From contig JANSYR010000001.1 of the NCBI GenBank assembly GCA_024742285.1, positions 682,001 through 746,000 on the forward strand: a stretch of DNA of 64,000 bases, in the 5' to 3' direction. The notes beneath the pieces were generated by a model that was not told the origin of the DNA, searched no databases, and saw only the letters and a program-made list of their open reading frames with translations. Positions 1 through 64,000 of the stretch are shown one piece after another. The position numbers and the translations under genes were made by a program. This DNA is from a bacterium (GTDB lineage: Bacteria > Myxococcota_A > UBA9160 > UBA4427). Numbering within the stretch: the first letter of the stretch is position 1; every line of letters begins with the position of its first letter.

Positions 1-27
1 CGGTCGCTGGCGATATACGATACTCCT

Positions 28-46
28 GGTAGCTTATTTCGCTACC
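28..46. promoter_or_regulatory. inverted repeat upstream of TetR gene, candidate operator
   Basis: GGTAGC (28-33) and GCTACC (41-46) form a perfect 6-bp inverted repeat with a 7-nt AT-rich spacer. An outer pair, TCCTGG (24-29) and CCAGGA (51-56), partly overlaps it. The repeat lies 20 to 38 nt upstream of the TetR start codon, just after a weak -10-like GATACT (19-24). TetR-family repressors usually bind such repeats to control themselves. Its role as operator is inferred. Confidence 0.5.
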
Positions 47-65
47 GGGACCAGGAGCGCGCGTC

Positions 66-716
66 ATGCCCACGGCGAAGGCCGGAAAGAAGAGACCGAC
101 CGCCGCGCCGCCCCGGCCGCGACGCTCTGGACGCCCTCGCGACCCCGACGCCGACCGCTCGATCATCGACGCCACCCTCGACCTGATCGCCGAGCAGGGA
201 TTCGACGGCGTTCGCGTCGCGGACGTCGCCGACCGGGCCGGCGTCGCCAAGACCACGATGTACCGGCGCTGGCCGAGCAAGACCCACCTCGTCGTCGCCG
301 CACTCCGCGCCGCGCCGCCCCTCGACCCGATCGATACGGGCAGCGTCGACGAAGACCTCCGGACGCTGCTGACCCAGTTCATCGGCATCACCGAGACGGT
401 CCCCCTCGTCGGTCTCCTCGCCTCCCTCGCCGCCGAGCGCCAGAAGGAGCCGCGACTCGCCCAGGAGATGGACGACTACGTCCTCGAGCGGATGCGCCCG
501 GTCGCGGAAGCACTCGAGCGCGGCGTCGAGCGCGGCGAGCTCCCCGCGGAGGCGGACCTCGACCTGATGGCGGGCATGCTGGGTGGCGCGGTCGTGCTGC
601 GCCTCTTCTTCGGCGGCGCGACGGATGCGGGAACCGTGGACCGGCTCGTCGACATGGTCCTCCGCTCGGCGCAACCGCCCGGGACGAACGCGCGTGAATC
701 GAGCGAGCGCGCATGA
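66..716 (+). CDS. TetR/AcrR family transcriptional regulator
   Basis: This 216-residue protein has the TetR layout. After a basic, proline-rich N-terminal tail (residues 1-30) comes a helix-turn-helix domain at about 31-75 that ends in the typical TTMYRRWPSK. A helical C-terminal ligand and dimer domain follows. The helices include the family-typical 'AGVAKTTMYRRW' recognition segment. The C-terminal domain looks like the class often found beside dioxygenase and acyl-CoA genes, but no ligand can be read from the sequence. An inverted repeat immediately upstream suggests autoregulation. The gene is followed after 73 nt by a same-strand extradiol dioxygenase-like gene, which it may control. Confidence 0.93.
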   Translation: MPTAKAGKKRPTAAPPRPRRSGRPRDPDADRSIIDATLDLIAEQGFDGVRVADVADRAGVAKTTMYRRWPSKTHLVVAALRAAPPLDPIDTGSVDEDLRTLLTQFIGITETVPLVGLLASLAAERQKEPRLAQEMDDYVLERMRPVAEALERGVERGELPAEADLDLMAGMLGGAVVLRLFFGGATDAGTVDRLVDMVLRSAQPPGTNARESSERA

Positions 717-789
717 ATCCCGGCCTCGAGTCTTCTCATCCTGGCCGCTTCGAAACGAAGTCGCCCCACTGCAACGGAGCCCCCCACCC

Positions 790-1749
790 ATGAACACGAA
801 TCGAATCGAATACGCGGGCCTCGGCTACGTCGGCGTCGCGGCGAACGACGCCAAGGCCTGGCTCGAGTTTGCGACCGAAGTCTGCGGTTTGATGCCGTCG
901 ACCATTCCGCCCGGTGATCGCGGCCCGATCCTCGCGCCGGCCCCCGAGCGGGGCGGGACGGGACCCGACGGATCCGTCTACCTCAAGATGGACGACCGAC
1001 AATGGCGGATCGCCGTGCACCCGGCTGAAGAGCCCGGTCTCCGCTATCTCGGCTTCGAAGTGAAGTCGCAGGGGAGCTTCGATCTCGTCGTCGAGCATCT
1101 CCAGAAGCGGGGCGGCGACGTACGCCCGGGCACGCCGGAGGAGCTCGATGCGCGTAGCGTGGCCTCGCTCGCCGTGCTCGAAGATCCGGCCGGCCACCGG
1201 ATCGAGCTCTTCGCCGGCCCGGTGCGCGACCGCGACTTCCGCTCGCCGACCGGGACGCGCTTCCTGACCGGCGATCTCGGCATGGGTCACGTCGTGCTCT
1301 ACGTGCCGGACATCGAGGCGGCCCTCGCCTTCTACCGGAACGTGCTGGGCTTCGAGCGGTCCGACTACATGACCTTCGGTCCGAACGGGATGGGGATCCA
1401 CTTCCTGCGGTGCACCCGCCGACACCACAGCATCGCCCTCCTCCAGATCGGCGAGCTCACGGGACTGCAGCACCTCATGCTCGAGACCGAATCCCTCGAC
1501 GAGCTCGGCGGCGCCCTCGATCGCGCGATGGCGAAGGGCGTTCCGATCACTTCGACCCTCGGCCGTCACCGCAACGACGAGACCGTGTCCTTCTACATGC
1601 AGGGGCCGTCGGGCTTCGACGTCGAGATCGGTTGGGACGGACTGCTGATCGGCGACGACTGGGTCGAGAACGAGTTCGCGGGCGGGGGCGATCTGTGGGG
1701 ACATCACGGCCTCGACGCGGAATCCCTCGAGCCGCGGGAAACGAGCTGA
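790..1749 (+). CDS. VOC-family extradiol (type I) ring-cleavage dioxygenase-like protein
   Basis: This 319-residue protein has two vicinal-oxygen-chelate modules, as in BphC and HsaC enzymes that cleave catechols next to the hydroxyls using Fe(II). The C-terminal module keeps the expected metal triad: H167 (in GHVVLYVPD), H228 (in LQHLML) and E279 (in FDVEIGW). It also keeps Y269 (FYMQGPSG) and H212/H213 where BphC has its acid-base histidine. The length is slightly above the usual 290-300. The ATG at 790 is preferred over upstream starts because the VOC fold begins right after it. The real substrate (catechol, biphenyl-diol or steroid catechol) cannot be read. The neighbouring TetR gene is a plausible regulator. 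Confidence 0.88.
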   Translation: MNTNRIEYAGLGYVGVAANDAKAWLEFATEVCGLMPSTIPPGDRGPILAPAPERGGTGPDGSVYLKMDDRQWRIAVHPAEEPGLRYLGFEVKSQGSFDLVVEHLQKRGGDVRPGTPEELDARSVASLAVLEDPAGHRIELFAGPVRDRDFRSPTGTRFLTGDLGMGHVVLYVPDIEAALAFYRNVLGFERSDYMTFGPNGMGIHFLRCTRRHHSIALLQIGELTGLQHLMLETESLDELGGALDRAMAKGVPITSTLGRHRNDETVSFYMQGPSGFDVEIGWDGLLIGDDWVENEFAGGGDLWGHHGLDAESLEPRETS

Positions 1750-1761
1750 GGCGCGCCCCGT

Positions 1762-2244
1762 TCACGAATCGAGCCGCTTCTCCATGTCGACCTCGACCGG
1801 CTCGAAGCCCTCGTCCTCGTAGAGCGCGATTGCCCCGCGGTTGCCCGCGAGAACCGAGAGTCGGAGCGTCGTGACCCCGGCCTCCCGGACGGCGGCTTCC
1901 GCCCGCCGAAGGAGCGCGCGCCCGACGCCCTGGCCACGCGCGGCGGGGCTCACCACGAGATCGCTCACGTAGCCCATCTCGCCCGGCGGGTCGTCGAGCT
2001 CGTCGGAGACGTAGCGCCGCCAGACGCTGACGTAGCCGACGACCGTCCCCTCGCGCTCCGCGACGAGGAGGACGCCATCGTAGACCCGCGCCCGCTCGAA
2101 GAGCTTCGCCAGATAGTCGTCCGCGATCTCCTCGCTCGGCCGCATCCGCGGATCGATCGCGCGCTCCGTCTCGTGGAGCTCGACGAAGAGCGAGCGTACG
2201 ACGGCCGCATCGCGCTCGGCCGCGTAGTCGCGGATCGTCGTCAT
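1762..2244 (-). CDS. GNAT family N-acetyltransferase
   Basis: A 160-residue single-domain GCN5-related acyltransferase, which would transfer an acetyl group from acetyl-CoA to an amine. The CoA-binding motif A is clear as RGQGVG (residues 103-108), followed by ALLRRAE. The last strand-helix pair is seen in 'LAGNRGAIALYEDEGFEP'. The length is typical. The start overlaps the stop of the upstream membrane-protein gene by 4 nt, so the two are probably translated together. The acceptor substrate is unknown. Confidence 0.92.
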   Translation of the reverse strand: MTTIRDYAAERDAAVVRSLFVELHETERAIDPRMRPSEEIADDYLAKLFERARVYDGVLLVAEREGTVVGYVSVWRRYVSDELDDPPGEMGYVSDLVVSPAARGQGVGRALLRRAEAAVREAGVTTLRLSVLAGNRGAIALYEDEGFEPVEVDMEKRLDS

Positions 2245-2615
2245 GCGATGCGTCGGCGTTCGAGAATCGTCGCCATCAGAAGCGCCCCGATTCCCACGAG
2301 GTCGACGTAGAGCACCCGGAGCAGGGCCGCGTTCGCGTCTCCGACGAGCGCGACGAAAGCGACGAAGGTCGACATGCTCGTCAGGCCGAGCACGCTGGCG
2401 ACGCGACGAAGCGTCGGTCGAACGACGGCGGCCGCGAGCAACGCGCCCACCAGCGCGATCGTGACCGCGCGATGCCGCAGTACGATCTCCAGGTTCGCGT
2501 GCTCGACGGGAAAGCCGTAGAGCGCCTCGAGGCGCCCCGCCGAGAAAGCGCCGACGATCGGGATCAGGTTGATCGCCGCAGCCGTCGCGAAGAGAAGGGG
2601 GACGAGGCGCGCCAT
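2241..2615 (-). CDS. small four-helix membrane protein
   Basis: A 124-residue hydrophobic protein with about four predicted transmembrane helices: residues 1-24, 46-64, 73-92 and 100-118. A conserved-looking 'YGFPVEHANLEIVLRHRA' stretch lies after the first helix, a pattern seen in small bacterial membrane proteins of unknown function similar to DUF4345-type proteins. It sits directly upstream of, and overlaps by 4 nt, the GNAT gene on the same strand. No catalytic residues are evident. Function unknown. Confidence 0.8.
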   Translation of the reverse strand: MARLVPLLFATAAAINLIPIVGAFSAGRLEALYGFPVEHANLEIVLRHRAVTIALVGALLAAAVVRPTLRRVASVLGLTSMSTFVAFVALVGDANAALLRVLYVDLVGIGALLMATILERRRIA

Positions 2616-2704
2616 CCCCCGAGGCTACCGTGACTGAATCGGCGGACCAGAGCCAATTCCGCTCGCAGCTTCTGGACCATCGGGATTCTCTCGACGACCG
2701 CCCT

Positions 2705-3517
2705 CTAGCGGCAGCCCGGACGCCGGCCCGAGGCGCGCGCCGCTTCGTAGAGCTGAAGGGCTTCGGGCATCGCCTCGCGAAGGCGCGCGATGCGCGTCGT
2801 GCCGCTCGGATGCGTCGACAGGATCTCCGGAGGACGTTGGCCGGACGCGGCGCGGCCCATGTTCTGCCAGAGCGTGACGGATTCGCGGGGATCGAATCCG
2901 GCGCGGGCCATCAGGCGGAGGCCGATGTGATCCGCCTCGCTCTCGTGATCGCGACTGAACTTCATCAGCCCGACCTGCGCCCCGACACCGAGCACCCCCA
3001 GCAGCTGCTGGCTCTCGGGTGTCTCCGTGCCGGTGAAGATCGAAGCGCCGACGAGCAGCCCCTGGGCCGCGTAGGTCTGCGAGACGCGCTCGTTCCCGTG
3101 TCGCGCCAGCACGTGTCCGACCTCGTGCCCCATCACCGCCGCCAGCTGGTCGGGCGTCGTCGCGACGTTCAGGAGTCCGGTATGCACGCCCATCCGGCCG
3201 CCGGGAAGCGCGAAGGCGTTCGCCGAGTCGTCGGCGAAGAGCTCCGTCTCCCATCCCTGGACGACCACGACGCCCATGTCGTCGGGCGTCAGCACCCCGG
3301 TGATCGCGTCGGCGACACACTGCACGAGGCGACGCTGCGCCGCGTTCGTCGAGCGCGGCGTCGTCGACTTCATCTCCTCGAAGGCCGCGATCCCCATCGA
3401 GGCCATCTCCGTCGGCGACTGCATGAGCAGCTGCCGCCGTCCGAGGGGCGAGGTGGCACACGCGGTCATCACGAGCGTCGCGACGAGACAGGACCAGAAG
3501 AACTTTCGGTTTCGCAC
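2705..3517 (-). CDS. M48 family metalloprotease, lipoprotein
   Basis: A zinc protease of the Ste24/HtpX-like M48 family, most like the periplasmic LoiP/BepA group that degrades or quality-checks outer-membrane proteins. The zinc site is HEVGH (in MGHEVGHVLARH) with the third ligand in HESEADHIGLRL. The C-terminal 'LSTHPSGTTRI' is typical of the family. The N-terminus is a lipoprotein signal with cysteine in the lipobox VMTAC, so the mature protein is probably membrane anchored. No ATG fits. I chose GTG at 3517 because AGGAAAG lies about 8 nt upstream. A GTG at 3532 is the alternative. About 270 residues, normal for the family. Confidence 0.9.
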   Translation of the reverse strand: MRNRKFFWSCLVATLVMTACATSPLGRRQLLMQSPTEMASMGIAAFEEMKSTTPRSTNAAQRRLVQCVADAITGVLTPDDMGVVVVQGWETELFADDSANAFALPGGRMGVHTGLLNVATTPDQLAAVMGHEVGHVLARHGNERVSQTYAAQGLLVGASIFTGTETPESQQLLGVLGVGAQVGLMKFSRDHESEADHIGLRLMARAGFDPRESVTLWQNMGRAASGQRPPEILSTHPSGTTRIARLREAMPEALQLYEAARASGRRPGCR

Positions 3518-3647
3518 GATGACTTTCCTCACATCGATCTCCGAGAGATGAATGCGGCGACCGTCGAGGTCGACACGCGAAGTTTCCGCTCGACGATGCG
3601 ACGTCTCGTCGAATCGACGCACCGTCGCCCGGGACCGGCGGACGGAA

Positions 3648-3735
3648 TGGCGGAGAGGGTGGGATTCGAACCCACGAGAGCTTTCACTCTGCCGGTTTTC
3701 AAGACCGGTGCCTTCAACCGCTCGGCCACCTCTCC
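3648..3735 (-). tRNA. tRNA-Ser (UGA anticodon)
   Basis: The 88-nt cloverleaf begins GGAGAGGTGGCCGAG and ends in CCTCTCC, a G discriminator and an encoded CCA. The acceptor stem GGAGAGG/CCTCTCC is perfect. The anticodon stem CCGGT/ACCGG encloses the loop CTTGAAA, giving anticodon TGA, which reads UCA and other UCN serine codons. The T arm is GTGGGTTCGAATCCCAC. A long variable arm, as in class II tRNAs such as tRNA-Ser, lies between the anticodon and T arms. Confidence 0.97.
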
Positions 3736-3820
3736 GGATCAGGGTCGGACAGAGGCTATCGCTGACCGCGCGCGGGCACCAAGGTAGGCTTCCTCCGTCC
3801 TCTCGGACGGGAGTTCCACC

Positions 3821-4858
3821 ATGTCGCCCCAGACCGGATCCGCCCTGGCGGAGGTGCTCGAACGCCACGCTTCGGCGGAAGGCGCGCTCGTCCTCTCCGC
3901 GGCGGTCGATCGCTCGGCGCCGGTCACGCGCTGGACGGGTGCGGAGGGCCGGAACGGTCGGGAGCCGATCGTCCTGGCCTACAGCATCACCAAGACGATG
4001 ATCGCGGCGCTGGTCTTCCGCCGCGTCGAGGCCGGACGACTCTCTCTCGACGACCCGATCGGGCAGTGGTTCCCGGACGTGCCCGACGGAGACGCGATCC
4101 CGCTCTGGCGCGTACTCCAGCACTCCGCGGGTCTTCCGGACTACGGCGCCGACGCGGCCTATCACGATACGCTCCGCGATCACCCGGGCGAGCCCTGGAC
4201 CTTCGAGGACTACGCGGACCGGACCTACCGCCGCGGCCTCGCCTACCCGCCCGGAGCCGGCTGGGCCTATTCGAACCCGGGCTACATGCTCCTGCGCGAA
4301 CTGGTCGTTCGAATCGAGGGGCGGCCCTTCGCGCAGCTCGTCGAGGACGAGATCGCGCGACCCCTCGCCCTCGAAGAGACACGCGTGGTCGAGACGATCG
4401 AAGACCTCGCGGGTCTCACGCCGGCGCGCAGCGAACGGCTGAGCGATTCCTCGATCCCGGTCCACGAATCCATGCACCCCGGCTGGGTCTCTCATGGCGT
4501 CGTGCGTTCCCGCGCCTCCGAGATCGTCCGGTTCTACGAAGCCTTCTCGCTCCGACGCATCGTCGCCCCGGGTTCCCTCGCGCGCATGACCGACCTCCAG
4601 TGGATCGGTCGCGAGGCCGCGCCGGACGTCCGACCGAGCTCGGGCTGCGGTGTCCTCGGCGATCCGAGGCATCGCGCCGGCTTCTGGTACGGCCACGGGG
4701 CCGGCGGACCCGGTTACAATGGGCTCGCCATGCACTTCCCCGACCTCGCGGGATCGGGGCGACCGGTCACGATCTGCGCGTTCCGCGCGAGCGAGCGCGA
4801 CCCGCTCGCGGAGACGCTCGCCCACGAAGTCGTCGAAGCGCTCGTGGGTCGCCTCTGA
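3821..4858 (+). CDS. serine hydrolase, beta-lactamase (class C / esterase) family
   Basis: A 345-residue protein of the penicillin-binding/beta-lactamase fold, as in EstB-type esterases and class C enzymes. The nucleophile motif is SITK (S55, K58). The second motif is the tyrosine type, YSN at 150-152. A GHGAGGPG stretch near residue 291 takes the place of the KTG box, as in many esterase-type members. No signal peptide is visible, so it is probably cytoplasmic and not a drug-resistance enzyme. It is separated by 15 nt from the following SDR gene, suggesting co-transcription. Substrate unknown. Confidence 0.9.
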   Translation: MSPQTGSALAEVLERHASAEGALVLSAAVDRSAPVTRWTGAEGRNGREPIVLAYSITKTMIAALVFRRVEAGRLSLDDPIGQWFPDVPDGDAIPLWRVLQHSAGLPDYGADAAYHDTLRDHPGEPWTFEDYADRTYRRGLAYPPGAGWAYSNPGYMLLRELVVRIEGRPFAQLVEDEIARPLALEETRVVETIEDLAGLTPARSERLSDSSIPVHESMHPGWVSHGVVRSRASEIVRFYEAFSLRRIVAPGSLARMTDLQWIGREAAPDVRPSSGCGVLGDPRHRAGFWYGHGAGGPGYNGLAMHFPDLAGSGRPVTICAFRASERDPLAETLAHEVVEALVGRL

Positions 4859-4873
4859 GAGAAGGAAGACAGA

Positions 4874-5665
4874 ATGGAACTCCAGCTACACGGCAAGCGC
4901 GCCCTGATCACCGGCAGCTATCGCGGAACCGGCGCCGGACTCGCGCGCGTCCTGGCGCGAGAGGGCGCGCAGGTCTGGGTCCACGGCTTCGAGATCGAGC
5001 CGGCGGAAGCCGTCGCCCAGTCGATTCGCCAGGAGGGATTCGAAGCCCACGCCGTCGCCGGTGACATCCGGAACGACGATGGCGCGCGAGACGTCGCGGC
5101 GAGCGTCGGAGAGATCGACGTCCTCGTGAACAACTACGGCGTCGCCGAAGGCGGCTCCTGGGAGAGCCCGACCGAGGACTGGATCGACATCTACCACAAG
5201 AACGTGCTCTCGGGCGTCCGGCTCGTCCACGCGCTGACGCCCGGCATGAAGGAGCGCGGCTGGGGTCGCGTGATCTTCCTCTCGACGGTCGGCTACGTCC
5301 GGCCGAATTCGCGCATGCCCCACTACTACGCGTCGAAGACCGCGCTGGTCAACATGACCGTCTCCCTCGCCAAGGAGCTCGCCAACACCGGGATCACCGT
5401 CAACTGCGTGAGCCCCGGCATCATCGCCACCGAAGAGATCCGCGAGATGTTCCGCCAGCGCGCCGAGAAGAACGGCGAGCCGACGGACTGGCCGAGCCTC
5501 GAGAAGGAGGCCGCCCTGAACGGTCCGATGGCGAACCCCGCCGGAATCATCGGGGACCCCGAGGACATCGGCCACCTCGTCGCGTTCCTCGCGAGCGACC
5601 GCGCCCGCTACATCAACGCCGCGAACCTCCGGATCGACGGCGGGACCGCGGATTCCATCCACTAA
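4874..5665 (+). CDS. SDR family oxidoreductase
   Basis: A 263-residue short-chain dehydrogenase/reductase with a Rossmann fold. The cofactor motif is TGSYRGTG (13-20), a variant of TGxxxGxG. NNYG (86-89) stands where NNAG is usual. The catalytic set is S137, Y151 and K155 (YYASK). The C-terminus 'NAANLRIDGGT' matches FabG-like classical SDRs. The start at 4874 has GAAGGAAG upstream. It forms a likely two-gene unit with the serine hydrolase 15 nt upstream. Substrate unknown. Confidence 0.93.
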   Translation: MELQLHGKRALITGSYRGTGAGLARVLAREGAQVWVHGFEIEPAEAVAQSIRQEGFEAHAVAGDIRNDDGARDVAASVGEIDVLVNNYGVAEGGSWESPTEDWIDIYHKNVLSGVRLVHALTPGMKERGWGRVIFLSTVGYVRPNSRMPHYYASKTALVNMTVSLAKELANTGITVNCVSPGIIATEEIREMFRQRAEKNGEPTDWPSLEKEAALNGPMANPAGIIGDPEDIGHLVAFLASDRARYINAANLRIDGGTADSIH

Positions 5666-5670
5666 TCGAA

Positions 5671-5699
5671 GTCGGAGTCGCAGTCGCAGTCGCAGTCGG
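5671..5699. repeat. short hexanucleotide tandem repeat
   Basis: Just after the SDR stop codon, GTCGGA is followed by three copies of GTCGCA and a partial GTCGG, giving nearly five 6-bp units. It sits in the 42-bp gap between two convergent genes. It is non-coding, and no function can be assigned. Confidence 0.8.
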
Positions 5700-5707
5700 C
5701 GCGACGC

Positions 5708-7063
5708 TCAGCCGACCGCGCGTTCGCCGCGCTGGCCTTCGAGGGTCCGGAGGATCGTCTCGTGCTCGGCGTGCCCGAGCGTGTACTTCATGGCGATCGC
5801 GAGGCTCGCCAGGATGAAGAGGATCGGGACGCCCGCGGTGAGACCGCGGATCGTGTACAGGACGACGTCGCCGTTCTCGACGTTCGGCTGGAAGCCGACC
5901 ACGTCGAGCACGAAGAGCCCGATGAAGACGCCGGTCGCGCCGGAGATCTTCCGCACGAAGGTGAAGATCCCCATGAACACGCCCTCGCGCCGTTCTCCAC
6001 ACGCGAGTTCGTCCTCGTCCGCGACGTCCGCGACCATCGACCAGGGCATCATGTCCGCCGCCGCGTAGCCGAATCCCGAGAGCAGGCTCACCAGGATCAT
6101 CGCCGCGTACGGCCACTCCGGTTGAAAGGTCAGCAGGCCGAGGAACGTCGTCGTCCAACCGACGCAGGCCCAGCGATAGACCTCCGCTTTGTCGCGCCCC
6201 CGCGCGAAGCGGAGCCAGACGGGCATCGCCATCACCGTCCCCATGATGAACGAGAACATCATCGACTCGAAGTAGTCGGGCCGGCCGATCACGTACGTGA
6301 AATAGTGGAGGAAGAGCGCCAGCGGCAGATCGATCGCGATCCGGCCGAGGGCGAAGAGCGCGAGCAGACGGCCGAAGTTGCGGTTGCCCGTGATCACGCC
6401 CAGGTACTCGCGGAGCGGCACGGGATCGGCGATCTCGCGCGGCGGCCGCTCCCACGTGACCCACCAGATCGGCAGCCAGGGCCACACGATCCAGAGCGAG
6501 AAGACCGCCCCGGTCATCGCCCAGGCCGGCGCGTCGCCGCCGAAGGTCGCCACGAGCGGACGAAACGCCACGGCGATCAGGAGGGTTCCGATCAAGGACA
6601 GCGCCGAGCGGAACGTCACCAACGCCGTCCGCTCGTCGTAGCTGTCCGTGAGATCGGGCATCAGAGCGTAGTAGGGGATCGCGCAGACGGTCATGCTGAT
6701 GCTGATCAAGACATAGACGCCCGCGTAGAAGACGAACTGGCCGAGGTCGCCTTCGAAGGCCGGCGCCGACCAGATCGCCGCGAAGGAGAGCGCGAAGGGA
6801 AGCGCGCCGATCAAGAAGAAGGGCCGCCGACGCCCCGCCTTCCAGCGCGTCCGGTCGGAGAGCCGCCCCATGTAGACGTCGGAGACCGCGTCGACGCTCC
6901 GGCCGACGAAAGGCACGAGGCCCGCCAGCCAGGGACGCATCTCGACGACGTCGGTCAGGTAGAAGGGAAAGACCATCGTGAGCGCGACCAGCGCCACGTT
7001 GATGGAATGGTCCCCCAGGCCGAAGACGAACTTGAGATGGAGGGGGAGCCGCGTGTCCTGCAC
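5708..7063 (-). CDS. GPH-type (MelB-like) MFS cation symporter
   Basis: A 451-residue polytopic membrane protein of the glycoside-pentoside-hexuronide:cation symporter family. About twelve hydrophobic helices are visible. The diagnostic loop after helix 2 reads 'VDAVSDVYMGRLSDRTR' followed by RRRPFFLIGA, matching the MelB pattern of an aspartate pair and DRTR. Members move sugars or other small solutes with Na+ or H+. In environmental proteobacteria many have unknown substrates. The length is normal. It is divergent from the DUF1624 acyltransferase 87 nt away. Confidence 0.9.
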   Translation of the reverse strand: MQDTRLPLHLKFVFGLGDHSINVALVALTMVFPFYLTDVVEMRPWLAGLVPFVGRSVDAVSDVYMGRLSDRTRWKAGRRRPFFLIGALPFALSFAAIWSAPAFEGDLGQFVFYAGVYVLISISMTVCAIPYYALMPDLTDSYDERTALVTFRSALSLIGTLLIAVAFRPLVATFGGDAPAWAMTGAVFSLWIVWPWLPIWWVTWERPPREIADPVPLREYLGVITGNRNFGRLLALFALGRIAIDLPLALFLHYFTYVIGRPDYFESMMFSFIMGTVMAMPVWLRFARGRDKAEVYRWACVGWTTTFLGLLTFQPEWPYAAMILVSLLSGFGYAAADMMPWSMVADVADEDELACGERREGVFMGIFTFVRKISGATGVFIGLFVLDVVGFQPNVENGDVVLYTIRGLTAGVPILFILASLAIAMKYTLGHAEHETILRTLEGQRGERAVG

Positions 7064-7150
7064 GGGGAGAGCCTACACGAAGGGCGCGCCGCCGGACCGC
7101 CCTGCGGTCGCGGGAGCGGGACGCGCTCGGACGGGTATCCTTGCCGCGCG

Positions 7151-8341
7151 ATGACCGAGACCCGAAGCGACATGAGCCGACTCGCGGCGATCGACTGGAT
7201 GCGGGGCTTCGTCATGGTCTTGATGGCCGTCGACCATGCCTCGCAGATGTGGAACGCAGGCCGGGTCGCTTCCGACTCCGCCTACCTCGCCAATCTCTTC
7301 GTCGGCGGCGACTACTGGATCCCCGGAACGGAGCTCGGCCCGGCCCAGTTCGTCACGCGCTGGATCACCCACCTCTGCGCTCCGACCTTCCTGTTCCTCT
7401 CGGGCACTTCTCTCGCGATGAGCTTCGAGAAGCGTCGCGCGCAGGGCATGGCCGAGAGGGAGCTCGATCGACACCTGCTGGTCCGCGCCGGCGTCGTGCT
7501 CGCCTGCGAGGGCCTCCTCTCCCTCATGGCGGCGAGCGGGATGCTGATGCTCCAGGTCCTCTTCGCGATCGGCGCGTCGATGATCGCGATGGTGCTGCTT
7601 CGGCGACTGCCCACGGCCCTGCTCGTCGCGATCGGCGTGGGCTGGCTCGCCGGGAGCGAGTTCGTCCTGATGCGGCTCCTGCCGATCCCGGAGGATCTCT
7701 CGACCGGCGCCGTGGATCACTTCTCGATGCTCTCGACGCTCCTCTTCGTTCCGGGAAACGGCAGCTTCGTCGTGAACTCGTATCCGATGACCCATTGGCT
7801 CGCGATGATGCTGCTCGGCTGGGCCTTCGGCCGCTTCCTCCTCGACCAGCCCGCGAACGAGCATGGACGCCAGGAGACGGAGAAGCTCCTGCTGCTCTGC
7901 GGCTGCACGGCCCTGCTGCTCTGGTCCCTCATTCGTAGCCAGAACGGCTACGGCAACATGGGCCTCCTCCGGGACGACCGATCGGTCATCCAGTTCCTCC
8001 ACATGTCGAAATACCCGCCGGCCCTCGTCTACTCCCTGATGGAGCTCGGCTTGATGGCGCTCGGCCTGGTCTTCTGCCTGCGAACCGAGCGGCGTCTCGC
8101 GAAACCCGTGAATCCGTGGAACCCGCTCCTCGTGTACGGACAGACGGCTCTCTTCTTCTACATGCTCCACTTCGTCCTGCTCGGCGCCGGCGCGATGGCG
8201 ATCACCGGCGGGATGATGCTCCGGGGCCTGACGGAGACCTGGATCGCGGCAGGGGCCGTGCTCGTCGTGCTCTACCCGGCCTGCGTCTGGTTCCGCCGAC
8301 TCAAGCGGCGCCATCCGGACAGCTTTCTCCAGTACATCTGA
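7151..8341 (+). CDS. DUF1624 / heparan-alpha-glucosaminide N-acetyltransferase-like membrane protein
   Basis: This 396-residue membrane protein starts with the family signature 'RLAAIDWMRGFVMVLMAVDH', which contains the conserved D-x-x-R-G and DH. About ten hydrophobic segments follow. The related catalytic domain in eukaryotic HGSNAT moves acetyl groups across membranes onto glucosamine. Bacterial members are mostly unstudied. The ATG at 7151 is chosen because the signature begins directly after it. Upstream in-frame sequence is arginine- and histidine-rich shadow sequence from the opposite strand and is not part of the protein. Exact substrate unknown. Confidence 0.87.
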   Translation: MTETRSDMSRLAAIDWMRGFVMVLMAVDHASQMWNAGRVASDSAYLANLFVGGDYWIPGTELGPAQFVTRWITHLCAPTFLFLSGTSLAMSFEKRRAQGMAERELDRHLLVRAGVVLACEGLLSLMAASGMLMLQVLFAIGASMIAMVLLRRLPTALLVAIGVGWLAGSEFVLMRLLPIPEDLSTGAVDHFSMLSTLLFVPGNGSFVVNSYPMTHWLAMMLLGWAFGRFLLDQPANEHGRQETEKLLLLCGCTALLLWSLIRSQNGYGNMGLLRDDRSVIQFLHMSKYPPALVYSLMELGLMALGLVFCLRTERRLAKPVNPWNPLLVYGQTALFFYMLHFVLLGAGAMAITGGMMLRGLTETWIAAGAVLVVLYPACVWFRRLKRRHPDSFLQYI

Positions 8342-8469
8342 GACGCCGTCGGCCGGCCCCCTCCTCCGTCACTCGAACGTGTCGCCGTACCGGGAACCGA
8401 CCGGCGGCGGGCAGCGTCGCACCGTGTGTCCCCCCGACACGCCGTGCCCCCGCGGCGAAGGAGTCCGCG

Positions 8470-9222
8470 ATGCGCCCCCCGACCTCCGATCCCCGACTAG
8501 CGCCCCCCGCTCTCCCCCCGAGCTCCTCCGACCGTCGGCCGACGACGACCGATCGACCGGCCCGCGCCGGAGTCGCCCTCGCCGCGACGCTGATCGGATC
8601 GACCGCCCTCGCGTCGAACGGCGACGCCTGCATGATCGCCGAGCCCGACGCGTCCGCGTTGGTCTCGATCGAGGTCGCTCCCGGTGTCGACGACGAGATC
8701 GAGATCGTCGTCTACGAAGAGCGCGACGAGGAAGGTCGGGTCGTGGGCAGCGACTGCTATGCGAACATCTCCGTCGCGCTCTCGGCCTTCCCGTCGATCT
8801 CGAACCGCCTCGCAACGCACACCGTGGCGCGCGCGATCGAGGAGAGCGCCGCGGCGCTCGGCGCCGAGACCTGCGACGTCCGGATCTGGTACGAGGACAC
8901 CGAAGACCAGCTCTCCCTCGGCGAGGAGTGCGTGACCGCGAAGTTCGGGTTCTCCTCCTCGGGCCATTGGACGAGCGAATCCGAGCGGAGCTGCTGGACG
9001 GATGAGGCGCTCGCGGACATCGAGGCCTGGGAGCGAGAACGCGAAGCGCAGGAGGCGCTCGACGCCGAGCAGGCCGACGCTTTCGCGGCTGCCGAGGACG
9101 GAATCGAGGAATGGGGCGAGTCGCTCGACGACGAGGCCGTCGTGGCGGCCTCCGAGGAAGTCACGCTCTCGAGCGTCGAGCCGAACACGAGCGAAGACGA
9201 GCTTCTCTGGGCCGGAAACTGA
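8470..9222 (+). CDS. secreted or periplasmic acidic protein of unknown function
   Basis: A 250-residue protein that I do not recognise. The start at 8470 follows a strong ribosome site (GAAGGAG). The N-terminus is proline- and serine-rich, then a hydrophobic stretch at about 33-48 ('GVALAATLIGSTALAS') looks like a signal or anchor segment. The middle has a small set of cysteines (C53, C76 and others) that could form disulfides. The last 80 residues are strongly acidic (EAQEALDAEQADAFAAAEDG) and probably helical or disordered. Codon use matches its neighbours, so it is a real gene. Confidence 0.72.
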   Translation: MRPPTSDPRLAPPALPPSSSDRRPTTTDRPARAGVALAATLIGSTALASNGDACMIAEPDASALVSIEVAPGVDDEIEIVVYEERDEEGRVVGSDCYANISVALSAFPSISNRLATHTVARAIEESAAALGAETCDVRIWYEDTEDQLSLGEECVTAKFGFSSSGHWTSESERSCWTDEALADIEAWEREREAQEALDAEQADAFAAAEDGIEEWGESLDDEAVVAASEEVTLSSVEPNTSEDELLWAGN

Positions 9223-9260
9223 GTCGCGGCGATGCCCGCGATCGGGCCCGGGACGATTCC

Positions 9261-9296
9261 TGGGCCTACTCGTGGGCCTACGCCTGGGCCTTCTCC
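9261..9296. repeat. 12-bp triple tandem repeat at the 3' end of the NTF2-like gene
   Basis: Three 12-bp units, TGGGCCTACTCG, TGGGCCTACGCC and TGGGCCTTCTCC, lie in tandem and span the last codons and stop of the minus-strand gene ending at 9278. On that strand the unit places TAG stops in successive copies (GCGTAGGCC, GAGTAGGCC). The cause is probably local slippage. Confidence 0.75.
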
Positions 9297-9745
9297 GCCT
9301 CGACGCGCTTCTTCGCGTCCATCCATCCCTTGATCATGGTCCCGAAGTGCGCCGGGTTGTAGACGTCCTCTTCGTAGGACCACTGCATGTTCCCGGCGTA
9401 CTTGAGGATCGTGATGTTGTACTCCTGGTGGATCGAGCCGTCGCCGGGATCGATCATGCGATTCCAGACCTTCGCGATCACCGTGCCCTTGTCTTCGTCG
9501 ATCGTGTACCAGTCGATCGGGAAGTAACGCATCTGCTGGTTGATCGGCTCGTCCATGGTCTTCTGGATCCAGTTGTAGATCGCTTCCCGGCCACCGAAAG
9601 AGCCGTAGTGGTGCTCCACGTACGTCGCGTCCTCGGTGAACATGTCCGCCCACTTGCGCCAATCCCCCGACGTCCCCGCGTCGAGGGCCGTCTTCTGATA
9701 GACATCGAAGGCTTCTTCCAATTCTTCCCGGCTCCAGCGTCCCAT
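9278..9745 (-). CDS. nuclear transport factor 2 (NTF2)-like / SnoaL-type protein
   Basis: A 155-residue NTF2-fold protein. It has the typical pattern 'WADMFTEDATYVEHHYG' followed by 'GREAIYNWI' and the late strands around 'IAKVWNRMIDPGDG'. The fold is used by ketosteroid isomerases, SnoaL cyclases, limonene-epoxide hydrolases and dehydratases, and also by non-enzymatic proteins. The start ATG at 9745 has GAGGAG 8 nt upstream. The specific reaction cannot be read. Lipid- or steroid-catabolic neighbours elsewhere in the window make an isomerase or hydratase role plausible. Confidence 0.88.
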   Translation of the reverse strand: MGRWSREELEEAFDVYQKTALDAGTSGDWRKWADMFTEDATYVEHHYGSFGGREAIYNWIQKTMDEPINQQMRYFPIDWYTIDEDKGTVIAKVWNRMIDPGDGSIHQEYNITILKYAGNMQWSYEEDVYNPAHFGTMIKGWMDAKKRVEAEKAQA

Positions 9746-9912
9746 CGACGATCTCCTCGCAATCGGCGCCGTGATCGCAGATTCGCGCGGCGTGCTCGTC
9801 AGTCTACGGGGCGGACACGCGCGCGCAACGACGTCCGAAACCGCCCCGGCGCGCTCCGCTCGCGGCGGTATCTTCTCGCGACCCCGCGAAGACGCGCAGG
9901 AAGGAGCCCCCC

Positions 9913-10701
9913 GTGACCGACTACCGAGCCCCCTCCCCCCTCCAATTCGAGAAGGTCGCCAACTTCCGCGACATGGGCGGACATACGACCCACGACGGCC
10001 GCCGTCTCGCTCGGGGGCGGCTGCTCCGCGCCGGTCATCTCGGCCACGCGACCGATGCCGACGTGGCACTCCTCGAGCCCTTCGGCCTACGCCGTGTCTT
10101 CGACTTCCGGACGGCCAAGGACATCGAGCTCGAAGGCGCCGATCGCCTCACGAGCCAGGCCGAGAGCGTACTGCTGCCCATGCCGGACCCCGCGAAGGGT
10201 GCGGACATCCGCGAGCTGATGGAGAACGCCGGCCCGGACGACATGGAGCGGCTCTTCGGTGACGGGAAGGCCGAACGGATGATGATCGAGTCCGCCGCCG
10301 GACTCGTCCGCGAGCGCAGGGAGCCCTACTCGCTCTTCCTCAAGGCGCTGGCCCACGACGCCCACGTGCCGGCCCTCTTCCACTGCTCCGCCGGCAAGGA
10401 CCGCGCGGGCTGGGCCGGCTCGGTCGTGCTCCTCACGCTCGGCGTTCCCGAGGATCAGGTCATCGAGCAGTACCTGCTCAGCAATCGCGCCGGCGAGGAG
10501 ATCATCGAGCGCAGCAAGCAGAACGGGAATGCCTGGTGGCACGAAGCCCTCGCGCCCTTGATCGGCGTCCGAGAGGTGTACATCCAGGCGTCCTTCGACG
10601 CGGTCGCCGCGGATTGGGGCGACTTCGACACCTACCTCTCGCAGGGCCTCGGGATCACCGACGACGAACGCGCGTCGATCCGGGCGAACCTGCTCGAGTA
10701 G
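9913..10701 (+). CDS. tyrosine/serine-type protein phosphatase (Y_phosphatase3 family)
   Basis: A 262-residue phosphatase with the C(x)5R P-loop HCSAGKDRAG: C158 is the nucleophile and R164 the phosphate-binding arginine. The N-terminal 'NFRDMGG' is the usual entry motif of this bacterial family. The FDFRTAKDIELEG segment around 63-75 is also characteristic. Members act on phosphotyrosine, phosphoserine or phosphoinositides. It starts at a GTG with AAGGAG 8 nt upstream. It is followed after 30 nt by an SDR gene on the same strand. Confidence 0.93.
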   Translation: MTDYRAPSPLQFEKVANFRDMGGHTTHDGRRLARGRLLRAGHLGHATDADVALLEPFGLRRVFDFRTAKDIELEGADRLTSQAESVLLPMPDPAKGADIRELMENAGPDDMERLFGDGKAERMMIESAAGLVRERREPYSLFLKALAHDAHVPALFHCSAGKDRAGWAGSVVLLTLGVPEDQVIEQYLLSNRAGEEIIERSKQNGNAWWHEALAPLIGVREVYIQASFDAVAADWGDFDTYLSQGLGITDDERASIRANLLE

Positions 10702-10731
10702 CCTTCGCCAACCCAGGAGACGGAGAAGAAG

Positions 10732-11562
10732 ATGGAGAACCTCGACGGAAAGATCGCCGTCGTCACCGGCGCGAGCAGCGGAATCGGACTCGGGATCGCC
10801 AAGGAGCTCGCCCGCCACGGCATGTCGATCGTGATGGCCAGCCAGAGCGCCGATCGCCTGGCCGCCTCCGCCGAGGAGGTCCGCGCCCTCGGCGCCGAGG
10901 TCCTCGAAGTGCCGACCGATGTCGCCAAGAAGTCGGAGATCGAGCGCCTCGCCGAGAAGACCCTCGAGCGCTTCGGCGCGGTCCACGTCCTGGTGAACAA
11001 CGCGGGCGTCTACGCCCCGGGCTACGCCTGGGAGCTCGACGACGACGACTGGGACTGGGTCGTCGACGTGAACTACTGGGGAACGGTGAACGGCATCCGC
11101 GTCTTCATGCCCCATCTCCTCGAACAGGACGAAGCCCACGTCGTGAACGTGTCGTCGGCAGGCGGGATCATGACCGCGATGTGCCACGGTCCGTACACGT
11201 CGACCAAGCACGCGATCGTCGGCCTCTCGAAGGGTCTGCGCGTCGAGTGCGCCATGAAGCAATCGAAGGTCGGCGTGACCCTCGTCTGCCCCGGCGGCGT
11301 CGCCACCAACATCTCGTCCCAGTTCGACCGCTCCGGGCCGGACGGGCAGCCCCGCGGTGATCGCCCGCTCCCGAACGAGATCAAGGAGCTCTGGAAGGCC
11401 GTCGACGCCACCGTCGACGGCGGCATCCCGAGCGACGAGGTCGGCCGGATGGTCCATCAGGCCATCACCGAGAACGTCTTCTGGGTTCTGCCGAACGCCG
11501 AGTGCTACTTCCCGATCTTCGACCAGGAGTTCGAAGAGATGAAGAACGCGATCCGGAACTAG
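10732..11562 (+). CDS. SDR family oxidoreductase
   Basis: A 276-residue classical SDR. It has TGASSGIG (12-19), NNAG (89-92) and the catalytic residues S141/S142, Y155 and K159 (YTSTK). The long C-terminal part 'PSDEVGRMVHQAITEN' is a substrate-side extension seen in many lipid- or steroid-acting SDRs. The ribosome site GGAGAAGAAG precedes the ATG. The gene converges with the VOC gene and their stop codons overlap. Substrate unknown. Confidence 0.93.
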   Translation: MENLDGKIAVVTGASSGIGLGIAKELARHGMSIVMASQSADRLAASAEEVRALGAEVLEVPTDVAKKSEIERLAEKTLERFGAVHVLVNNAGVYAPGYAWELDDDDWDWVVDVNYWGTVNGIRVFMPHLLEQDEAHVVNVSSAGGIMTAMCHGPYTSTKHAIVGLSKGLRVECAMKQSKVGVTLVCPGGVATNISSQFDRSGPDGQPRGDRPLPNEIKELWKAVDATVDGGIPSDEVGRMVHQAITENVFWVLPNAECYFPIFDQEFEEMKNAIRN

Positions 11563-11963
11563 CCGTCCGTCGAAAGCAGTTCCAGCAGGTTGTGGTCCGG
11601 ATCCCGGAAGTAGACCGAGAGGCCCATCTCGCCGTCCGCCGCCGGCCGCGGACCCTCCCCCTCAATCACCTCGACGCCGTGGTCGACGAGGAGCTTTCGC
11701 GCCTCCTCGATCGGCCCGTCGAAGCGGAAGCAGAAGTCGGCCGAGCCCGGGGTGGGCGTGTCGGCGTGGGGCGAGGCGGGGGACGCCGCATCGTGGATCG
11801 AGAGGCGGCTCGCGCCGATCTGCAGGAGTACGACGGGGATCTTCCCCTCCCGCCAGAGGTCCTCGTAGATCGTCGTCGCGCCGAGGACGCGCTTGTAGAA
11901 GTCGAGGGTCGCCTCCACGTCGGCGCAGGTCAGCGCGACGTGGTCGAGTCCGCGTACGGGCAT
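11559..11963 (-). CDS. VOC family (glyoxalase/bleomycin-resistance fold) protein
   Basis: A 134-residue single VOC domain. It has the opening GLDHVALTCADVEATLDFY, the middle metal-site strand around 'SADFCFRF' and the closing 'VYFRDPDHNLLELL', whose last glutamate is the usual metal ligand. This is the layout of glyoxalase-like lyases and epimerases. I chose ATG at 11963 because GGAGGAA lies 7 nt upstream. A weaker start at 11984 would add seven residues. Its 3' end overlaps the convergent SDR stop. Substrate unknown. Confidence 0.88.
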   Translation of the reverse strand: MPVRGLDHVALTCADVEATLDFYKRVLGATTIYEDLWREGKIPVVLLQIGASRLSIHDAASPASPHADTPTPGSADFCFRFDGPIEEARKLLVDHGVEVIEGEGPRPAADGEMGLSVYFRDPDHNLLELLSTDG

Positions 11964-12042
11964 GCTTCGTTCCTCCCGGGTCATCGCTCGTTATCATCGC
12001 GCGATCCGCGGAAGCGCGCTTCCGCGAGTCAGGAGCCCGAAC

Positions 12043-12810
12043 ATGTCCGAGTCGCCCATCCTTTTCGAAAAGCGCGACGACGGGATCGCCGTCGTGACGC
12101 TCAACCGGCCGGAGAAGCTGAACGCGCTGACCGGGCCGCTCCTCGATGCCCTCGACGAAGCCGTCGACCGGGTCGCGAACGACCCCGAGATCAGGGTCTT
12201 CCTGCTGCGGGGCGCCCCGCGCCCGGACGGCCGCCCCTGCTTCAGCGCCGGCGTCGACGTGAACGCGGTCATGGAAGGGACCGGCGTCGGCGAAGAGCAG
12301 GGCTTCCTCCTCACGAACAAGATCGACGACCTGCTCAAGCCCTCGATCGCCGTCATCGACGGCATCTGCACGACCGGCGGCGCCGAGATCGCGATCGCCT
12401 GTGACTTCCGTCTGGTCGGCCGCCAGGCCCGGATCAGTGACTGGCACCTGAAGAAGCTCGGCACCGGCCTCGGCGCCTGGGGCGCGTCGACCCGCTGGGC
12501 GCGGGAGTGCGGCGTCACGAACGCGAAGCAGATGCTCCTGACCGGCCGCGAGATCGACGGCGACGAAGCGTTCCGGATCGGCTTCGCCAGCGCGGTCTAC
12601 GACTCGGACGCCCTCGACGCCGGCGCCTTCGAGATGGCGGGACGGATCGCGGAGATGAACCCCGACGGCGTGAAGCTCGTCCTCGCCCACCTCGACCGGA
12701 TCGAAGACATGAGTCGCGACCAGGCGCTTCGCTGGGCCCAGCTCTCCGCCGACTGGCTCGACGTCAAGGTCGGAGCGAGCGAGCTCCAGGGAAAGGTGCT
12801 CGGTCGCTGA
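12043..12810 (+). CDS. enoyl-CoA hydratase/isomerase family protein
   Basis: A 255-residue crotonase-fold protein. 'VVTLNRPEKLNALT' and the oxyanion-hole segment 'CFSAGVDVN' fit the family. The first catalytic position is E in GGAEIAIACD. The second glutamate of classical hydratases (usually in a P-E-x-x-x-G segment) is replaced by 'ISDWHLKKLGTGLGAWG', so this may not be a simple hydratase. AGGAG lies 8 nt before the ATG at 12043. It stands apart from the other beta-oxidation genes in the window. Confidence 0.9.
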   Translation: MSESPILFEKRDDGIAVVTLNRPEKLNALTGPLLDALDEAVDRVANDPEIRVFLLRGAPRPDGRPCFSAGVDVNAVMEGTGVGEEQGFLLTNKIDDLLKPSIAVIDGICTTGGAEIAIACDFRLVGRQARISDWHLKKLGTGLGAWGASTRWARECGVTNAKQMLLTGREIDGDEAFRIGFASAVYDSDALDAGAFEMAGRIAEMNPDGVKLVLAHLDRIEDMSRDQALRWAQLSADWLDVKVGASELQGKVLGR

Positions 12811-12946
12811 AGGCGATTCGCCCCGGCCGGGGGCGACACGCGTTCGTGACGTAGCCGAAAGCTCGCACGCCCTTCACACGATCGTCATTCTCGAACGAGA
12901 TGATCTCCCGAGACGCGCCCTCTGCGTCACAGGAGGTTCCCCCCGA

Positions 12947-13246
12947 ATGCAGGAACGAAGACGCTCCGATCGCGAGTCCCATCACGCCGAGCTGGTCCTT
13001 CTCCCGAGCATCATCGAGTTCGCCCAGGAAGAGTTCGACGACTCCCCGCTCGATCCCTGGGACCGGGTCGGACTCACACGCGAAGAACGCGCCCGGCTCA
13101 AGGGGCCGAGCGCGATCTGCCTGACCGACGGCGACAAGCACATCCAGCTGATGTCGCCGAACCACGTCGAGCGCGGTCCCGAGCGCGACGAGCAGCTGAT
13201 CCGCCTCCAGGACTGCCTGGACGCCGGCTTCCAGCTCGTCGGCTGA
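12947..13246 (+). CDS. small protein of unknown function
   Basis: A 99-residue soluble protein without membrane segments or a signal peptide. It is preceded by a strong ribosome site, AGGAGG, 10 nt before the ATG. The sequence 'EEFDDSPLDPWDRVGLTREE' and 'ICLTDGDKHIQLM' gives no family match that I recognise. Charged residues are common and codon use resembles the neighbours. It sits alone between an enoyl-CoA hydratase-like gene and the selenoprotein cassette on the other strand. Its real status is likely but unproven. Confidence 0.6.
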   Translation: MQERRRSDRESHHAELVLLPSIIEFAQEEFDDSPLDPWDRVGLTREERARLKGPSAICLTDGDKHIQLMSPNHVERGPERDEQLIRLQDCLDAGFQLVG

Positions 13247-13303
13247 ACGCCGCGCGGCCCGGCCCCCCGCGGAGCGCCCGCAGGCGGCGAACCAGCCGGA
13301 GGA

Positions 13304-13819
13304 CTAGCCGGCGATCCGCGCCACCACTTCGTCGACCGCCTGGTCGGCGATCACGCGCATCTCGTCGTCCGTCCGATCCTGGATCGGATGCTCGACGTAG
13401 ACCGCGGAGGGTTTCGTGCCGAGCGCCTTCGCCTGCGCGTCCGCGCCGTCGACGAACTCGACGGTCGAGACGAAGACGGAGGGAACGCCGCGATCCTCGA
13501 GGTCCACCGTGTCGTGCACACTGCACGACGTGCAGCTGCCTCAATCGGCGAGGGCTTCGACGACCGCGTCACACTGGGTCGCGATCTCGTGCCGGAGGTC
13601 GATCGGCGCCGGCTTCGTGAAGGTCGGCTTCGCGTAGCGGATCACGGAAGCGCCGCGCGCGGTCAGCAGATCCTCGAGCCGGTCGAGGAAGACGTCCCCA
13701 CGCGCCTTCCGGATGTCGAGCAGTCCGATCGTCTTGCCCGCGAGCTCGGCGAGCCGGGCCGGCCGGACGCGCTCGGCCGGGACGGCTTCGCTCGAGGGGT
13801 CGAGGAGGACGGTCGTCAT
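13304..13819 (-). CDS. UGSC family selenoprotein (in-frame UGA read as selenocysteine)
   Basis: The frame runs from ATG 13819 (GGAG 8 nt upstream) to the stop at 13304, interrupted only by TGA at 13541-13543. That gives 171 residues with selenocysteine at position 93. Both halves are coding-like. The TGA is followed directly by GSCTSC, so the motif is U-G-S-C, the hallmark for which this family is named. The N-terminal part 'KTIGLLDIRKARGDVFLDRL' and the 'DAVVEALAD' before U93 match the family. After it come SVHDTVDLEDRG and 'VPSVFVSTVEF'. The pair U93/C96 is a CxxC-like redox centre. A SECIS hairpin lies just behind the UGA. It sits 34 nt downstream of a thioredoxin-fused partner. Selenocysteine machinery is not in this window. 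Confidence 0.9.
13511..13529 (-). promoter_or_regulatory. candidate bacterial SECIS element
   Basis: Within the coding sequence, right behind the TGA, GTCGTGC (13511-13517) and GCACGAC (13523-13529) form a perfect 7-bp stem. The loop reads AGTGT on the coding strand. The loop G is about 20 nt after the UGA, in the range known for bacterial SECIS hairpins, which bind SelB. It overlaps codons for T97 to D103. An alternative smaller stem (CTGCAC/GTGCAG) is also possible. Confidence 0.75.
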
Positions 13820-13853
13820 GACGTGATCTCCTTGTCGTCGCGGCCGCTGCCGC

Positions 13854-15314
13854 TCAAGGCGTGATGGCCTTGCAGACGGGCGCGCTGCCCATCTCACCGT
13901 TGGCCCAGCCGGGGATGATCGCGGAGAAGAGCCCCGCCCCCCCACCGGCATGGACGACCCGCAGGCCGTCGGGCTTGAACTTCGGAACCTGGTTGCCGCG
14001 CACGCTCTCGGGCAGGCCGTCGGCGATCCCGCCGGCGCCGCGCACGAGATCGTCGCCGTTCATGAGCGTGAGCTCGTGGAGGCGCCTCACCAGATCCTCG
14101 CGCGTCCAGCCGGCTTCGCGAAAGATTCGGGAGTGCTCCGGCGAGACGACGACGATCGCGTCGAAGGCGAGCACCATCTTCGGCGTGAGCATGTGGCGAA
14201 GCGCGTCGGCGAACATGTGACAGAGGGACTCGGGATCCCGGGCGATCTGATCGACGACCGTTCGCGGTCCCTCGCCCGGAAAGAGCGTGACCGTATTCGT
14301 CCCCGCCTCGAAGCCGAACTCCGTATTGAGGGGCGTGAAGGGCGAGCCTTCCTCGTCTTCGGGGAAACAGAAGCCGACCTTGCCGGGGTTGCCGAGGGTG
14401 GCGCGATCGACCTCGCCGGGCCGGCCGCCGCCGACGTTCCGGATGACCAGCTGGAGGGCGCGTCCGATCGTGCTGTTCGCGCGATTGCCCTGACCGAATA
14501 CGTTCTTGCCCGCGTTCATTCCGATCGCGTTCCGGATCGGGCCGTTCACCACGAGCACCGGTCCCGCGGACATGGTCGTCGCGAGCAGGCCGTGGATGTT
14601 GAACTCATCCGTACACGCCGCCTCGACCGCCGCGATCACGACCGGCAGGTACTCGGGCTTGCAGCCCGCCATGACGGCGTTGATCGCGACCTTTTCGACC
14701 GTGCAGGGCGCCAGATCGGGCGGAACGTTCGCGACGACCTCGTCCGGGGCGCGCGTCGTTCCCTCGAGCATGCGCAGCACCCGCGCTTCCGTCGGCGGCA
14801 CGATCGGCAGGCCGTCGGTCCAGCCGCGATCGAAGAAGGCTTCCTGCTCGTCCTCGAGCTCGGCGATCTCGACGCGGCGGGCCTTGAGCTTCGACCCGGT
14901 GAAGCGGATCGCGAGCTCCGGCGCGCGAGAGGGATCGACGGAGAGCGAGCCGCAACCCGGACGGAGCTCGGGCAGGCCCGGGCCGAGATCGGCGACACGG
15001 GTCAGCGCCTCCCACTCGCCGCGATGCCAGCCGATCGCGCGCTCGACTTCCTCTCCGCCCTCGACGCGAAGAAGCGTCGGAACCGCCTCGATCTCGTGAT
15101 GCCAGGAAACGGCCAGATCCGTGTCGTCGACCCGGTCGACGCCGTCCGGGAACCCCGGATCGTCCTGGGTATAGACGGTGACCGGAGCCTCCTTCGAGAG
15201 CGCGGCGAGCACCGGCGCGACCAGCTCGCAGGTCGGGCAGTCGCGCTTCACGAAGGCAACGATGCCCTCGGGCAGGGGCGGCTTCGCCGTCGGATCGGAG
15301 GGGGTGGACGCCAT
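13854..15314 (-). CDS. thioredoxin-like domain fused to UGSC-partner protein
   Basis: A 486-residue protein with two parts. Residues about 15-115 are thioredoxin-like: the active site is CPTC (26-29, in VKRDCPTCELV) and a cis-proline segment VPT lies at 78-80. From about 155 on comes a larger domain opening with 'WTDGLPIVPPTEARV' (165-179), followed by 'AGCKPEYLPVV' and 'GMNAGKNVFGQGNRANSTIG'. I know this combination as a family of uncharacterised proteins next to UGSC selenoproteins. No biochemical activity is established to my knowledge. It starts at ATG 15314. It ends at TGA 13854, which I read as a true stop since no UGSC follows. It forms an operon with the selenoprotein 34 nt downstream and could reduce it, which is inference. 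Confidence 0.85.
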   Translation of the reverse strand: MASTPSDPTAKPPLPEGIVAFVKRDCPTCELVAPVLAALSKEAPVTVYTQDDPGFPDGVDRVDDTDLAVSWHHEIEAVPTLLRVEGGEEVERAIGWHRGEWEALTRVADLGPGLPELRPGCGSLSVDPSRAPELAIRFTGSKLKARRVEIAELEDEQEAFFDRGWTDGLPIVPPTEARVLRMLEGTTRAPDEVVANVPPDLAPCTVEKVAINAVMAGCKPEYLPVVIAAVEAACTDEFNIHGLLATTMSAGPVLVVNGPIRNAIGMNAGKNVFGQGNRANSTIGRALQLVIRNVGGGRPGEVDRATLGNPGKVGFCFPEDEEGSPFTPLNTEFGFEAGTNTVTLFPGEGPRTVVDQIARDPESLCHMFADALRHMLTPKMVLAFDAIVVVSPEHSRIFREAGWTREDLVRRLHELTLMNGDDLVRGAGGIADGLPESVRGNQVPKFKPDGLRVVHAGGGAGLFSAIIPGWANGEMGSAPVCKAITP

Positions 15315-15404
15315 CGCCCCAGGATACCCGAATACGCCGACCTCGACGCGACCCCCGGTTTCCGTGGCTGCTAGCTTCCCGCCTCGCTTCGGAGGCCACC
15401 GCCC

Positions 15405-16565
15405 ATGACCGAATCCAGCGCGAACGGGCCCCTCGCGGGCTACCGCGTCGTCGACCTGACCACGATGATCTCGGGCCCCATGGCCACCTGTGTCCTCGGG
15501 GACCAGGGCGCCGACGTGATCAAGGTCGAGTCCCCCGGCGTGGGCGACCTGGTCCGCCGGCTCGGCGCCCCCCGCGATGGGATCACCGCGACCTTCGCGA
15601 CGACCAACCGCAACAAGCGCTCGATCGTCCTCGACCTCAAGCAGGACTCCGACATGGAGGCGTTCCGGAAGCTCGTCGCGACCGCCGACGTCGTCGTCCA
15701 GAACTTCCGCCCCGGCGTCGTCGACCGCATGGGCATCGGCTGTGACGCCCTGCGCGCGATCAAGCCCGACCTGATCTACGTCTCGATCTCGGGCTTCGGC
15801 GAGACGGGGCCCTACTCCGGCAAGCGCGTCTACGACCCGGTCATCCAGGCGCTCTCCGGACTCGCGACGATCCAGGGCGATCGCGGCGTCGGTCGACCGA
15901 AGATGATGCGCGTCGTGATCCCGGACAAGGTCACGGCGATGACCGCCGCGCAGGCGATCACGGCGGCGCTCCTCGCGAAGGAGCGGACCGGAGAGGGGCA
16001 GCACGTCAAGCTCTCGATGCTCGATGCGATGATCTCCCTCGCCTGGCCCGAAGGCTACGCGGGTCACACCTTCGTGGGCAGCGAGGCCGACGTGCCGCGC
16101 AACGCCCTCGCCCAGGACCTCGTCTTCGAGACGAAGGACGGATACATGACGGCGGGCGCGGTCTCGGACTCCGAGTGGCACGGGCTGACCCGCGCCCTCG
16201 GCCATCCCGAGTGGCTCGACGACGATCGTTTCAAGACCGCGGGCGGCCGCGTCGCCTACGCGAAGGAGCGCCTCGACCAGACCGCCGACGTACTCGTCAC
16301 GCGCACCACCGAGGAGTGGCTCGAGCGCCTCGACGCGGAGCAGGTCCCCTGCGCCCCGATCCTGCCGCTCTCGGAGATCCTCGAGCATCCGCAGATCGAA
16401 GCGACCGGCGTGGTCGTCGAGACGGATCACCCCGTCGCGGGCCGGATCCGTCAGGCGCGCGCCGCCGCGCAGTTCGAGAAGACCCCGACCAACCTGGACC
16501 GCCCCGCCCCGACGCTCGGCGAGCACACGGACGAGATCCTCGCCGAGCTCGGCCTCGCGCGGTAG
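15405..16565 (+). CDS. CaiB/BaiF family (class III) CoA-transferase
   Basis: A 386-residue type III CoA-transferase, which moves CoA between carboxylic acids by a mixed-anhydride mechanism on an aspartate. The N-terminal 'GYRVVDLTTMISGPMA' and 'LGDQGADVIKVESPG' are diagnostic. The catalytic aspartate is D144 in RVYDPVIQALSG. The family contains fatty-acid, bile-acid, carnitine and aromatic-acid enzymes. It is first in a same-strand run with an MDR reductase, a second CoA-transferase and a GNAT. The gap to the next gene is only 36 nt, so one operon is likely. Confidence 0.94.
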   Translation: MTESSANGPLAGYRVVDLTTMISGPMATCVLGDQGADVIKVESPGVGDLVRRLGAPRDGITATFATTNRNKRSIVLDLKQDSDMEAFRKLVATADVVVQNFRPGVVDRMGIGCDALRAIKPDLIYVSISGFGETGPYSGKRVYDPVIQALSGLATIQGDRGVGRPKMMRVVIPDKVTAMTAAQAITAALLAKERTGEGQHVKLSMLDAMISLAWPEGYAGHTFVGSEADVPRNALAQDLVFETKDGYMTAGAVSDSEWHGLTRALGHPEWLDDDRFKTAGGRVAYAKERLDQTADVLVTRTTEEWLERLDAEQVPCAPILPLSEILEHPQIEATGVVVETDHPVAGRIRQARAAAQFEKTPTNLDRPAPTLGEHTDEILAELGLAR

Positions 16566-16601
16566 GCGAGTTCGGCGCCCAAGGAATCGACAGGAACCGA
16601 C

Positions 16602-17630
16602 ATGCCCTACACGAACCGCCAATGGCTGCTCGCCGCCCGACCCGTCGGGATGGTGAAGGAAACCGACTTCCGCCTCGCGAGCGAAGAGATCCCCGGCGTC
16701 GCCGACGGCGAGTTCCTCATCCGCAACCTCTTCCTCGCCTTCGAGCCGGCCCAGCGCGGCTGGATCGACGACGTCGAGAGCTACATCCCGCCGGTCCAGC
16801 TCGGCGAGGCCATGCGTGCGGGGACCGTCGGCCAGGTGATCGAGTCGAAGCACCCCGAGTTCGAGAAGGGCCAGCTCGTCTCCGGCATGTTCGGCTGGCA
16901 GGAGTACTATCTGACGGACGGCACGCCGGGCCCCTTCGGGGGCGTTTCCCGCGTGCCCGACGGGATCCCGCCCCAGCGCATGCTCTCGGTACTCGGCGCG
17001 ACGGGCATGACCGCCTACTTCGGGATCCACGACATCCATCCCGTGAACGAAGGCGACAACGTCCTCGTCTCCGGCGCCGCCGGCGCGACGGGGTCGGTCG
17101 CGTCCCAGATCGCGCGGATCCGCGGCGCCGGCAAGGTCGTCGGAATCGCCGGCGGTCCCGACAAGTGCAAGTGGCTCGTCGAGGAAGCGAAGCTCGACGC
17201 GGCGATCGACTACAAGAACGAGGACGTGCTGAGGCGCATGCGCGAGGAGTTCCCGAACGGTGTCGACCTCTACTTCGACAACGTGGGCGGCGACATCCTC
17301 GACGCGGCCCTGCTCGCGATGGCCGAGCGCGGCCGGATCACGATGTGCGGCGGCATCTCGGGCTACAACGAGGAGACTCCGCCGCCCGGCCCGAGCAACA
17401 TCATGCAGATCGTGATCAAGCGGCTGTCGGTCAAGGGCTTCATCCTCTTCGACCACGTGGCGAACGCGGGCCAGGCGATCGCCGACCTCGCGAAGTGGAG
17501 CGCCAGCGGCGAGATCGCAGTCGAAGAAGACATCCAGGAGGGCTTCGAGAACACGCCGAAGACCTTCCTCCGCCTCTTCCAGGGCAAGAACCTCGGCAAG
17601 CAGCTGATCAAGATCGCAGACGCGGAGTAG
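16602..17630 (+). CDS. NADP-dependent medium-chain reductase (PTGR/CurA-like)
   Basis: A 342-residue zinc-free MDR-superfamily oxidoreductase. The Rossmann motif is 'VSGAAGATGSVASQIARI', and the lid 'LGATGMTAYFGIHDI' is typical of prostaglandin reductase/leukotriene 12-hydroxydehydrogenase and bacterial CurA enzymes that reduce alpha,beta-double bonds with NADPH. 'YFDNVGGDILDAAL' is also family-typical. No zinc-binding cysteines are present. It lies between two CoA-transferase genes (9 nt before the second), fitting a pathway that saturates an activated unsaturated substrate. Confidence 0.93.
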   Translation: MPYTNRQWLLAARPVGMVKETDFRLASEEIPGVADGEFLIRNLFLAFEPAQRGWIDDVESYIPPVQLGEAMRAGTVGQVIESKHPEFEKGQLVSGMFGWQEYYLTDGTPGPFGGVSRVPDGIPPQRMLSVLGATGMTAYFGIHDIHPVNEGDNVLVSGAAGATGSVASQIARIRGAGKVVGIAGGPDKCKWLVEEAKLDAAIDYKNEDVLRRMREEFPNGVDLYFDNVGGDILDAALLAMAERGRITMCGGISGYNEETPPPGPSNIMQIVIKRLSVKGFILFDHVANAGQAIADLAKWSASGEIAVEEDIQEGFENTPKTFLRLFQGKNLGKQLIKIADAE

Positions 17631-17639
17631 GACACACCC

Positions 17640-18860
17640 ATGACCGAATCCAATGCACTCCCCCTCGAAGGGGTCCGCATCCTCGCCGTCGAGCAGATGC
17701 AGGCCATGCCCTTCGGAACGCAGCTCCTCGCACGGATGGGCGCGGACGTCGTCAAGGTCGAGCACCCGACGCGCGGCGAGTCCGGCCGCGGAAGCCTGCC
17801 CTCGATCACCGACGAAGACGGGAGCGAGACCGGCGCGACCTTCCTCCGCAACAACCTCGCGAAACGGAGCCTCGGCCTCGACCTCAAGAACCCGAAGGGC
17901 GCCGAGCTCTTCAAGAAGCTCGTCCCCGCCTACGACGTCGTCGTCGAGAACTTCAAGCCCGGCACGATGGAACGGCTCGGGCTCGGCTACGACACGCTCG
18001 AGGAGATCCATCCCGGCGTCATCTACGTGGCCGTCTCGGGCTTCGGATCCCTCCGCGAGACGCCCTACGGCAGCTGGCCGGCCTATGCCTGCGTTCCGGA
18101 GGCGATGAGCGGCTTCTACTCCTTCCGCCCGGAGGAAGGGCGACGGCCCAACATCGGCGTCGCCGGCGCGATCGGCGACATCGGCTCGGGCCTCTTCGCG
18201 ATGATCGGGCTGCTCGCGGCGCTCCACCGCAAGAACCAGACGGGCCGCGGACAGAAGGTCGACGTCGCCATGATGGACGCGATGATCTCGATCATGGACA
18301 TGGTCGCGTTCGGACCGTCCATCGGCCAACACGACCAGAGCCTCAAGGCCTGGCCCGGCATCCTGCAGTGCTTCGACGCGAAGGACGGCATGTTCGTGCT
18401 CCAGGTCGGCCGCGAGCACCAGTTCGAAGCGCTCGCCGATCTGATCGGCTGCCCCGAGTGGAAGACCGACGAACGCTTCGCGACGCGACAGGGGTGGAGC
18501 GAGAACATCGAGCCCGTGATCCGTCCGGCAGTCGAAGCCTGGGCCGCGGACAAGACGAAGCTCGAGGCGTCGCGCATCCTCGCCGAGTCCGGCGTCGTCG
18601 CCGGCCCCTCCTACGAGGGGCACGACCTCCTCGCGGATCCGCACGTTCGATCCCACGACATGCTCTGCGAGGTCCCGGTCGAGGGCCGGGAGGACCCGGT
18701 GATCGTCCACGGCAACCCGATCAAGTTCTCGGGAAGCCCCGAAGGCCCGACGGACAAGTGGCCCCTCGTCGGCGAACACACGTCCGAGGTCCTCGAAGGC
18801 GACCTCGGACTCGCCGACGACGAGCTGGCCGTGCTGCGCAGCGAAGGCGTGATCAACTGA
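17640..18860 (+). CDS. CaiB/BaiF family CoA-transferase
   Basis: A 406-residue class III CoA-transferase. The motif 'QMQAMPFGTQLLARMGADVVKVEHP' marks the N-terminal half. The usual catalytic aspartate region is changed: the stretch after 'VSGFGS' reads 'SWPAYACVPEAMSG', where the expected D in a Y-D-x-x-x-Q segment is not visible. Activity at that site is therefore uncertain. It overlaps nothing upstream (9-nt gap) and its TGA is shared with the CTG start of the following GNAT. It resembles the first CoA-transferase but is clearly diverged. Confidence 0.91.
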   Translation: MTESNALPLEGVRILAVEQMQAMPFGTQLLARMGADVVKVEHPTRGESGRGSLPSITDEDGSETGATFLRNNLAKRSLGLDLKNPKGAELFKKLVPAYDVVVENFKPGTMERLGLGYDTLEEIHPGVIYVAVSGFGSLRETPYGSWPAYACVPEAMSGFYSFRPEEGRRPNIGVAGAIGDIGSGLFAMIGLLAALHRKNQTGRGQKVDVAMMDAMISIMDMVAFGPSIGQHDQSLKAWPGILQCFDAKDGMFVLQVGREHQFEALADLIGCPEWKTDERFATRQGWSENIEPVIRPAVEAWAADKTKLEASRILAESGVVAGPSYEGHDLLADPHVRSHDMLCEVPVEGREDPVIVHGNPIKFSGSPEGPTDKWPLVGEHTSEVLEGDLGLADDELAVLRSEGVIN

Positions 18861-19396
18861 GGATCGGCGGCGTCCGGCTTCGCGCGATCGCGTGGGAGGA
18901 CCGACCGGCCCTGGCTTCGCTCCTCTCGATCGAGGCCGTCCATCGCTTTCTCTGCGATGGAGCGCCCCCACCCGACGAGGCGATCGACGCCTGGATCGAA
19001 GAAGGCCTCGAACCGGTCGCGCCCTGGCTCGGCCTCTGGCTCCTCGAGAACGATCGGGGAGAAGCCTTCGGGTGCGTCCGACTCTCCGCGGCCGAGGACG
19101 AGGCGGCGAGCGCCGAGCTCACCTACCTGCTCGATCCGTCCGTCTGGGGGCGCGGTCTGGCGACCCGGATGGCGCGGACCGCGCTCGCCCGCGCGTTCGC
19201 CCAGGGCGCCGACACGGTCCTGGCCGGCGTCGACGCCCCCAACACGGACTCGATCGCCGTCCTGCGGCGCCTCGGGATGCGTTTCCTTCGCGACGCCGAC
19301 TATCCGAGCGGACCGGGCGTCGAGTACGTTCTCTCGAGCGCAGACTTCGACCCACCCGTCGCCGGCGAGGCGTTCGACGTCGTGGACGAACGCTGA
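18857..19396 (+). CDS. GNAT family N-acetyltransferase with non-canonical start
   Basis: A reading frame of about 179 residues with GNAT features: opening GVRLRAIAWEDRPAL, then 'LDPSVWGRGLATRMA' and 'APNTDSIAVLRRLGM' around the C-terminal motif, typical of RimJ-like acetyltransferases. No ATG, GTG or TTG lies at the expected start. The only in-frame candidate is CTG at 18857, overlapping the upstream stop as CTGA with AAGG about 9 nt upstream. Translation may rely on coupling, or the sequence may have an error. The domain itself is intact. Confidence 0.7.
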   Translation: MRIGGVRLRAIAWEDRPALASLLSIEAVHRFLCDGAPPPDEAIDAWIEEGLEPVAPWLGLWLLENDRGEAFGCVRLSAAEDEAASAELTYLLDPSVWGRGLATRMARTALARAFAQGADTVLAGVDAPNTDSIAVLRRLGMRFLRDADYPSGPGVEYVLSSADFDPPVAGEAFDVVDER

Positions 19397-19489
19397 CGCT
19401 GCGGCACTCACGGGAGGTCGCCATGCAGGCACTCGACACGCGAAGACGCGCGTCCAGCTCGCTACCCTCCCCGGGCCAAGGAGTCCGCC

Positions 19490-21634
19490 ATGTCCTTCTC
19501 CCACCTCCTCTCCCCCACGAAGATCGGCTCGATGGAGCTGCCCAACCGCGTGGTGATGGCGCCGATGGGCGTCGAGCTCGTCGAAGCCGACGGCGTCGTT
19601 CGTCAGCCGACGATCGACTACTACGTCGAGCGCGTTCGGGGCGGGGTCGGCCTGATCATCTCCGAGAACACGAGCGCCGCGTATCCGATGGGCGCCAACT
19701 CGGCCCACGAGATCGCGGTCTCCGACGACAAGTACCTGCCGGGGCTCACGGCGCTCACCGAAGCGGTCCACGCCGCCGGTGGGAAGATCGCCATCCAGCT
19801 CGCCCATCACGGCAAGGTCGGCCGCCTCGACACGATCGAAGGGCGTGAGCTCCTCATGCCTTCGATGCCACGGAAGTCGACGCGACCGAGCGGTCCGCTC
19901 GATCTCTCGATGGACGAGATGATGGCCATGGCCAAGGCCTCGGGTGGCGGCAAGCCCGTCATCAAGGAGGCGACCCACGAGGACATCGCCTGGTTGATCG
20001 AGGCCTTCGCCGACGCGGCGGAACGCGCCCGGCGCGCGGGCTTCGATGCCGTCGAGATCCATGCGGCCCACGGCTACATCTTCTCCGAGTTCCACTCCCC
20101 CGCCTGGAATTTCCGCGAGGACGAGTACGGCGGCGACGCGGAAGGTCGATCGAAGCTCCTCTGCGACGTCCTGCGCGCCTGCAAGGCGCGCACGGGCGGC
20201 GACTTCCCGATCTGGTGCCGACTCGACGCGAAGGAGATCGGCGTCGAGAACGGCATCGTCGTCGAGGAGGCCGCCAAGACCGCGCGCTTCGCCCAGGAGG
20301 CGGGCGCCGACGCGATCCACGTGAGCGCCTACTCCGATCCGATGGGCGCAGGCTTCACCGAAGGTCCGCTCGTCCACCGCGAGGGCGGCTTCCTCGGGTT
20401 CGCCTCCACCATCAAGCGCTCGGTCGACGTCCCCGTGATCACCGCCGGTCGGATCACCGTCGAGCGCGGCGAAGAGGCGATCCGGGGCGGCGAAGTCGAT
20501 CTCGTCGCGCTGGGGCGACCGCTCCTCGCGGAGCCCGAGCTCGTCAAGAAGCTGTCGGAGGGGCGTCGAGACGAAATCCGCCCCTGCATCTACTGCTACG
20601 TCTGCGTCGCGCAGCCCTTCTTCGATCGCCGGGTGAAGTGCGCCGTCAATCCGGTCCTCGCCCAGGAGAGCGAGTTCGCGCCCCTTCTCCGTGAGAAGGC
20701 GCCCGACCCCAAGCGCGTCGTCGTCGTGGGCAGTGGCCCGGCCGGCGTGGAAGCCGCCTGCACCGCCGCCGCCCGCGGCCATCAGGTCACGCTCTTCGAG
20801 AAGGACGCCCACGTCGGCGGAACGCTCCGCTTCGCTGCGCTCCCCTATGAACCCAACGAGCGCCTTCTCGACTGGATGGAGGCGCGACTCGCGCGATCGA
20901 ACGTCGACGTCCGGACCGGCACACCGGCGACCGCCGAGGCGATCTCGGCGCTCTCCCCCGACGTCGTCCTCGCGGGCCTCGGTGCGCGACGCGAGTCGAG
21001 CGGGATCCCCGGCGCCGACGGATCCCACGTCTGGGACGGCGACGATCTCCGCCTCGTGCTCGCCGGCGATCCGGCGACGACCAGGCGCCTGGGCATCCCC
21101 CTCTACGCCCGGCTCGCGATCTCGATCGGACGCAGCCTCGGGATCACGACCGACCCGTCGCGCCTGCGGAGCGCCTCGAAGCTCTTCATGCCGATGGGCA
21201 AGCGCGTGACGATCATCGGCGGCGGACTCGTCGGCGCGGAGCTCGCGGAGTTCCTCGCCGAGCGGGGACGCGAGGTGACCGTGATCGAGCGGGGACCGGT
21301 CGTCGCCCTCGAAATGGCTCATCCACGACGCTGGCGTGTCCTTCACGAGCTTCGCGAGGCCGGCGTCGAGCTCGTGACCGAGGCAACACCCCTCGAGATC
21401 ACGAAGGATGCCGTCCGCTTCAGCCGCAAGGGCGAAGGCGAGGACGAAGCGCCGGTGGAGCGCCTCGTGCCCGCGGACACGGTCGTGATCGCCGAAGGGC
21501 TCGCCGCCAACCCGGATCCGCTCGAGGCCCTTCGCGCCTGCGGCGCCCCGGTCGTCCCGATCGGCGACGTGGAAGGCGTGAAGTACATCGAGGGCGCCAT
21601 CCACCAGGGCTTCCGCGCCGCGATCGAGCTCTGA
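19490..21634 (+). CDS. FMN/FAD/4Fe-4S oxidoreductase, OYE-type (2,4-dienoyl-CoA reductase-like)
   Basis: A 714-residue, three-part flavoenzyme like DCR/FadH and bile-acid BaiCD proteins. The N-terminal TIM barrel (about 1-345) binds FMN. Cysteines in C-x2-C-x2-C-x11-C (RPCIYCYVCVAQ... KCAVNP) hold a 4Fe-4S cluster near residue 365. An FAD/NAD(P)-binding half follows with VVVVGSGPAGVEAA (about 406) and VTIIGGGLVGAELAEF (about 568). Members reduce a conjugated enoyl bond. It is separated from the upstream GNAT by 93 nt. Together with the CoA-transferases it suggests reductive processing of unsaturated CoA esters. Confidence 0.94.
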   Translation: MSFSHLLSPTKIGSMELPNRVVMAPMGVELVEADGVVRQPTIDYYVERVRGGVGLIISENTSAAYPMGANSAHEIAVSDDKYLPGLTALTEAVHAAGGKIAIQLAHHGKVGRLDTIEGRELLMPSMPRKSTRPSGPLDLSMDEMMAMAKASGGGKPVIKEATHEDIAWLIEAFADAAERARRAGFDAVEIHAAHGYIFSEFHSPAWNFREDEYGGDAEGRSKLLCDVLRACKARTGGDFPIWCRLDAKEIGVENGIVVEEAAKTARFAQEAGADAIHVSAYSDPMGAGFTEGPLVHREGGFLGFASTIKRSVDVPVITAGRITVERGEEAIRGGEVDLVALGRPLLAEPELVKKLSEGRRDEIRPCIYCYVCVAQPFFDRRVKCAVNPVLAQESEFAPLLREKAPDPKRVVVVGSGPAGVEAACTAAARGHQVTLFEKDAHVGGTLRFAALPYEPNERLLDWMEARLARSNVDVRTGTPATAEAISALSPDVVLAGLGARRESSGIPGADGSHVWDGDDLRLVLAGDPATTRRLGIPLYARLAISIGRSLGITTDPSRLRSASKLFMPMGKRVTIIGGGLVGAELAEFLAERGREVTVIERGPVVALEMAHPRRWRVLHELREAGVELVTEATPLEITKDAVRFSRKGEGEDEAPVERLVPADTVVIAEGLAANPDPLEALRACGAPVVPIGDVEGVKYIEGAIHQGFRAAIEL

Positions 21635-21646
21635 ATCCGGCGCGCC

Positions 21647-23872
21647 TCAGGCCGCGGCGACCTCGACCGGGATCCCGTTGAGGACGCCGTTGCCACTCGC
21701 CGTGTCGATCACGCGATCGTCGGTCAGGACGTTGCTGGGCACGCCCGCGTTCGCCGCAGCGACGGCCATGCGCGACCCGGGCGTTCCGTGCCCCCAGCCG
21801 TGGGGCAGTGAGACGACGCCCTTCATCATGGCCTCGCTCACCTCGACCTCGACCTCGAGAGCGCCGGCCTTCGAACGGATCTCCGTTCGGCTGCCGCTCT
21901 CGAGACCGCGCGTCGCGGCGTCGTCCGGATGCATGAGCAGGGTGCAGCGGGACTTGCCCGAGACGAGGCTCGGCACGTTGTGCATCCAGGAGTTGTTCGA
22001 GCGGAGGTGACGTCGGCCGATCAGCAGGAGCCCTTCGGAGGCGCCGCCGTCGAGGCGCGCGCGGACCCGCGCCCAATCCGCGACCAGGTGCGGAGCGTCC
22101 AGGTCGAACTTCGCGCTCTCGGTCCGCAGGCGCGCGGGGAAGCGCTCGACCATCGGTCCGAGATCGATCCCGTGCGGGTGCTCGGCCAGCTTCCGGAGCG
22201 AGACCCCGCCCGGGCGCGCGCCGAAGAGATCGCCCTGCCAACCGCCGCGGAGCTTCAGATCGAGCTGCTTGAGGAGCGGCGAGAGGCCCTCGAGCTCCGC
22301 TTCGATCTTCTCGCGATCGAGGTCGTGTCGGTCCACGAGCTTTCCGATCGCCTTCTCGATCAGCTCGTCGTGGAGCTGGTTCGGATCGGCGTCCGCGCCC
22401 TGCCCCGCGATCGCGAGGGTGAGCCGCGCGAAGATCTCGGCCTCGTCCGGACCGTCCGATTCGAAGACCGGCTCGTCGAACTTCGCGAAGCTGCGGATCG
22501 CGTTCACCATGAACGTGAACTCGTAGGTCGGCTCCTCGAGCGCCGACGGCGCCGGCAGGATCACGTCCGCGTGCCGGCTGGTCTCGTTCACGTAGATGTC
22601 GAAGGCCACGTAGAAGTCGAGCTCGCCGAACGCGCGATCGAGCCGCTCGCTGTTCGGGTAGGAGCGGACGGGATTCGCGGCGACGCTCAGCGCGGCGCGG
22701 ATCTGGCCGGGGCCGGGCGTCTCCATCTCGTCGGCGAGGCTCGCCGCGGGGAACTCACCGTTGATCTCGGGGTGGCTCCCGACGCGGCTCTTCCAGCGAC
22801 CGACGCGGTAGCCGCGACCGCCGGGCTCGCCGTCGTCGATGCTCGCCGCGATCGGCGACGAGGTCATCACGCCGCCGGGCCGATCGAAGTTTCCCGTCAG
22901 GATGTTGAGCACCGCGCACATCCACGCGGTCGCCGTCCCGAACTCGACCGTATGCGCCCCGATCCGGCCGTAGACCGCGGCGGCCGCCGCGCCGGCGAGG
23001 TCCCGCGCCTGGCGTCGGGTCGTCTCGGCATCGATCCCGCAGAGATTCGCGACCGCCTCCGGAGTGAACGCGTCCACCAGCTCGCGGATCGTGTCGACGC
23101 CGTCCACGAAGGGTTCGAGCCGGCCGATGTCGACGAGATCCTCCTCGAAGAGGGTCCGCACCATCGCGGCGAGCCAGAAGACGTCGGTCCCGGGCCGGAT
23201 GAAGAGATGTTCGTGGGCCCGGGCGGCGGTCTCGGAGCGCCGGGGGTCGACGACGACGAGCCTGGCTCCACGCTTCGGCATGTCCTTCAGTCGGCCCGGA
23301 AAATCCGGGGCCGTCATCAGACTGCCGTTCGAGGCCATCGGGTTCGCCCCGAGCATGAGCAGGTGGTCCGTCCGGTCGATGTCCGGGATCGGGAACGCCG
23401 CCGGGTCGCCCCAGAGCAGACCCGACACGACGTGTGCCGGCATCTGGTCGACGGTCGACGCGCTGTAGATCTGACGCGTGCCGCAGGCGCGGATCATCGG
23501 CCCCATGTAGAAGGCGGGGGCCAGGTGGTGGGTCGTAGGATTGCCGAGCACGAGGCCCAGGCTCTCGCGCCCGTGCTCCTCGAAGACGCGACCGAACCCC
23601 TCGGCGACGGCCGCGAAGGCCTCGTCCCAGGTCGCGGGAACCAGCTCACCGTCACGACGGACCAGCGGCGTCCGCAGTCGGTCCGGATCGTCGTGCAGCT
23701 CGCCCAGGTTCGCGCCCTTCGGGCAGATGAAGCCGCGACTGAAGGGGTCGTCGTCGTCCCCGCGCACGCGGACGACGCGGTCGCCTTCGACCTCGACCGC
23801 GAGGCCGCAAGTGGCCTCGCAGAGCGGGCAGGTTCGATACTGGGTCCGGGGGGCGGCGTCGGTGGGGGCCAT
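21647..23872 (-). CDS. molybdopterin-dependent oxidoreductase (DMSO reductase/formate dehydrogenase superfamily)
   Basis: A 741-residue Mo/W-bis-MGD enzyme. A 4Fe-4S site is seen at C15, C18, C22 and C50 (CPLCEATC ... ICPKG), spaced C-x2-C-x3-C-x27-C. The middle and C-terminal 'MLGANPMASNGSL', 'RPGTDVFWLAAMV' and 'VSLPHGWGHGTPGSRM' match the superfamily. There is no twin-arginine signal, so it is probably cytoplasmic. I cannot identify the metal ligand with certainty; no clear UHxPS or CHxP segment is present. Substrate unknown. It converges with the OYE-type gene, 12 nt apart. Confidence 0.92.
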   Translation of the reverse strand: MAPTDAAPRTQYRTCPLCEATCGLAVEVEGDRVVRVRGDDDDPFSRGFICPKGANLGELHDDPDRLRTPLVRRDGELVPATWDEAFAAVAEGFGRVFEEHGRESLGLVLGNPTTHHLAPAFYMGPMIRACGTRQIYSASTVDQMPAHVVSGLLWGDPAAFPIPDIDRTDHLLMLGANPMASNGSLMTAPDFPGRLKDMPKRGARLVVVDPRRSETAARAHEHLFIRPGTDVFWLAAMVRTLFEEDLVDIGRLEPFVDGVDTIRELVDAFTPEAVANLCGIDAETTRRQARDLAGAAAAAVYGRIGAHTVEFGTATAWMCAVLNILTGNFDRPGGVMTSSPIAASIDDGEPGGRGYRVGRWKSRVGSHPEINGEFPAASLADEMETPGPGQIRAALSVAANPVRSYPNSERLDRAFGELDFYVAFDIYVNETSRHADVILPAPSALEEPTYEFTFMVNAIRSFAKFDEPVFESDGPDEAEIFARLTLAIAGQGADADPNQLHDELIEKAIGKLVDRHDLDREKIEAELEGLSPLLKQLDLKLRGGWQGDLFGARPGGVSLRKLAEHPHGIDLGPMVERFPARLRTESAKFDLDAPHLVADWARVRARLDGGASEGLLLIGRRHLRSNNSWMHNVPSLVSGKSRCTLLMHPDDAATRGLESGSRTEIRSKAGALEVEVEVSEAMMKGVVSLPHGWGHGTPGSRMAVAAANAGVPSNVLTDDRVIDTASGNGVLNGIPVEVAAA

Positions 23873-23945
23873 GGCGTGTCTCCTGAGGCCTGATCTTAGG
23901 CGAGGCCGCCCGTCCCGCGTCTCCAGCGGGCTGACCCGACCCCGT

Positions 23946-23974
23946 TTGACACCCGCCAGCCCCCTACCTAGCTT
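23946..23974 (+). promoter_or_regulatory. candidate sigma70-type promoter of the RND operon
   Basis: A perfect TTGACA (23946-23951) is followed at 17 nt by TAGCTT (23969-23974), which matches the -10 consensus weakly. The RND adaptor ATG is at 24173, so the 5' leader would be about 190 nt. It is the best promoter-like pair in the 300-nt gap between the divergent molybdopterin enzyme and the adaptor. I see nothing else in that gap. Confidence 0.4.
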
Positions 23975-24172
23975 CCGAGAAACGCGCCCCCCCTACGGAT
24001 ACGGGTCCCCGACGACCCATCCGCCCTCGCCCGCCTCGCGCGGTCGACCCGGAACCCCGATGCCCCTAAGTCCTTGCCGCGAAAAGTCTTTTCAGCGGTC
24101 TACCACCTCTTCTCCGGGCTCGTCGGGCCGGCCCGACGCGGTGGGGCGGCGGGCGGAAGAGATCCCCCTGCG

Positions 24173-25417
24173 ATGAAGCGCTCCGCCCTTCGCCAACCGC
24201 TGCTGATCATCGGCGCGGCCGTTCTCGTGGTCGCCCTCCTCGTGCGCGTCCAGCGCTCGCCCGAGGATCGCCCCCAGCAGAACGCCGCGCCCCTCGTCCG
24301 GACGGTGGTCGCCGAGCCGACCGAAGTCCGATTCACGGTCCAGGCGAACGGCTCCGTCACGCCGCGGACCGAGAGCGAGCTGATCCCCCAGGTCTCTGGC
24401 GAAGTCGTCGAAATGTCGCCCCAGCTCGTCGCCGGCGGCTTCTTCGAGGAAGACGATTTCCTGGCCCGGATCGACGACGCCGACTACCGCGTCGATCGCG
24501 AGGCCGCGCGGGCCCAGGTCGCGCGCGCTCGCAGCGAGTTCGGTCGCGCCGAGAAGGAGCGCGCCCGCCAGCGCCGCCTCGCTGATCGCTCGGTCGCGAG
24601 CGAGGCCCGGATCGACGATGCCGAGAACGCGTACGGGATCGCCGAGGCGAGCCTGCGTGAAGCCCAGGCCCGACTCGAGCGCGCGGAGCGCGACCTCGCA
24701 CGAACCGAGATCCGTGCCCCCTACCGCGGCCGCGTCCGCGCGGAGCAGGTCGACCTCGGTCAGTTCGTGAACCGCGGCCAGTCGATCGCGACCCTCTACG
24801 CGATCGACTACGCCGAGGTCCGGCTCCCGATTCCGGATCGCGAGCTCGCCTACCTCGAGTTCGGACAGTTTCGCGCCGCGATCGTCGGGAAGGGCGAGAC
24901 GACCGGAGCGAAGGTCGTCCTGTCGACCGAGTTCGCGGGCGCCCAGCACCACTGGGAAGGCGTGCTCGATCGGACCGAGGCCGAGCTCGACCCCAGGAGC
25001 CGCATGATCAACCTCGTCGCCCGCGTGCCCGAGCCGTACAAGCTCGAGGCGCCGCGGAGCGCGCCCCTCGCGATCGGTCTCTTCGTCGACGCGGAGATCG
25101 AAGGGCGGGTCGTCGAGGACGCCTTCGTCCTGCCGCGGGACGCGCTTCGCGCGGGCGACCGCGTGTACGTGATCGACGCGGAGAACCGGATCGCCTTTCG
25201 CGAGGTCGAGGTCCTCCGGACCGAACGCGATCGGGTGGTCGTCGCCGGAGGCCTCGTCGCCGGCGAGATGATCTGTACCTCGCCCCTCGATGCGGCGATC
25301 GATGGCATGCTCGTCCGCGTGAGCGGCGAGACGGCGGCACCCACCGTCGAGGATCCCGCTTCGGAGGACCTCGCGGAGCGCGGGGACGCGGAAGCGGCGG
25401 CAGGAGCCATCCCGTGA
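24173..25417 (+). CDS. RND efflux periplasmic adaptor (membrane fusion protein)
   Basis: A 414-residue HlyD/AcrA-type adaptor that links an inner-membrane RND pump with an outer-membrane channel. It has an N-terminal membrane helix (about 8-27), a barrel-sandwich half (RTVVAEPTEVRFTVQANGSV), a coiled-coil hairpin with 'ARAQVARARSEFGRAEKERA', the second lipoyl half (TEIRAPYRGRVRAEQVDLGQF) and a beta-barrel. The tail is short and acidic. ATG 24173 is preferred because the membrane anchor starts right after it. The stop overlaps the GTG of the pump gene by 4 nt (GTGA), so translation is coupled. Confidence 0.93.
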   Translation: MKRSALRQPLLIIGAAVLVVALLVRVQRSPEDRPQQNAAPLVRTVVAEPTEVRFTVQANGSVTPRTESELIPQVSGEVVEMSPQLVAGGFFEEDDFLARIDDADYRVDREAARAQVARARSEFGRAEKERARQRRLADRSVASEARIDDAENAYGIAEASLREAQARLERAERDLARTEIRAPYRGRVRAEQVDLGQFVNRGQSIATLYAIDYAEVRLPIPDRELAYLEFGQFRAAIVGKGETTGAKVVLSTEFAGAQHHWEGVLDRTEAELDPRSRMINLVARVPEPYKLEAPRSAPLAIGLFVDAEIEGRVVEDAFVLPRDALRAGDRVYVIDAENRIAFREVEVLRTERDRVVVAGGLVAGEMICTSPLDAAIDGMLVRVSGETAAPTVEDPASEDLAERGDAEAAAGAIP

Positions 25418-28400
25418 TCCGCGCCATCGCGTGGTTCGCCCGGAACCACGTCGCCGCGAACCTGCTGATGGCGCTCATGCTGATCGGCGGGATCGTCAGC
25501 CTGCCCGCGATCCAGCAGCGCGCCTTCCCCGAGATCGTGGTCGACGTGATCGCGATCAACGTCGTCTATCTCGGCGCAGCGCCCGAAGAGGTCGAGCAGG
25601 GCGTCTGTATCCGGATCGAGGAAGAGATCCACGGCATCGACGGGATCGAGGAGATCAAGAGCTCCGCCGCCGAAGGGGCCTGCGGCGTGAGCGCCGAATT
25701 GATGACGGGCTATCCGATCGACCGCGCTCTCTCCGAGATCAAGAACGCCGTCGACTCGATCACGACCTTTCCGGTCGAGACCGAGAAGCCGATCGTCAGC
25801 CACTTCGAGGTTCGCAATACCGCCCTGTCGATCGCCGTCTCCGCCGCCGCCGACGAGCGCTCGCTCAAGGTCTACGGCGAGCGGATCCGCGATTCGATCG
25901 CGTCCCTGCCCGACGTGACCCAGGTCGAGCTCAAGAACGTCCGCGACTACGAGATCTCGATCGAGGTCGCCGAGGAGACGCTCCGACGGCACGACCTGAC
26001 CTTCGACGAGGTCGTCGCGGCGGTCCGGCGCGGCTCCCTCGATCGACCCGGCGGATCCATCAAGACGACGGGCGGCGAGATCCTTCTCAGGACGAAGGGT
26101 CAGGCCTACGTCGGCCAGGAATTCGAGCGGATCGTCCTACGGACCGAGGCGGACGGGACGCGGCTCCTCCTCTCGGACGTCGCGACCGTCGTCGACGGCT
26201 TCGAGCCGGACGAGCAGTTCGCCACCTTCGACGGCAACCCCGCGATCACGATCAAGGCCTACCGCGTCGGCGACCAGAAGGTGATCCGGGTCGTCGACGC
26301 GATCCGTGCCCATCTCGAGGAGTTCCGCGCGTTCGTTCCGGAAGGACTCTCCATGAACGTCTGGGAAGACGAGTCCCAGACGCTCAAGGACCGCCTCAAC
26401 ATCCTGATCAAGAACGGGGTGAGCGGATTCGTCCTCGTCTTCGTCGTGCTCGCCCTCTTCCTTCGCCTGAAGCTCGCGATCTGGGTCTCGATCGGCGTGC
26501 CGCTCTCGATCCTGGGGGCGCTCTTCCTCTTCCCCTACACCGACATCTCGATCGACGTGATCTCGCTCTTCGCGTTCATCATGGTGCTGGGACTGCTGGT
26601 GGACGACGCCGTCGTCGTCGGCGAGAACGTCCATCGCCACCAGGAAGCCGCGGAAGACCCCCTCGACGCCTCCGTTCGCGGGACCCAGGAGGTCTCGATC
26701 CCGGTGATCTTCGGCGTACTCACGACGATCGCCGCCTTCGGCCCGATGATCTTCGCGCCCGGCACGATGGGCCAGATCTTCGGCGTGATCGGGCTCTCCG
26801 CCTCGCTCTGCCTCGTCTTCTCGGTGATCGAGTCCCAGCTCGTCCTGCCGGCCCACCTCGGCCACATGAAGCCGAGCGCCGCCCACGGGACGCTCGAGCC
26901 GGGCTCGCTCCAGGCGCGCTGGAAGTCCTTCCAGGCGACGATGGCCTCGAGCCTCTCGCGCCTCGCCCAGGACCGCTATCGGCCGCTCCTCGATCGCGCC
27001 CTCGCGAACCGCTACTCGGTCATCGCCGGGGGGATCGGCATCCTCGTCATCGCGCTCACCACGGTGGGAACCGGGATCGGCGGCGCCAAGATGAATTTCT
27101 CGTTCTTCCCGCCGATCGAGAGCGACTACGTGACCGCGACGCTCACGATGCCCCAGGGCACGCCGATCGAAGCGACGGAGCGCGCCGCACGGGTCGTCCT
27201 CGATGCTGCCCACCGAACCAAGGCCGAGCTCGCCGAGGATGGCTTCGATGCGGACGAGCTGATCCAGCACGTGCTCTTCTCGGTCGGCCAGCAGCCCAAC
27301 GCCGGCGACTCCGGTCCTGGCGATCCTTCCGGCGCGACCGGAAGCCACCTCGCCGAGATCCGGATGTCGATCCAATCGGGGGACCACCGCCCGATCAGTG
27401 CGGCCGAGATCAAGCAGCGATGGCGCGACCAGACGGAGAAGGTCGCCATCCCGGACGTCGTCGAGCTCAGCTTCAACGCCGCGCTCTTCGACGCCGGCGA
27501 CCCGATCGACATCCAGCTCCGAAGCACCGACGTCGACCAGCTCGTCGAGGCCGCAGGCCGACTCAAGGCCGAGCTCTCGCGAAAGATCGGCGTGTTCGAG
27601 ATCAGCGACTCGTTCCGTGCCGGAAAGCAGGAGCTCAAGCTCGACATCCTGCCCGCCGCCCAGACCCTCGGTCTCACCCTCGACGATCTCTCGAAGCAGG
27701 TCCGGCAGGCGTTCTACGGCGAGGAGGCCCAGCGGATCCAGCGCGGTCGCGACGACATCCGCGTGATGGTCCGCTACCCGGACCGGGACCGGCGCTCCCT
27801 CGCCGACCTCGACGAGCTCCGGATCCGGACCCCGAACGGGGGCGAGGTTCCCTTCTACGCCGTCGCGCGCGCCGAGCTGGGGCGGGGCTTCGCGACGATC
27901 AAACGGGCGGACCGCAACCGCGTGATCCACGTAACCGCGGACGTCGACGTCAAGGAGGTCGCGGCGGGCGACGTGATCGCGGAGCTCGAGCGCGAGTTCA
28001 TACCGCTGCTCCTCGCCGACTATCCGGGCATGTCCTACTCGCTCGAGGGCGAGCAGTCCGAGCAGGCGGAGAGCATGGGCGGGCTCTTCCGCAACTACGC
28101 GGTCGCGCTCTTCATGATCTACGCGCTGCTCGCGATCCCGCTCCGGTCCTACGTCCAGCCGCTGATCATCATGGCCGTGATCCCCTTCGGCCTCGTCGGC
28201 GCGATCATCGGCCACTGGTTCATGTACTTCGTGCGCGAGATCTTCACGGACCAGACCTTCAACTTCTCGATGATGTCGATCTTCGGGTTCGTCGCGTTGA
28301 CGGGGGTCGTCGTCAACTCGAGCCTCGTCCTCGTCCACTACATCAACGAGCGGCGCGCCGAGGGCGTGGCCCTCGAAGAAGCGGTCCGGGCCGCCGGTGT

Positions 28401-28662
28401 TGCCCGCTTCCGGCCGATCGTGCTGACGTCGATGACCACGTTCGTCGGCCTCGCGCCGATCCTGCGCGAGGGCAGCGTGAGCGCGCAGTTCCTGATCCCG
28501 ATGGCCACGAGCCTGGGCTTCGGCGTCCTCTTCGGCTCGACGATCTCGCTCTTCCTCGTCCCGTCCGCCTACGTCGTCGTCGAGGACGTGAAATCGGCCC
28601 TCGCAGGACGCAAGGACGAACTCCAGGAGATCGACCCGCTCGATCCGCTGATCGGCAGCTGA
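25414..28662 (+). CDS. RND efflux transporter permease (AcrB/HAE1-type)
   Basis: A 1082-residue inner-membrane proton-driven exporter with the usual twelve helices in two repeats and two large periplasmic loops. The proton-relay aspartates appear as D-D in FIMVLGLLVDDAVVVGENV in helix 4. The C-terminal half repeats the layout with 'FGFVALTGVVVNSSLVLVHY'. The length is normal for HAE1-type pumps. Substrate class cannot be read. It starts at GTG overlapping the adaptor stop. No outer-membrane channel gene follows in this window, so it must use one encoded elsewhere. Confidence 0.95.
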   Translation: MIRAIAWFARNHVAANLLMALMLIGGIVSLPAIQQRAFPEIVVDVIAINVVYLGAAPEEVEQGVCIRIEEEIHGIDGIEEIKSSAAEGACGVSAELMTGYPIDRALSEIKNAVDSITTFPVETEKPIVSHFEVRNTALSIAVSAAADERSLKVYGERIRDSIASLPDVTQVELKNVRDYEISIEVAEETLRRHDLTFDEVVAAVRRGSLDRPGGSIKTTGGEILLRTKGQAYVGQEFERIVLRTEADGTRLLLSDVATVVDGFEPDEQFATFDGNPAITIKAYRVGDQKVIRVVDAIRAHLEEFRAFVPEGLSMNVWEDESQTLKDRLNILIKNGVSGFVLVFVVLALFLRLKLAIWVSIGVPLSILGALFLFPYTDISIDVISLFAFIMVLGLLVDDAVVVGENVHRHQEAAEDPLDASVRGTQEVSIPVIFGVLTTIAAFGPMIFAPGTMGQIFGVIGLSASLCLVFSVIESQLVLPAHLGHMKPSAAHGTLEPGSLQARWKSFQATMASSLSRLAQDRYRPLLDRALANRYSVIAGGIGILVIALTTVGTGIGGAKMNFSFFPPIESDYVTATLTMPQGTPIEATERAARVVLDAAHRTKAELAEDGFDADELIQHVLFSVGQQPNAGDSGPGDPSGATGSHLAEIRMSIQSGDHRPISAAEIKQRWRDQTEKVAIPDVVELSFNAALFDAGDPIDIQLRSTDVDQLVEAAGRLKAELSRKIGVFEISDSFRAGKQELKLDILPAAQTLGLTLDDLSKQVRQAFYGEEAQRIQRGRDDIRVMVRYPDRDRRSLADLDELRIRTPNGGEVPFYAVARAELGRGFATIKRADRNRVIHVTADVDVKEVAAGDVIAELEREFIPLLLADYPGMSYSLEGEQSEQAESMGGLFRNYAVALFMIYALLAIPLRSYVQPLIIMAVIPFGLVGAIIGHWFMYFVREIFTDQTFNFSMMSIFGFVALTGVVVNSSLVLVHYINERRAEGVALEEAVRAAGVARFRPIVLTSMTTFVGLAPILREGSVSAQFLIPMATSLGFGVLFGSTISLFLVPSAYVVVEDVKSALAGRKDELQEIDPLDPLIGS

Positions 28663-28707
28663 GGTCCTCCGGTCGCACCGAACCATCTCCGTCCGAACGA
28701 ACGAGAC

Positions 28708-29868
28708 TCAGAGCGGCTCGGTCCCCTCGTTCAGGATCGAGAGGTATTCGTCATAGACGAAGAGCCGATTGCGTTGCTTGCCGGTCAGCTCTCGGACGAT
28801 CCCCAGCTCGACGAGCAGGTCGATCGAAGAAGAGACCGTGGGAAACGAGAGCTCGGTCCGTTCCGACACCGACGAGATCGAGCCCAACGGACGTGCGGAG
28901 AAGGCTTCCAACACACGAAGCGCCGACCCGGCTCGGCGCCCCCGATTGGCGATCGAGTTGCGATCCTTCGAGAAGAGCCGCGAGAGCCGATCCGTCGCAG
29001 CGACGACCTCCTGCGCCACCGACGTGACGCCTTCCAGGTAGAAGGACATCCACGCTTCCCAGTCTCCATGTGTGCGGACTCGAGTCAGCAGCGAGTAGTA
29101 CTCCGTTCGATGCTGCTTGAAGTAGAGACTCAGATAGAGGAGAGGATCGCTGAGGGTGCGTTGCTCGCAGAGCAGGAAGGTGATCAGAAGACGACCCACC
29201 CGACCGTTGCCATCGAGGAAGGGATGAATGGTCTCGAACTGGACGTGCGCGAGTCCTGCGCGAAGAAGCGGCGGAAGATCGTCGTCTTCTGCGTGCAGGA
29301 ATCGCTCGAGGTCCGTCAGGCACTCAGCCAGCCGATTCGCAGGAGGCGGAACGAACTCCGCGTCGCGCGCGCGCTGCCCTCCTAGCCATACGCCAGTCGT
29401 GCGGAATTCGCCGGGCTGCTTGTCGCTTCCGCGTCCGCGGGCGAGAAGGACTTCGTGGATCTCCCGGATGAGCCGCGTCGAGAGCGGGAACCCGCCTCGC
29501 AGCCGCTCGAGCCCGTGCTGGAGCGCCGCGACATAGCTCGCGACTTCCACGACATCCGACTCGGGAACGCCGGGCGCTTCGTCCAACTCGAAGAGCAAGA
29601 GATCGGAGAGCGTCGACTGCGTGCCTTCGATCTGCGAAGAGAGAAGCGCCTCTTTCCGGATGTACGTGTAGAGAAGGAGTTCCTTGTCGGGCAGAAGCGT
29701 CGAGACGCCGTCGAGACGACCAAGCGACACGTTCGCCTCGGCGGCGAGTCTGTTGAGACCCGTAAGGTCGAGGGATGGCATGGGAGGAAGGGGAAGTGGG
29801 ACGAAGGCAGCTACGCGATCCCCTCCGATCACGGTCTCTTCGTATCGCCCGGTGAGTCCGCGCTCCAA
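28708..29868 (-). CDS. Fic family protein with C-terminal winged helix
   Basis: A 386-residue Fic-domain protein of the kind that transfers AMP (or another nucleotide) to hydroxyl side chains. The motif HPFLDGNGRVGR (215-226) is complete. The N-terminal inhibitory helix carries SSQIEG (77-82), matching the S/T-x-x-x-E-G/N motif that blocks activity. A winged-helix segment follows from about 320 ('SSVSERTELSFPTVSSSI'). It starts at TTG 29868. Third-position A/T is visibly commoner than in neighbours and an AT-rich stretch lies upstream, suggesting recent transfer. No antitoxin gene is next to it, so self-inhibition is likely. Confidence 0.93.
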   Translation of the reverse strand: MERGLTGRYEETVIGGDRVAAFVPLPLPPMPSLDLTGLNRLAAEANVSLGRLDGVSTLLPDKELLLYTYIRKEALLSSQIEGTQSTLSDLLLFELDEAPGVPESDVVEVASYVAALQHGLERLRGGFPLSTRLIREIHEVLLARGRGSDKQPGEFRTTGVWLGGQRARDAEFVPPPANRLAECLTDLERFLHAEDDDLPPLLRAGLAHVQFETIHPFLDGNGRVGRLLITFLLCEQRTLSDPLLYLSLYFKQHRTEYYSLLTRVRTHGDWEAWMSFYLEGVTSVAQEVVAATDRLSRLFSKDRNSIANRGRRAGSALRVLEAFSARPLGSISSVSERTELSFPTVSSSIDLLVELGIVRELTGKQRNRLFVYDEYLSILNEGTEPL

Positions 29869-29904
29869 TCACTTGCCCTCGAACGCAAGAAGTTTGAATA
29901 GCCT

Positions 29905-29948
29905 CGCTCGTAGCTAAATTTTATAGCCCAAATTTTAACAATAGCGAT
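29905..29948. other. AT-rich island upstream of the Fic gene
   Basis: This stretch, with AAATTTTATAGCCCAAATTTTAACAA, stands out sharply in a GC-rich window. It contains two AAATTTT copies 14 nt apart. It lies upstream of the minus-strand Fic gene and may hold its promoter (TATAAA on the minus strand), though no good -35 is visible. It supports foreign origin of the Fic gene. Confidence 0.5.
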
Positions 29949-30033
29949 GATCCCCCGAAGGGATCCCACTGACGCCGTCTGCGACGCCCGCGCAGTGTTC
30001 TGAGAGCACCGCAACCCGGCCGACGCCCCCCGG

Positions 30034-31077
30034 CTAGAGCAGCTCTTCCGCGAGCAGCTCGAGCGCTTCCGGCTGCATCGCCCCGACCTGGAGCGCCGCG
30101 ACCTCGCGCCGCGACCCAGCCTCCTTCCACGCCTGGAGGCGGTCGCGGATCTTGTCCGCGGGGCCGACGAGGTGGACGGCGTCGACGAGCTCATTCGGGA
30201 CCGCGGCGATCGCCTCGGCCTTCTTCCCGTCGAGGAAGAGGTCCTGGATCTCGATCGCGGCGTCCACGAAGCCCATCCGCTTGGCGTAGTCGTTGTAGAA
30301 GTTCTTGTCGCGGGCGCCCATGCCACCCACGTACTGAGCGATGTTGGCCTTGACCGGGGCCATCGCCTTCTCGACGTCGTCGCTGATGATGCACGAGATG
30401 CCGACCTGGACGTCGAAGTTCTCGAGGCTCTTGCCGCCGCCCGCCTTCGCGAAGCCCTCTTCGAGGGGGGACTGGAGCAGCTCCTTGTAGCGCTCCGGGT
30501 CGTACATCATCGGAATCACGCCGTCGGCGACCTCGGCGGCACACTTCAGACCGTTGGGACTGATCGACGCCGTGTAGATCGGGATGTCGGGGTTGCCGTG
30601 CAGGATGCTCTTGAGTGGCTTGCCGAGGCCCGAGGCCTTCGGGTCCTTCGTCGGGATCTGGTAGTACTCGCCGTCGAACTCGAGCTTCTCCTCGCGCGCG
30701 AGGATCTTGCGGATGATCGCGATGTACTCCTTGGTCCGCGTGAGGGGCTTGCCGTAGGGCACGCCGTGCCAGCCCTCGATCACCTGGGGACCCGAGGGCC
30801 CGAGACCGAGCTTGAAGCGCCCGCCCGAGAGGTGATCCAGGGTCATCGCGGTCATGGCCGTCATCGCCGGCGTCCGCGCCTGCATCTGCATGATCGCCGT
30901 CCCGACCTTGAGGGTCGTCGTCTGCGCCGCGATCCAGGTCGCCGTCGTGACCGCGTCGTTGCCCCACGCCTCCGCCGTCCAGGCGGACTCGAAGCCGAGG
31001 CTCTCGGCGTGCTTCACGAGGTCCATGCGGATCGAGGCCTTCGGTCCGAAGTTCATGGCATTGATGGCGAGCTTCAT
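30034..31077 (-). CDS. LLM class F420-dependent oxidoreductase
   Basis: A 347-residue luciferase-like TIM-barrel protein, the class that uses deazaflavin F420 or FMN. The opening 'NAMNFGPKASIRMDLVKHAESLGFESAWTAE' and 'LDHLSGGRFKLGLGPSGPQ' are family-typical. The ATG at 31077 has AAGGAAA 6 nt upstream. It ends a long minus-strand run downstream of three GST-like genes. F420 use is likely by family and by the DDN-like gene elsewhere in the window, but FMN use cannot be excluded. Substrate unknown. Confidence 0.9.
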   Translation of the reverse strand: MKLAINAMNFGPKASIRMDLVKHAESLGFESAWTAEAWGNDAVTTATWIAAQTTTLKVGTAIMQMQARTPAMTAMTAMTLDHLSGGRFKLGLGPSGPQVIEGWHGVPYGKPLTRTKEYIAIIRKILAREEKLEFDGEYYQIPTKDPKASGLGKPLKSILHGNPDIPIYTASISPNGLKCAAEVADGVIPMMYDPERYKELLQSPLEEGFAKAGGGKSLENFDVQVGISCIISDDVEKAMAPVKANIAQYVGGMGARDKNFYNDYAKRMGFVDAAIEIQDLFLDGKKAEAIAAVPNELVDAVHLVGPADKIRDRLQAWKEAGSRREVAALQVGAMQPEALELLAEELL

Positions 31078-31130
31078 TGCGTTTCCTTTCGAGGGCCGCT
31101 CCGTGAATCGAGGGTGGCCCGATCGGGCGT

Positions 31131-31817
31131 TCAGGTCTGCAGGCTCTTGCGAGCGTTCTCCGCGAACTTCTTCGCGGCGTCGTCGTCCTTGGTCAGGTTC
31201 TTCACCTTGATCGGAACCGCCAGCCCCCGGTCGACCGCCGGCCGCGGCCGGATCGACTTGAGCCAGCGCTCCAGGTTCGGGAGCCCCTCGATGGAGACCC
31301 CCGACCACTTGTACGTCTTGACCCAGCAGAAGTTGGCGATGTCCGCGATCGTGTACTGGTCGGCGGCGAGCCACTCCTTGCCCTCGAGGCCGCGCTCGAT
31401 CACTTCGAAGAGCCGGCGACTCTCGTTCTGGTAGCGCGCGATGACGGACGGGAGCTTCTCGGGGAAGTAGCGGAAGAAGACGTTCGCCTGCCCCATCATC
31501 GGGCCGATCCCACCCATCTGGAACATCAGCCACTGCATCGTCTCGGAGCGGCCCTTCGCGTCCGTCGGCAGGAGCCGCCCGGCCTTCTCGGCCAGATAGA
31601 CCATGATCGCGCCGGTCTCGAAGACCGCGAAGTCTTCTTCCTCGCGATCGACGATCACCGGGATCCGGCCGTTCGGATTGAGCTTCAGGAACCACTCTTC
31701 CTTCTGCACGTTCTTCGAGAGGTCGATGGCGTGCGCCGTGTACTCGAGCCCGAGCTCCTCGAGCGTCACGCTCGCCTTGTGACCGTTCGGCGTCGGGGCC
31801 GTGTAGAGATCGATCAT
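31131..31817 (-). CDS. glutathione S-transferase, Nu class (YfcG/YghU-like)
   Basis: A 228-residue canonical GST. The N-terminal thioredoxin-fold part reads [19 protein letters not shown], with the TPNG segment diagnostic for Nu-class enzymes such as YfcG that act as disulfide reductases. '[11 protein letters not shown]' gives the cis-proline and '[13 protein letters not shown]' the glutathione-binding segment. The all-helix C-terminal half has '[11 protein letters not shown]'. A good ribosome site (GGGAGG) precedes the ATG. It lies 32 nt downstream of a longer GST-like gene and 53 nt upstream of the LLM gene. Confidence 0.93.
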
Positions 31818-31849
31818 GTCGGACCTCCCGTCGTTCTCGTTCGGAGAGT

Positions 31850-32878
31850 TCAGGCGCTCTGGAGCGTCTCGAGGCAGCCCGCCGCCGCGAGCACGGGGTC
31901 GAGGGCTTCCTTGGCCTCGGCCGCCGCGTACTTCTCTCGCAGGACCGCGAGGGACTTCGCGTGGTACTTCTGGGGCTGCTGCGTGAAGGTCTCGCCCAGG
32001 AGTTCGACGCTGAACGACTCGTCTCCTGAACCGAAGGCCGCCGCGTTCGCGACGGTCCAGGGACAGAAGAGCGCGCCGACCTGCTCGGCCAGGAAGGGCG
32101 CGAGGGTCGACTCGACGCTCGCCCAGTCCTCCCAGTCGCCGAGGATCGTGGGCCAGGTCATGCGGTGGATCCAATCGAGGACGTTGGGTGCCGAGCCTTC
32201 GACCCAGGCGCCACCGGTCGGGTCCGTCCAGGCATTGTAGATCTGACCCCAGAGCCCGAAGTCGCCCCAGGACGGACGGCCGCCGAAGAGATAGGGGCGA
32301 TCCTCGAGGTGGGCTTCCAGCCGTGCCAGGCCCGCCAGGAACGAGCGTTCGATCTGCGGTCCCGTGACCTCGTTCGAGCCGACGAAGTGGAGGCGTCCCT
32401 TCATCCGTTCCATGAACTGGGCGCGGACGGCGAGGCGGGCCTCCTCGTTGCCCTTTGGCGCCATCATCGTCGCGGCACGACCCGCGGCCGAGAGGCAGTC
32501 CTCCTCTCGGGCCCAACGCAGGTGGAACATCCACTTGTTGCCCCATTCGTCGCCGAACTCCTCGAGCAGGATCGAGACGAAGCGCGCGACCGGGTCGCTC
32601 GGGTGCGTGGACGGCTCCGGCGCGAGCTCGTCGATCCGCTCCATGATCGGCGTCGAGTCCTGGAGCGCCTGCTCGTCCGGCGACACCACCAGGGGAATGA
32701 TCAGGATCTTCGCGAACTTCTGGTACTCGGCCATCGAGTCCGCGTTCCGGACGATCCAGCGGTGGGGCACGTCCTTGAAGCGGAAATAGGAACGGATCTT
32801 CACCGAGAAGGGCGAGAGCTCGTTGCCGAAGATGCGGTACTCGTCGGGCGAGATCGCGGAAGCTCGTTGCGAAGGCAT
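31850..32878 (-). CDS. long GST-like fold protein (paralogue A)
   Basis: A 342-residue protein with a GST-like N-terminal half ('[15 protein letters not shown]') and helical C-terminal half ('[11 protein letters not shown]'). It is about 100 residues longer than ordinary GSTs. The centre carries '[15 protein letters not shown]', shared with the paralogue at 37411. '[16 protein letters not shown]' is nearly identical to 'VVGSNEKTGPLIEASY' in that gene. The usual GST serine/cysteine position is S-P-F. Glutathione use is unproven. Start at ATG 32878 with AGAGGA 8 nt upstream. Confidence 0.85.
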
Positions 32879-33009
32879 GGGGGGATCCTCTCGTTCGCGC
32901 GGCGACGAAGCACGATGGCAGATCGACCTGTGCGCCGCAAAATCGTGGAAGGACTCGAGGTCATTGGTCGAAGAAACCCCGGCCGTGGACCCGGAACCCT
33001 CCTCGGACG

Positions 33010-33747
33010 TCAGCCGCTCGGAACGGAATCCGCGTCGACGTGGATCCAGGTCGCGCGCGCATGGCCCACGCACGCGCCGGCCTCGTCGTAGAGCGCGGTC
33101 CCGGTGACGTGCTTCCGTCCGTCGTTCTCGATGTACCAGCTGGTCACGACGCAGGGCGCACCGATCCGGACGGAGCCGAAGATCTGCACGGCCATCTCGC
33201 CTAACAGCACGACCCCGTCGACCTGCGGGAAGGAGAAGGCCCCGGGGCAATCGAGGGCCGCCCAGACGAACGTGTCGTCGAGTTCGCCCGCGGAGCCCGA
33301 GCGGAGACTCTCGTCCGGCGTCCAGGTCGCCGCGAAGAGCCCGCCCTCGTTCGCCGCGCCCGGAAAGATCCGAAGCCCGTCGCCCGCCTCCCGATCGATC
33401 CCACAGACGAAGCAACCCGGAAAGACGTGCTCGTCGAATCCGCGAAACGACCGCGTCGCCTCGGCGGCCACCTCGAAGGAGGGCGGAGGAGGCGGGGAGA
33501 GTTCGAGCGGAACGGCCCGTGCCTTCGCAACCAGGCGATCGCCGTCGAAGAGCCCCGCGCCCTCGCCTTCTTCCCGGACGTCGAGCGCGGCTTCGAGCGG
33601 CGGCGGCGCGAAGAGTCGGACGGCGACCGCTGGGCGATCCGCGTCGGTCTCGACGAAGCCCGCGAGTCGTCCAGCGACGTAGCCTCCGTTCCCGGAGGTC
33701 GGAGGTCCGCAGAAGCGCGACGCGATCGAGAAGCTCCCGAGGCCCAT
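33010..33747 (-). CDS. hotdog-fold thioesterase-like protein
   Basis: A 245-residue protein. The N-terminal 'GPPTSGNGGYVAGRLAG' is reminiscent of hotdog-fold acyl-CoA thioesterases (HxNGGY segment), and 'VFPGCFVCG' followed by 'DGLRIFPG' is typical of a group of uncharacterised thioesterase-like proteins. Two hotdog domains fit the length. It starts 7 nt after the acyl-CoA synthetase stop, so it is likely co-translated. A thioesterase would release the acid from CoA esters made by the neighbour. Exact activity is inferred. Confidence 0.75.
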   Translation of the reverse strand: MGLGSFSIASRFCGPPTSGNGGYVAGRLAGFVETDADRPAVAVRLFAPPPLEAALDVREEGEGAGLFDGDRLVAKARAVPLELSPPPPPSFEVAAEATRSFRGFDEHVFPGCFVCGIDREAGDGLRIFPGAANEGGLFAATWTPDESLRSGSAGELDDTFVWAALDCPGAFSFPQVDGVVLLGEMAVQIFGSVRIGAPCVVTSWYIENDGRKHVTGTALYDEAGACVGHARATWIHVDADSVPSG

Positions 33748-33754
33748 ACGAGTG

Positions 33755-35566
33755 CTAGATCCGAATCTCGCCGCTCGCGATCCGGTCGTAGGCGATCCCA
33801 TCGAGCGGGACGTAGGTCGACTTCTCCGGGTCGCGGTAGTAGATCGGATCCTGGAGCTGGGCGGGATCGAAGCCCTCCTTCACGAGGTCGACCTTGCGGT
33901 GCTTGAAGGTTCCGGTGATCTCCATCTGCGGAAGGAGCCGGACGAAGAGCGGGCGGGCGTAGAAGGCGAGCTCCTGCTCGATCCGTCGACCGAAGGCTTC
34001 TAGGTCGAAATCGTCGGACGTGACGAGGGCGGCCATGCCTGCGCGGCCGTCGGCGCCGGGCACCTCGACACCGTAGACGTTCGCCTCTTCCACCCCGGGC
34101 TCGACCTACAGGACTTCCGCGACCTCGTTCGTCGAGACGTTCTCGCCCTTCCACCGGAAGGTGTCCCCGATCCGATCGACGAAGTAGAAATAGCCGTCGC
34201 GATCGAGTCGGAGAAGGTCACCCGTCCGGAAGTAGGCGTCGCCCTTCTCGAAGACGTCGGTCAAGATCTTCTTCTTCGACGCTTCCTCGTTGGTGTAGCC
34301 CTCGAAGCGCTGGGTCGCGTTGATCTTCATCAGCAGCTCGCCGGGCTCGTCGAAGTCCGCCGGCGTGCAGAACCCGTCTTCGCCGCGGATCACCGCTTCC
34401 TCGACGACGTCGAAGCGTGCGACCTGGATGCCCTGAGCCTTGCGCAGCAGGGGCGGCAGGTAGCCGATCGCCCCGACGCGGCTGTCGTGGTTGAGCAGCA
34501 TCATGTTGCCCTCGGTCGCGCCGTAGAACTCGACGATCCGCGGGATCTTGAAGCGCTCGACGAAGGGCCCCCACACCTCCGGGCGCAGACCGTTGCCCAT
34601 CGCCGTCCGGATCCGGTGGCGGTTCTCGTCGGGATGGGTCGGCGAATTGAGGAGGTAGCGACAGAGCTCGCCGATGTACTGGAAGACGGTCACCTCGTGC
34701 TGGACACAATCACTCCAGAACCGCGACGCCGAGAATCGGCGTGCGATCACGAGGGTTCCGCCGGCCATCAGGATCCCCCCCGCGGCGAGCATCCCGCCCG
34801 CGCTGTGGTAGAGCGGGAGGCAGCAGTAGAGCCGATCGGCCGGCGTGAGACTCTGGAACTTCCAGCAACCGACCGCCGCGGTCATCGCCTTCGAGTGGCT
34901 GACGCGAGCCGCCTTGGGCAGACCCGTCGTGCCGCTCGTATAGATGTAGAAGAGGCCATCCGCTCCGGTCCGCGCCGCGCGGACGCTCTCCGGAACCGCC
35001 GCGTCCCCCGCCGCCTCGCAGGCCGCGTCGAAGGAGGTCGCCTCGAGGAGGGTGGCCGCCTTCGCGTCGGACGCGTCGTCGAAGGACGCCAGCAGGATCG
35101 TCGGCTTCGTCTCGAGCTCCGGGAGGACCGACGCCGCCCCTTCGGCGAGCTCGCTGCCGACGATCAGGTAGTCCGCCCCGGCTTCGCGGATGCAGTGGGC
35201 CAGGCGATCCCCGGTCAGATGGGTGTTGAGCAGCGCCGTCACGACGCCGACCCGGGAGAGACCGAGCCAGGTCGCCACGTACTCGGCGCGATTCTCCATG
35301 AGGAGCGCGACGACGTCGCCTCGCTCGAGGCCCTGCCCGAGCGCCCAGTTCGCGACGCGGTTCGCGTGACGATCGAGCTCACCCCAGGTCATCCGACTCG
35401 ACTCGCCGACCAACGCCGGCTGATCCGGACGACGCTGGAAGTGTTCCGCGAGGGAGTCCGAGAACTCGACGCGCCGCTGCGGCCCGAAGCGAAGCGCGCT
35501 CGGGACCACGCGGCCGAAGGCGGAGACGAACCCGAGGGCGCGGCTGACTCTTCGAAGGGCATTCAT
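33755..35566 (-). pseudogene. long-chain acyl-CoA synthetase (FATP/FadD6-like) interrupted by in-frame TAG
   Basis: The frame runs from ATG 35566 (AGGAG 10 nt upstream) to TAG at 33755, with one internal TAG at 34106-34108 (codon 487 of about 603). It is an AMP-forming ligase. The P-loop is YTSGTTGLPK, the A5 region 'FYGATEGN', and 'GDLLRLDRDGYFYFVDRIGD' and 'FRWKGENVSTNEVAEVL' are the late motifs. The TAG sits just after EVL. On the other side 'VEPGVEEANVYGVEVPG' continues in frame at the place homologues have it, so no frame is lost. The protein upstream of the TAG lacks the C-terminal lid, so activity is doubtful. A recent nonsense mutation or a sequencing error are both possible. Confidence 0.85.
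34106..34108 (-). other. in-frame amber codon in acyl-CoA synthetase
   Basis: On the minus strand the codons read GAA GTC CTG TAG GTC GAG CCC GGG GTG, so a single TAG replaces one residue inside the conserved hinge-to-lid region. A one-base change from CAG, AAG, GAG, TGG or TAC/TAT would create it. There is no pyrrolysine context. Confidence 0.85.
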
Positions 35567-35597
35567 GCTGGGGACACTCCTGATCCTGACCCGCTCG

Positions 35598-36701
35598 TCA
35601 GCGGGGGGGCTCGGCACTCACCTCGGAGAAGACCAGGTCGAAGCCCTTCTTCTCGAGCCGATGCCTCGGAGTGTAGGCGAGAACGGGCTCCCAACCGGTC
35701 CCGGCGAGCGCCTGGTCCACCCGCGCCCGATCCGCCACCGGGAGCGCCCGATAGGGGTCGAGGATCCGCTGGAGCATCCAGAGGGAGTAGACCTGCGCAC
35801 CCCGGGTCAGGGTCGACCCCCGGAGCGGCCATTCGGCGATCCCGACGACCCGCGGCGGCGTCTCGCCCACGAGCGCGTGCTCGTCCGCCCAGGCCTCGAC
35901 GACCTCGGCCAGTGCGACGAGGAGCGACGCTCCGTCGCCGCCCATCGTGGTCAGGACGTCGACGAGAGTATCGGGCAGGGCGTCGTCCGCGAACCAGTCG
36001 CCCTGATCGTCCGCCCCCGGCATGTTGCAGTACTCGATCCAGCGAACGACGGGCAGCGCCGTCTCGAGGAGCAGCCGGCGCGACAGCAGATCCGTGTAGT
36101 AGTGGGCATAGATCGGCCCCATCAGGGCACAGTCGGCGAGGCTCATCCGATCGCCGAGCACGAAGTCGTTCTCGTCGAAATGAGCCGAGAGCGTCGCGAG
36201 CATCGCCGTCACGTGCTCGTCGATCGCCGGCGCCGCCTCCGGCGTCGCCCCGACCGCGAAGCGCCCCTTCACCATCTGGTCCCCGGCGCGGTTGCCCTGC
36301 TCCATCGAGCCGGTCATCGCCCCGAAGCGCCGACGCGTGAGCGCCTCGCCCTCTTCCGTCCCCCAGCGGGTGTGCATCGCCGACGTGAGCATCACCTCGT
36401 CCGCGAAGACCTCGATCAAGGCGCAGACGATCCGGTGGAGCGGCGTCTTCGGGTAGAGCGGCGGATCCGGGTGGCGCGCCTCGAGGGCGTCGAGGATGTC
36501 GCTCGTGTCCTGCCAGACCTCGCCCTCCGGCGTGGACACCGCCGGGATGAACGCGTACCCGGTCTGCTCCAGGATCCAACGCACGTCGGCGCGCTTCTCC
36601 TCCAGGAAGAGCTGCTTGTAGCGCATCGCCGCCCGCGCCTTCGCCGTGAAGTACGAGACGTCGAAGCCGTGCAGGACGTAGGGTCGATCGGTGGGATTCA
36701 T
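35598..36701 (-). CDS. long GST-like fold protein (paralogue B)
   Basis: A 367-residue protein with a GST-like N-terminal half ('HGFDVSYFTAKARAAMRY', then 'FIPAVSTPEGEVWQDTSDIL') and helical C-terminal half ('VLGDRMSLADCALMG'). It shares the central pattern of paralogues A and C in weakened form ('VFADEVMLTSAMHTRW'). It is the first gene of the left-going operon behind the TetR operator. It is followed after 31 nt by the acyl-CoA synthetase. A role in detoxifying or isomerising a CoA-linked or lipophilic substrate is inference from its neighbours. Confidence 0.82.
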   Translation of the reverse strand: MNPTDRPYVLHGFDVSYFTAKARAAMRYKQLFLEEKRADVRWILEQTGYAFIPAVSTPEGEVWQDTSDILDALEARHPDPPLYPKTPLHRIVCALIEVFADEVMLTSAMHTRWGTEEGEALTRRRFGAMTGSMEQGNRAGDQMVKGRFAVGATPEAAPAIDEHVTAMLATLSAHFDENDFVLGDRMSLADCALMGPIYAHYYTDLLSRRLLLETALPVVRWIEYCNMPGADDQGDWFADDALPDTLVDVLTTMGGDGASLLVALAEVVEAWADEHALVGETPPRVVGIAEWPLRGSTLTRGAQVYSLWMLQRILDPYRALPVADRARVDQALAGTGWEPVLAYTPRHRLEKKGFDLVFSEVSAEPPR

Positions 36702-36738
36702 GGGCCTGCCCTTCGGGACCTCGAGCCGTCCCGCTGGA

Positions 36739-36744
36739 TATAAT
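36739..36744 (+). promoter_or_regulatory. -10 box of the TetR gene
   Basis: TATAAT (36739-36744) lies 26 nt before the TetR ATG, at the right distance for a short leader. No clear TTGACA is seen at the expected -35 position (about 36716-36721). It overlaps the left arm of the inverted repeat, so repressor binding would block it. Confidence 0.55.
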
Positions 36745-36763
36745 GGCATCGAGTATGCCATAA
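36741..36763. promoter_or_regulatory. TetR-type operator in divergent promoter region
   Basis: TAATGGCAT (36741-36749), a 5-nt spacer CGAGT and ATGCCATAA (36755-36763) form an inverted repeat with 8 of 9 paired positions. It sits between the divergent GST-like operon (start 36701) and the TetR gene (start 36771) and overlaps its TATAAT. This is the usual place and size for a TetR operator controlling both directions. Binding is inferred. Confidence 0.7.
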
Positions 36764-36770
36764 TCTGAGC

Positions 36771-37370
36771 ATGGCGACCGCAGCCGACAACCCGACCGAC
36801 GGACGCGTCCAGCGCTCCGAACGAAGCCGCGAGGCGATCGTTCGCGCGCTCCTCGACCTGGTCGGGGCGGGTACGCTCCGACCGACCGCCCAGCAGGTCG
36901 CGGCCCGGGCCGACGTCGGCGTGCGCACGGTCTTCCGGCACTTCTCGGACATGGACACGCTCTTCGCGGCCATGAACGAGCGCCTGACCGACGAGGTGCG
37001 CCCCTTCTTCGTCCGCGAGGCGCAGACCGGTTCGCTGGACGACCGCGCGGCCGGGCTGCTCGCGGCCCGCTTCCGGATCCTCGAGCGCGCCGAGCCCTAC
37101 ATGCGCTCCGCCGCACTCCAGCGTGCCGACTCGTCGTTCCTGCAGGCCCAACACGATCGCACCGTGCGCGACCTGCGGACGGACCTCCGGCGCTGGCTGC
37201 CGGAGCTCGACGACACGCCGCCGGCGATCGCCGACGGTCTCGAGCTCGCGCTCTCCTTCGAGGCGTGGGATCGCCTGCGAACGGAGCAGCGCCTCGGCGT
37301 GCGCCGCGCCCGCGAATCCGTGGCGCGGATCGTCGCGACCCTCGTCGCCGCGATGCCCTCTCGAGACTGA
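36771..37370 (+). CDS. TetR/AcrR family transcriptional regulator
   Basis: A 199-residue regulator. The N-terminal DNA-binding part 'AQQVAARADVGVRTVFRHFSDMDTLF' is a clear TetR helix-turn-helix with the RTVFRHF recognition helix. The remaining helices form the ligand and dimer domain. It is divergent from the GST-like/acyl-CoA synthetase operon across a palindrome, and 40 nt upstream of a long GST-like gene on its own strand. It is therefore the best candidate regulator of the whole 30.0-38.4 kb locus. Confidence 0.93.
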   Translation: MATAADNPTDGRVQRSERSREAIVRALLDLVGAGTLRPTAQQVAARADVGVRTVFRHFSDMDTLFAAMNERLTDEVRPFFVREAQTGSLDDRAAGLLAARFRILERAEPYMRSAALQRADSSFLQAQHDRTVRDLRTDLRRWLPELDDTPPAIADGLELALSFEAWDRLRTEQRLGVRRARESVARIVATLVAAMPSRD

Positions 37371-37410
37371 CGCGCACACCCGGCGCGCGAGACCCACGAA
37401 TGGAGACGCC

Positions 37411-38439
37411 ATGACCACTCCCTCCCCGCTTCCGATCCTGGGCGCCGTCGGCTCGCCCTACACGCGCAAGCTCCGCGCCGTCTGCCGCTATCGCCGGCTG
37501 CCCCACGTCTTCATCCAGAACGGCAACCGCGAGTCCCGCGGCCTCCCGAAGCCGAAGGTCGAGCTGATGCCGCAGCTGATCCTCGAAGAGGACGGCGAGC
37601 GCAAGGCGATCACGGACACCACGCCGATCATCCGGCGCCTCGAGGAGAGCCACCCGAACGAGCGCTCGGTGATCCCCGAAGATCCCGCGATCGCGTTCCT
37701 CGACGCGCTGGTCGAGGACTACGGCGACGAGTGGATCACGAAGGCGATGTTCCACTACCGCTGGGCATATGCGGCGGACATCGAGAAGGCGGGCTCGATC
37801 CTGCCGCGCTGGTCGATGTCGCAGCAGTCCGACGAGAAGCTCGAGGGGTTGAGCCAGATGTTCTCGAAGCGCCAGATCGACCGGCTCTGGGTCGTCGGTT
37901 CGAACGAGAAGACCGGACCGCTCATCGAAGCGAGCTACGAGCGCTTCCTGGCTCTCATGGAGAACCACCTGCGCGAGCACCGCTTCGTCCTCGGCGACCG
38001 GCCGGGCAGCGGCGACTTCGGGCTCTACGGACAGCTGACCCAGCTCGCCCTCTTCGACCCGACGCCGATGGCGACGACCCTGCGGATCTCGCCCCGGACC
38101 TACGCCTGGACCGAGCTCGTCGAGGATCTCTCGGGGCTCGAGCCGGAAGCCGACGACTGGTTCGCGCGCGACGCGATCCCGGACACGCTCCGCGCGCTCC
38201 TCGCGGAGATCGGCCGCGTCTACCCGCCGTTCCTGCTGGCGAACGCCCGTGCCCTCACGAGCGGCGCCGAGAAGGTCGAGTGCGAGATCGACGGCGAGAC
38301 GTGGACCCAGAAGCCCTTTCCCTACCAGGGGAAGTGCCTCGAGTGGCTCCGGCGCGACTACCAGGCCCTCGCCGACGCCGACCGGGCGTGGATCGACCAG
38401 ACGATCGCGGGCAGCGGCCTCGAAAGGCTGTTTCAGTAG
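37411..38439 (+). CDS. long GST-like fold protein (paralogue C)
   Basis: A 342-residue GST-like protein. The N-terminal 'GAVGSPYTRKLRAVCRY' holds the usual S-P-Y entry. The centre 'YGDEWITKAMFHYRW' and 'VVGSNEKTGPLIEASY' closely match paralogue A, and both are 342 residues long. The C-terminal half has 'VLGDRPGSGDFGLYGQL'. It is 40 nt downstream of the TetR gene on the same strand and probably shares its transcript. It converges with the DUF3604 gene. Function unknown, glutathione use unproven. Confidence 0.87.
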   Translation: MTTPSPLPILGAVGSPYTRKLRAVCRYRRLPHVFIQNGNRESRGLPKPKVELMPQLILEEDGERKAITDTTPIIRRLEESHPNERSVIPEDPAIAFLDALVEDYGDEWITKAMFHYRWAYAADIEKAGSILPRWSMSQQSDEKLEGLSQMFSKRQIDRLWVVGSNEKTGPLIEASYERFLALMENHLREHRFVLGDRPGSGDFGLYGQLTQLALFDPTPMATTLRISPRTYAWTELVEDLSGLEPEADDWFARDAIPDTLRALLAEIGRVYPPFLLANARALTSGAEKVECEIDGETWTQKPFPYQGKCLEWLRRDYQALADADRAWIDQTIAGSGLERLFQ

Positions 38440-38448
38440 CCGCGCGGC

Positions 38449-40704
38449 CTAGCGGGCGGCGACGGCAGTCCGCGGGCGGTTCACGAAGATCGGCGACGAC
38501 CAGGCGCGCTCTTCGGTCTGGGCGAGGCACTCGTCGTCGTCGGGGCGACCGAAGCAGGGATCGACCTGGACGCAGCGACCGTTCTCGTCCCGCCTGCAGC
38601 CGAGGGGATCCGCGGCGACGGCGTCGCTCGGGGCCTCGATCGCTCGGGCGTAGTAGAGGACGTCGCGACCCGAGCTCGCGTATTCCTCGTCGACGAAGAC
38701 GCCGGTGCAGCCCTGGGGATCCTCGTCGCAGGGGATCACCTTCCACGGATCCTCGACGAGCCCGACGATGTCCTCGTCGGCGGTGCGCTGGGGCCGGATG
38801 CGAACGATTTCGATCCGCGTGATCGGGCGGCGCACGGTCAGCGGGTTGTAGCACTCGCCCTGACAGAGCCGGTCGATCCGCTCCTGACCGAGCGACGTGA
38901 TCGCGTTGTTGCCGCAGCCGGGACGCTGCTCGAAGGAGCCCACTGCGCGGACCTGGAAGATCGGGTTGCCGTCCATCTCCACCTGGCTGCCCATCGGGCT
39001 CGGCCCACGACCGGGGCCGTTCAAGAGGTCGAACCAGAGGAGGATGCGCGGACCGCTCGTTCCGTAGACCTCCTTGCGGTGCATGCCGTCCCAGATCGAA
39101 TCGCGGTCGCGTCCCGCCGTGTGGACCGCCGCGAGGCCACCGTTCAGGAAGAAGGAGGCGCCCCGCTCGACCTCGAAGGCGGAGAGCGGACCGGCACTTC
39201 CCGGATCGAACTCGAAGGGAACGGCCTCGCTCCCGTACTCCGGCGCGCCGAGGTTCATCCCGATCACCGTATTCGTGAAGTTGCCGAAGCGGTTCTCGGT
39301 GAACTCGAGGCGGGAGACTTCCTTGTAGCCCGTCCCCGGACGCGCCGAGTGGTTGTCGCTCGCGGCGATGAAGCCGAAGTCGAAACGGAAGGGCCCGCCC
39401 GATCCGTCCTCGCGACCGAGCGCCATGATGTACTGGACGGAGCTCTTCGGTCGGTAGTTGAAGGAAGGCTGGAAGCAGTCGCGGCACTGCCCTGCATCCT
39501 GCCACTCGGCGACGGTGGAGGCCGGCACGACGTTCGTGCCGCCGTTGTTGGGTGCATCGACGAAGAGCTGCCGCGCCGTCGCGGCCCGCTCGTCGCACTC
39601 GTCCCCGGCGATCCCCTCTTCGAGGCAGCGCTCCGCGATGATCTCGCCGGCGCGCCAGCAGCTCGGCAGGTAGCCATTCGCCGGCTCAGGGCAGAACGCG
39701 TTGCCCTCGTCGTCGAAGGCGATCTCTTCGAAGGGCCGGAACTCTTCGGAGTTGCCGTGGCCCGAGAAGACCTCGATCAGGCGCTGGTAGCGCGGGTCGT
39801 GGTCCTGCTGCGTGAGCTGCTTGTCCCAGGACGAACCCAGGGGCGTGTAGAAGCCCCAGGTCGTACCGTGCGGGATCACCATCGAATCGAAGCCCCAGTC
39901 GTCGAGCTTCCCGAAGAGCTCGCCGGGGGTGGCCGCCGACTCACGACAGTCGTCGGGCAGCTCCCGAACGGGGACGCCGCGCTCGCAGTCGGTCACCTCC
40001 ATGAGCTCGCTCTGGTAGGCGGCGAACTCGAGGCCGCCACCTTCGATGTTCGCGAGCCCGAGAAGGCCCATCGTCGCGGCCGAGGGAAGCTCGGAGTTGA
40101 TGCTCTCGATCCCGAGCGGAAGACCCGCGGCGATCGGGCGCGTCGGGATCTCGTGGTCGTCGAGTCCGCGGACGATCACGTTCTTGTGGCCCCAGTGGGT
40201 CTCGGGGGTCGCGCCGACCTGCGTCCACTCCCATCCGAGGTACGCCACGAGGTCGGGATTCGCCGGGTCGTGGGCCATGTCGTTGCACTGCCGGATCGCG
40301 TCGATCGTCTCGACCCAGCGCCGCGGCGTGAGGGTCACGGCGTGGTCGTTGATCGAGAAGAAGTCGAGGTTCGCGCAGTGGCGCGCGTAGTCGCAGGCAT
40401 CGGAGACCGGATGGGCCCCGTCGCCCCCGGACATCGGAAGGCTCAGCGTGAACGCGTCGAAGGAGAAGGTCGAGTGGACGTGGAGGTCGCCGAACACGAT
40501 CTGCTTCGGGCGCGCGACGCCGACGTCCTGCGCGGCCTCCTCGGTCGCGTTCTTCTTGAAGTCGAGGATCGCCTGCGAGACCGGCGGGGCCTCCGGCTCT
40601 CCGCCGACCGGGAGATCCGCGAAGAAGCCGCTTCCGGCCATCCAGGCGACGAGCCAGACGAGCGCGATGAGGGCGACGAGTACGAGGGCGAGCTTGCGAA
40701 GCAT
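38449..40704 (-). CDS. DUF3604 domain protein, membrane anchored
   Basis: A 751-residue protein with an N-terminal membrane helix (about 5-28), probably leaving the rest outside the cytoplasm. The PHP-like metal-site signature 'FGDLHVHSTFSFDAF' and a later 'SINDHA' fit DUF3604, a family of uncharacterised putative metallohydrolases. Many cysteines in the C-terminal half suggest disulfides. GGAGG lies just upstream of the ATG at 40704. It is divergent from the MscS channel gene. A second DUF3604 protein lies at 59328. Function unknown. Confidence 0.88.
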   Translation of the reverse strand: MLRKLALVLVALIALVWLVAWMAGSGFFADLPVGGEPEAPPVSQAILDFKKNATEEAAQDVGVARPKQIVFGDLHVHSTFSFDAFTLSLPMSGGDGAHPVSDACDYARHCANLDFFSINDHAVTLTPRRWVETIDAIRQCNDMAHDPANPDLVAYLGWEWTQVGATPETHWGHKNVIVRGLDDHEIPTRPIAAGLPLGIESINSELPSAATMGLLGLANIEGGGLEFAAYQSELMEVTDCERGVPVRELPDDCRESAATPGELFGKLDDWGFDSMVIPHGTTWGFYTPLGSSWDKQLTQQDHDPRYQRLIEVFSGHGNSEEFRPFEEIAFDDEGNAFCPEPANGYLPSCWRAGEIIAERCLEEGIAGDECDERAATARQLFVDAPNNGGTNVVPASTVAEWQDAGQCRDCFQPSFNYRPKSSVQYIMALGREDGSGGPFRFDFGFIAASDNHSARPGTGYKEVSRLEFTENRFGNFTNTVIGMNLGAPEYGSEAVPFEFDPGSAGPLSAFEVERGASFFLNGGLAAVHTAGRDRDSIWDGMHRKEVYGTSGPRILLWFDLLNGPGRGPSPMGSQVEMDGNPIFQVRAVGSFEQRPGCGNNAITSLGQERIDRLCQGECYNPLTVRRPITRIEIVRIRPQRTADEDIVGLVEDPWKVIPCDEDPQGCTGVFVDEEYASSGRDVLYYARAIEAPSDAVAADPLGCRRDENGRCVQVDPCFGRPDDDECLAQTEERAWSSPIFVNRPRTAVAAR

Positions 40705-40831
40705 GGGGCCTCCGGGCGCGGTCCGCGGTGGCAGTCGGGTGGACCGGGCCGCGCAGTCTAGCGAGCCGAGGGCTCCGAGGCGCACCCGCAGCCGTGTGGT
40801 GCGGATTCGGGTGGGGTGCTAACCGACGAGA

Positions 40832-42568
40832 ATGCGCTGCCGATCGCGCCTCGGGCGCGCGCTCCTCGTCGTTCTGCTGGTCTTCGGGTCCAGCGCCGCC
40901 TCCCATGCCCAACCGCTGGAAGCGCCGACCACGACCGTGGCGGAATCCACCGACTCCGCACCGCCGGACGAGCGCGGGGCGACCGCAAGCGCCCGTCCTG
41001 GCGCCCGCGAGCGCGGCCTCGCGCGGGTGCTCGAGTCCCGTGCCCAGATCGAAGCGGATCTGCGCGCGCTCCAGGCGAGCCTCGGCGCGGACTCCGCCCG
41101 CGGCCGCGAAGAGGAGATCGAGGCCGAGATCCGCGCCCTCTCCGACGAGCTCTCCTCGCTGAACCGCAACTTCTCCGAGCTCGCCGCGGGCGTCGATCCG
41201 TCGTCGATCGACGCGGAGCAGGCTCCCGCGGAGCTGAATCTCGGCGAGGAGGTCCGCGAGCTCCTCGGCCCCCTCGTGAACGAGCTCAAACGCGCGACGA
41301 GCCGACCGCGAGAGATCGATCGACTCCGGACCGAGATCTCCGAGCTCCGCGAGCAGCTCGCGAAGATCGACGGCGCGATCGAACGCCTCGACCGGATCCG
41401 CCGCCAGCTCGTCGACACCGCCCTCGTCGACGCGATCCAGCAGGAGCGCCGCGAGTGGACCCGCCGCCACAATGCCGCCTCCGCCGCGCTCCAGGTCGCC
41501 CAGCAGAAGCTCGACCAACGCCTCGGCGAGAGCCAGTCGATCGCCCAGGCGATCGAGAACCTCTTCCAGATCTTCTTCAAGAGTCGCGGGCGCAATCTAC
41601 TTCTCGCGCTCGTGGCGATGATCGGCTTCCTCTACGGCATCCGACGCCTCCGCAGCTTCCTCTCGGCGCGGCCGGTCGTCTCGCGCCGCGCCGAAAGCTT
41701 CGAGGGTCGCGTCTTCGGCCTGATCTATTCCGCCTTCACGGTCCTGGGCGCGGTCCTCGTCTTCCTCGTCTCCCTCTACTTCTTCGGCGACTGGGTCCTG
41801 CTGATCCTCGTGTTGCTCCTGATCCTGGGGCTCATCTGGACGTCGAAGCAGGCGATCCCCCGCTTCTGGTCCCAGACCGTGCTGATCCTCGACATGGGCG
41901 CGGTGCGCGAAGGCGAGCGGTTGATCTGGAACGGTCTGCCCTGGATCGTCGATTCGATCTCCTTCTACTCCCAGCTCCGGAACCCGGCCCTGGTCGGCGG
42001 GGCGATCCGTCTCCCGATCGACGACCTCGGCGAGCTCCGCTCCCGGAGCTGGAACGAGGACGAGCCCTGGTTCCCGACGAAGACCGGCGACGTCGTGCTC
42101 CTCGACGACGGTCGCCCCGCCGAGGTCGAGTTCCAGTCGATCGAAGGCGTCCGCCTGCGCGCGCCGGGCGAGAACCGCGTGGTGATCCCGGCCGCGGAGT
42201 TCGCCGGCGGAACCGTCGAGAATCTCTCCCGCGGCTACCGCTGCGACATCGCCTTCGGCCTCGACTACGGCGACCAGGCCAACATCACGACGACCATGCG
42301 CGAAACGATGGAGCGCGGCGTCGAGGCCCGCTGGCGCGAGTCGAAGTGGGCGGACTCCCTGATCTCCTGCGTCGTCGAGTTCGCGAGCGCCGGCGCCTCG
42401 AGCCTCGACTACTTCGTCCGAGTCGATCTCGACGGCTCCAAGGCCATCGACCTCCAGGCCCAGAAACGCGCGCTGGCCACCTACTGCGTCGACATCTGCA
42501 ACGAAGAGGGCTGGGTCATTCCGTTCACGCAGCTGACCCTGCACGTGGCGCCGACCGAGGGCGCCTAG
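40832..42568 (+). CDS. MscS family mechanosensitive ion channel
   Basis: A 578-residue channel-type protein. A signal peptide (1-27) is followed by a long coiled-coil region (about 60-240), then membrane helices near 252-270 and in 290-335, where 'LYFFGDWVLLILVLLLILGL' lies. The C-terminal MscS beta and alpha-beta domain includes 'ENRVVIPAAEFAGGTVENLSRG'. The large periplasmic N-terminal part resembles that of MscK/YbdG-type relatives. It releases solutes on hypo-osmotic shock. The conserved pore helix is less obvious than in MscS itself. Confidence 0.85.
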   Translation: MRCRSRLGRALLVVLLVFGSSAASHAQPLEAPTTTVAESTDSAPPDERGATASARPGARERGLARVLESRAQIEADLRALQASLGADSARGREEEIEAEIRALSDELSSLNRNFSELAAGVDPSSIDAEQAPAELNLGEEVRELLGPLVNELKRATSRPREIDRLRTEISELREQLAKIDGAIERLDRIRRQLVDTALVDAIQQERREWTRRHNAASAALQVAQQKLDQRLGESQSIAQAIENLFQIFFKSRGRNLLLALVAMIGFLYGIRRLRSFLSARPVVSRRAESFEGRVFGLIYSAFTVLGAVLVFLVSLYFFGDWVLLILVLLLILGLIWTSKQAIPRFWSQTVLILDMGAVREGERLIWNGLPWIVDSISFYSQLRNPALVGGAIRLPIDDLGELRSRSWNEDEPWFPTKTGDVVLLDDGRPAEVEFQSIEGVRLRAPGENRVVIPAAEFAGGTVENLSRGYRCDIAFGLDYGDQANITTTMRETMERGVEARWRESKWADSLISCVVEFASAGASSLDYFVRVDLDGSKAIDLQAQKRALATYCVDICNEEGWVIPFTQLTLHVAPTEGA

Positions 42569-42583
42569 CACTCTGCGCGCCGC

Positions 42584-43156
42584 TCAGTCTCCTCCCGCGA
42601 TCTCCGACAGGCGACCGTAGGCGAGATTCATCAAGAGCAGCGTGAAGGGTGTCGTCAGGAGCGTGCCGAAGACGACGGCGCCCCCGAGACCGCTGAGCAC
42701 GAGTACGATCACCAGGAAGACGGCGGCGAGTGCCGGGGACTCGCGGATCAGCCCGAAACTCCGTTTCATCCCGCCGATCGCGTCCTCGTCGTCGATCGCG
42801 ATCGCATGGAACGTGAATGCCATCAGCAGGCCGAAGACCAGCCCCGGCACGAAGAGAAGGAACGAGCCGATCAGGACACCGACGCCGATCAGCAGAAAGG
42901 CGATCAGGCTCGCGCCGAACTTCGAGAAGCCGCCGAACACGTCGGCCACGGAGGTGGGCTCGCCTCGCCGCTTCTGCTCCACGAGCTGGACGAAGCCGAC
43001 CGTCAGGGGTCCGGCGAGAATCCCCAGGCTGACGACCGAACCCACGGCCAGCACCAGCCCGGTCACGATCCAGAGTACGAAATCGCTCGTGAACAGATTC
43101 CACGCCTCGGAAAGCGCCCCCTGAACGACGTCCTCGGTCCTCTCGCTCCCGGCCAT
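42584..43156 (-). CDS. integral membrane protein of unknown function
   Basis: A 190-residue protein with five to six hydrophobic segments. The N-terminal 'EAWNLFTSDFVLWIVTGLV' and the central 'SFLLFVPGLVFGLLMAFTFHAIAI' resemble proteins of a YIP1/DUF975-like membrane fold. A strong ribosome site (GGAGGAGG) lies in front of ATG 43156. It converges with the MscS gene, 15 nt apart. I assign no function. Confidence 0.8.
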   Translation of the reverse strand: MAGSERTEDVVQGALSEAWNLFTSDFVLWIVTGLVLAVGSVVSLGILAGPLTVGFVQLVEQKRRGEPTSVADVFGGFSKFGASLIAFLLIGVGVLIGSFLLFVPGLVFGLLMAFTFHAIAIDDEDAIGGMKRSFGLIRESPALAAVFLVIVLVLSGLGGAVVFGTLLTTPFTLLLMNLAYGRLSEIAGGD

Positions 43157-43225
43157 GGCCACCTCCTCCGATCGGTTTCCGACACCAAGAGTAGACGATC
43201 GAGCCCACCCGCCACCCGAACGAAC

Positions 43226-43260
43226 GAAGGCCCACCCCGACGACGTCGGAGCGGGCCTTC
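43226..43260 (-). terminator. candidate terminator hairpin, distal
   Basis: GAAGGCCC (43226-43233) pairs with GGGCCTTC (43253-43260), with an inner CCGAC/GTCGG stem. It lies downstream of the acyl-CoA dehydrogenase operon. A classic T-tract is missing on both strands, so its efficiency is uncertain. Confidence 0.55.
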
Positions 43261-43300
43261 TCATTCGGTTCCGAATCCGTCCGGCGCGCCGCGAGCGCAA

Positions 43301-43323
43301 GACGCAGCCAGAAAGGCTGCGTC
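43301..43323 (-). terminator. candidate terminator hairpin, proximal
   Basis: GACGCAGCC (43301-43309) and GGCTGCGTC (43315-43323) form a perfect 9-bp stem with a 5-nt loop. It lies 26 nt after the stop of the second acyl-CoA dehydrogenase. Only TT follows on the minus strand, so it may act with the second hairpin beyond it. Confidence 0.55.
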
Positions 43324-43349
43324 GAGAGGCACGCAGCGCCGACAGGCAC

Positions 43350-44501
43350 TCAGTCGACCGCGTCGAACCCCTTCAGGCTCTGGAAACGATCGACGTGCCA
43401 GTCGCCGTCGCCGAAGAGGCCCTGGAGGCAGCGGAGGCGCTTGAAGAAGAGACCTTCGTCCTGCTCGTCGGTGACGCCGATGCCGCCGAATAGCTGGATC
43501 GCGTTCTCCTGGATGAACCAGCCGCTGTCGGTCAGCTGGAGCTTCGCCGCGGAGATCTCCGCCTTCCGCGTCTCCTCGTCCTCGATGTCGACCTGGACCG
43601 ACGAGAGGATGAGCGCGGAGCGCAGCAGCTCGAGCTCGGCGTACATGTCGACGACCTTGTGCTGGAGCGCCTGGAAGGAGCCGATCGGCACGCCGAACTG
43701 CTCGCGTTCCTTCAGGTACGCGACGGTCCGCTCGAAGAGCTCTTGCGCGCAGCCGAAGCCTTCGGCGCAGGCCGCGGCCGCGCCGCGATCGACGGCGAGC
43801 TCGATCGTGGCTCGGGCTTCTCCTTCACGGCCGAGGAGCCGGTCCGCGGCGACGGCGACGTCGGTGAAGCGCAGGATCGCGCTCCGCTGGCCGTCCATCT
43901 GGTTGACCCGCACGCGCTCGAGGCCTGCGGCGTCCCCGTCGACCACGAAGAGCGAGAGCCCCTCGTCGTCGAACTGGCCGCCGGCGGTCCGGGCGACGAC
44001 GATGATCTGGTCGGCGGCGTGGCCGTTCAGGACCCACACCTTCTCGCCGTTCAACTTGTAGCCGTCGCCGTCTTTCGTTGCGGTGGTCTTGCAGTCGGCC
44101 AGGGCGTAGCGACTCTGGGCTTCGGCGTAGGCGAAGGCCAGGCTCGTCGATCCCTCGATCATCGGGTCGAGGAACGCCTCGCGCTGGGCCTCCGTCCCGA
44201 GATCCGAGAGGATCCCGCCGGCGAGCACCGCCGAGGCGATGATCGGCTCCGCCACGAGGCCGCGGCCGAGCTGCTCGAGGATGAGCGCCATGTCGAGGAA
44301 GGTGCCGCCGAAGCCGCCCTGCTCTTCCGGGACCGCGATCGCGAGCCAGCCCTGCTCGGCCATCTTTGCCCACATCGCGGGTTCCCAGCCCTGCTCGGTC
44401 TCCCTCAGCTTGCGGAACCGGTCGACCGGCGACTCGTTCGCGACGAACTTCGCGGCCTGGTCGACGATCATCTGCTGCTCTTCGGTCAGATCGAAATTCA
44501 T
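43350..44501 (-). CDS. acyl-CoA dehydrogenase, beta-type partner subunit
   Basis: A 383-residue acyl-CoA dehydrogenase-fold protein. 'MNFDLTEEQQMIVDQAAKFV' and 'EEQGGFGGTFLDMALILEQLGRG' mark the N-terminal domain. The catalytic base position read as glutamate in the adjacent gene (E245) is D238 here (AVDRGA). The alternative glutamate site near the C-terminus is glycine (LFGGIG). It may therefore be a non-catalytic or weakened partner, as in the heteromeric dehydrogenases of actinobacterial steroid side-chain breakdown. It follows the other subunit after a 4-nt gap. Confidence 0.9.
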   Translation of the reverse strand: MNFDLTEEQQMIVDQAAKFVANESPVDRFRKLRETEQGWEPAMWAKMAEQGWLAIAVPEEQGGFGGTFLDMALILEQLGRGLVAEPIIASAVLAGGILSDLGTEAQREAFLDPMIEGSTSLAFAYAEAQSRYALADCKTTATKDGDGYKLNGEKVWVLNGHAADQIIVVARTAGGQFDDEGLSLFVVDGDAAGLERVRVNQMDGQRSAILRFTDVAVAADRLLGREGEARATIELAVDRGAAAACAEGFGCAQELFERTVAYLKEREQFGVPIGSFQALQHKVVDMYAELELLRSALILSSVQVDIEDEETRKAEISAAKLQLTDSGWFIQENAIQLFGGIGVTDEQDEGLFFKRLRCLQGLFGDGDWHVDRFQSLKGFDAVD

Positions 44502-44505
44502 GGGA

Positions 44506-45693
44506 TCACGCTCCCGGCATGCGAAGCATCTGCTTCGCGATGATGTTCTTCTGGATCTCGTTCGATCCGCCGTAGATCGTCGCCGCGCGGTTGTAGTTGA
44601 ACTGCGAAGCCACGGCCTGCTGGTTCGGGGGCATCGCCTCGTCCGGCGAGTCGAGCCAACCGAGCGCGTTCTGGCCCATCGCGTCCATGCAGAGCTCGTC
44701 GGTCTCCTGCTGCAGCTCCGTGCCGACGATCTTGAGGACCGAGCTCTCGGCCCCCGGCGCATGGCCGAGCTGCGCGGCCGCGAGCTGGCGCAGGTTCAGG
44801 ATCTCGATGTTGCGCAGACGCATCTCCTTGCGGGCGATGCGATTGCGGAACGCGGCGTCGTCGAAGAGCGTCGAGGCTCCGACCTGCGTCTGCTGCGCGA
44901 TCTGCTTGGCGCGCTTGAGACCGCGTGCCGAGTCGGCGATCCCGCCGATGCCGGTCCGCTCGTGGCCGAGCAGCGCCTTCGCCATCGTCCAGCCGCCGCC
45001 TTCGGGACCGACGATGTTCGCCTGGGGAACGCGGGCGTCCTTGAACCAGGTCTCGGAGAACGCGTAGGTCCCGCCGGTGGTGAGGAAGGGCTTCACTTCG
45101 ATGCCCTCCGTGTTGTGGATGTCGGCGAGGAGGAAAGTGATGCCCTCCTGCTTCTTTCCGTCGCTGCTCGTCCGGCAGAGGACGAAGATCCAGTCGGCGT
45201 ACTGCGCGTAGGTCGTCCAGGTCTTCTGTCCGTTCAGGATGTAGTCGTCGCCGTCCTTGTCTGCACGAAGCTGGAGGTTCGCGAGGTCCGAGCCGGCGTT
45301 CGGCTCGGAGTAGCCCTGACACCAGACCTCTTCACCGGCGAGGATCTTCGGAAGGAAGCGCTCCTTCTGCTCCGGGGAGCCGTACTGGATCAGCAGCGGC
45401 CCGACCATCGAGAGCCCGAAGGGGGAGAGGCCGGGCGTGTTCGCGCGAACGCACTCTTCCTGGAAGATCGAGCGCTGGGTGACATCCCAACCGGGACCGC
45501 CGACCTCTTCCGGCCAGTTCGGTGCGACCCAGCCCTTCGCGTACAGGATCTTGTGCCATTCCATGACCTCTTCCTGCTCGAAGTTCTGACCGTTCTCGGC
45601 CTTGCGTTTGATGTGCGGCGGCAACGCCTCCGCGATCCAGCTCCGCACCTCTTCACGGAAGCGGATCTGCTCGTCCGAATACGAAAGCTCCAT
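44506..45693 (-). CDS. acyl-CoA dehydrogenase, catalytic subunit
   Basis: A 395-residue acyl-CoA dehydrogenase that makes an alpha,beta-double bond using FAD. It has 'QGYSEPNAGSDLANLQLRA', 'NGQKTWTTYAQ' and 'IYGGSNEIQKNIIAKQML'. The likely base is E245 in LLGHERTG, since the second possible site in 'YGGSNE' is glycine. ATG 45693 is preferred over the TTG at 45702 because GAGGAG fits only the former. It lies 4 nt upstream of the partner subunit, so the two probably form a heteromer. Substrate is probably a CoA ester of a branched or cyclic acid, by family analogy. Confidence 0.93.
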   Translation of the reverse strand: MELSYSDEQIRFREEVRSWIAEALPPHIKRKAENGQNFEQEEVMEWHKILYAKGWVAPNWPEEVGGPGWDVTQRSIFQEECVRANTPGLSPFGLSMVGPLLIQYGSPEQKERFLPKILAGEEVWCQGYSEPNAGSDLANLQLRADKDGDDYILNGQKTWTTYAQYADWIFVLCRTSSDGKKQEGITFLLADIHNTEGIEVKPFLTTGGTYAFSETWFKDARVPQANIVGPEGGGWTMAKALLGHERTGIGGIADSARGLKRAKQIAQQTQVGASTLFDDAAFRNRIARKEMRLRNIEILNLRQLAAAQLGHAPGAESSVLKIVGTELQQETDELCMDAMGQNALGWLDSPDEAMPPNQQAVASQFNYNRAATIYGGSNEIQKNIIAKQMLRMPGA

Positions 45694-46767
45694 CGTGTCC
45701 AACTCCTCGTCGACCGCGGTCGGCTTCAGCCGCGGTCGTCCACGCGTCGGTCCACCGGTCGCAGCGCTGCCACGGAGAGAACGGCGAGCTGCTCGGGAGG
45801 ACCGACGCAGACATCTCGGGAAGACCGGAAGGAATCCGGTGGAGTCGGATCATAACCATGACCGGCTCGGCATGACCGTCGCGGATCTGACTTGAGGTCA
45901 AGCGGCCCGAAACGGCCGAGAACGGCCATCTCAGGTCTCCTGCCGCCCTTCCAACGCCCCTTCGCGACACCTTTCCGAAGCGACCCGGCCCTCCGCCAAT
46001 ACCCGTCGATTCGAACGCCAACCGCCGACTCGTTGGCGCTCGTCAATGACGGCCGTCAACTGATCACCCGTCATGATCGAAGGAAGACGATCTCGGGAGA
46101 AGAGGAAGCGACACGCGGCCACGATCTTCAGCGCACCGCACTTTTTTCCGGACCCGCCGGCTTTTTCCTTGCCTTGTCGTCGCCCCATGGTCTGATGCGT
46201 TCAGATGGAGCGAGATCGAACTAACACGACCCACGAAGAACCTGCCGATCCCCGGATCGCGTGTTCCGATTCCCATCGCGACTCGAAGCCTTCGCGTGCG
46301 ACGGAGGCCCGCCGAGACGATGCCACGTCGTCGATCGGTGCCCCCCGGCGAGTCGGGGAATCGGATCATCAGGGAGCGCGAGCCGGGGACACGAGGCGGG
46401 GTGGGTCCCGAAAGGCGACGGCCGTCGCGCGGCTCAAAGGAGGGGCGTCCCCATCGACGTGGACGCGTAGGACCCGACCCTGGAACGCGAGCACCCCCGA
46501 CGGCCGTCGTCGACTCCACTCGAGCCGGCCCCCGATCGACGCTCGAGGTGTACTCCGGAGGCGAGGTACCGGAGGCAGGGGCGGGGGAATCCATCGGAGG
46601 ACCCCGCCAGCATGCTGTCCGCAAGGGCAGCCGCATCCACGGCTCCCCCGTTCGGCCTCGAGCCGGGCGGGGGAGACCGGCGCGATCGAGCGGTACGGAA
46701 CGCGGCCGGGCTGCCGGAACGAAGAACGCGGTCTGCGGCCCTTTCCGTCTCCCCGCTCCGCGCGTGC
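45694..46767. other. gene-free region between acyl-CoA dehydrogenase operon and bioA
   Basis: I see no convincing gene in this 1.07-kb region. Possible reading frames are rich in arginine, proline and serine, unlike real genes here. It holds a 12-bp palindrome TGACGGCCGTCA (46047-46058), a 5-bp inverted repeat CTTGA-GG-TCAAG (45891-45902), CCGCGGTCG direct repeats (45714-45722, 45730-45738) and poly-T runs flanking a short GC hairpin (46142-46166). These may be promoter, operator or small RNA elements of the flanking genes. Confidence 0.6.
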
Positions 46768-48042
46768 CTAGCGGATCCTCGAGACGACCGAGTGGATCCC
46801 GCGCGTGATCAGGCTGAGATCGGCGGGCTCCGTCACGAAGGGCGGCATCGTATAGACGAGCTCGCCGAAGGGGCGGATCCAGATCCCCTCCTCGACGAAG
46901 GCCGGTTGGACGACCGACATGTCGACGGGCTCGTGGAGCTCCACGACCCCGATCGCCCCGAGCACACGTACGTCCTTCACGGCGGGGAGCGGTCGGCACG
47001 CCTCGAGCTCGTCCGAGAGCTGCGCCTCGATCCGTGACACGCGCTCCTGCCAGCTTCCGTCCTCCAGGAGATCGAGGCTCGCGTTCGCCGCCGCGCAGGC
47101 GAGCGGATTCCCCATGAAGGTCGGGCCGTGCATGAAGACGCCGGGCTCGCCCTCCCCCATCGCGCGCGCGACGTCCTCGCTGGCGAGGGTCGCCGCCATC
47201 GTCATCGTCCCCCCGGTCAGCGCCTTCCCGACGCAGAGGATGTCCGGCGAGACGTCGGCGTGCTCGCACGCGAAGTAGCGTCCGGTCCGGCCGAAGCCCG
47301 TCGCGATCTCGTCGGCGACGAGCAGCAGGCCGAGCTCGTCGCACAGGCCGCGCAGTCGCTTCAGCACGTCCGCCGAGTAGAACCACATGCCGCCCGCGCC
47401 CTGCACGATGGGCTCGAGGATCACCCCCGCCAGCGACTCGGCGTGCTCCCGGACGAGCGCCTCGATCGGTGCGAAATCGGCGTCGCTGCACGCTTCCCCG
47501 AAACGCCGCTCCGGACGCGGCGCGAAGACGTGCGTCGCGAGGGTGTCTTCGAAGAGCGTATGCATGCCCGTCACCGGATCGCACACGGCCATCGCGCCGA
47601 AGGTGTCCCCGTGATAGCCGCCGCGCAGGGTGAGCAGCTGGCTCCGACTCCGTTCGCCTCGCGACTGCCAGAACTGGAGCGCCATCTTGATCGCGATCTC
47701 GACGGCGACGGAGCCCGAGTCGCTCAGGAAGACGCGGGAGAGACCGGCCGGCGCGCGCTCGACGAGCCGTTCGCAGAGGCGGACCGCGCCTTCGTGGGTG
47801 AGCCCGCCGAACATCACGTGGGGCAGCTTCTTGATCTGTGCCTCGAGGGCGGCCTCGATGTGGGGATGGCGGTAGCCGTGGATCGTCGACCACCAGGAGG
47901 ACATGCCGTCGACGAGCTCGCGCCCGTCTTCGAGGACGAGACGAACGCCGCTCGCGCGTTCGACGGCGAAGAGCGGGCTCGCCGCCGGAGGAGCGTAGGG
48001 ATGCCAGACGACCTTCTGATCGCGTTCGACGAGGGAGGACAT
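46768..48042 (-). CDS. bioA: adenosylmethionine-8-amino-7-oxononanoate aminotransferase
   Basis: A 424-residue class III aminotransferase that makes 7,8-diaminopelargonate in biotin synthesis, using S-adenosylmethionine as amino donor. The BioA-specific 'DGMSSWWSTIHGYRHP' gives W50/W51. 'GGYHGDTFGAM' and 'ADEIATGFGRTGRYF' (D244) bind pyridoxal phosphate. The Schiff-base lysine is K273 in VGKALTGG, and 'GPTFMGNPLACA' follows. Length is normal. No other biotin gene is in the window, so the pathway is scattered. It lies next to the divergent histidine kinase. Confidence 0.96.
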   Translation of the reverse strand: MSSLVERDQKVVWHPYAPPAASPLFAVERASGVRLVLEDGRELVDGMSSWWSTIHGYRHPHIEAALEAQIKKLPHVMFGGLTHEGAVRLCERLVERAPAGLSRVFLSDSGSVAVEIAIKMALQFWQSRGERSRSQLLTLRGGYHGDTFGAMAVCDPVTGMHTLFEDTLATHVFAPRPERRFGEACSDADFAPIEALVREHAESLAGVILEPIVQGAGGMWFYSADVLKRLRGLCDELGLLLVADEIATGFGRTGRYFACEHADVSPDILCVGKALTGGTMTMAATLASEDVARAMGEGEPGVFMHGPTFMGNPLACAAANASLDLLEDGSWQERVSRIEAQLSDELEACRPLPAVKDVRVLGAIGVVELHEPVDMSVVQPAFVEEGIWIRPFGELVYTMPPFVTEPADLSLITRGIHSVVSRIR

Positions 48043-48148
48043 CGCGTTTCCAATGCGCGGACCCAGGCCGCGGAATAGCAGGGCGCTCGGGACCCGAGCG
48101 CGCTGAAAATAGCGCGCCCCGAGAACCCATGAGTCCGTCGGAGCGTTC

Positions 48149-48154
48149 TATAAT
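48149..48154 (+). promoter_or_regulatory. -10 box of the histidine kinase gene
   Basis: A perfect TATAAT lies 24 nt before the histidine kinase ATG (48178). A -35 match is poor at 17 nt upstream. It fits a short leader, and the GAGGAGAGCGGAG ribosome site lies between it and the start. Confidence 0.45.
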
Positions 48155-48177
48155 CGGCGCCGAGGAGAGCGGAGCCA

Positions 48178-50718
48178 ATGTCTCAGGGTCTCTTGTTGTC
48201 GACCGCCGCCGTCTTCGCCGTCACACTGCTGGTCGGCGTCCTCGGCGCCACTGCCTTCCGTGTCGGAACGCGACCCCTCGGTTTCTGGCTCTTCGCGTGG
48301 AGCGCCCATCTCTTCGCCGCGGGCCTGATGCTGGTGAATCTCGAGATCCCGGCGATTCGCCCGGTCGTCTTCCTGTTCAGCGCGCTCGTCGCCCCACTCA
48401 TGCTCTGCGGCGCGTTCGAACACGTCCGGAGGACGGCGCCGATCTGGCCGCTCGCCCTGGGAATCACGCTCGGCGCCTTCCGGATCGCGGCGTATCAGCT
48501 CGGCGCGATCGAGCTCGGCCGGAGCGCCGCCCTCCTGATCGAACCGGGCCTCGGTCTCGCCGCCGCGTACGTGATCGCCCGGCCGAAGAGCGGCGGACCC
48601 CGTTCGCGCGGCGATCTGCTGCTCACGACCGGCTTCGGCCTCTACGCGGCGTGCGAGGCGATCGACGTCGGCCTCCGTTTCACGACGTACTCGAACTGGA
48701 CGATCTGGGGCGTCTGGCTCGCTCTGGGCACGCCGCTCTTCACGACGCAGGTCGCGCTCTACATCAGTCGCCTGGGGCGAAGCGCGCAAGCCGAGCATCG
48801 TCAGGCAGTCGGCCTCTCCGAGCGGCTCCGGATCTTCACGGACTCGGCCGACGTGAGCCTCGTCGAGTTCGACCAGTACGGAAACCTGACCTACCTGAGC
48901 CCGAACGCACCGCCGCTCGCGCGGGGCGAACTGGAGGACTTCGTCGGTCGGCACGTCTCCGAAGTCTTTCCTACTACGCTCGACTCGACGATCAAGCGGG
49001 CCCTCGCCGAACGCGGCCGGATTTCGGAGAAGGACATCCGCAGCGCCGAGATCGAGACCCAGCGCAGTGTCCTGCCGTCCGGGGCAGTCGTCTACCACGA
49101 GGCGCACCGGACGGTCTACTACACGCCGGAAGGAGAGATCCGGGTCCTCACCCAGGCCCGAGACGTCACCGAACGCGTCGAGGCGGAGCAGGGGATCCGC
49201 GAGAGCGAGCGTCGCCTCAAGCACGCCGAGCAGATCGGCCAGTTCGGGAGCTGGGAGCACGAAGCCAGGACGGGCACGACCCACTGGTCGGATCATCTCC
49301 ACCGGATGCACGGGCTCGAGCCGAGGCCGGGGCCGGTGGATCTCGCGTCCGCCCTGCGCCTCGTGAGCGCGGACGCACTCACCGAGATGACGACGAGCGC
49401 CCATGGTCTGAGCGAGGGACAGGGCTTCCCCGAGTTCCAGTACACCATCCAACGCGCGGACGACGGGGAGACGCGCCACTTCCGGACGCTGGGCGAAGTC
49501 GAGTACGACGACGACGGCGAGGTCCTCCGGCTCAGCGGCGCGACCATCGACGTCACCGAGCAGCACGTGCTCGAAGACGCCCTTCGGCGCGGTCGCGAAT
49601 ACCTCGATGCGCTGGTGAACGCGAACATCGTCGGCGTGTTCTACGGAGCTCTGGACGGCTCGATGCGCGACGCCAACTCGGCCTTCCTCGATCTGGTCGG
49701 TTACCGGCCGGATGAGCTCCCGCTCGACTGGCGCGCGCTCACACCGCCCGAGGGCCAGGCGCGGGACGATGCCGCGATCATCGATCTGATCGAGACCGGA
49801 ACGGCCCTTCCCTACGAGAAGGAGTTCCTGACGAAGGAAGGCGAGAAGGTCCCGGTCCTGATCGCGTGCGCGCAGATCGAAGCGGATTCGGCGATCGCGA
49901 TCGTCCTCGACCAGCGCGAGCGGAAGCGCAACGAGGCCCTCGTCGCTCGGCAGCAACGCGTGCTCGAGGAGACCGTGACCGAGCGGACGCGCGAGCTCCT
50001 CGACTCGCGGACGCGGCTCGAAGAAGCGCAGCGACTCGCGGCCGTCGGAACGCTCGCAGCGGGCGTCGCGCACCAGATCAACAACCCGATCGGCGCGATT
50101 CTGAACACGGCGGAGTACGCGCTCCTCTGCGCCGACGACGAGAGCGCGCTCCGCATCTTCCACGAGGCGCTCGCGAGCAACCTCACGGAGGCACAGCGCT
50201 GCGCTCGAATCGTGAAGAGCATGCTGCAGTTCTCCCGGGACGAACCGACCGAGAAATGGAACGACGACCTCGACCGGGTGATCCGCCACGCTCATCGCGC
50301 GATCGCCGCCTACGCCCAGGATCGCGACGCCATCGTCTCGCTCAACCTCCCGGACGAGCCCATTCGCGTCTGGATCAGCCCGATCGAGATCGAACAGGCG
50401 ATCGTGAACGTCCTGCGCAACGCGATCGAATCCCGGGATCGGGGCGCGAAGATCGAAGTCGTCTTGAGGAAGATCTCGAGCGAATCGGGGAGCCAGGCCG
50501 AACTCTCGATCACCGACGACGGCGTCGGCATCGGACCCGACGAGCGCGCGCGCCTCTTCGAGCCCTTCTACTCGACGCGTACACGCGAGGGAGGGACGGG
50601 TCTCGGCCTCTCCGTGGCCCACGGCGTGATCACGGATCACGGCGGCGAAATTCGCGTCGAATCGCGCCACGGACGCGGCACGCGCGTCCTCATCACGCTC
50701 CCGACGCCCCCGGATTGA
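48178..50718 (+). CDS. membrane-bound PAS-domain sensor histidine kinase
   Basis: An 846-residue kinase. Seven or so hydrophobic helices fill residues 1-200 (a 7TM-like input domain). PAS repeats follow at about 210-330, 335-470 and 475-590, the last with 'VNANIVGVFYGALDGSM'. A coiled coil leads to the DHp motif GVAHQINNPIGAI with H632. The ATPase part has 'NVLRNAIES', 'DDGVGIG', 'FEPFYSTR' and 'GTGLGLSVA'. There is no receiver domain and no response regulator gene next to it, so its partner is elsewhere. The sensed signal is unknown. Confidence 0.92.
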   Translation: MSQGLLLSTAAVFAVTLLVGVLGATAFRVGTRPLGFWLFAWSAHLFAAGLMLVNLEIPAIRPVVFLFSALVAPLMLCGAFEHVRRTAPIWPLALGITLGAFRIAAYQLGAIELGRSAALLIEPGLGLAAAYVIARPKSGGPRSRGDLLLTTGFGLYAACEAIDVGLRFTTYSNWTIWGVWLALGTPLFTTQVALYISRLGRSAQAEHRQAVGLSERLRIFTDSADVSLVEFDQYGNLTYLSPNAPPLARGELEDFVGRHVSEVFPTTLDSTIKRALAERGRISEKDIRSAEIETQRSVLPSGAVVYHEAHRTVYYTPEGEIRVLTQARDVTERVEAEQGIRESERRLKHAEQIGQFGSWEHEARTGTTHWSDHLHRMHGLEPRPGPVDLASALRLVSADALTEMTTSAHGLSEGQGFPEFQYTIQRADDGETRHFRTLGEVEYDDDGEVLRLSGATIDVTEQHVLEDALRRGREYLDALVNANIVGVFYGALDGSMRDANSAFLDLVGYRPDELPLDWRALTPPEGQARDDAAIIDLIETGTALPYEKEFLTKEGEKVPVLIACAQIEADSAIAIVLDQRERKRNEALVARQQRVLEETVTERTRELLDSRTRLEEAQRLAAVGTLAAGVAHQINNPIGAILNTAEYALLCADDESALRIFHEALASNLTEAQRCARIVKSMLQFSRDEPTEKWNDDLDRVIRHAHRAIAAYAQDRDAIVSLNLPDEPIRVWISPIEIEQAIVNVLRNAIESRDRGAKIEVVLRKISSESGSQAELSITDDGVGIGPDERARLFEPFYSTRTREGGTGLGLSVAHGVITDHGGEIRVESRHGRGTRVLITLPTPPD

Positions 50719-50761
50719 CCGACGCGATCAGCGCGCCACCATCGGGTCGAGGAGAAACATC

Positions 50762-51889
50762 ATGAACGAATCGAACGACCGGGCGCGCGCCGAAGCCGAG
50801 GCGCGCATCGTCGACGGAACCACCTGGCGCGAGTTCTGCCGCGCCCTCGAGAAGGCGGGCGACACGATCCTGCGCGAGGAGACGCCCGCGGACCCCTTCA
50901 ACCGCGCCGAAGGCGTTCGCTACCTGACGCGCCTGCTGCGCGCGGCGCTCGAGAGCCAGGTCGAGTCGTCGGATCCGTGCTTCCCCCGCTTCTACCAGCT
51001 CTCGAACCAGACGATCAAGATCGGCAACGACAACCCGGACAACACCTATCACAACTGCAACATCTCCGGCGCGCACGACTACCGGATCACGGGCACGCGC
51101 GGGACCGTCCCCTACATCAGCTTCGGCACGAAGGCCGGGACCTACGAAGAGGACGGCGAGATGTGGCCGACGGGCCAGATCGACTCGAGCGCGATGGAGA
51201 TCGCCGACGACGGTACGTTCGAGATCATCGTCTCGAAGGACGAGAAGCCGGGCAACTGGCTTCCGATGACCGAAGAGACCGGCATGATCATCGTGCGCCA
51301 GCTCTTCACGACCCGCGAGAACGAGGAAGAGGCGACCTACGACATCGAGTGCCTGACCCGCGGCGACGCCAACGCACGCCTCGACCCGGCGAAGCTGGAA
51401 GGCGCCCTCGCCCGGGCGACGGACTTCGTGAACTCGACGTCCAACCTCTTCACCGATTGGATGAAGGGCTACGAAGACCACCTGAACGCGCTCCCCTCCG
51501 ACGACCAGGAGCGGTGCCAGCGCGCCGGCGGCGATGCGAACATCCACTATCTCCAGAGCCACTGGCGGCTCGGTCCGGAAGAGGCGCTCCTGATCGAAGC
51601 GGATCGCATCCCCGAGAAGGGCCACTGGAATCTCCAGATCAGCAACTACTGGATGGAGAGCCTCGACTACCGGAACCACCGGATCCACGTGAACAAGCAC
51701 ACCGCCCACTACGAGCCCGACGGCGGCGTCCGGATCGTCCTCGCGCATGCGGACCCCGGTCCCGACTTCCCGAACTGGCTCGAGACCTGCGGGCACGACT
51801 GTGGCGGCATGCTCTTCCGCTGGATCGACTCGGAAGGGGATCACCCACCCGTGCGCACCCGAGTCGTGAGGCTCGACGCGCTCAGGTGA
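50762..51889 (+). CDS. DUF1214 domain protein
   Basis: A 375-residue soluble protein. The C-terminal DUF1214 signature is seen as 'HWNLQISNYWMESLDYRN' and NKHTAHYEPDGG, followed by 'NWLETCGHDCGGMLFRW'. DUF1214 proteins often accompany DUF1254 proteins and are uncharacterised. The N-terminal part 'IDGTTW'-like helix and 'NTYHNCNISGAHDYRITG' belongs to the same family. AGGAG precedes the start. Its stop overlaps the GTG of the following gene by 4 nt. Function unknown. Confidence 0.87.
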   Translation: MNESNDRARAEAEARIVDGTTWREFCRALEKAGDTILREETPADPFNRAEGVRYLTRLLRAALESQVESSDPCFPRFYQLSNQTIKIGNDNPDNTYHNCNISGAHDYRITGTRGTVPYISFGTKAGTYEEDGEMWPTGQIDSSAMEIADDGTFEIIVSKDEKPGNWLPMTEETGMIIVRQLFTTRENEEEATYDIECLTRGDANARLDPAKLEGALARATDFVNSTSNLFTDWMKGYEDHLNALPSDDQERCQRAGGDANIHYLQSHWRLGPEEALLIEADRIPEKGHWNLQISNYWMESLDYRNHRIHVNKHTAHYEPDGGVRIVLAHADPGPDFPNWLETCGHDCGGMLFRWIDSEGDHPPVRTRVVRLDALR

Positions 51890-53025
51890 CCGACGCCTCC
51901 AGGACCCACGCCCCCGGATGGACCGGGATCCAGTACTCGGTCTTTCGCGGTGCCCTCGCCCTGGCCGCTGCCCACGTCTGCTGGGTGCGGCTCCCGCTCG
52001 TCGAGGGACCGTCGTGGCCACTGCTGGCCCTCGGACTGCCCGGTGCGATCGCCTTCGCGCTCGGGTGGCGCGACCGCGCCGTCGCGACGGCGCTCTTCGT
52101 GCTCGTCGCCGGACTCGCGGCGTTCGTCGACGGCGCGCCGATCGTGCTGCCTGCGAGCGACGTGATCTTCACCGCGAGCCTGCTCTTCTTCCATCTCTTC
52201 GTGCCGATCACGCCCTTCGGCTCGTGGGACGCCCGCGGTCGGATCGATCCCCGCGGTGACTGGCACCGGCCCGCCTGGATCGGCCACGTCGCATGGGCCT
52301 GGCTCGCGCTGATCCACCTGGAACGCGCGCTCGGGACCTTCGGGATCGCCCCCCGCAGCGCCGCCGCCGAGGAGCTCTGGCTCGCCGCCGGCGCGTTCGC
52401 CGTGATCCAGGGATCTGCCCTCGTCGCGCTCTTCGTGCCCCGCCTCCGCCCCTTCGTCTGGATCGCGCTCACCCTCGCGCAGACGGGCTGGATCGCCGCG
52501 ACGGGCGTCGCACCCGGGGACGGGATCCTGCTGCTCGTGCACGCGTTCGCCGCGGATCCCGCGTGGTGGCCCGGCCGTTCCTTCGAGGGCGCCGTCGGAG
52601 ACGAGGACGCGCTCCTCTTCTACGACGGCGACTGCGGCTTCTGTCACCGCAGCGTCCGCTTCGTCCTCTCCGAGGAGGCCAATACCCCCGATGCGCTCCG
52701 TCTGCGCTTCGCACCGCTCGCGAGCGAGACCTTCGAGCGACGGATCTCCGCCCGGGACGACGTCGACGCGACCGACCTCCCGGACAGCATCGTGGTCCTC
52801 CTCGAGGACGGCCGGCTGCTGACGCAGAGCGCGGCGCTGCTCGAGCTCGCCTCGCGACTCGGCGGGCTCTGGCGGGGCCTGGCTCTCGTCGCGTCCCTGG
52901 TCCCGGAAGGGCTCCGCGACGCCGCCTATGATGCCTTCGCGCGAATCAGGAAGAAGCTCTTCGCGCAGCCGACCGACGCCTGTCCGATCCTGCCCCCGGA
53001 TCTGCGCGCACGCTTCGACCACTAG
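51886..53025 (+). CDS. membrane domain fused to DCC1-like thiol-disulfide oxidoreductase
   Basis: A 379-residue protein. Six to eight hydrophobic segments in residues 15-225 look like an HTTM or vitamin-K carboxylase-like membrane part. The C-terminal DCC1/DUF393 domain begins at 'LLFYDGDCGFCHRSVRFVL', where the D-G-D-C-G-F-C motif carries the two active-site cysteines. The family is thought to act on thiols or disulfides. It starts at GTG overlapping the DUF1214 stop, so it is probably coupled to it. The start at 51886 is the only one that fits. Confidence 0.86.
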   Translation: MTDASRTHAPGWTGIQYSVFRGALALAAAHVCWVRLPLVEGPSWPLLALGLPGAIAFALGWRDRAVATALFVLVAGLAAFVDGAPIVLPASDVIFTASLLFFHLFVPITPFGSWDARGRIDPRGDWHRPAWIGHVAWAWLALIHLERALGTFGIAPRSAAAEELWLAAGAFAVIQGSALVALFVPRLRPFVWIALTLAQTGWIAATGVAPGDGILLLVHAFAADPAWWPGRSFEGAVGDEDALLFYDGDCGFCHRSVRFVLSEEANTPDALRLRFAPLASETFERRISARDDVDATDLPDSIVVLLEDGRLLTQSAALLELASRLGGLWRGLALVASLVPEGLRDAAYDAFARIRKKLFAQPTDACPILPPDLRARFDH

Positions 53026-53056
53026 CGGCGACGCGCTTCGACCACCAGCCGCGACG
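53011..53056. repeat. 23-bp tandem duplication across a stop codon
   Basis: Two 23-bp copies, 53011-53033 and 53034-53056, match at 21 of 23 positions. They share CGCTTCGACCAC and end GCGACG. The TAG stop of the DCC1 fusion gene lies in the first copy; it is CAG in the second. It looks like a recent duplication. Confidence 0.85.
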
Positions 53057-53063
53057 CGGCTGG
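53045..53063. terminator. candidate bidirectional terminator hairpin
   Basis: CCAGCCGC (53045-53052) and GCGGCTGG (53056-53063) form a perfect 8-bp stem with a GAC loop, between the stops of two convergent genes. It overlaps the second copy of the 23-bp duplication. There is no U-tract, so activity is inferred. Confidence 0.5.
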
Positions 53064-53064
53064 A

Positions 53065-53697
53065 TCAGAGGCTCGTCTCGTGGCGACGCGTGCGGACCGC
53101 GGCGACGCCCCATCCTTCGTCCTCGAGCTTCGCCGCCCACGCGTCGAGTCCGACGACGCCGTCGCTGCCGAGCTGCAGCACCGCGTTGTACGGAATCTCG
53201 CCCCCAGCGACCGCAAAGGCGTCGCGGAGCAGCGCGAAGCGGAGACCGTCGCAGGCCTCCAGGAGTCCCGGCAGATGATCCCGAACGAAGACCTTCGACG
53301 CGTCGGATCGATCGAGCGCCTCGGGCTTCCGGACGAGGACCCAGTCGTGGACGTCGCCTTCCTCGCCGTCCACGAGGAGCCGCTCGCTGACGGGAAAGAA
53401 GCGATTCGCCGGCTTGTCCATGAAGGTGAGCTCGTCTTCGAGGATCGGCTTGCCCTCGTCGCTCGCGAGCACTTCCATCAGCTTCGCGGTCGACTCGGCG
53501 TCCCGGTACCAGAAGGCCGAGATCACGTCGAAGCCGACCTCGCCCAGGAGTTCCGCTTCGAGGTGGTACCGCACGTACCGCTCGAGCCCCTCCATGTACG
53601 GGAGCGCGAGCGGGGCATGGACCGTCTCGTAGTGATCGCGAAAGGCGTCCCGCGTGATGTCGGGACGACGCTTGATGAGGGAGAGGGTTCGGATCAA
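53065..53697 (-). CDS. EthD domain protein
   Basis: A 210-residue protein of the ferredoxin-like dimeric alpha-beta barrel fold. The N-terminal 'IRTLSLIKRRPDITRDAF' and 'HYETVHAPLALPYMEGL' are diagnostic of EthD-type proteins, which take part in degradation of ethers and other compounds. The C-terminal half repeats the fold ('FVRDHLPGLLEACDGL'). It starts at TTG 53697, chosen because GGAGG lies 5 nt upstream; the next in-frame candidate is further upstream. Role unknown. Confidence 0.82.
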   Translation of the reverse strand: MIRTLSLIKRRPDITRDAFRDHYETVHAPLALPYMEGLERYVRYHLEAELLGEVGFDVISAFWYRDAESTAKLMEVLASDEGKPILEDELTFMDKPANRFFPVSERLLVDGEEGDVHDWVLVRKPEALDRSDASKVFVRDHLPGLLEACDGLRFALLRDAFAVAGGEIPYNAVLQLGSDGVVGLDAWAAKLEDEGWGVAAVRTRRHETSL

Positions 53698-53777
53698 GGG
53701 GGCCTCCAGGCGAGCCCCGATGTTCCCACCCGGGAGGGCGCGTTGCCAGCGGCGACGCAAGGGCCGAAACTCGGGGC

Positions 53778-55067
53778 GTGAGCGCCCCCACCCGACCTTC
53801 TCCCGCCTCGAACGGAGGCGCCTTCGGCGCGCTGCGTGGGCTCGGACCGCACGCGGGGCTCTTCGCGCTGCTCTGCGTGGCGACCTTCTTCGAGGGCTTC
53901 GACACGAAGCTCGCGAGCTTCGTGCAGCCGGTGATCGCGACGGAGTACGGTGCAGGCGTCGCCGAGGTCGGAACGGCGATCGGCATCACGAGCTTCGGCA
54001 TGGTGCTCGCGTTCTTCGTGAACCTGCTCGCCGACGTGATCGGCCGTCGCCCGGTTTTCCTGGGTGCGCTCGTCGCCTATGCCACCTTCACGCTCGCGAC
54101 GGCCTTCGCCCAGAGCCTCGCCGCCTTCACGGCGCTGCAGTTCTTCGCGCGCATGGCGATGGTCGTCGAGCTGTTCCTGGCGTACACGATCCTCTCGGAG
54201 GAGGTCCCGCCCGACATCCGCGGGCGAGTGAACGGGTTCTTCGCTTCGACCGCCACGCTCGGGGCGGCGGTTCCGGCCGCGCTCCTCGCGCCCCTCGACT
54301 CGATCGGGGTCGGCTGGCGTGGCCTCTTCGTAATCGGGGCCTTCCCGCTCCTGCTCGTGCCGATCTATTTCCGGCGCATCCCGGAGACCCGCGCCTTCCG
54401 CGAGCGTGCGAACAAGGGGGCCCGCTACGGCGAGGATTTCGTCCGGATCGCGCGAACGCTCTTCCGCTCCGAGGACCGCGGACGACTGATCCGCGTGAGC
54501 GTACTCTGGCTGGCGATCAACTTCTGGTCGGGCTCGGCGATGTACCTCTTCTTCGTCTACGTTCAGCGCGAGCTCGGTTGGACCGCCGAAGACGTCCAGC
54601 TCCTGCCCCTGGGCACGATCCCCCTCGGCCTCGCGCTCTACTCGCTGTCCGGCTTCGTCATGGATCTCCTCGGTCGACGCACGGCCGCGACGCTCTATCT
54701 GTTCGCCTGCTTCGTCACGACCCTCGTCTGCTACCGGGCGACCGACGACCGGATCATCTACTGGGCGTACTGCACGATGTTCGGCCTGAACGGCGTCTGG
54801 GTCGTCGTCACGACCTGGACCCTCGAGCTCTTCCCGACCTCGACCCGCGCCACCGCGCTCGCGATCGCGAACAACCTCGTCGGCCGGATGGGCCTCGTCT
54901 TCGGGCCGATGCTCGGCGGCATTCTCGCCGAAGCCTGGAGCAGCACCGCGTCTTCCGTGATCATCCTCGCGAGCGTGACCCTCGCCGCGATCCCGCTCGT
55001 CTGGACGCTTCCGGAAACGAACGGAATCGGGCTCGACGAGGACGCAGAGACCGTCACGGGCGCCTGA
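53778..55067 (+). CDS. MFS transporter (sugar/aromatic-acid symporter type)
   Basis: A 429-residue, twelve-helix major facilitator. 'FFEGFDTKLASFVQPVIATEYG' at helix 1 and 'DVIGRRPVFLGALVAY' after helix 2 fit the aromatic acid:H+ and sugar porter groups. 'PLVWTLPETNGIGLDED' ends the protein in the sugar-porter style. It starts at GTG. The gene is divergent from the EthD-like gene, 80 nt away. Substrate is probably a small organic acid or sugar, by family. Confidence 0.9.
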   Translation: MSAPTRPSPASNGGAFGALRGLGPHAGLFALLCVATFFEGFDTKLASFVQPVIATEYGAGVAEVGTAIGITSFGMVLAFFVNLLADVIGRRPVFLGALVAYATFTLATAFAQSLAAFTALQFFARMAMVVELFLAYTILSEEVPPDIRGRVNGFFASTATLGAAVPAALLAPLDSIGVGWRGLFVIGAFPLLLVPIYFRRIPETRAFRERANKGARYGEDFVRIARTLFRSEDRGRLIRVSVLWLAINFWSGSAMYLFFVYVQRELGWTAEDVQLLPLGTIPLGLALYSLSGFVMDLLGRRTAATLYLFACFVTTLVCYRATDDRIIYWAYCTMFGLNGVWVVVTTWTLELFPTSTRATALAIANNLVGRMGLVFGPMLGGILAEAWSSTASSVIILASVTLAAIPLVWTLPETNGIGLDEDAETVTGA

Positions 55068-55217
55068 GCTTGTCCCGGGACCTCGGCTCGCGAGCCGAAG
55101 CACGAGTCGGAAGAGGGCCGACGCCCGGTCAGACGCGGGCGACCGGATCCCGGCAAGAGGGATTATGCTTGCGTGGCGTCCGGGCACCGGGCGCCGCCTT
55201 CCCCGTCCGGAGAACCC

Positions 55218-55928
55218 ATGTCCGAGAAGCCCGCGCGTCCTTTCCGCCTCCCTTCGATCATCCTGCTCGTCCTGCTCGTCTCGTTCGCGAGCGGCACCGT
55301 CGGATGCCGCACCATGTGGGACAAACACAGAGAAAGGGAGCGCCTCTTCGCCCTCGAGGCCGCGCGGACCCACACCAGGCGCGGGCAGTGTGAGAAAGCG
55401 ATCGGCGAGCTCGATCGCGCCCAGGCTCGAGTCGACCTCGGCGCCTACTCGACGGAGTCCATCCTCGCCCGGGTTCGCTGCTACGAGAAGCTCGGCATGA
55501 CGGAGCTCGCCACGGCTCACCGCCGCCTGGTGGACGATTTCTACACGAAGCAGCCGATGGCCTATCCCGATCCCGACGGCTCCTCGATCTTCCGCGTCCG
55601 CACCATCTCGAAGGGCGGGTACGTCCGACCGCCGAGGTGGCTCAAGATCTCGGCACCGCGCTATCCCGAGTTCGCCCGCCGCTCGCAGATCACCGGCCGC
55701 GTCGTCGTCGCCTTCGAACTCGCGGGCAACGACCGCCCTCGCTCGATCCGCGTACTCGAAATGCCGCACCCGCTGCTCGCGACCTGGGCGATCGAAGCGA
55801 TCGTCCAGGCGGAGCCGAAGAAGAAGAAGGGCACGACCGAGCTCATGCCGGGCGGGCGCTACGTGACGACCTTCGTCTTCGAGTACCGCTGGGCCAGGGA
55901 GCAGCCCACGGAAGAACTCGACTCGTGA
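55218..55928 (+). CDS. lipoprotein with TPR-like region and TonB C-terminal domain
   Basis: A 236-residue protein. A lipoprotein signal ends at C30 (FASGTVGC). A helical, TPR-like part (about 45-110) follows. Residues 135-225 form a TonB-C-like domain: 'APRYPEFARRSQITGRVVV' then 'MPHPLLATWAIEAI' and 'YVTTFVFEYRW'. Unlike classical TonB, it lacks the transmembrane anchor with H20 and the proline-rich rod. It may bind a TonB-dependent receptor or act in envelope assembly. Its TGA overlaps the GTG start of the aldo/keto reductase. Confidence 0.8.
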   Translation: MSEKPARPFRLPSIILLVLLVSFASGTVGCRTMWDKHRERERLFALEAARTHTRRGQCEKAIGELDRAQARVDLGAYSTESILARVRCYEKLGMTELATAHRRLVDDFYTKQPMAYPDPDGSSIFRVRTISKGGYVRPPRWLKISAPRYPEFARRSQITGRVVVAFELAGNDRPRSIRVLEMPHPLLATWAIEAIVQAEPKKKKGTTELMPGGRYVTTFVFEYRWAREQPTEELDS

Positions 55929-56905
55929 GCCTTCCCCGCGTCCGTCTCGGCCGCTCCGACCTCGAGGTCTCGCAGCTCGCTTTCGGGCTGATGAGCCTCT
56001 CCCAGACCTACGGTCCGAGCGAGGACGTCGACTCGCTCCAGACGATTCACGCGGCGATCGACGCGGGCCTCGATCTACTCGACACCGCGGAGATCTACGG
56101 CATCGGCCACAACGAGCGCCTCTTCGGCGAAGTTCTCGAGAAGCGGCGGGACGAGGTCGTCGTCGCGACGAAGTTCGGTCTCGAGCTCGGTGACGGCGGC
56201 ATGCGCGCGAACGGCCGACCGGAGAACGCGCGCCGCGCGATCGAGGGAAGCCTGGAACGCCTCGGAATCGAGACCGTCGACCTCTACTACCTCCATCGCG
56301 CCGACCCCGCCGTCCCGATCGAAGAGACGGTCGGTTCCATGGGTCGTCTCGTCGACGAGGGAAAGGTCCGCACGATCGGACTCTCGGAGGTGAACGCCGA
56401 GACCCTCCGTCGCGCCGCCGCCGAGTTCCCGATCACGGCGCTCCAGTCCGAGTACTCGGTCTTCCATCGCCTGCCCGAGGACGAGCTCCTCGAGACGTGT
56501 CGCGAGCTCGGAACCACCTTCGTCGCATTCAGCCCCCTCGGTCGCGGTCTCCTGACCGGAACCGTCCGGGCCGCCAGCGATCTCGACGAGCGCGACATGC
56601 GACGCCACTCGCCCCAGCTCGCCGACGAGAACGTCGCCGCGAATCTCACCGTGATCGACGCCTTCGTGGCCCTCGCGCGCGAGCGCGAGGTCGAGCCCGG
56701 TCAACTCGCGCTGGCCTGGGCGCTCGCCCAGGACGTCGTGCCGCTCTTCGGAACGCGGCGGGCGGCGCGGGTCCGCGAGAACGTCGCGGCCGCCGAGGTC
56801 CCGATCGACGCGGCGCTGCTCGAACGGATCGACGAGATCGCGCCGCGCGGCGCCATCCAGGGAACGGCGCTCCTGCCCGCCATGGAAGCACTCAAGCAGC
56901 GCTAG
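55925..56905 (+). CDS. aldo/keto reductase
   Basis: A 326-residue NADPH-dependent AKR with a TIM barrel. The catalytic set is visible as D-x-x-x-Y in LLDTAEIYGIG, K in VATKFG and H in YYLHRADP. The C-terminal 'VPLFGTRRAARVRENVAAAEV' binds the cofactor's 2'-phosphate region. It is similar in layout to AKR12/13-type general reductases. It starts at GTG overlapping the stop of the lipoprotein gene by 4 nt. Substrate unknown. Confidence 0.93.
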   Translation: MSLPRVRLGRSDLEVSQLAFGLMSLSQTYGPSEDVDSLQTIHAAIDAGLDLLDTAEIYGIGHNERLFGEVLEKRRDEVVVATKFGLELGDGGMRANGRPENARRAIEGSLERLGIETVDLYYLHRADPAVPIEETVGSMGRLVDEGKVRTIGLSEVNAETLRRAAAEFPITALQSEYSVFHRLPEDELLETCRELGTTFVAFSPLGRGLLTGTVRAASDLDERDMRRHSPQLADENVAANLTVIDAFVALAREREVEPGQLALAWALAQDVVPLFGTRRAARVRENVAAAEVPIDAALLERIDEIAPRGAIQGTALLPAMEALKQR

Positions 56906-56917
56906 TCCGGGCCCGAT

Positions 56918-58141
56918 CTATTCCTCGAGCTCGACGCCGAAGGCCTCGACGTACGCGCGCGTGTCCGCGCGGATGCCTTCCTTCGTGAAGCCCCATTCTT
57001 CGGGCGAATGGGCGTGCCTGCCGAACTTGCCGCGCGGCTTGTTCTCGAGATAGTCGCGAATCCGGCCAGCGTGCCCGTCGTCGAAGGGACGCCCCATCTT
57101 CTCGTAGGCTCCGCGGATCCCCGACACCGGGTCTCGCATCTGATCCTTGAAGTGGACGTCGACGATCCGGTCGGGGAGATCGCCGGCGTCGCGGCGCTGC
57201 TTGATCGCGACGAGCAGGTCGTAGTAGGCGGCACTCCCCTGGGTCAGGTCGTCGAGGTCTACGTCGTCGCTGCGATGCCAACGGACCATGGAGAGGGTCG
57301 ACATCCCCGACGGCAGGGTCTGGACCGGATCGCGGTGGGTGAGCAGGATCCAGGCGTCGGGGAAGAACTGGAAGACCAGATCGAGGACCGGGAGATAGAC
57401 CGGCGTCTTCAGGACCCAGGTCTTCCGCGGCTGCTCGTATTGGAGGAGCTTGAGGAAGACCGTGTGGTACTGAAGCGCGGCGACGAAGTCCGGCATCCAC
57501 TGGGACACCTTGCCGTGCATCCACCACTGGAACGACGCGAACGAGGGAAGCATCGCCGTGATGCACTCGACCGGGAGATCCGAACGGTTCTCGTGGATCG
57601 CGGCGTACTCCGGCTGGACGTCCGCCCAGAACTCCTGCTCGGGCTCGGTCCGCGCGATCAGGTCCTCGACCGGGAGGTCCCCCGGAACGGGGTTCGTCGC
57701 CTGCCAGCCGGCAATCGCACGCGCCTCCGGATCCTGGGAGAGCAGCTCGAAGAGGATCGACGTGCCCGAACGTCCCTGCCCCGTCACGATCATCGGCGCC
57801 TCGATCGTCTCGTCGAGGATCGCGGGCGCTTCGTCGAGACGCCGCGTGATCGCGAGACGCGTCCCGAGACAGCGTAGGATCTCCTGCCGTGCCATCAGTC
57901 GGCCGAGCGCCGTCAGCTTCGCCTCCGCCTCGTAGGCGGCGACGAGCCCGTCGAGCCGACCGCGCCAGTCCCCATCGAAGTCCCCGAAGTCCGAGAGGCC
58001 GTGGGTCACCCGCGCGGTCGCGACCAGCTCGTCGACGTCGAGCGGAATCAGGCGGTCGGCCCCGCCCACCGCATCACCCATGGCATTGAGACGTCGCACC
58101 CAGTCGGGACGGGGGGTGCGTTCGGACATCGGAGCGAGCAC
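56918..58141 (-). CDS. sulfotransferase family protein
   Basis: A 407-residue PAPS-type sulfotransferase. The 5'-phosphosulfate loop is 'VTGQGRSGTSILFELL' (G121 to S128) and the 3'-phosphate segment 'LLTHRDPVQTLPSGMST' lies near residue 275. Long helices 80-110 precede the core, as in Sulfotransfer_3-type bacterial enzymes that modify lipids or glycans. I chose GTG 58141 because AGGAG lies 5 nt upstream. An ATG at 58129 would remove four residues. It is divergent from the nitronate monooxygenase-like gene. Confidence 0.88.
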   Translation of the reverse strand: MLAPMSERTPRPDWVRRLNAMGDAVGGADRLIPLDVDELVATARVTHGLSDFGDFDGDWRGRLDGLVAAYEAEAKLTALGRLMARQEILRCLGTRLAITRRLDEAPAILDETIEAPMIVTGQGRSGTSILFELLSQDPEARAIAGWQATNPVPGDLPVEDLIARTEPEQEFWADVQPEYAAIHENRSDLPVECITAMLPSFASFQWWMHGKVSQWMPDFVAALQYHTVFLKLLQYEQPRKTWVLKTPVYLPVLDLVFQFFPDAWILLTHRDPVQTLPSGMSTLSMVRWHRSDDVDLDDLTQGSAAYYDLLVAIKQRRDAGDLPDRIVDVHFKDQMRDPVSGIRGAYEKMGRPFDDGHAGRIRDYLENKPRGKFGRHAHSPEEWGFTKEGIRADTRAYVEAFGVELEE

Positions 58142-58156
58142 GGCATCTCCTTTTCG

Positions 58157-58252
58157 GCGTTCGGTCGGTTCCGCTCTCCGCGATCGGTCGGTTCCGCGAA
58201 GCCGCGCGAGCGTAGCAATCGAGATCCGGCGCGAGAACGCCGAGATCCGACG
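58157..58252. repeat. two pairs of direct repeats in a divergent promoter region
   Basis: GCG[T/A]TCGGTCGGTTCCGC occurs at 58157-58174 and 58180-58197 (18 bp, one mismatch, 23-bp period). CGAGATCCG[G/A]CG occurs at 58220-58231 and 58241-58252 (12 bp, one mismatch, 21-bp period). Both lie between the sulfotransferase (start 58141) and the nitronate monooxygenase-like gene (start 58322). Periods near two helical turns fit regulator sites. No protein can be named. Confidence 0.6.
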
Positions 58253-58321
58253 TACCCGGCGTCTCGGACGCTTCCCGGGCGACGCGCTAGGCTCGGCGGC
58301 CCGCACGAAGAGGAGACCCCG

Positions 58322-59257
58322 ATGCGCTTCGACAACCGCGTGACCCGTGACCTCGGCGTCGACATCCCGATCGTCCAGGCCCCGATGGGCTGGATCGCGC
58401 GCGCCCCCCTCGCGAGCGCCGTCTCCCGCGCCGGCGCCTGCGGGATCATCGAGACCAGCTCCGGCGAGCTCGACGCCGTCCGCGGCGAGATCACCAAGAT
58501 GAAGGAAGCCGGCCTCCCCTTCGGCGTGAACATCGCCCAGGCCTTCGTCCGCGACCCCTCGATCGTCGAGTTCGTGGCCGGTGAGGGGGTCAAGTTCGTG
58601 ACGACGTCGGCGGGCAGCCCGACCCAGTACACCCAGTCGCTCAAGGACCACGGCCTGACCGTCTACCACGTCGTGCCGACCCTGCGCGCCGCACGGAAAG
58701 CGGTCGACGCCGGGGTCGACGGTCTCGTCGTCGAAGGCGGAGAAGGCGGCGGCTTCAAGAACCCGCGGCCGGTCTCGAGCCTCGTCCTGCTCCCGCTCGT
58801 CCGCGCCGCGGTCGACGTGCCGATCATCGCCGCCGGCGGCATCTGCGACGGCGTCTCGATGGCCGCGGCCTTCGCGCTCGGAGCAGAAGGCGTCCAGATG
58901 GGGACACGGATGGTTTCCGCCGCCGAGTCGCCGGTCCACGACGGATGGAAGAACGCGATCGTAGACGCGGCGGAGACCGACACGTGCTTCCTGCGGACCG
59001 AGGGTGGCCCGGCCCTCCGCGCCCTGCGCACCAGGACGACCGAACAGTTCGAGGCCGGCGAAGGCAACGCGATGGCGGGCCTCGGCGGCGGCGTGAAGGA
59101 CGTCTACTTCGAGGGCAAGCTCGAGAACGGCGTGGCGCTCACGGGTCAGGTCGCGGGGCGGATCGACTCGGTCCGCCCGGTGGCCGACATCATCGCGGAC
59201 ACCGTCAAGGAGTTCGAGGAAGCGGCCGCGCGCCTCTCGGCGCAGATCCGCGACTGA
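58322..59257 (+). CDS. nitronate monooxygenase-type (NMO/2-nitropropane dioxygenase-like) flavoprotein
   Basis: A 311-residue FMN-binding TIM barrel. 'VQAPMGWIARAPLASAVSRAGACGIIE' and 'GLVVEGGEGGGFKN' are typical. 'VPIIAAGGICDGVSMAAAFALGAEGVQMGTR' is the phosphate-binding end. The family covers nitronate monooxygenases, enoyl reductases like FabK and flavin-dependent dehydrogenases. The usual active-site histidine stretch is not clear here, so the reaction is open. GAGGAG precedes the ATG. Functional name kept general. Confidence 0.88.
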   Translation: MRFDNRVTRDLGVDIPIVQAPMGWIARAPLASAVSRAGACGIIETSSGELDAVRGEITKMKEAGLPFGVNIAQAFVRDPSIVEFVAGEGVKFVTTSAGSPTQYTQSLKDHGLTVYHVVPTLRAARKAVDAGVDGLVVEGGEGGGFKNPRPVSSLVLLPLVRAAVDVPIIAAGGICDGVSMAAAFALGAEGVQMGTRMVSAAESPVHDGWKNAIVDAAETDTCFLRTEGGPALRALRTRTTEQFEAGEGNAMAGLGGGVKDVYFEGKLENGVALTGQVAGRIDSVRPVADIIADTVKEFEEAAARLSAQIRD

Positions 59258-59327
59258 CGACGAACCCGTCGGCCCGGAGCCGACCCGAGCGAGACCGGGC
59301 CGTCCGCCACCGGGTGGACGAGCGCCG

Positions 59328-61208
59328 CTAGTCCGTCGGCTGGAGCCAGATCGCCGACGTGACCGCGCGCTCCTGGATTCGAGCAGGCTCCGGCGCGTCT
59401 ACCCCGAGGAGGGCCGCCGCGTAGGTCGTGTGGCGCGGCGTGGGGATCTCGATCACCCGAGCGTAGTAGTACGCATGTCGAGAAGGATCATGCTCCGGGT
59501 CCTGCCAGCGGGCCGAGAGCTCCGTTGCCCCGATCGTGTTGCCGTAGGACGCCCGTGCGACGTCGACGGTGTCGCCGACGGGTGCGAGCGCGCCCCCCGC
59601 GGCCTGCGCCAGCCGATCGCCGGAAGCGGCGACGTCGAAGACCCGCTCGTGGCTCGCACCGGCCGCGTCCACCCAGGCCTTGACGATCTGGACCCGGTCG
59701 AGGTTCGCGCCGAGGGGATCCTTCCAGGCGGCCACGAGGAAGACCGGCGCCGCGTCCGTACGCGCGGGCAGCGTCCCGCCCATGGGAACTCCGCCGCGAT
59801 CCGCCTTCGCGACCCAGTCCCCCTCGAGCGCGTCTTCGGCGTAGCCGTAGCCGGCGAAGAAGCGGACGGACATCCGCGGACCGGAGGTTGCGAAGGTCTC
59901 CTTCCGTTCCATCGCGGCGAAGATCGACTCGCGCGTGTTCGCCTCGGCCCAGGCCGCGACCAGTCCCGCCGCACCGTAGGTCCGGATCGGAAGTCGCTCG
60001 TATCCGAACGCCCAGGCGGTGCCGATCCGCTGGGCCGGGATCCCGTCGATGATCGGCATCTTGCCGTGGTAGTTGTCCTCTTCAGCGTTCGTGCTCGCCG
60101 TATGGCTGTCGCTGCTCCCGATCACGCCGAAGCGGAAGGGGTTCCAGCCCTCGCGGGACGCGAATTCGAGACCGGTCCGCAGGGCATCGCGGGCGTAGCT
60201 GCCCTTCGGCTCGCTGGGCGGGGACTCGGGACTCATGACCGTGTCCATCAGCTCGAAGCCCGCGAACTCGTCCTCGGGCGAGAGCGTGGGATGGGTCTCC
60301 GACGAACCCTTGATCTGGAAGATCTCAACGAGGGGCTCGTTGCGCATTCGCGTCTCGGCGTACTCGGCACCGAGCGGTTCTCCCTCGAAGGTGTTCGACT
60401 CGAACATGCGACCGTCGCTCACGTTCGAGTTGTGCGGGATCGCGAGCATCCTCATCCCCTCGGCCCGCTGCGCATCGAGCGCCCGCCACAGGTCCTCGGG
60501 GTTCTCGGAGTCGCGGGACGAGAAGGGGAAATCGGGCACGTCGCTTCCCGCGTAGATCACGTTTCGATGGAGGTTCCGCTCCGCCGGCATCGACGACCAT
60601 TCGTAGGCGATGAAGCTCGTGAAGCGACCGGGATCGTCGTGCCGCTCCGCGGCCTCGATGATCTGCTCCCATGCGGCCTGGGAAACCGCCTCCATTCCGG
60701 GAACACCGAAGGTCTCTTCGCGGATCTCGCGACTCGCCATCTTCGTGAAGGTCACCCGGAGAAAGTTGAAAGTGGTGCGCAGGCGGCTTCCCGAGCGGAT
60801 CGCGTCGCGATACGCATCGGTCTCGGCCTGCCCGCCGTTCTCGAGGTGCCACGGCACGCCGAGGTACTCGGCGTGGTCCGTGACCGCGCCGAAGTCGAGG
60901 GGTCGCTTCGCGCGGATGGGGTAGCCCGCAGCATGCTCGATCGTCCCGCCCTTCATGTAGGTGTAGGCGTCGTCGGGAAGCGCCCGCGTTCCCGTGGTGA
61001 ACGCGTCGTAGGACAGACCCGTGTGGATATGGAGATCGCCCCAGAGGAGATTGCGATTCGGATCGACCCGGACGGTGTCGCGAACCGGCGGCGGCTCGGC
61101 GGTCGCGGCGTCGTAGACCTCGTCGAGGGTCGGATCCTCGTAAGCGCCGCAGGCGGTGAGCGTGACGACCACGACGAGTCCGAGGACCCCCTTCGAACGG
61201 CGATCCAT
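59328..61208 (-). CDS. DUF3604 domain lipoprotein
   Basis: A 626-residue protein with a lipobox (VTLTACG) near residue 20, so probably membrane anchored on the periplasmic side. The metal-site signature 'LLWGDLHIHTGLSYDAF' and 'VTDHAEYLGVPW' match DUF3604. 'GVIGSSDSHTASTN' resembles the later 'IAASDNHS' of the other copy. It is shorter than the protein at 38449 and lacks its cysteines. It is the last gene of a minus-strand run from the amidase, with 17 nt to the DDN-like gene. Function unknown. Confidence 0.9.
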   Translation of the reverse strand: MDRRSKGVLGLVVVVTLTACGAYEDPTLDEVYDAATAEPPPVRDTVRVDPNRNLLWGDLHIHTGLSYDAFTTGTRALPDDAYTYMKGGTIEHAAGYPIRAKRPLDFGAVTDHAEYLGVPWHLENGGQAETDAYRDAIRSGSRLRTTFNFLRVTFTKMASREIREETFGVPGMEAVSQAAWEQIIEAAERHDDPGRFTSFIAYEWSSMPAERNLHRNVIYAGSDVPDFPFSSRDSENPEDLWRALDAQRAEGMRMLAIPHNSNVSDGRMFESNTFEGEPLGAEYAETRMRNEPLVEIFQIKGSSETHPTLSPEDEFAGFELMDTVMSPESPPSEPKGSYARDALRTGLEFASREGWNPFRFGVIGSSDSHTASTNAEEDNYHGKMPIIDGIPAQRIGTAWAFGYERLPIRTYGAAGLVAAWAEANTRESIFAAMERKETFATSGPRMSVRFFAGYGYAEDALEGDWVAKADRGGVPMGGTLPARTDAAPVFLVAAWKDPLGANLDRVQIVKAWVDAAGASHERVFDVAASGDRLAQAAGGALAPVGDTVDVARASYGNTIGATELSARWQDPEHDPSRHAYYYARVIEIPTPRHTTYAAALLGVDAPEPARIQERAVTSAIWLQPTD

Positions 61209-61225
61209 GTCCACCCTCCTCGGCG

Positions 61226-61672
61226 TCAGCGACGCCGTCGTTCGAGGACCACCACCGGAATCCGCCGGTCCGTCCGTGTCCGGTACTGCGCGTAGTCCGG
61301 TGAGATCGTGACGAGATCGTTCCAGATCTGCTCGCGCTCCTCGCCTTCCGCATCCCGCGCGACGACCGCGATCCGGCTCCGCCCGGCGGTGACCGCGACC
61401 TTCGGATCGGCGCGGAGGTTCAGGTACCAGGCCGGGTGCCGCGGCTCGCCGAGGACGGAGGCGATCACGACGAAGTTCTCTCCGTCGGGATGCGGATGGG
61501 GCAGATAGGTGAGCGCCGTCTCGCGTCGCTCGCCGGAGCGGCGTCCGACCGTCTCGAGCAGCAGGACCGGCAGACCGGCCAGCTTTCCGCCGATCCGGCC
61601 GCCGGACCAGCGATAGAGGCGCGGATGCCACTTCCAGAAGAGCTCGATCACGAAGTTGCGCTGGTGGGCCAC
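61226..61672 (-). CDS. DDN-like deazaflavin-dependent nitroreductase/quinone reductase
   Basis: A 148-residue single-domain split-barrel protein. 'LETVGRRSGERRETALTY' and 'GEPRHPAWYLNLRADPKVAV' are diagnostic of the F420H2-dependent DDN family, best known in mycobacteria as quinone reductases. Presence of the family argues that this organism makes F420. It is 12 nt downstream of an LLM oxidoreductase, so both probably share the cofactor and transcript. Substrate unknown. Confidence 0.92.
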   Translation of the reverse strand: MAHQRNFVIELFWKWHPRLYRWSGGRIGGKLAGLPVLLLETVGRRSGERRETALTYLPHPHPDGENFVVIASVLGEPRHPAWYLNLRADPKVAVTAGRSRIAVVARDAEGEEREQIWNDLVTISPDYAQYRTRTDRRIPVVVLERRRR

Positions 61673-61684
61673 GCGAAGGCTCCG

Positions 61685-62695
61685 TCAGCGCGTTGCCGAG
61701 AGATCGCGGACGACGTCGTCCCAGATCTCCGGGTCGCGGGTGAAGTGGGCGACCAGGCTGACCCGATCGGCTCGACCCTGCGCCCGGGCCTCGACCGCCT
61801 TCGCGACCTCGCCGATCGGCGCACAGACGGCGATCGCCTCGAGGAGCTCGTCGCTGACCAGCGCACTCATGTCGCCCCAACGGCCCTGTTTGGTCAACGC
61901 GTTGAGCTCCTCCTGCAGGTCTCCCCATCCGTGGCACTCGAGGACGGGTCGATAGGCCGGCGTCGAGCCGTAGAAGGCGATCTGCTGCTTCGTCGCCTCC
62001 CGCGCCCGCTCGATCTCCTCGTCGTTCTGCCCGGTACAGATCATCACCTGGAGCGAGATGGCCAACGCATCGGCCTCCCGTCCGCCGAGGGCGAGACCGC
62101 GGTCGAGCGCCGGCAGGGTGAGCTCGGCGAAGGAACGATGGCTACCGAAGGGATGGACGAAGAAGCCGTCCGCCACCTCGCCGCAGACCTCGGTCATGCG
62201 CGGACCGACGCCCGCCAGGAAGATGGGCGGAAGCCCGTGCGGGGCGGGCCCCGGATCGAACATCGGCGTCATGAGCGTGTTCGAGTAGATCTCGCCTCGG
62301 AAGTCGAGGCGTTCGTCGCTCTCCCAGGCGTTCCAGATCGACTTGATCGCGAGCACCATCTCGCGCATCCGCGTCGCCGGCTTCGACCAGGGCATGTCGA
62401 AGCGCTTCTCGATGTGTGGCTTGATCTGCGTCCCCAACCCGAGCAGGAAACGCCCCTTCGAGATCGCCTGCAGGTCCCAGCCGATGTTCGCGAGGATCAT
62501 CGGGTTCCGCGCGAAGCCGATCGCGACCGCCGTGTAGAGCTCGATCGTCTCGCTCGCCTTCGCGGCGAGGAGCAGCGGGAAGAAGGGATCGTGGGGCCCC
62601 TCGTAGGTGAAGGCGCCGGCATAGCCCTTCGACTCGAGCCGTCGGACCTCGTCTTCGGGCGCGTCGAAGGAATAGAGCGGTGCATCGACCTTCAT
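61685..62695 (-). CDS. LLM class F420-dependent oxidoreductase (TIGR03617-like)
   Basis: A 336-residue luciferase-like monooxygenase-fold protein. 'RRLESKGYAGAFTYEGPHDPFFPL', 'ISKGRFLLGLGTQIKPHI' and 'PIFLAGVGPRMTEVCGEVADG' are characteristic of a TIGR03617-type F420 family. It is 22 nt downstream of the MBL gene and 12 nt upstream of the DDN gene. The pair fits an F420-based redox module. Substrate unknown. Confidence 0.92.
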   Translation of the reverse strand: MKVDAPLYSFDAPEDEVRRLESKGYAGAFTYEGPHDPFFPLLLAAKASETIELYTAVAIGFARNPMILANIGWDLQAISKGRFLLGLGTQIKPHIEKRFDMPWSKPATRMREMVLAIKSIWNAWESDERLDFRGEIYSNTLMTPMFDPGPAPHGLPPIFLAGVGPRMTEVCGEVADGFFVHPFGSHRSFAELTLPALDRGLALGGREADALAISLQVMICTGQNDEEIERAREATKQQIAFYGSTPAYRPVLECHGWGDLQEELNALTKQGRWGDMSALVSDELLEAIAVCAPIGEVAKAVEARAQGRADRVSLVAHFTRDPEIWDDVVRDLSATR

Positions 62696-62717
62696 CTCGA
62701 GAATTCCTATCGCGCCG

Positions 62718-63641
62718 CTACGGAAGGACGAAGTCTTCGCGGATGGAGGGGTGGGCGTGGGTCCGGTCGTCGTGGGCGACGACGATGTGGACGCCTTCGT
62801 CGCTGTCGTAGAGATCGCGCAGGGCGCGGAGCTGGTCGAGCCCCGATTCGCGATCCTCTCCGATGAGCCAGTCCGTGATGAAGCGCGGGCGATAGACGAG
62901 CTCGGTGATCGCGTCGAGATTCCAGACCACGTCGCCCACGAAGAGGAGCTCCTTCCCGTCCGCCATCTGGACGAAGACGATCTGGTTGCCCGGTGTGTGC
63001 CCCGCCGCCTGCTTCACGACGATGCCCGGCGCGATCGCGACGGCGCCCCGGGCGTCGAAGGCCAGCGGCTCGACGCCTTCGGCGAGAGCGTCGGGAAACG
63101 ACACCAGGGCGAGCGCCTCCTCGTTCGCGAGCTGTTCCGGGCTCAAGCGAAGACGCGGAGCGAGGGCCTCGGGACGAGGATGGACCGCGGCGCCGCCGAT
63201 GTGATCCGCGTGCTCGTGGGTGATCACGATCTGCTCCGCGGTCTCGAGGGCCCGGACGACGTCGTTCCAGGCGTCTTCGTGATACGGGCCTACGCCGATC
63301 GGCAGCGACTCGTGGGCCGCGCGATCCTGCGCGCTGTCGATCACGACGAAGGATCCGTCGGCGCGCAGCACCTGGAAGACGACGTGACTCATCGGCACGC
63401 CCTCCCACGATCGCCCCGCCATCATGAACGCCCCGGGCATCTCCGCTTCACCGACCAGCGCGCGCCGGAGCTCGCTCGGCCGATCCCCCGGCAGACTCGA
63501 CGCGAGCGTGCGGAGATGGTCCAGGGCGAGATCGTAGTTGGAGGTGTCGGGCACCGGCTCGCTGCCGAGCGGCGAGCAGCCCGCGAGCGGAAGCACGATC
63601 AGCAGGAGCAGACGGACGAGGAGACTTCGGGTCGCTTGCAT
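62718..63641 (-). CDS. MBL-fold metallo-hydrolase, lipoprotein
   Basis: A 307-residue lipoprotein with lipobox LAGC (C22). The metallo-beta-lactamase metal sites are HEHADH (142-147), 'AAGHTPGNQ', 'FVGDVVWN' and a late 'AHDDRTH'. The fold covers lactonases, hydrolases and thioesterases. A lactonase- or alkyl-ester-type role is possible but not readable. It lies 53 nt downstream of the amidase and 22 nt upstream of the LLM gene. Confidence 0.9.
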   Translation of the reverse strand: MQATRSLLVRLLLLIVLPLAGCSPLGSEPVPDTSNYDLALDHLRTLASSLPGDRPSELRRALVGEAEMPGAFMMAGRSWEGVPMSHVVFQVLRADGSFVVIDSAQDRAAHESLPIGVGPYHEDAWNDVVRALETAEQIVITHEHADHIGGAAVHPRPEALAPRLRLSPEQLANEEALALVSFPDALAEGVEPLAFDARGAVAIAPGIVVKQAAGHTPGNQIVFVQMADGKELLFVGDVVWNLDAITELVYRPRFITDWLIGEDRESGLDQLRALRDLYDSDEGVHIVVAHDDRTHAHPSIREDFVLP

Positions 63642-63694
63642 GGCGACACTCTAGCCATCCCGGCCCGCCCGTACCTGCGAGGCGCCGCTGGCGA

Positions 63695-64000
63695 CTAGAG
63701 CGGGGGATGCTTCGTGTGGAAATCCGTCGCGTCCTGATAGGCCGCGCCGAGCGCGAGGAGCTTCGATTCCTCGAGCTTCGCCCCCACGAGCTGAAACCCG
63801 ATCGGCGCGCCCTCGTCGTCGAATCCGCCGCACATCGTGAGCGACGGCGAGCCGGACATGTTGAAGGGGCCGGTGAAGCGCATCGCCGCTCCACCGTTGG
63901 GAAGCAGCTCGGGACTGCCGAGGTTCGCATCCGCCGGGAAGGGTCCCGGGATCACCGGCGCCAGAACCGCGTCGAGTCCCTCCGACGCGCCCGCGGGCGT
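63695..64000 (-). CDS. amidase C-terminal part (gene continues past the window)
   Basis: The frame continues beyond position 64000, so only the last 101 residues are seen. 'FNMSGSPSLTMCGGFDDEGA' followed by 'PIGFQLVGAKLEESKLLALG' is the standard C-terminal of amidase signature-family enzymes (GatA, indoleacetamide hydrolase and relatives). The catalytic Ser-Ser-Lys part is outside the window. It heads a minus-strand operon with the MBL, LLM, DDN and DUF3604 genes. Confidence 0.88.
   Translation of the reverse strand, partial: TPAGASEGLDAVLAPVIPGPFPADANLGSPELLPNGGAAMRFTGPFNMSGSPSLTMCGGFDDEGAPIGFQLVGAKLEESKLLALGAAYQDATDFHTKHPPL

Follow-up and report, generated by a model that had tools for sequence, protein, structure and literature searches.

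The window is the 64,000-nucleotide stretch of bacterial DNA analyzed as a whole. Its UGSC family selenoprotein gene lies on the minus strand, which the first-pass annotation had not specified. A second gene, the partner, is located upstream on the same strand, with 34 nt between its end and the UGSC start codon. The features of the locus are as follows.

13304–13819, minus strand: UGSC family selenoprotein gene, 171 aa, from ATG 13819 to TAG 13304, matched by NF041046 and PF24696 with the TGA read through
13541–13543, minus strand: in-frame TGA, putative Sec93 of the U-G-S-C motif; a single TGA in 96 of 98 family places, TGT or TGC in rare relatives
13511–13529, minus strand: upper stem-loop of a bacterial SECIS, 8 bp, 3-nt loop GUG, the loop starting 19 nt after the UGA
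13828–13833, minus strand: Shine-Dalgarno-like AAGGAG, 8 nt before ATG 13819, by sequence reading
13854–15314 (stop included), minus strand: partner protein gene, 486 aa, homologous to a gene next to UGSC at nearly every locus
14985–15281, minus strand: partner thioredoxin-fold domain; profile match to solved thioredoxins with E 6e-5, and thioredoxins as the top Foldseek and VIA matches
15228–15239, minus strand: partner CPTC redox motif (C26, C29), from the sequence
13857–14861, minus strand: partner C-terminal domain (about 335–340 aa), accompanying UGSC in 39 of 41 places and fused to it in one (L120)

The first-pass annotation had described one frame running through the TGA, with both sides looking coding. 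The frame was confirmed: it spans 171 residues, the TGA is its sole interruption, and the coordinates and the residue number were correct. With the TGA as Sec, the motif residues are U93-G94-S95-C96. In comparisons with seven orthologues, third codon positions took most of the differences before and after the TGA; for one orthologue (L032), the differences by codon position were 3/3/27 upstream and 4/4/10 downstream. As predicted, a table-11 caller cut the gene into two pieces, 13541–13951 and 13304–13519, making it a plain case of a gene broken by standard callers. The GTG at 13519, the would-be start of the downstream piece, sits inside the SECIS hairpin. Elsewhere in the window TGA serves as a stop, at the ends of 11962–12810, 17640–18860 and the partner gene.

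The read-through protein was searched against NCBIfam and Pfam. It matched NF041046, 'UGSC family (seleno)protein', with 153.9 bits (cut-off 125, E 3e-45) and PF24696 with 151.6 bits (cut-off 25, E 3e-44); both matches were whole-length and above the curated cut-offs. With the [U/C]-G-S-C columns invariant, these matches bore out the earlier assignment to a family carrying Sec or Cys at the motif. C96 was invariant in a 25-sequence alignment, and U93 and C96 may form a redox centre. UxxC selenoproteins are mostly thiol redox proteins. The UGSC family was first described in 2008 as 'UGSC-containing protein' in the Global Ocean Sampling selenoproteome, where the Sec form dominated (255 Sec versus 21 Cys forms) and UGSC proteins were among the commonest selenoproteins of aquatic metagenomes (PMC2398784). 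A 2026 review placed them among selenoproteins with largely uncharacterised functions (PMC13188914).

The genome of the window carries four more UGSC paralogues (G000:C3:468001, C3:513381, C1:356785 and C1:85813), each with a single in-frame TGA and an adjoining partner domain. Another genome (G001) has eight UGSC places. Among paralogues the U-G-S-C core was constant and the residues after it varied: UGSCTSGS, UGSCTSSS, UGSCSARS, UGSCTTGT and UGSCSSGS were seen in L049, L095, L119, L093, L118; L048, L094, L102; and L092, L096. U-G-A-C, U-G-G-C and U-G-N-C replaced U-G-S-C in L099 (second copy), L152 and L160.

To decode UGA as Sec, a genome needs its machinery, and selA, selB, selD and tRNA-Sec were all present, each above its curated cut-off; the anticodon of the tRNA-Sec is UCA. 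Family members were found at 98 places in 61 related genomes. A single in-frame TGA was present in 96 of them, one of which also has a TAG, and none in the other two. The TGA is not a chance occurrence, because it recurs at this frequency across the family. Relatives with Cys at the UGA position were also found (L053 TGT, L054 TGC, L099 TGT and L120 TGT): two in G008 and a single copy each in G293 and a Streptosporangiales MAG. On a 60-sequence tree, Sec and Cys interchanged four times, and well-supported branches required at least three of these changes; the window protein fell within an all-Sec clade of 21 members (SH-aLRT 99). Across 284 genomes of the phylum, selA scored above the cut-off in 47 of 48 UGSC genomes versus 123 of 236 others (Fisher 6e-11, which is not a clean probability because the genomes are related). 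Within the class, the counts were 46/47 and 9/13 (p 0.006).

The region after the UGA was analyzed for a bacterial SECIS. The upper stem occupies positions 15–33 counted from the U of UGA, with −10.9 kcal/mol and a z of −3.4. The hairpin agrees with all of the published bSECIS rules, namely a loop of 3–9 nt, an upper stem of 4–16 bp, a G in the first two loop positions, a spacing of 16–37 nt (19 nt here) and an MFE ≤ −7.5 (PMC13188914). Among 72 distinct Sec sequences, the stem was paired in 93.75% of cells and showed 30 two-sided changes. The observed pairing and covariation were reached by 0 of 1000 column shuffles, and slid versions of the hairpin paired at 11–55%. Pair 21–27 switched between C-G and G-C in step with replacement of Cys by Trp in the protein; pair 19–29 occurred as T-A, C-G, G-T and A-T. 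Of the 72 Sec sequences, 64 had the loop GU; of the 4 Cys sequences, none did. The loop coincides with a Ser codon AGT in 64/72, a codon used for only 3 of 131 Ser residues in nine window genes. Some divergent copies, with ACG or ACC at the loop codon, deviate from the fixed-position hairpin. The upper stem alone was clearly above shuffles; a longer hairpin including the UGA was not (z −1.2).

Other readings of the TGA were weighed against these results. A sequencing error or a broken pseudogene would be in keeping with the split by the table-11 caller, the sole point in its favor. It is refuted by the same codon being TGA in 96/98 places and 61 genomes; the purifying pattern on both sides and the covarying SECIS also speak against it, leaving this reading next to no probability. 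We found no supporting point for an alternative code in which every TGA is read as an amino acid. Three window genes end in TGA, relatives have Cys rather than Trp or Gly at the UGA position, and selA, selB, selD and tRNA-Sec are present, so we consider such a code extremely improbable. Both were rejected on TGA conservation, Cys relatives, SECIS, coding pattern and TGA stops. Two separate proteins, the first terminated by the TGA and the second initiated at GTG 13519, would have an available start codon, but the conserved GSCTSC segment falls between the TGA and this GTG, which itself belongs to the hairpin. The Cys homologues are single chains, which refutes this reading, and we give it virtually no credence.

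The selenocysteine reading is retained. The Sec machinery, the Cys relatives and the covarying SECIS all upheld the earlier proposal that residue 93 is Sec; neither a genome lacking Sec machinery nor homologues all ending or starting at the TGA, which had been named as counter-evidence, was found. Almost certainly, SelB and tRNA-Sec(UCA) insert Sec93 at UGA 13541–13543 under the direction of the hairpin at 13511–13529. This identification is about as firm as sequence allows.

UGSC is almost never found without an adjacent partner domain, a point missed in the first-pass annotation. A profile of the partner C-terminal domain detected 41 places in 13 genomes, of which 39 were at most 400 bases from a UGSC gene; the two others were short fragments. 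In the genome of the window, the domain lies beside all five UGSC copies. Gene order was variable, the partner lying on either side of UGSC, and the pairing was kept in very divergent paralogues and in Cys forms. In the Streptosporangiales MAG (L120, 5977–7692, plus strand), a Cys-type UGSC and the partner domain form a single frame of 571 residues. The partner was about 4 kb from UGSC in L063, and no adjacent partner was seen in the stretch read for L107, L155 and L160. The partner domain may correspond to 'Unknown_1', a fusion domain in the 2008 paper.

The C-terminal domain contains near-invariant Cys218 and Cys316. Searches of Pfam, NCBIfam and PDB sequences found no match to it. Its structure search gave low-probability matches only (cyclic amide hydrolase, fumarate hydratase), and the VIA list for the partner was filled by thioredoxin-domain matches. 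No similarity was detected between UGSC and the partner profile. Two CoA-transferase family III genes (15405–16565 and 17640–18860, plus strand) adjoin the pair in the window, and members of their homology cluster recur near 6 of 25 UGSC loci. These neighbors perhaps hint at CoA-linked substrates, or they just reflect the abundance of such genes.

The presence of a third cysteine was compared with the domain content of the partner. The UGSC group of the window has UxxCxxC (U93, C96, C99) and partners with a thioredoxin domain. A second, divergent third-Cys group (L141 and L142) also has partners with a thioredoxin domain (CETC/CDTC). Where Trp, Gly, Arg, Ser or Tyr occupies the third place, the partners are without it. 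L143 and L021 are exceptions, with a third Cys and no thioredoxin domain. This association of Cys99 with thioredoxin counts clades, not independent events. It suggests an electron path linking substrate, Sec93, Cys96, Cys99 and CPTC.

The 3D structure of the UGSC protein was modeled using AlphaFold2 (pLDDT 94.7). DSSP assigned five alternating strand-helix units; U93 falls between strand 85–91 and helix 94–109. The fold is predicted to be Rossmann/flavodoxin-like and not thioredoxin-like; a thioredoxin topology with an antiparallel C-terminal hairpin was not seen in the model. A profile search against PDB sequences gave nothing significant. The structure search returned many Rossmann/flavodoxin-like chains, the best being 8s7v_H (Z 11.6, 131 residues, 3.1 Å), barely above the remaining matches. 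By sequence, TIGR01917 matched weakly at residues 79–124 (E 0.003, 16.4 bits versus a cut-off of 602.2), and a Pfam search gave no match to PF07355. Alignment with GrdB-like selenoproteins of the same phylum placed Sec on Sec (hhalign P 4e-4). These matches point to a weak resemblance to GrdB around the Sec segment. UGSC was not filed as a GrdB/PrdB family member, its TIGR01917 score being far below the curated cut-off.

Besides UGSC, the genome of the window encodes a selenoprotein of another type, GrdB/PrdB-like (PF07355), at L131:1048–1851, minus strand (G000:C15 about 136325). Its frame reads '...VDVALMVPV', then an in-frame TGA, and continues, likewise in many relatives. The six-frame match ends just before the Sec.

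The partner is almost always beside UGSC and once fused to it; therefore, both are suggested to form one selenium enzyme. The decoding apparatus, SECIS, family, partner pairing and predicted folds were all established computationally. We consider it fairly probable that UGSC and its partner constitute one two-component, thiol-recharged selenoenzyme. The partner half would be the ~340-aa domain of the upstream gene, with its own thioredoxin domain in the orthologous group of the window. The Sec93 selenolate, at the N-terminus of a helix in the Rossmann/flavodoxin-like domain, would attack a substrate held with the partner domain. Cys96 would resolve the adduct, giving a selenenylsulfide that would be passed to Cys99 and then reduced by the CPTC thioredoxin domain. 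In outline, such a cycle would resemble that of glycine or D-proline reductase, with a Sec subunit, a partner and thiol recharge. Complex formation, the electron route and the reaction type are what we infer here. Reductive-cleavage chemistry akin to GrdB is only a tentative suggestion. It is likewise speculative that these pairs represent an undescribed two-component selenoenzyme class, a distant relative of glycine/D-proline reductase that uses selenolate reductive cleavage on several different substrates, with at least five paralogous pairs in single genomes of the genus.

Sec could be real and UGSC still be a stand-alone thiol oxidoreductase of the peroxidase or disulfide reductase type, its neighbor being only an electron donor or co-regulated. 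The general nature of UxxC selenoproteins counts for this reading, as do the thioredoxin domain of the window partner and the Trx-like fold suggested for UGSC in 2008 (PMC2398784). However, the model predicts a sandwich of alternating strands and helices, the partner part kept everywhere is the ~340-aa domain and not thioredoxin, and the fusion in L120 has no detected thioredoxin domain. We regard the stand-alone enzyme as rather unlikely.

A two-component enzyme remains our preferred reading. The near-obligate partner domain is a useful addition to knowledge of UGSC, along with the covarying SECIS and the predicted non-thioredoxin fold. Its presence with almost all copies, Cys forms among them, and its natural fusion provide a handle for expressing the right complex. 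It also offers a concrete route to the UGSC substrate.

The window gene does not differ from the UGSC family (NF041046/PF24696): it has the same full-length match with Sec in U-G-S-C, and it is a further member of this already known family. The N-terminal domain of the partner shares the fold and the CPTC motif with thioredoxin; the partner differs in that this domain is joined to a ~340-aa domain of no known family. GrdB/PrdB proteins are defined by cleaving an amino-acid substrate reductively, by way of a selenoether. Relative to protein B of glycine/sarcosine/betaine reductase and PrdB of D-proline reductase (PF07355, TIGR01917), UGSC scores far below the cut-offs, and its partner resembles no Pfam family at a detectable level. 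In glycine and D-proline reductases, a Sec subunit works alongside a partner subunit and dithiols do the recharging (PMC10298544); because of this arrangement, we took GrdB/PrdB as a lead to the mechanism. These proteins likewise have Sec after a strand, in UxxC(xxC), and they share with UGSC a partner subunit, thiol recharge (proposed for UGSC) and weak profile similarity around Sec.
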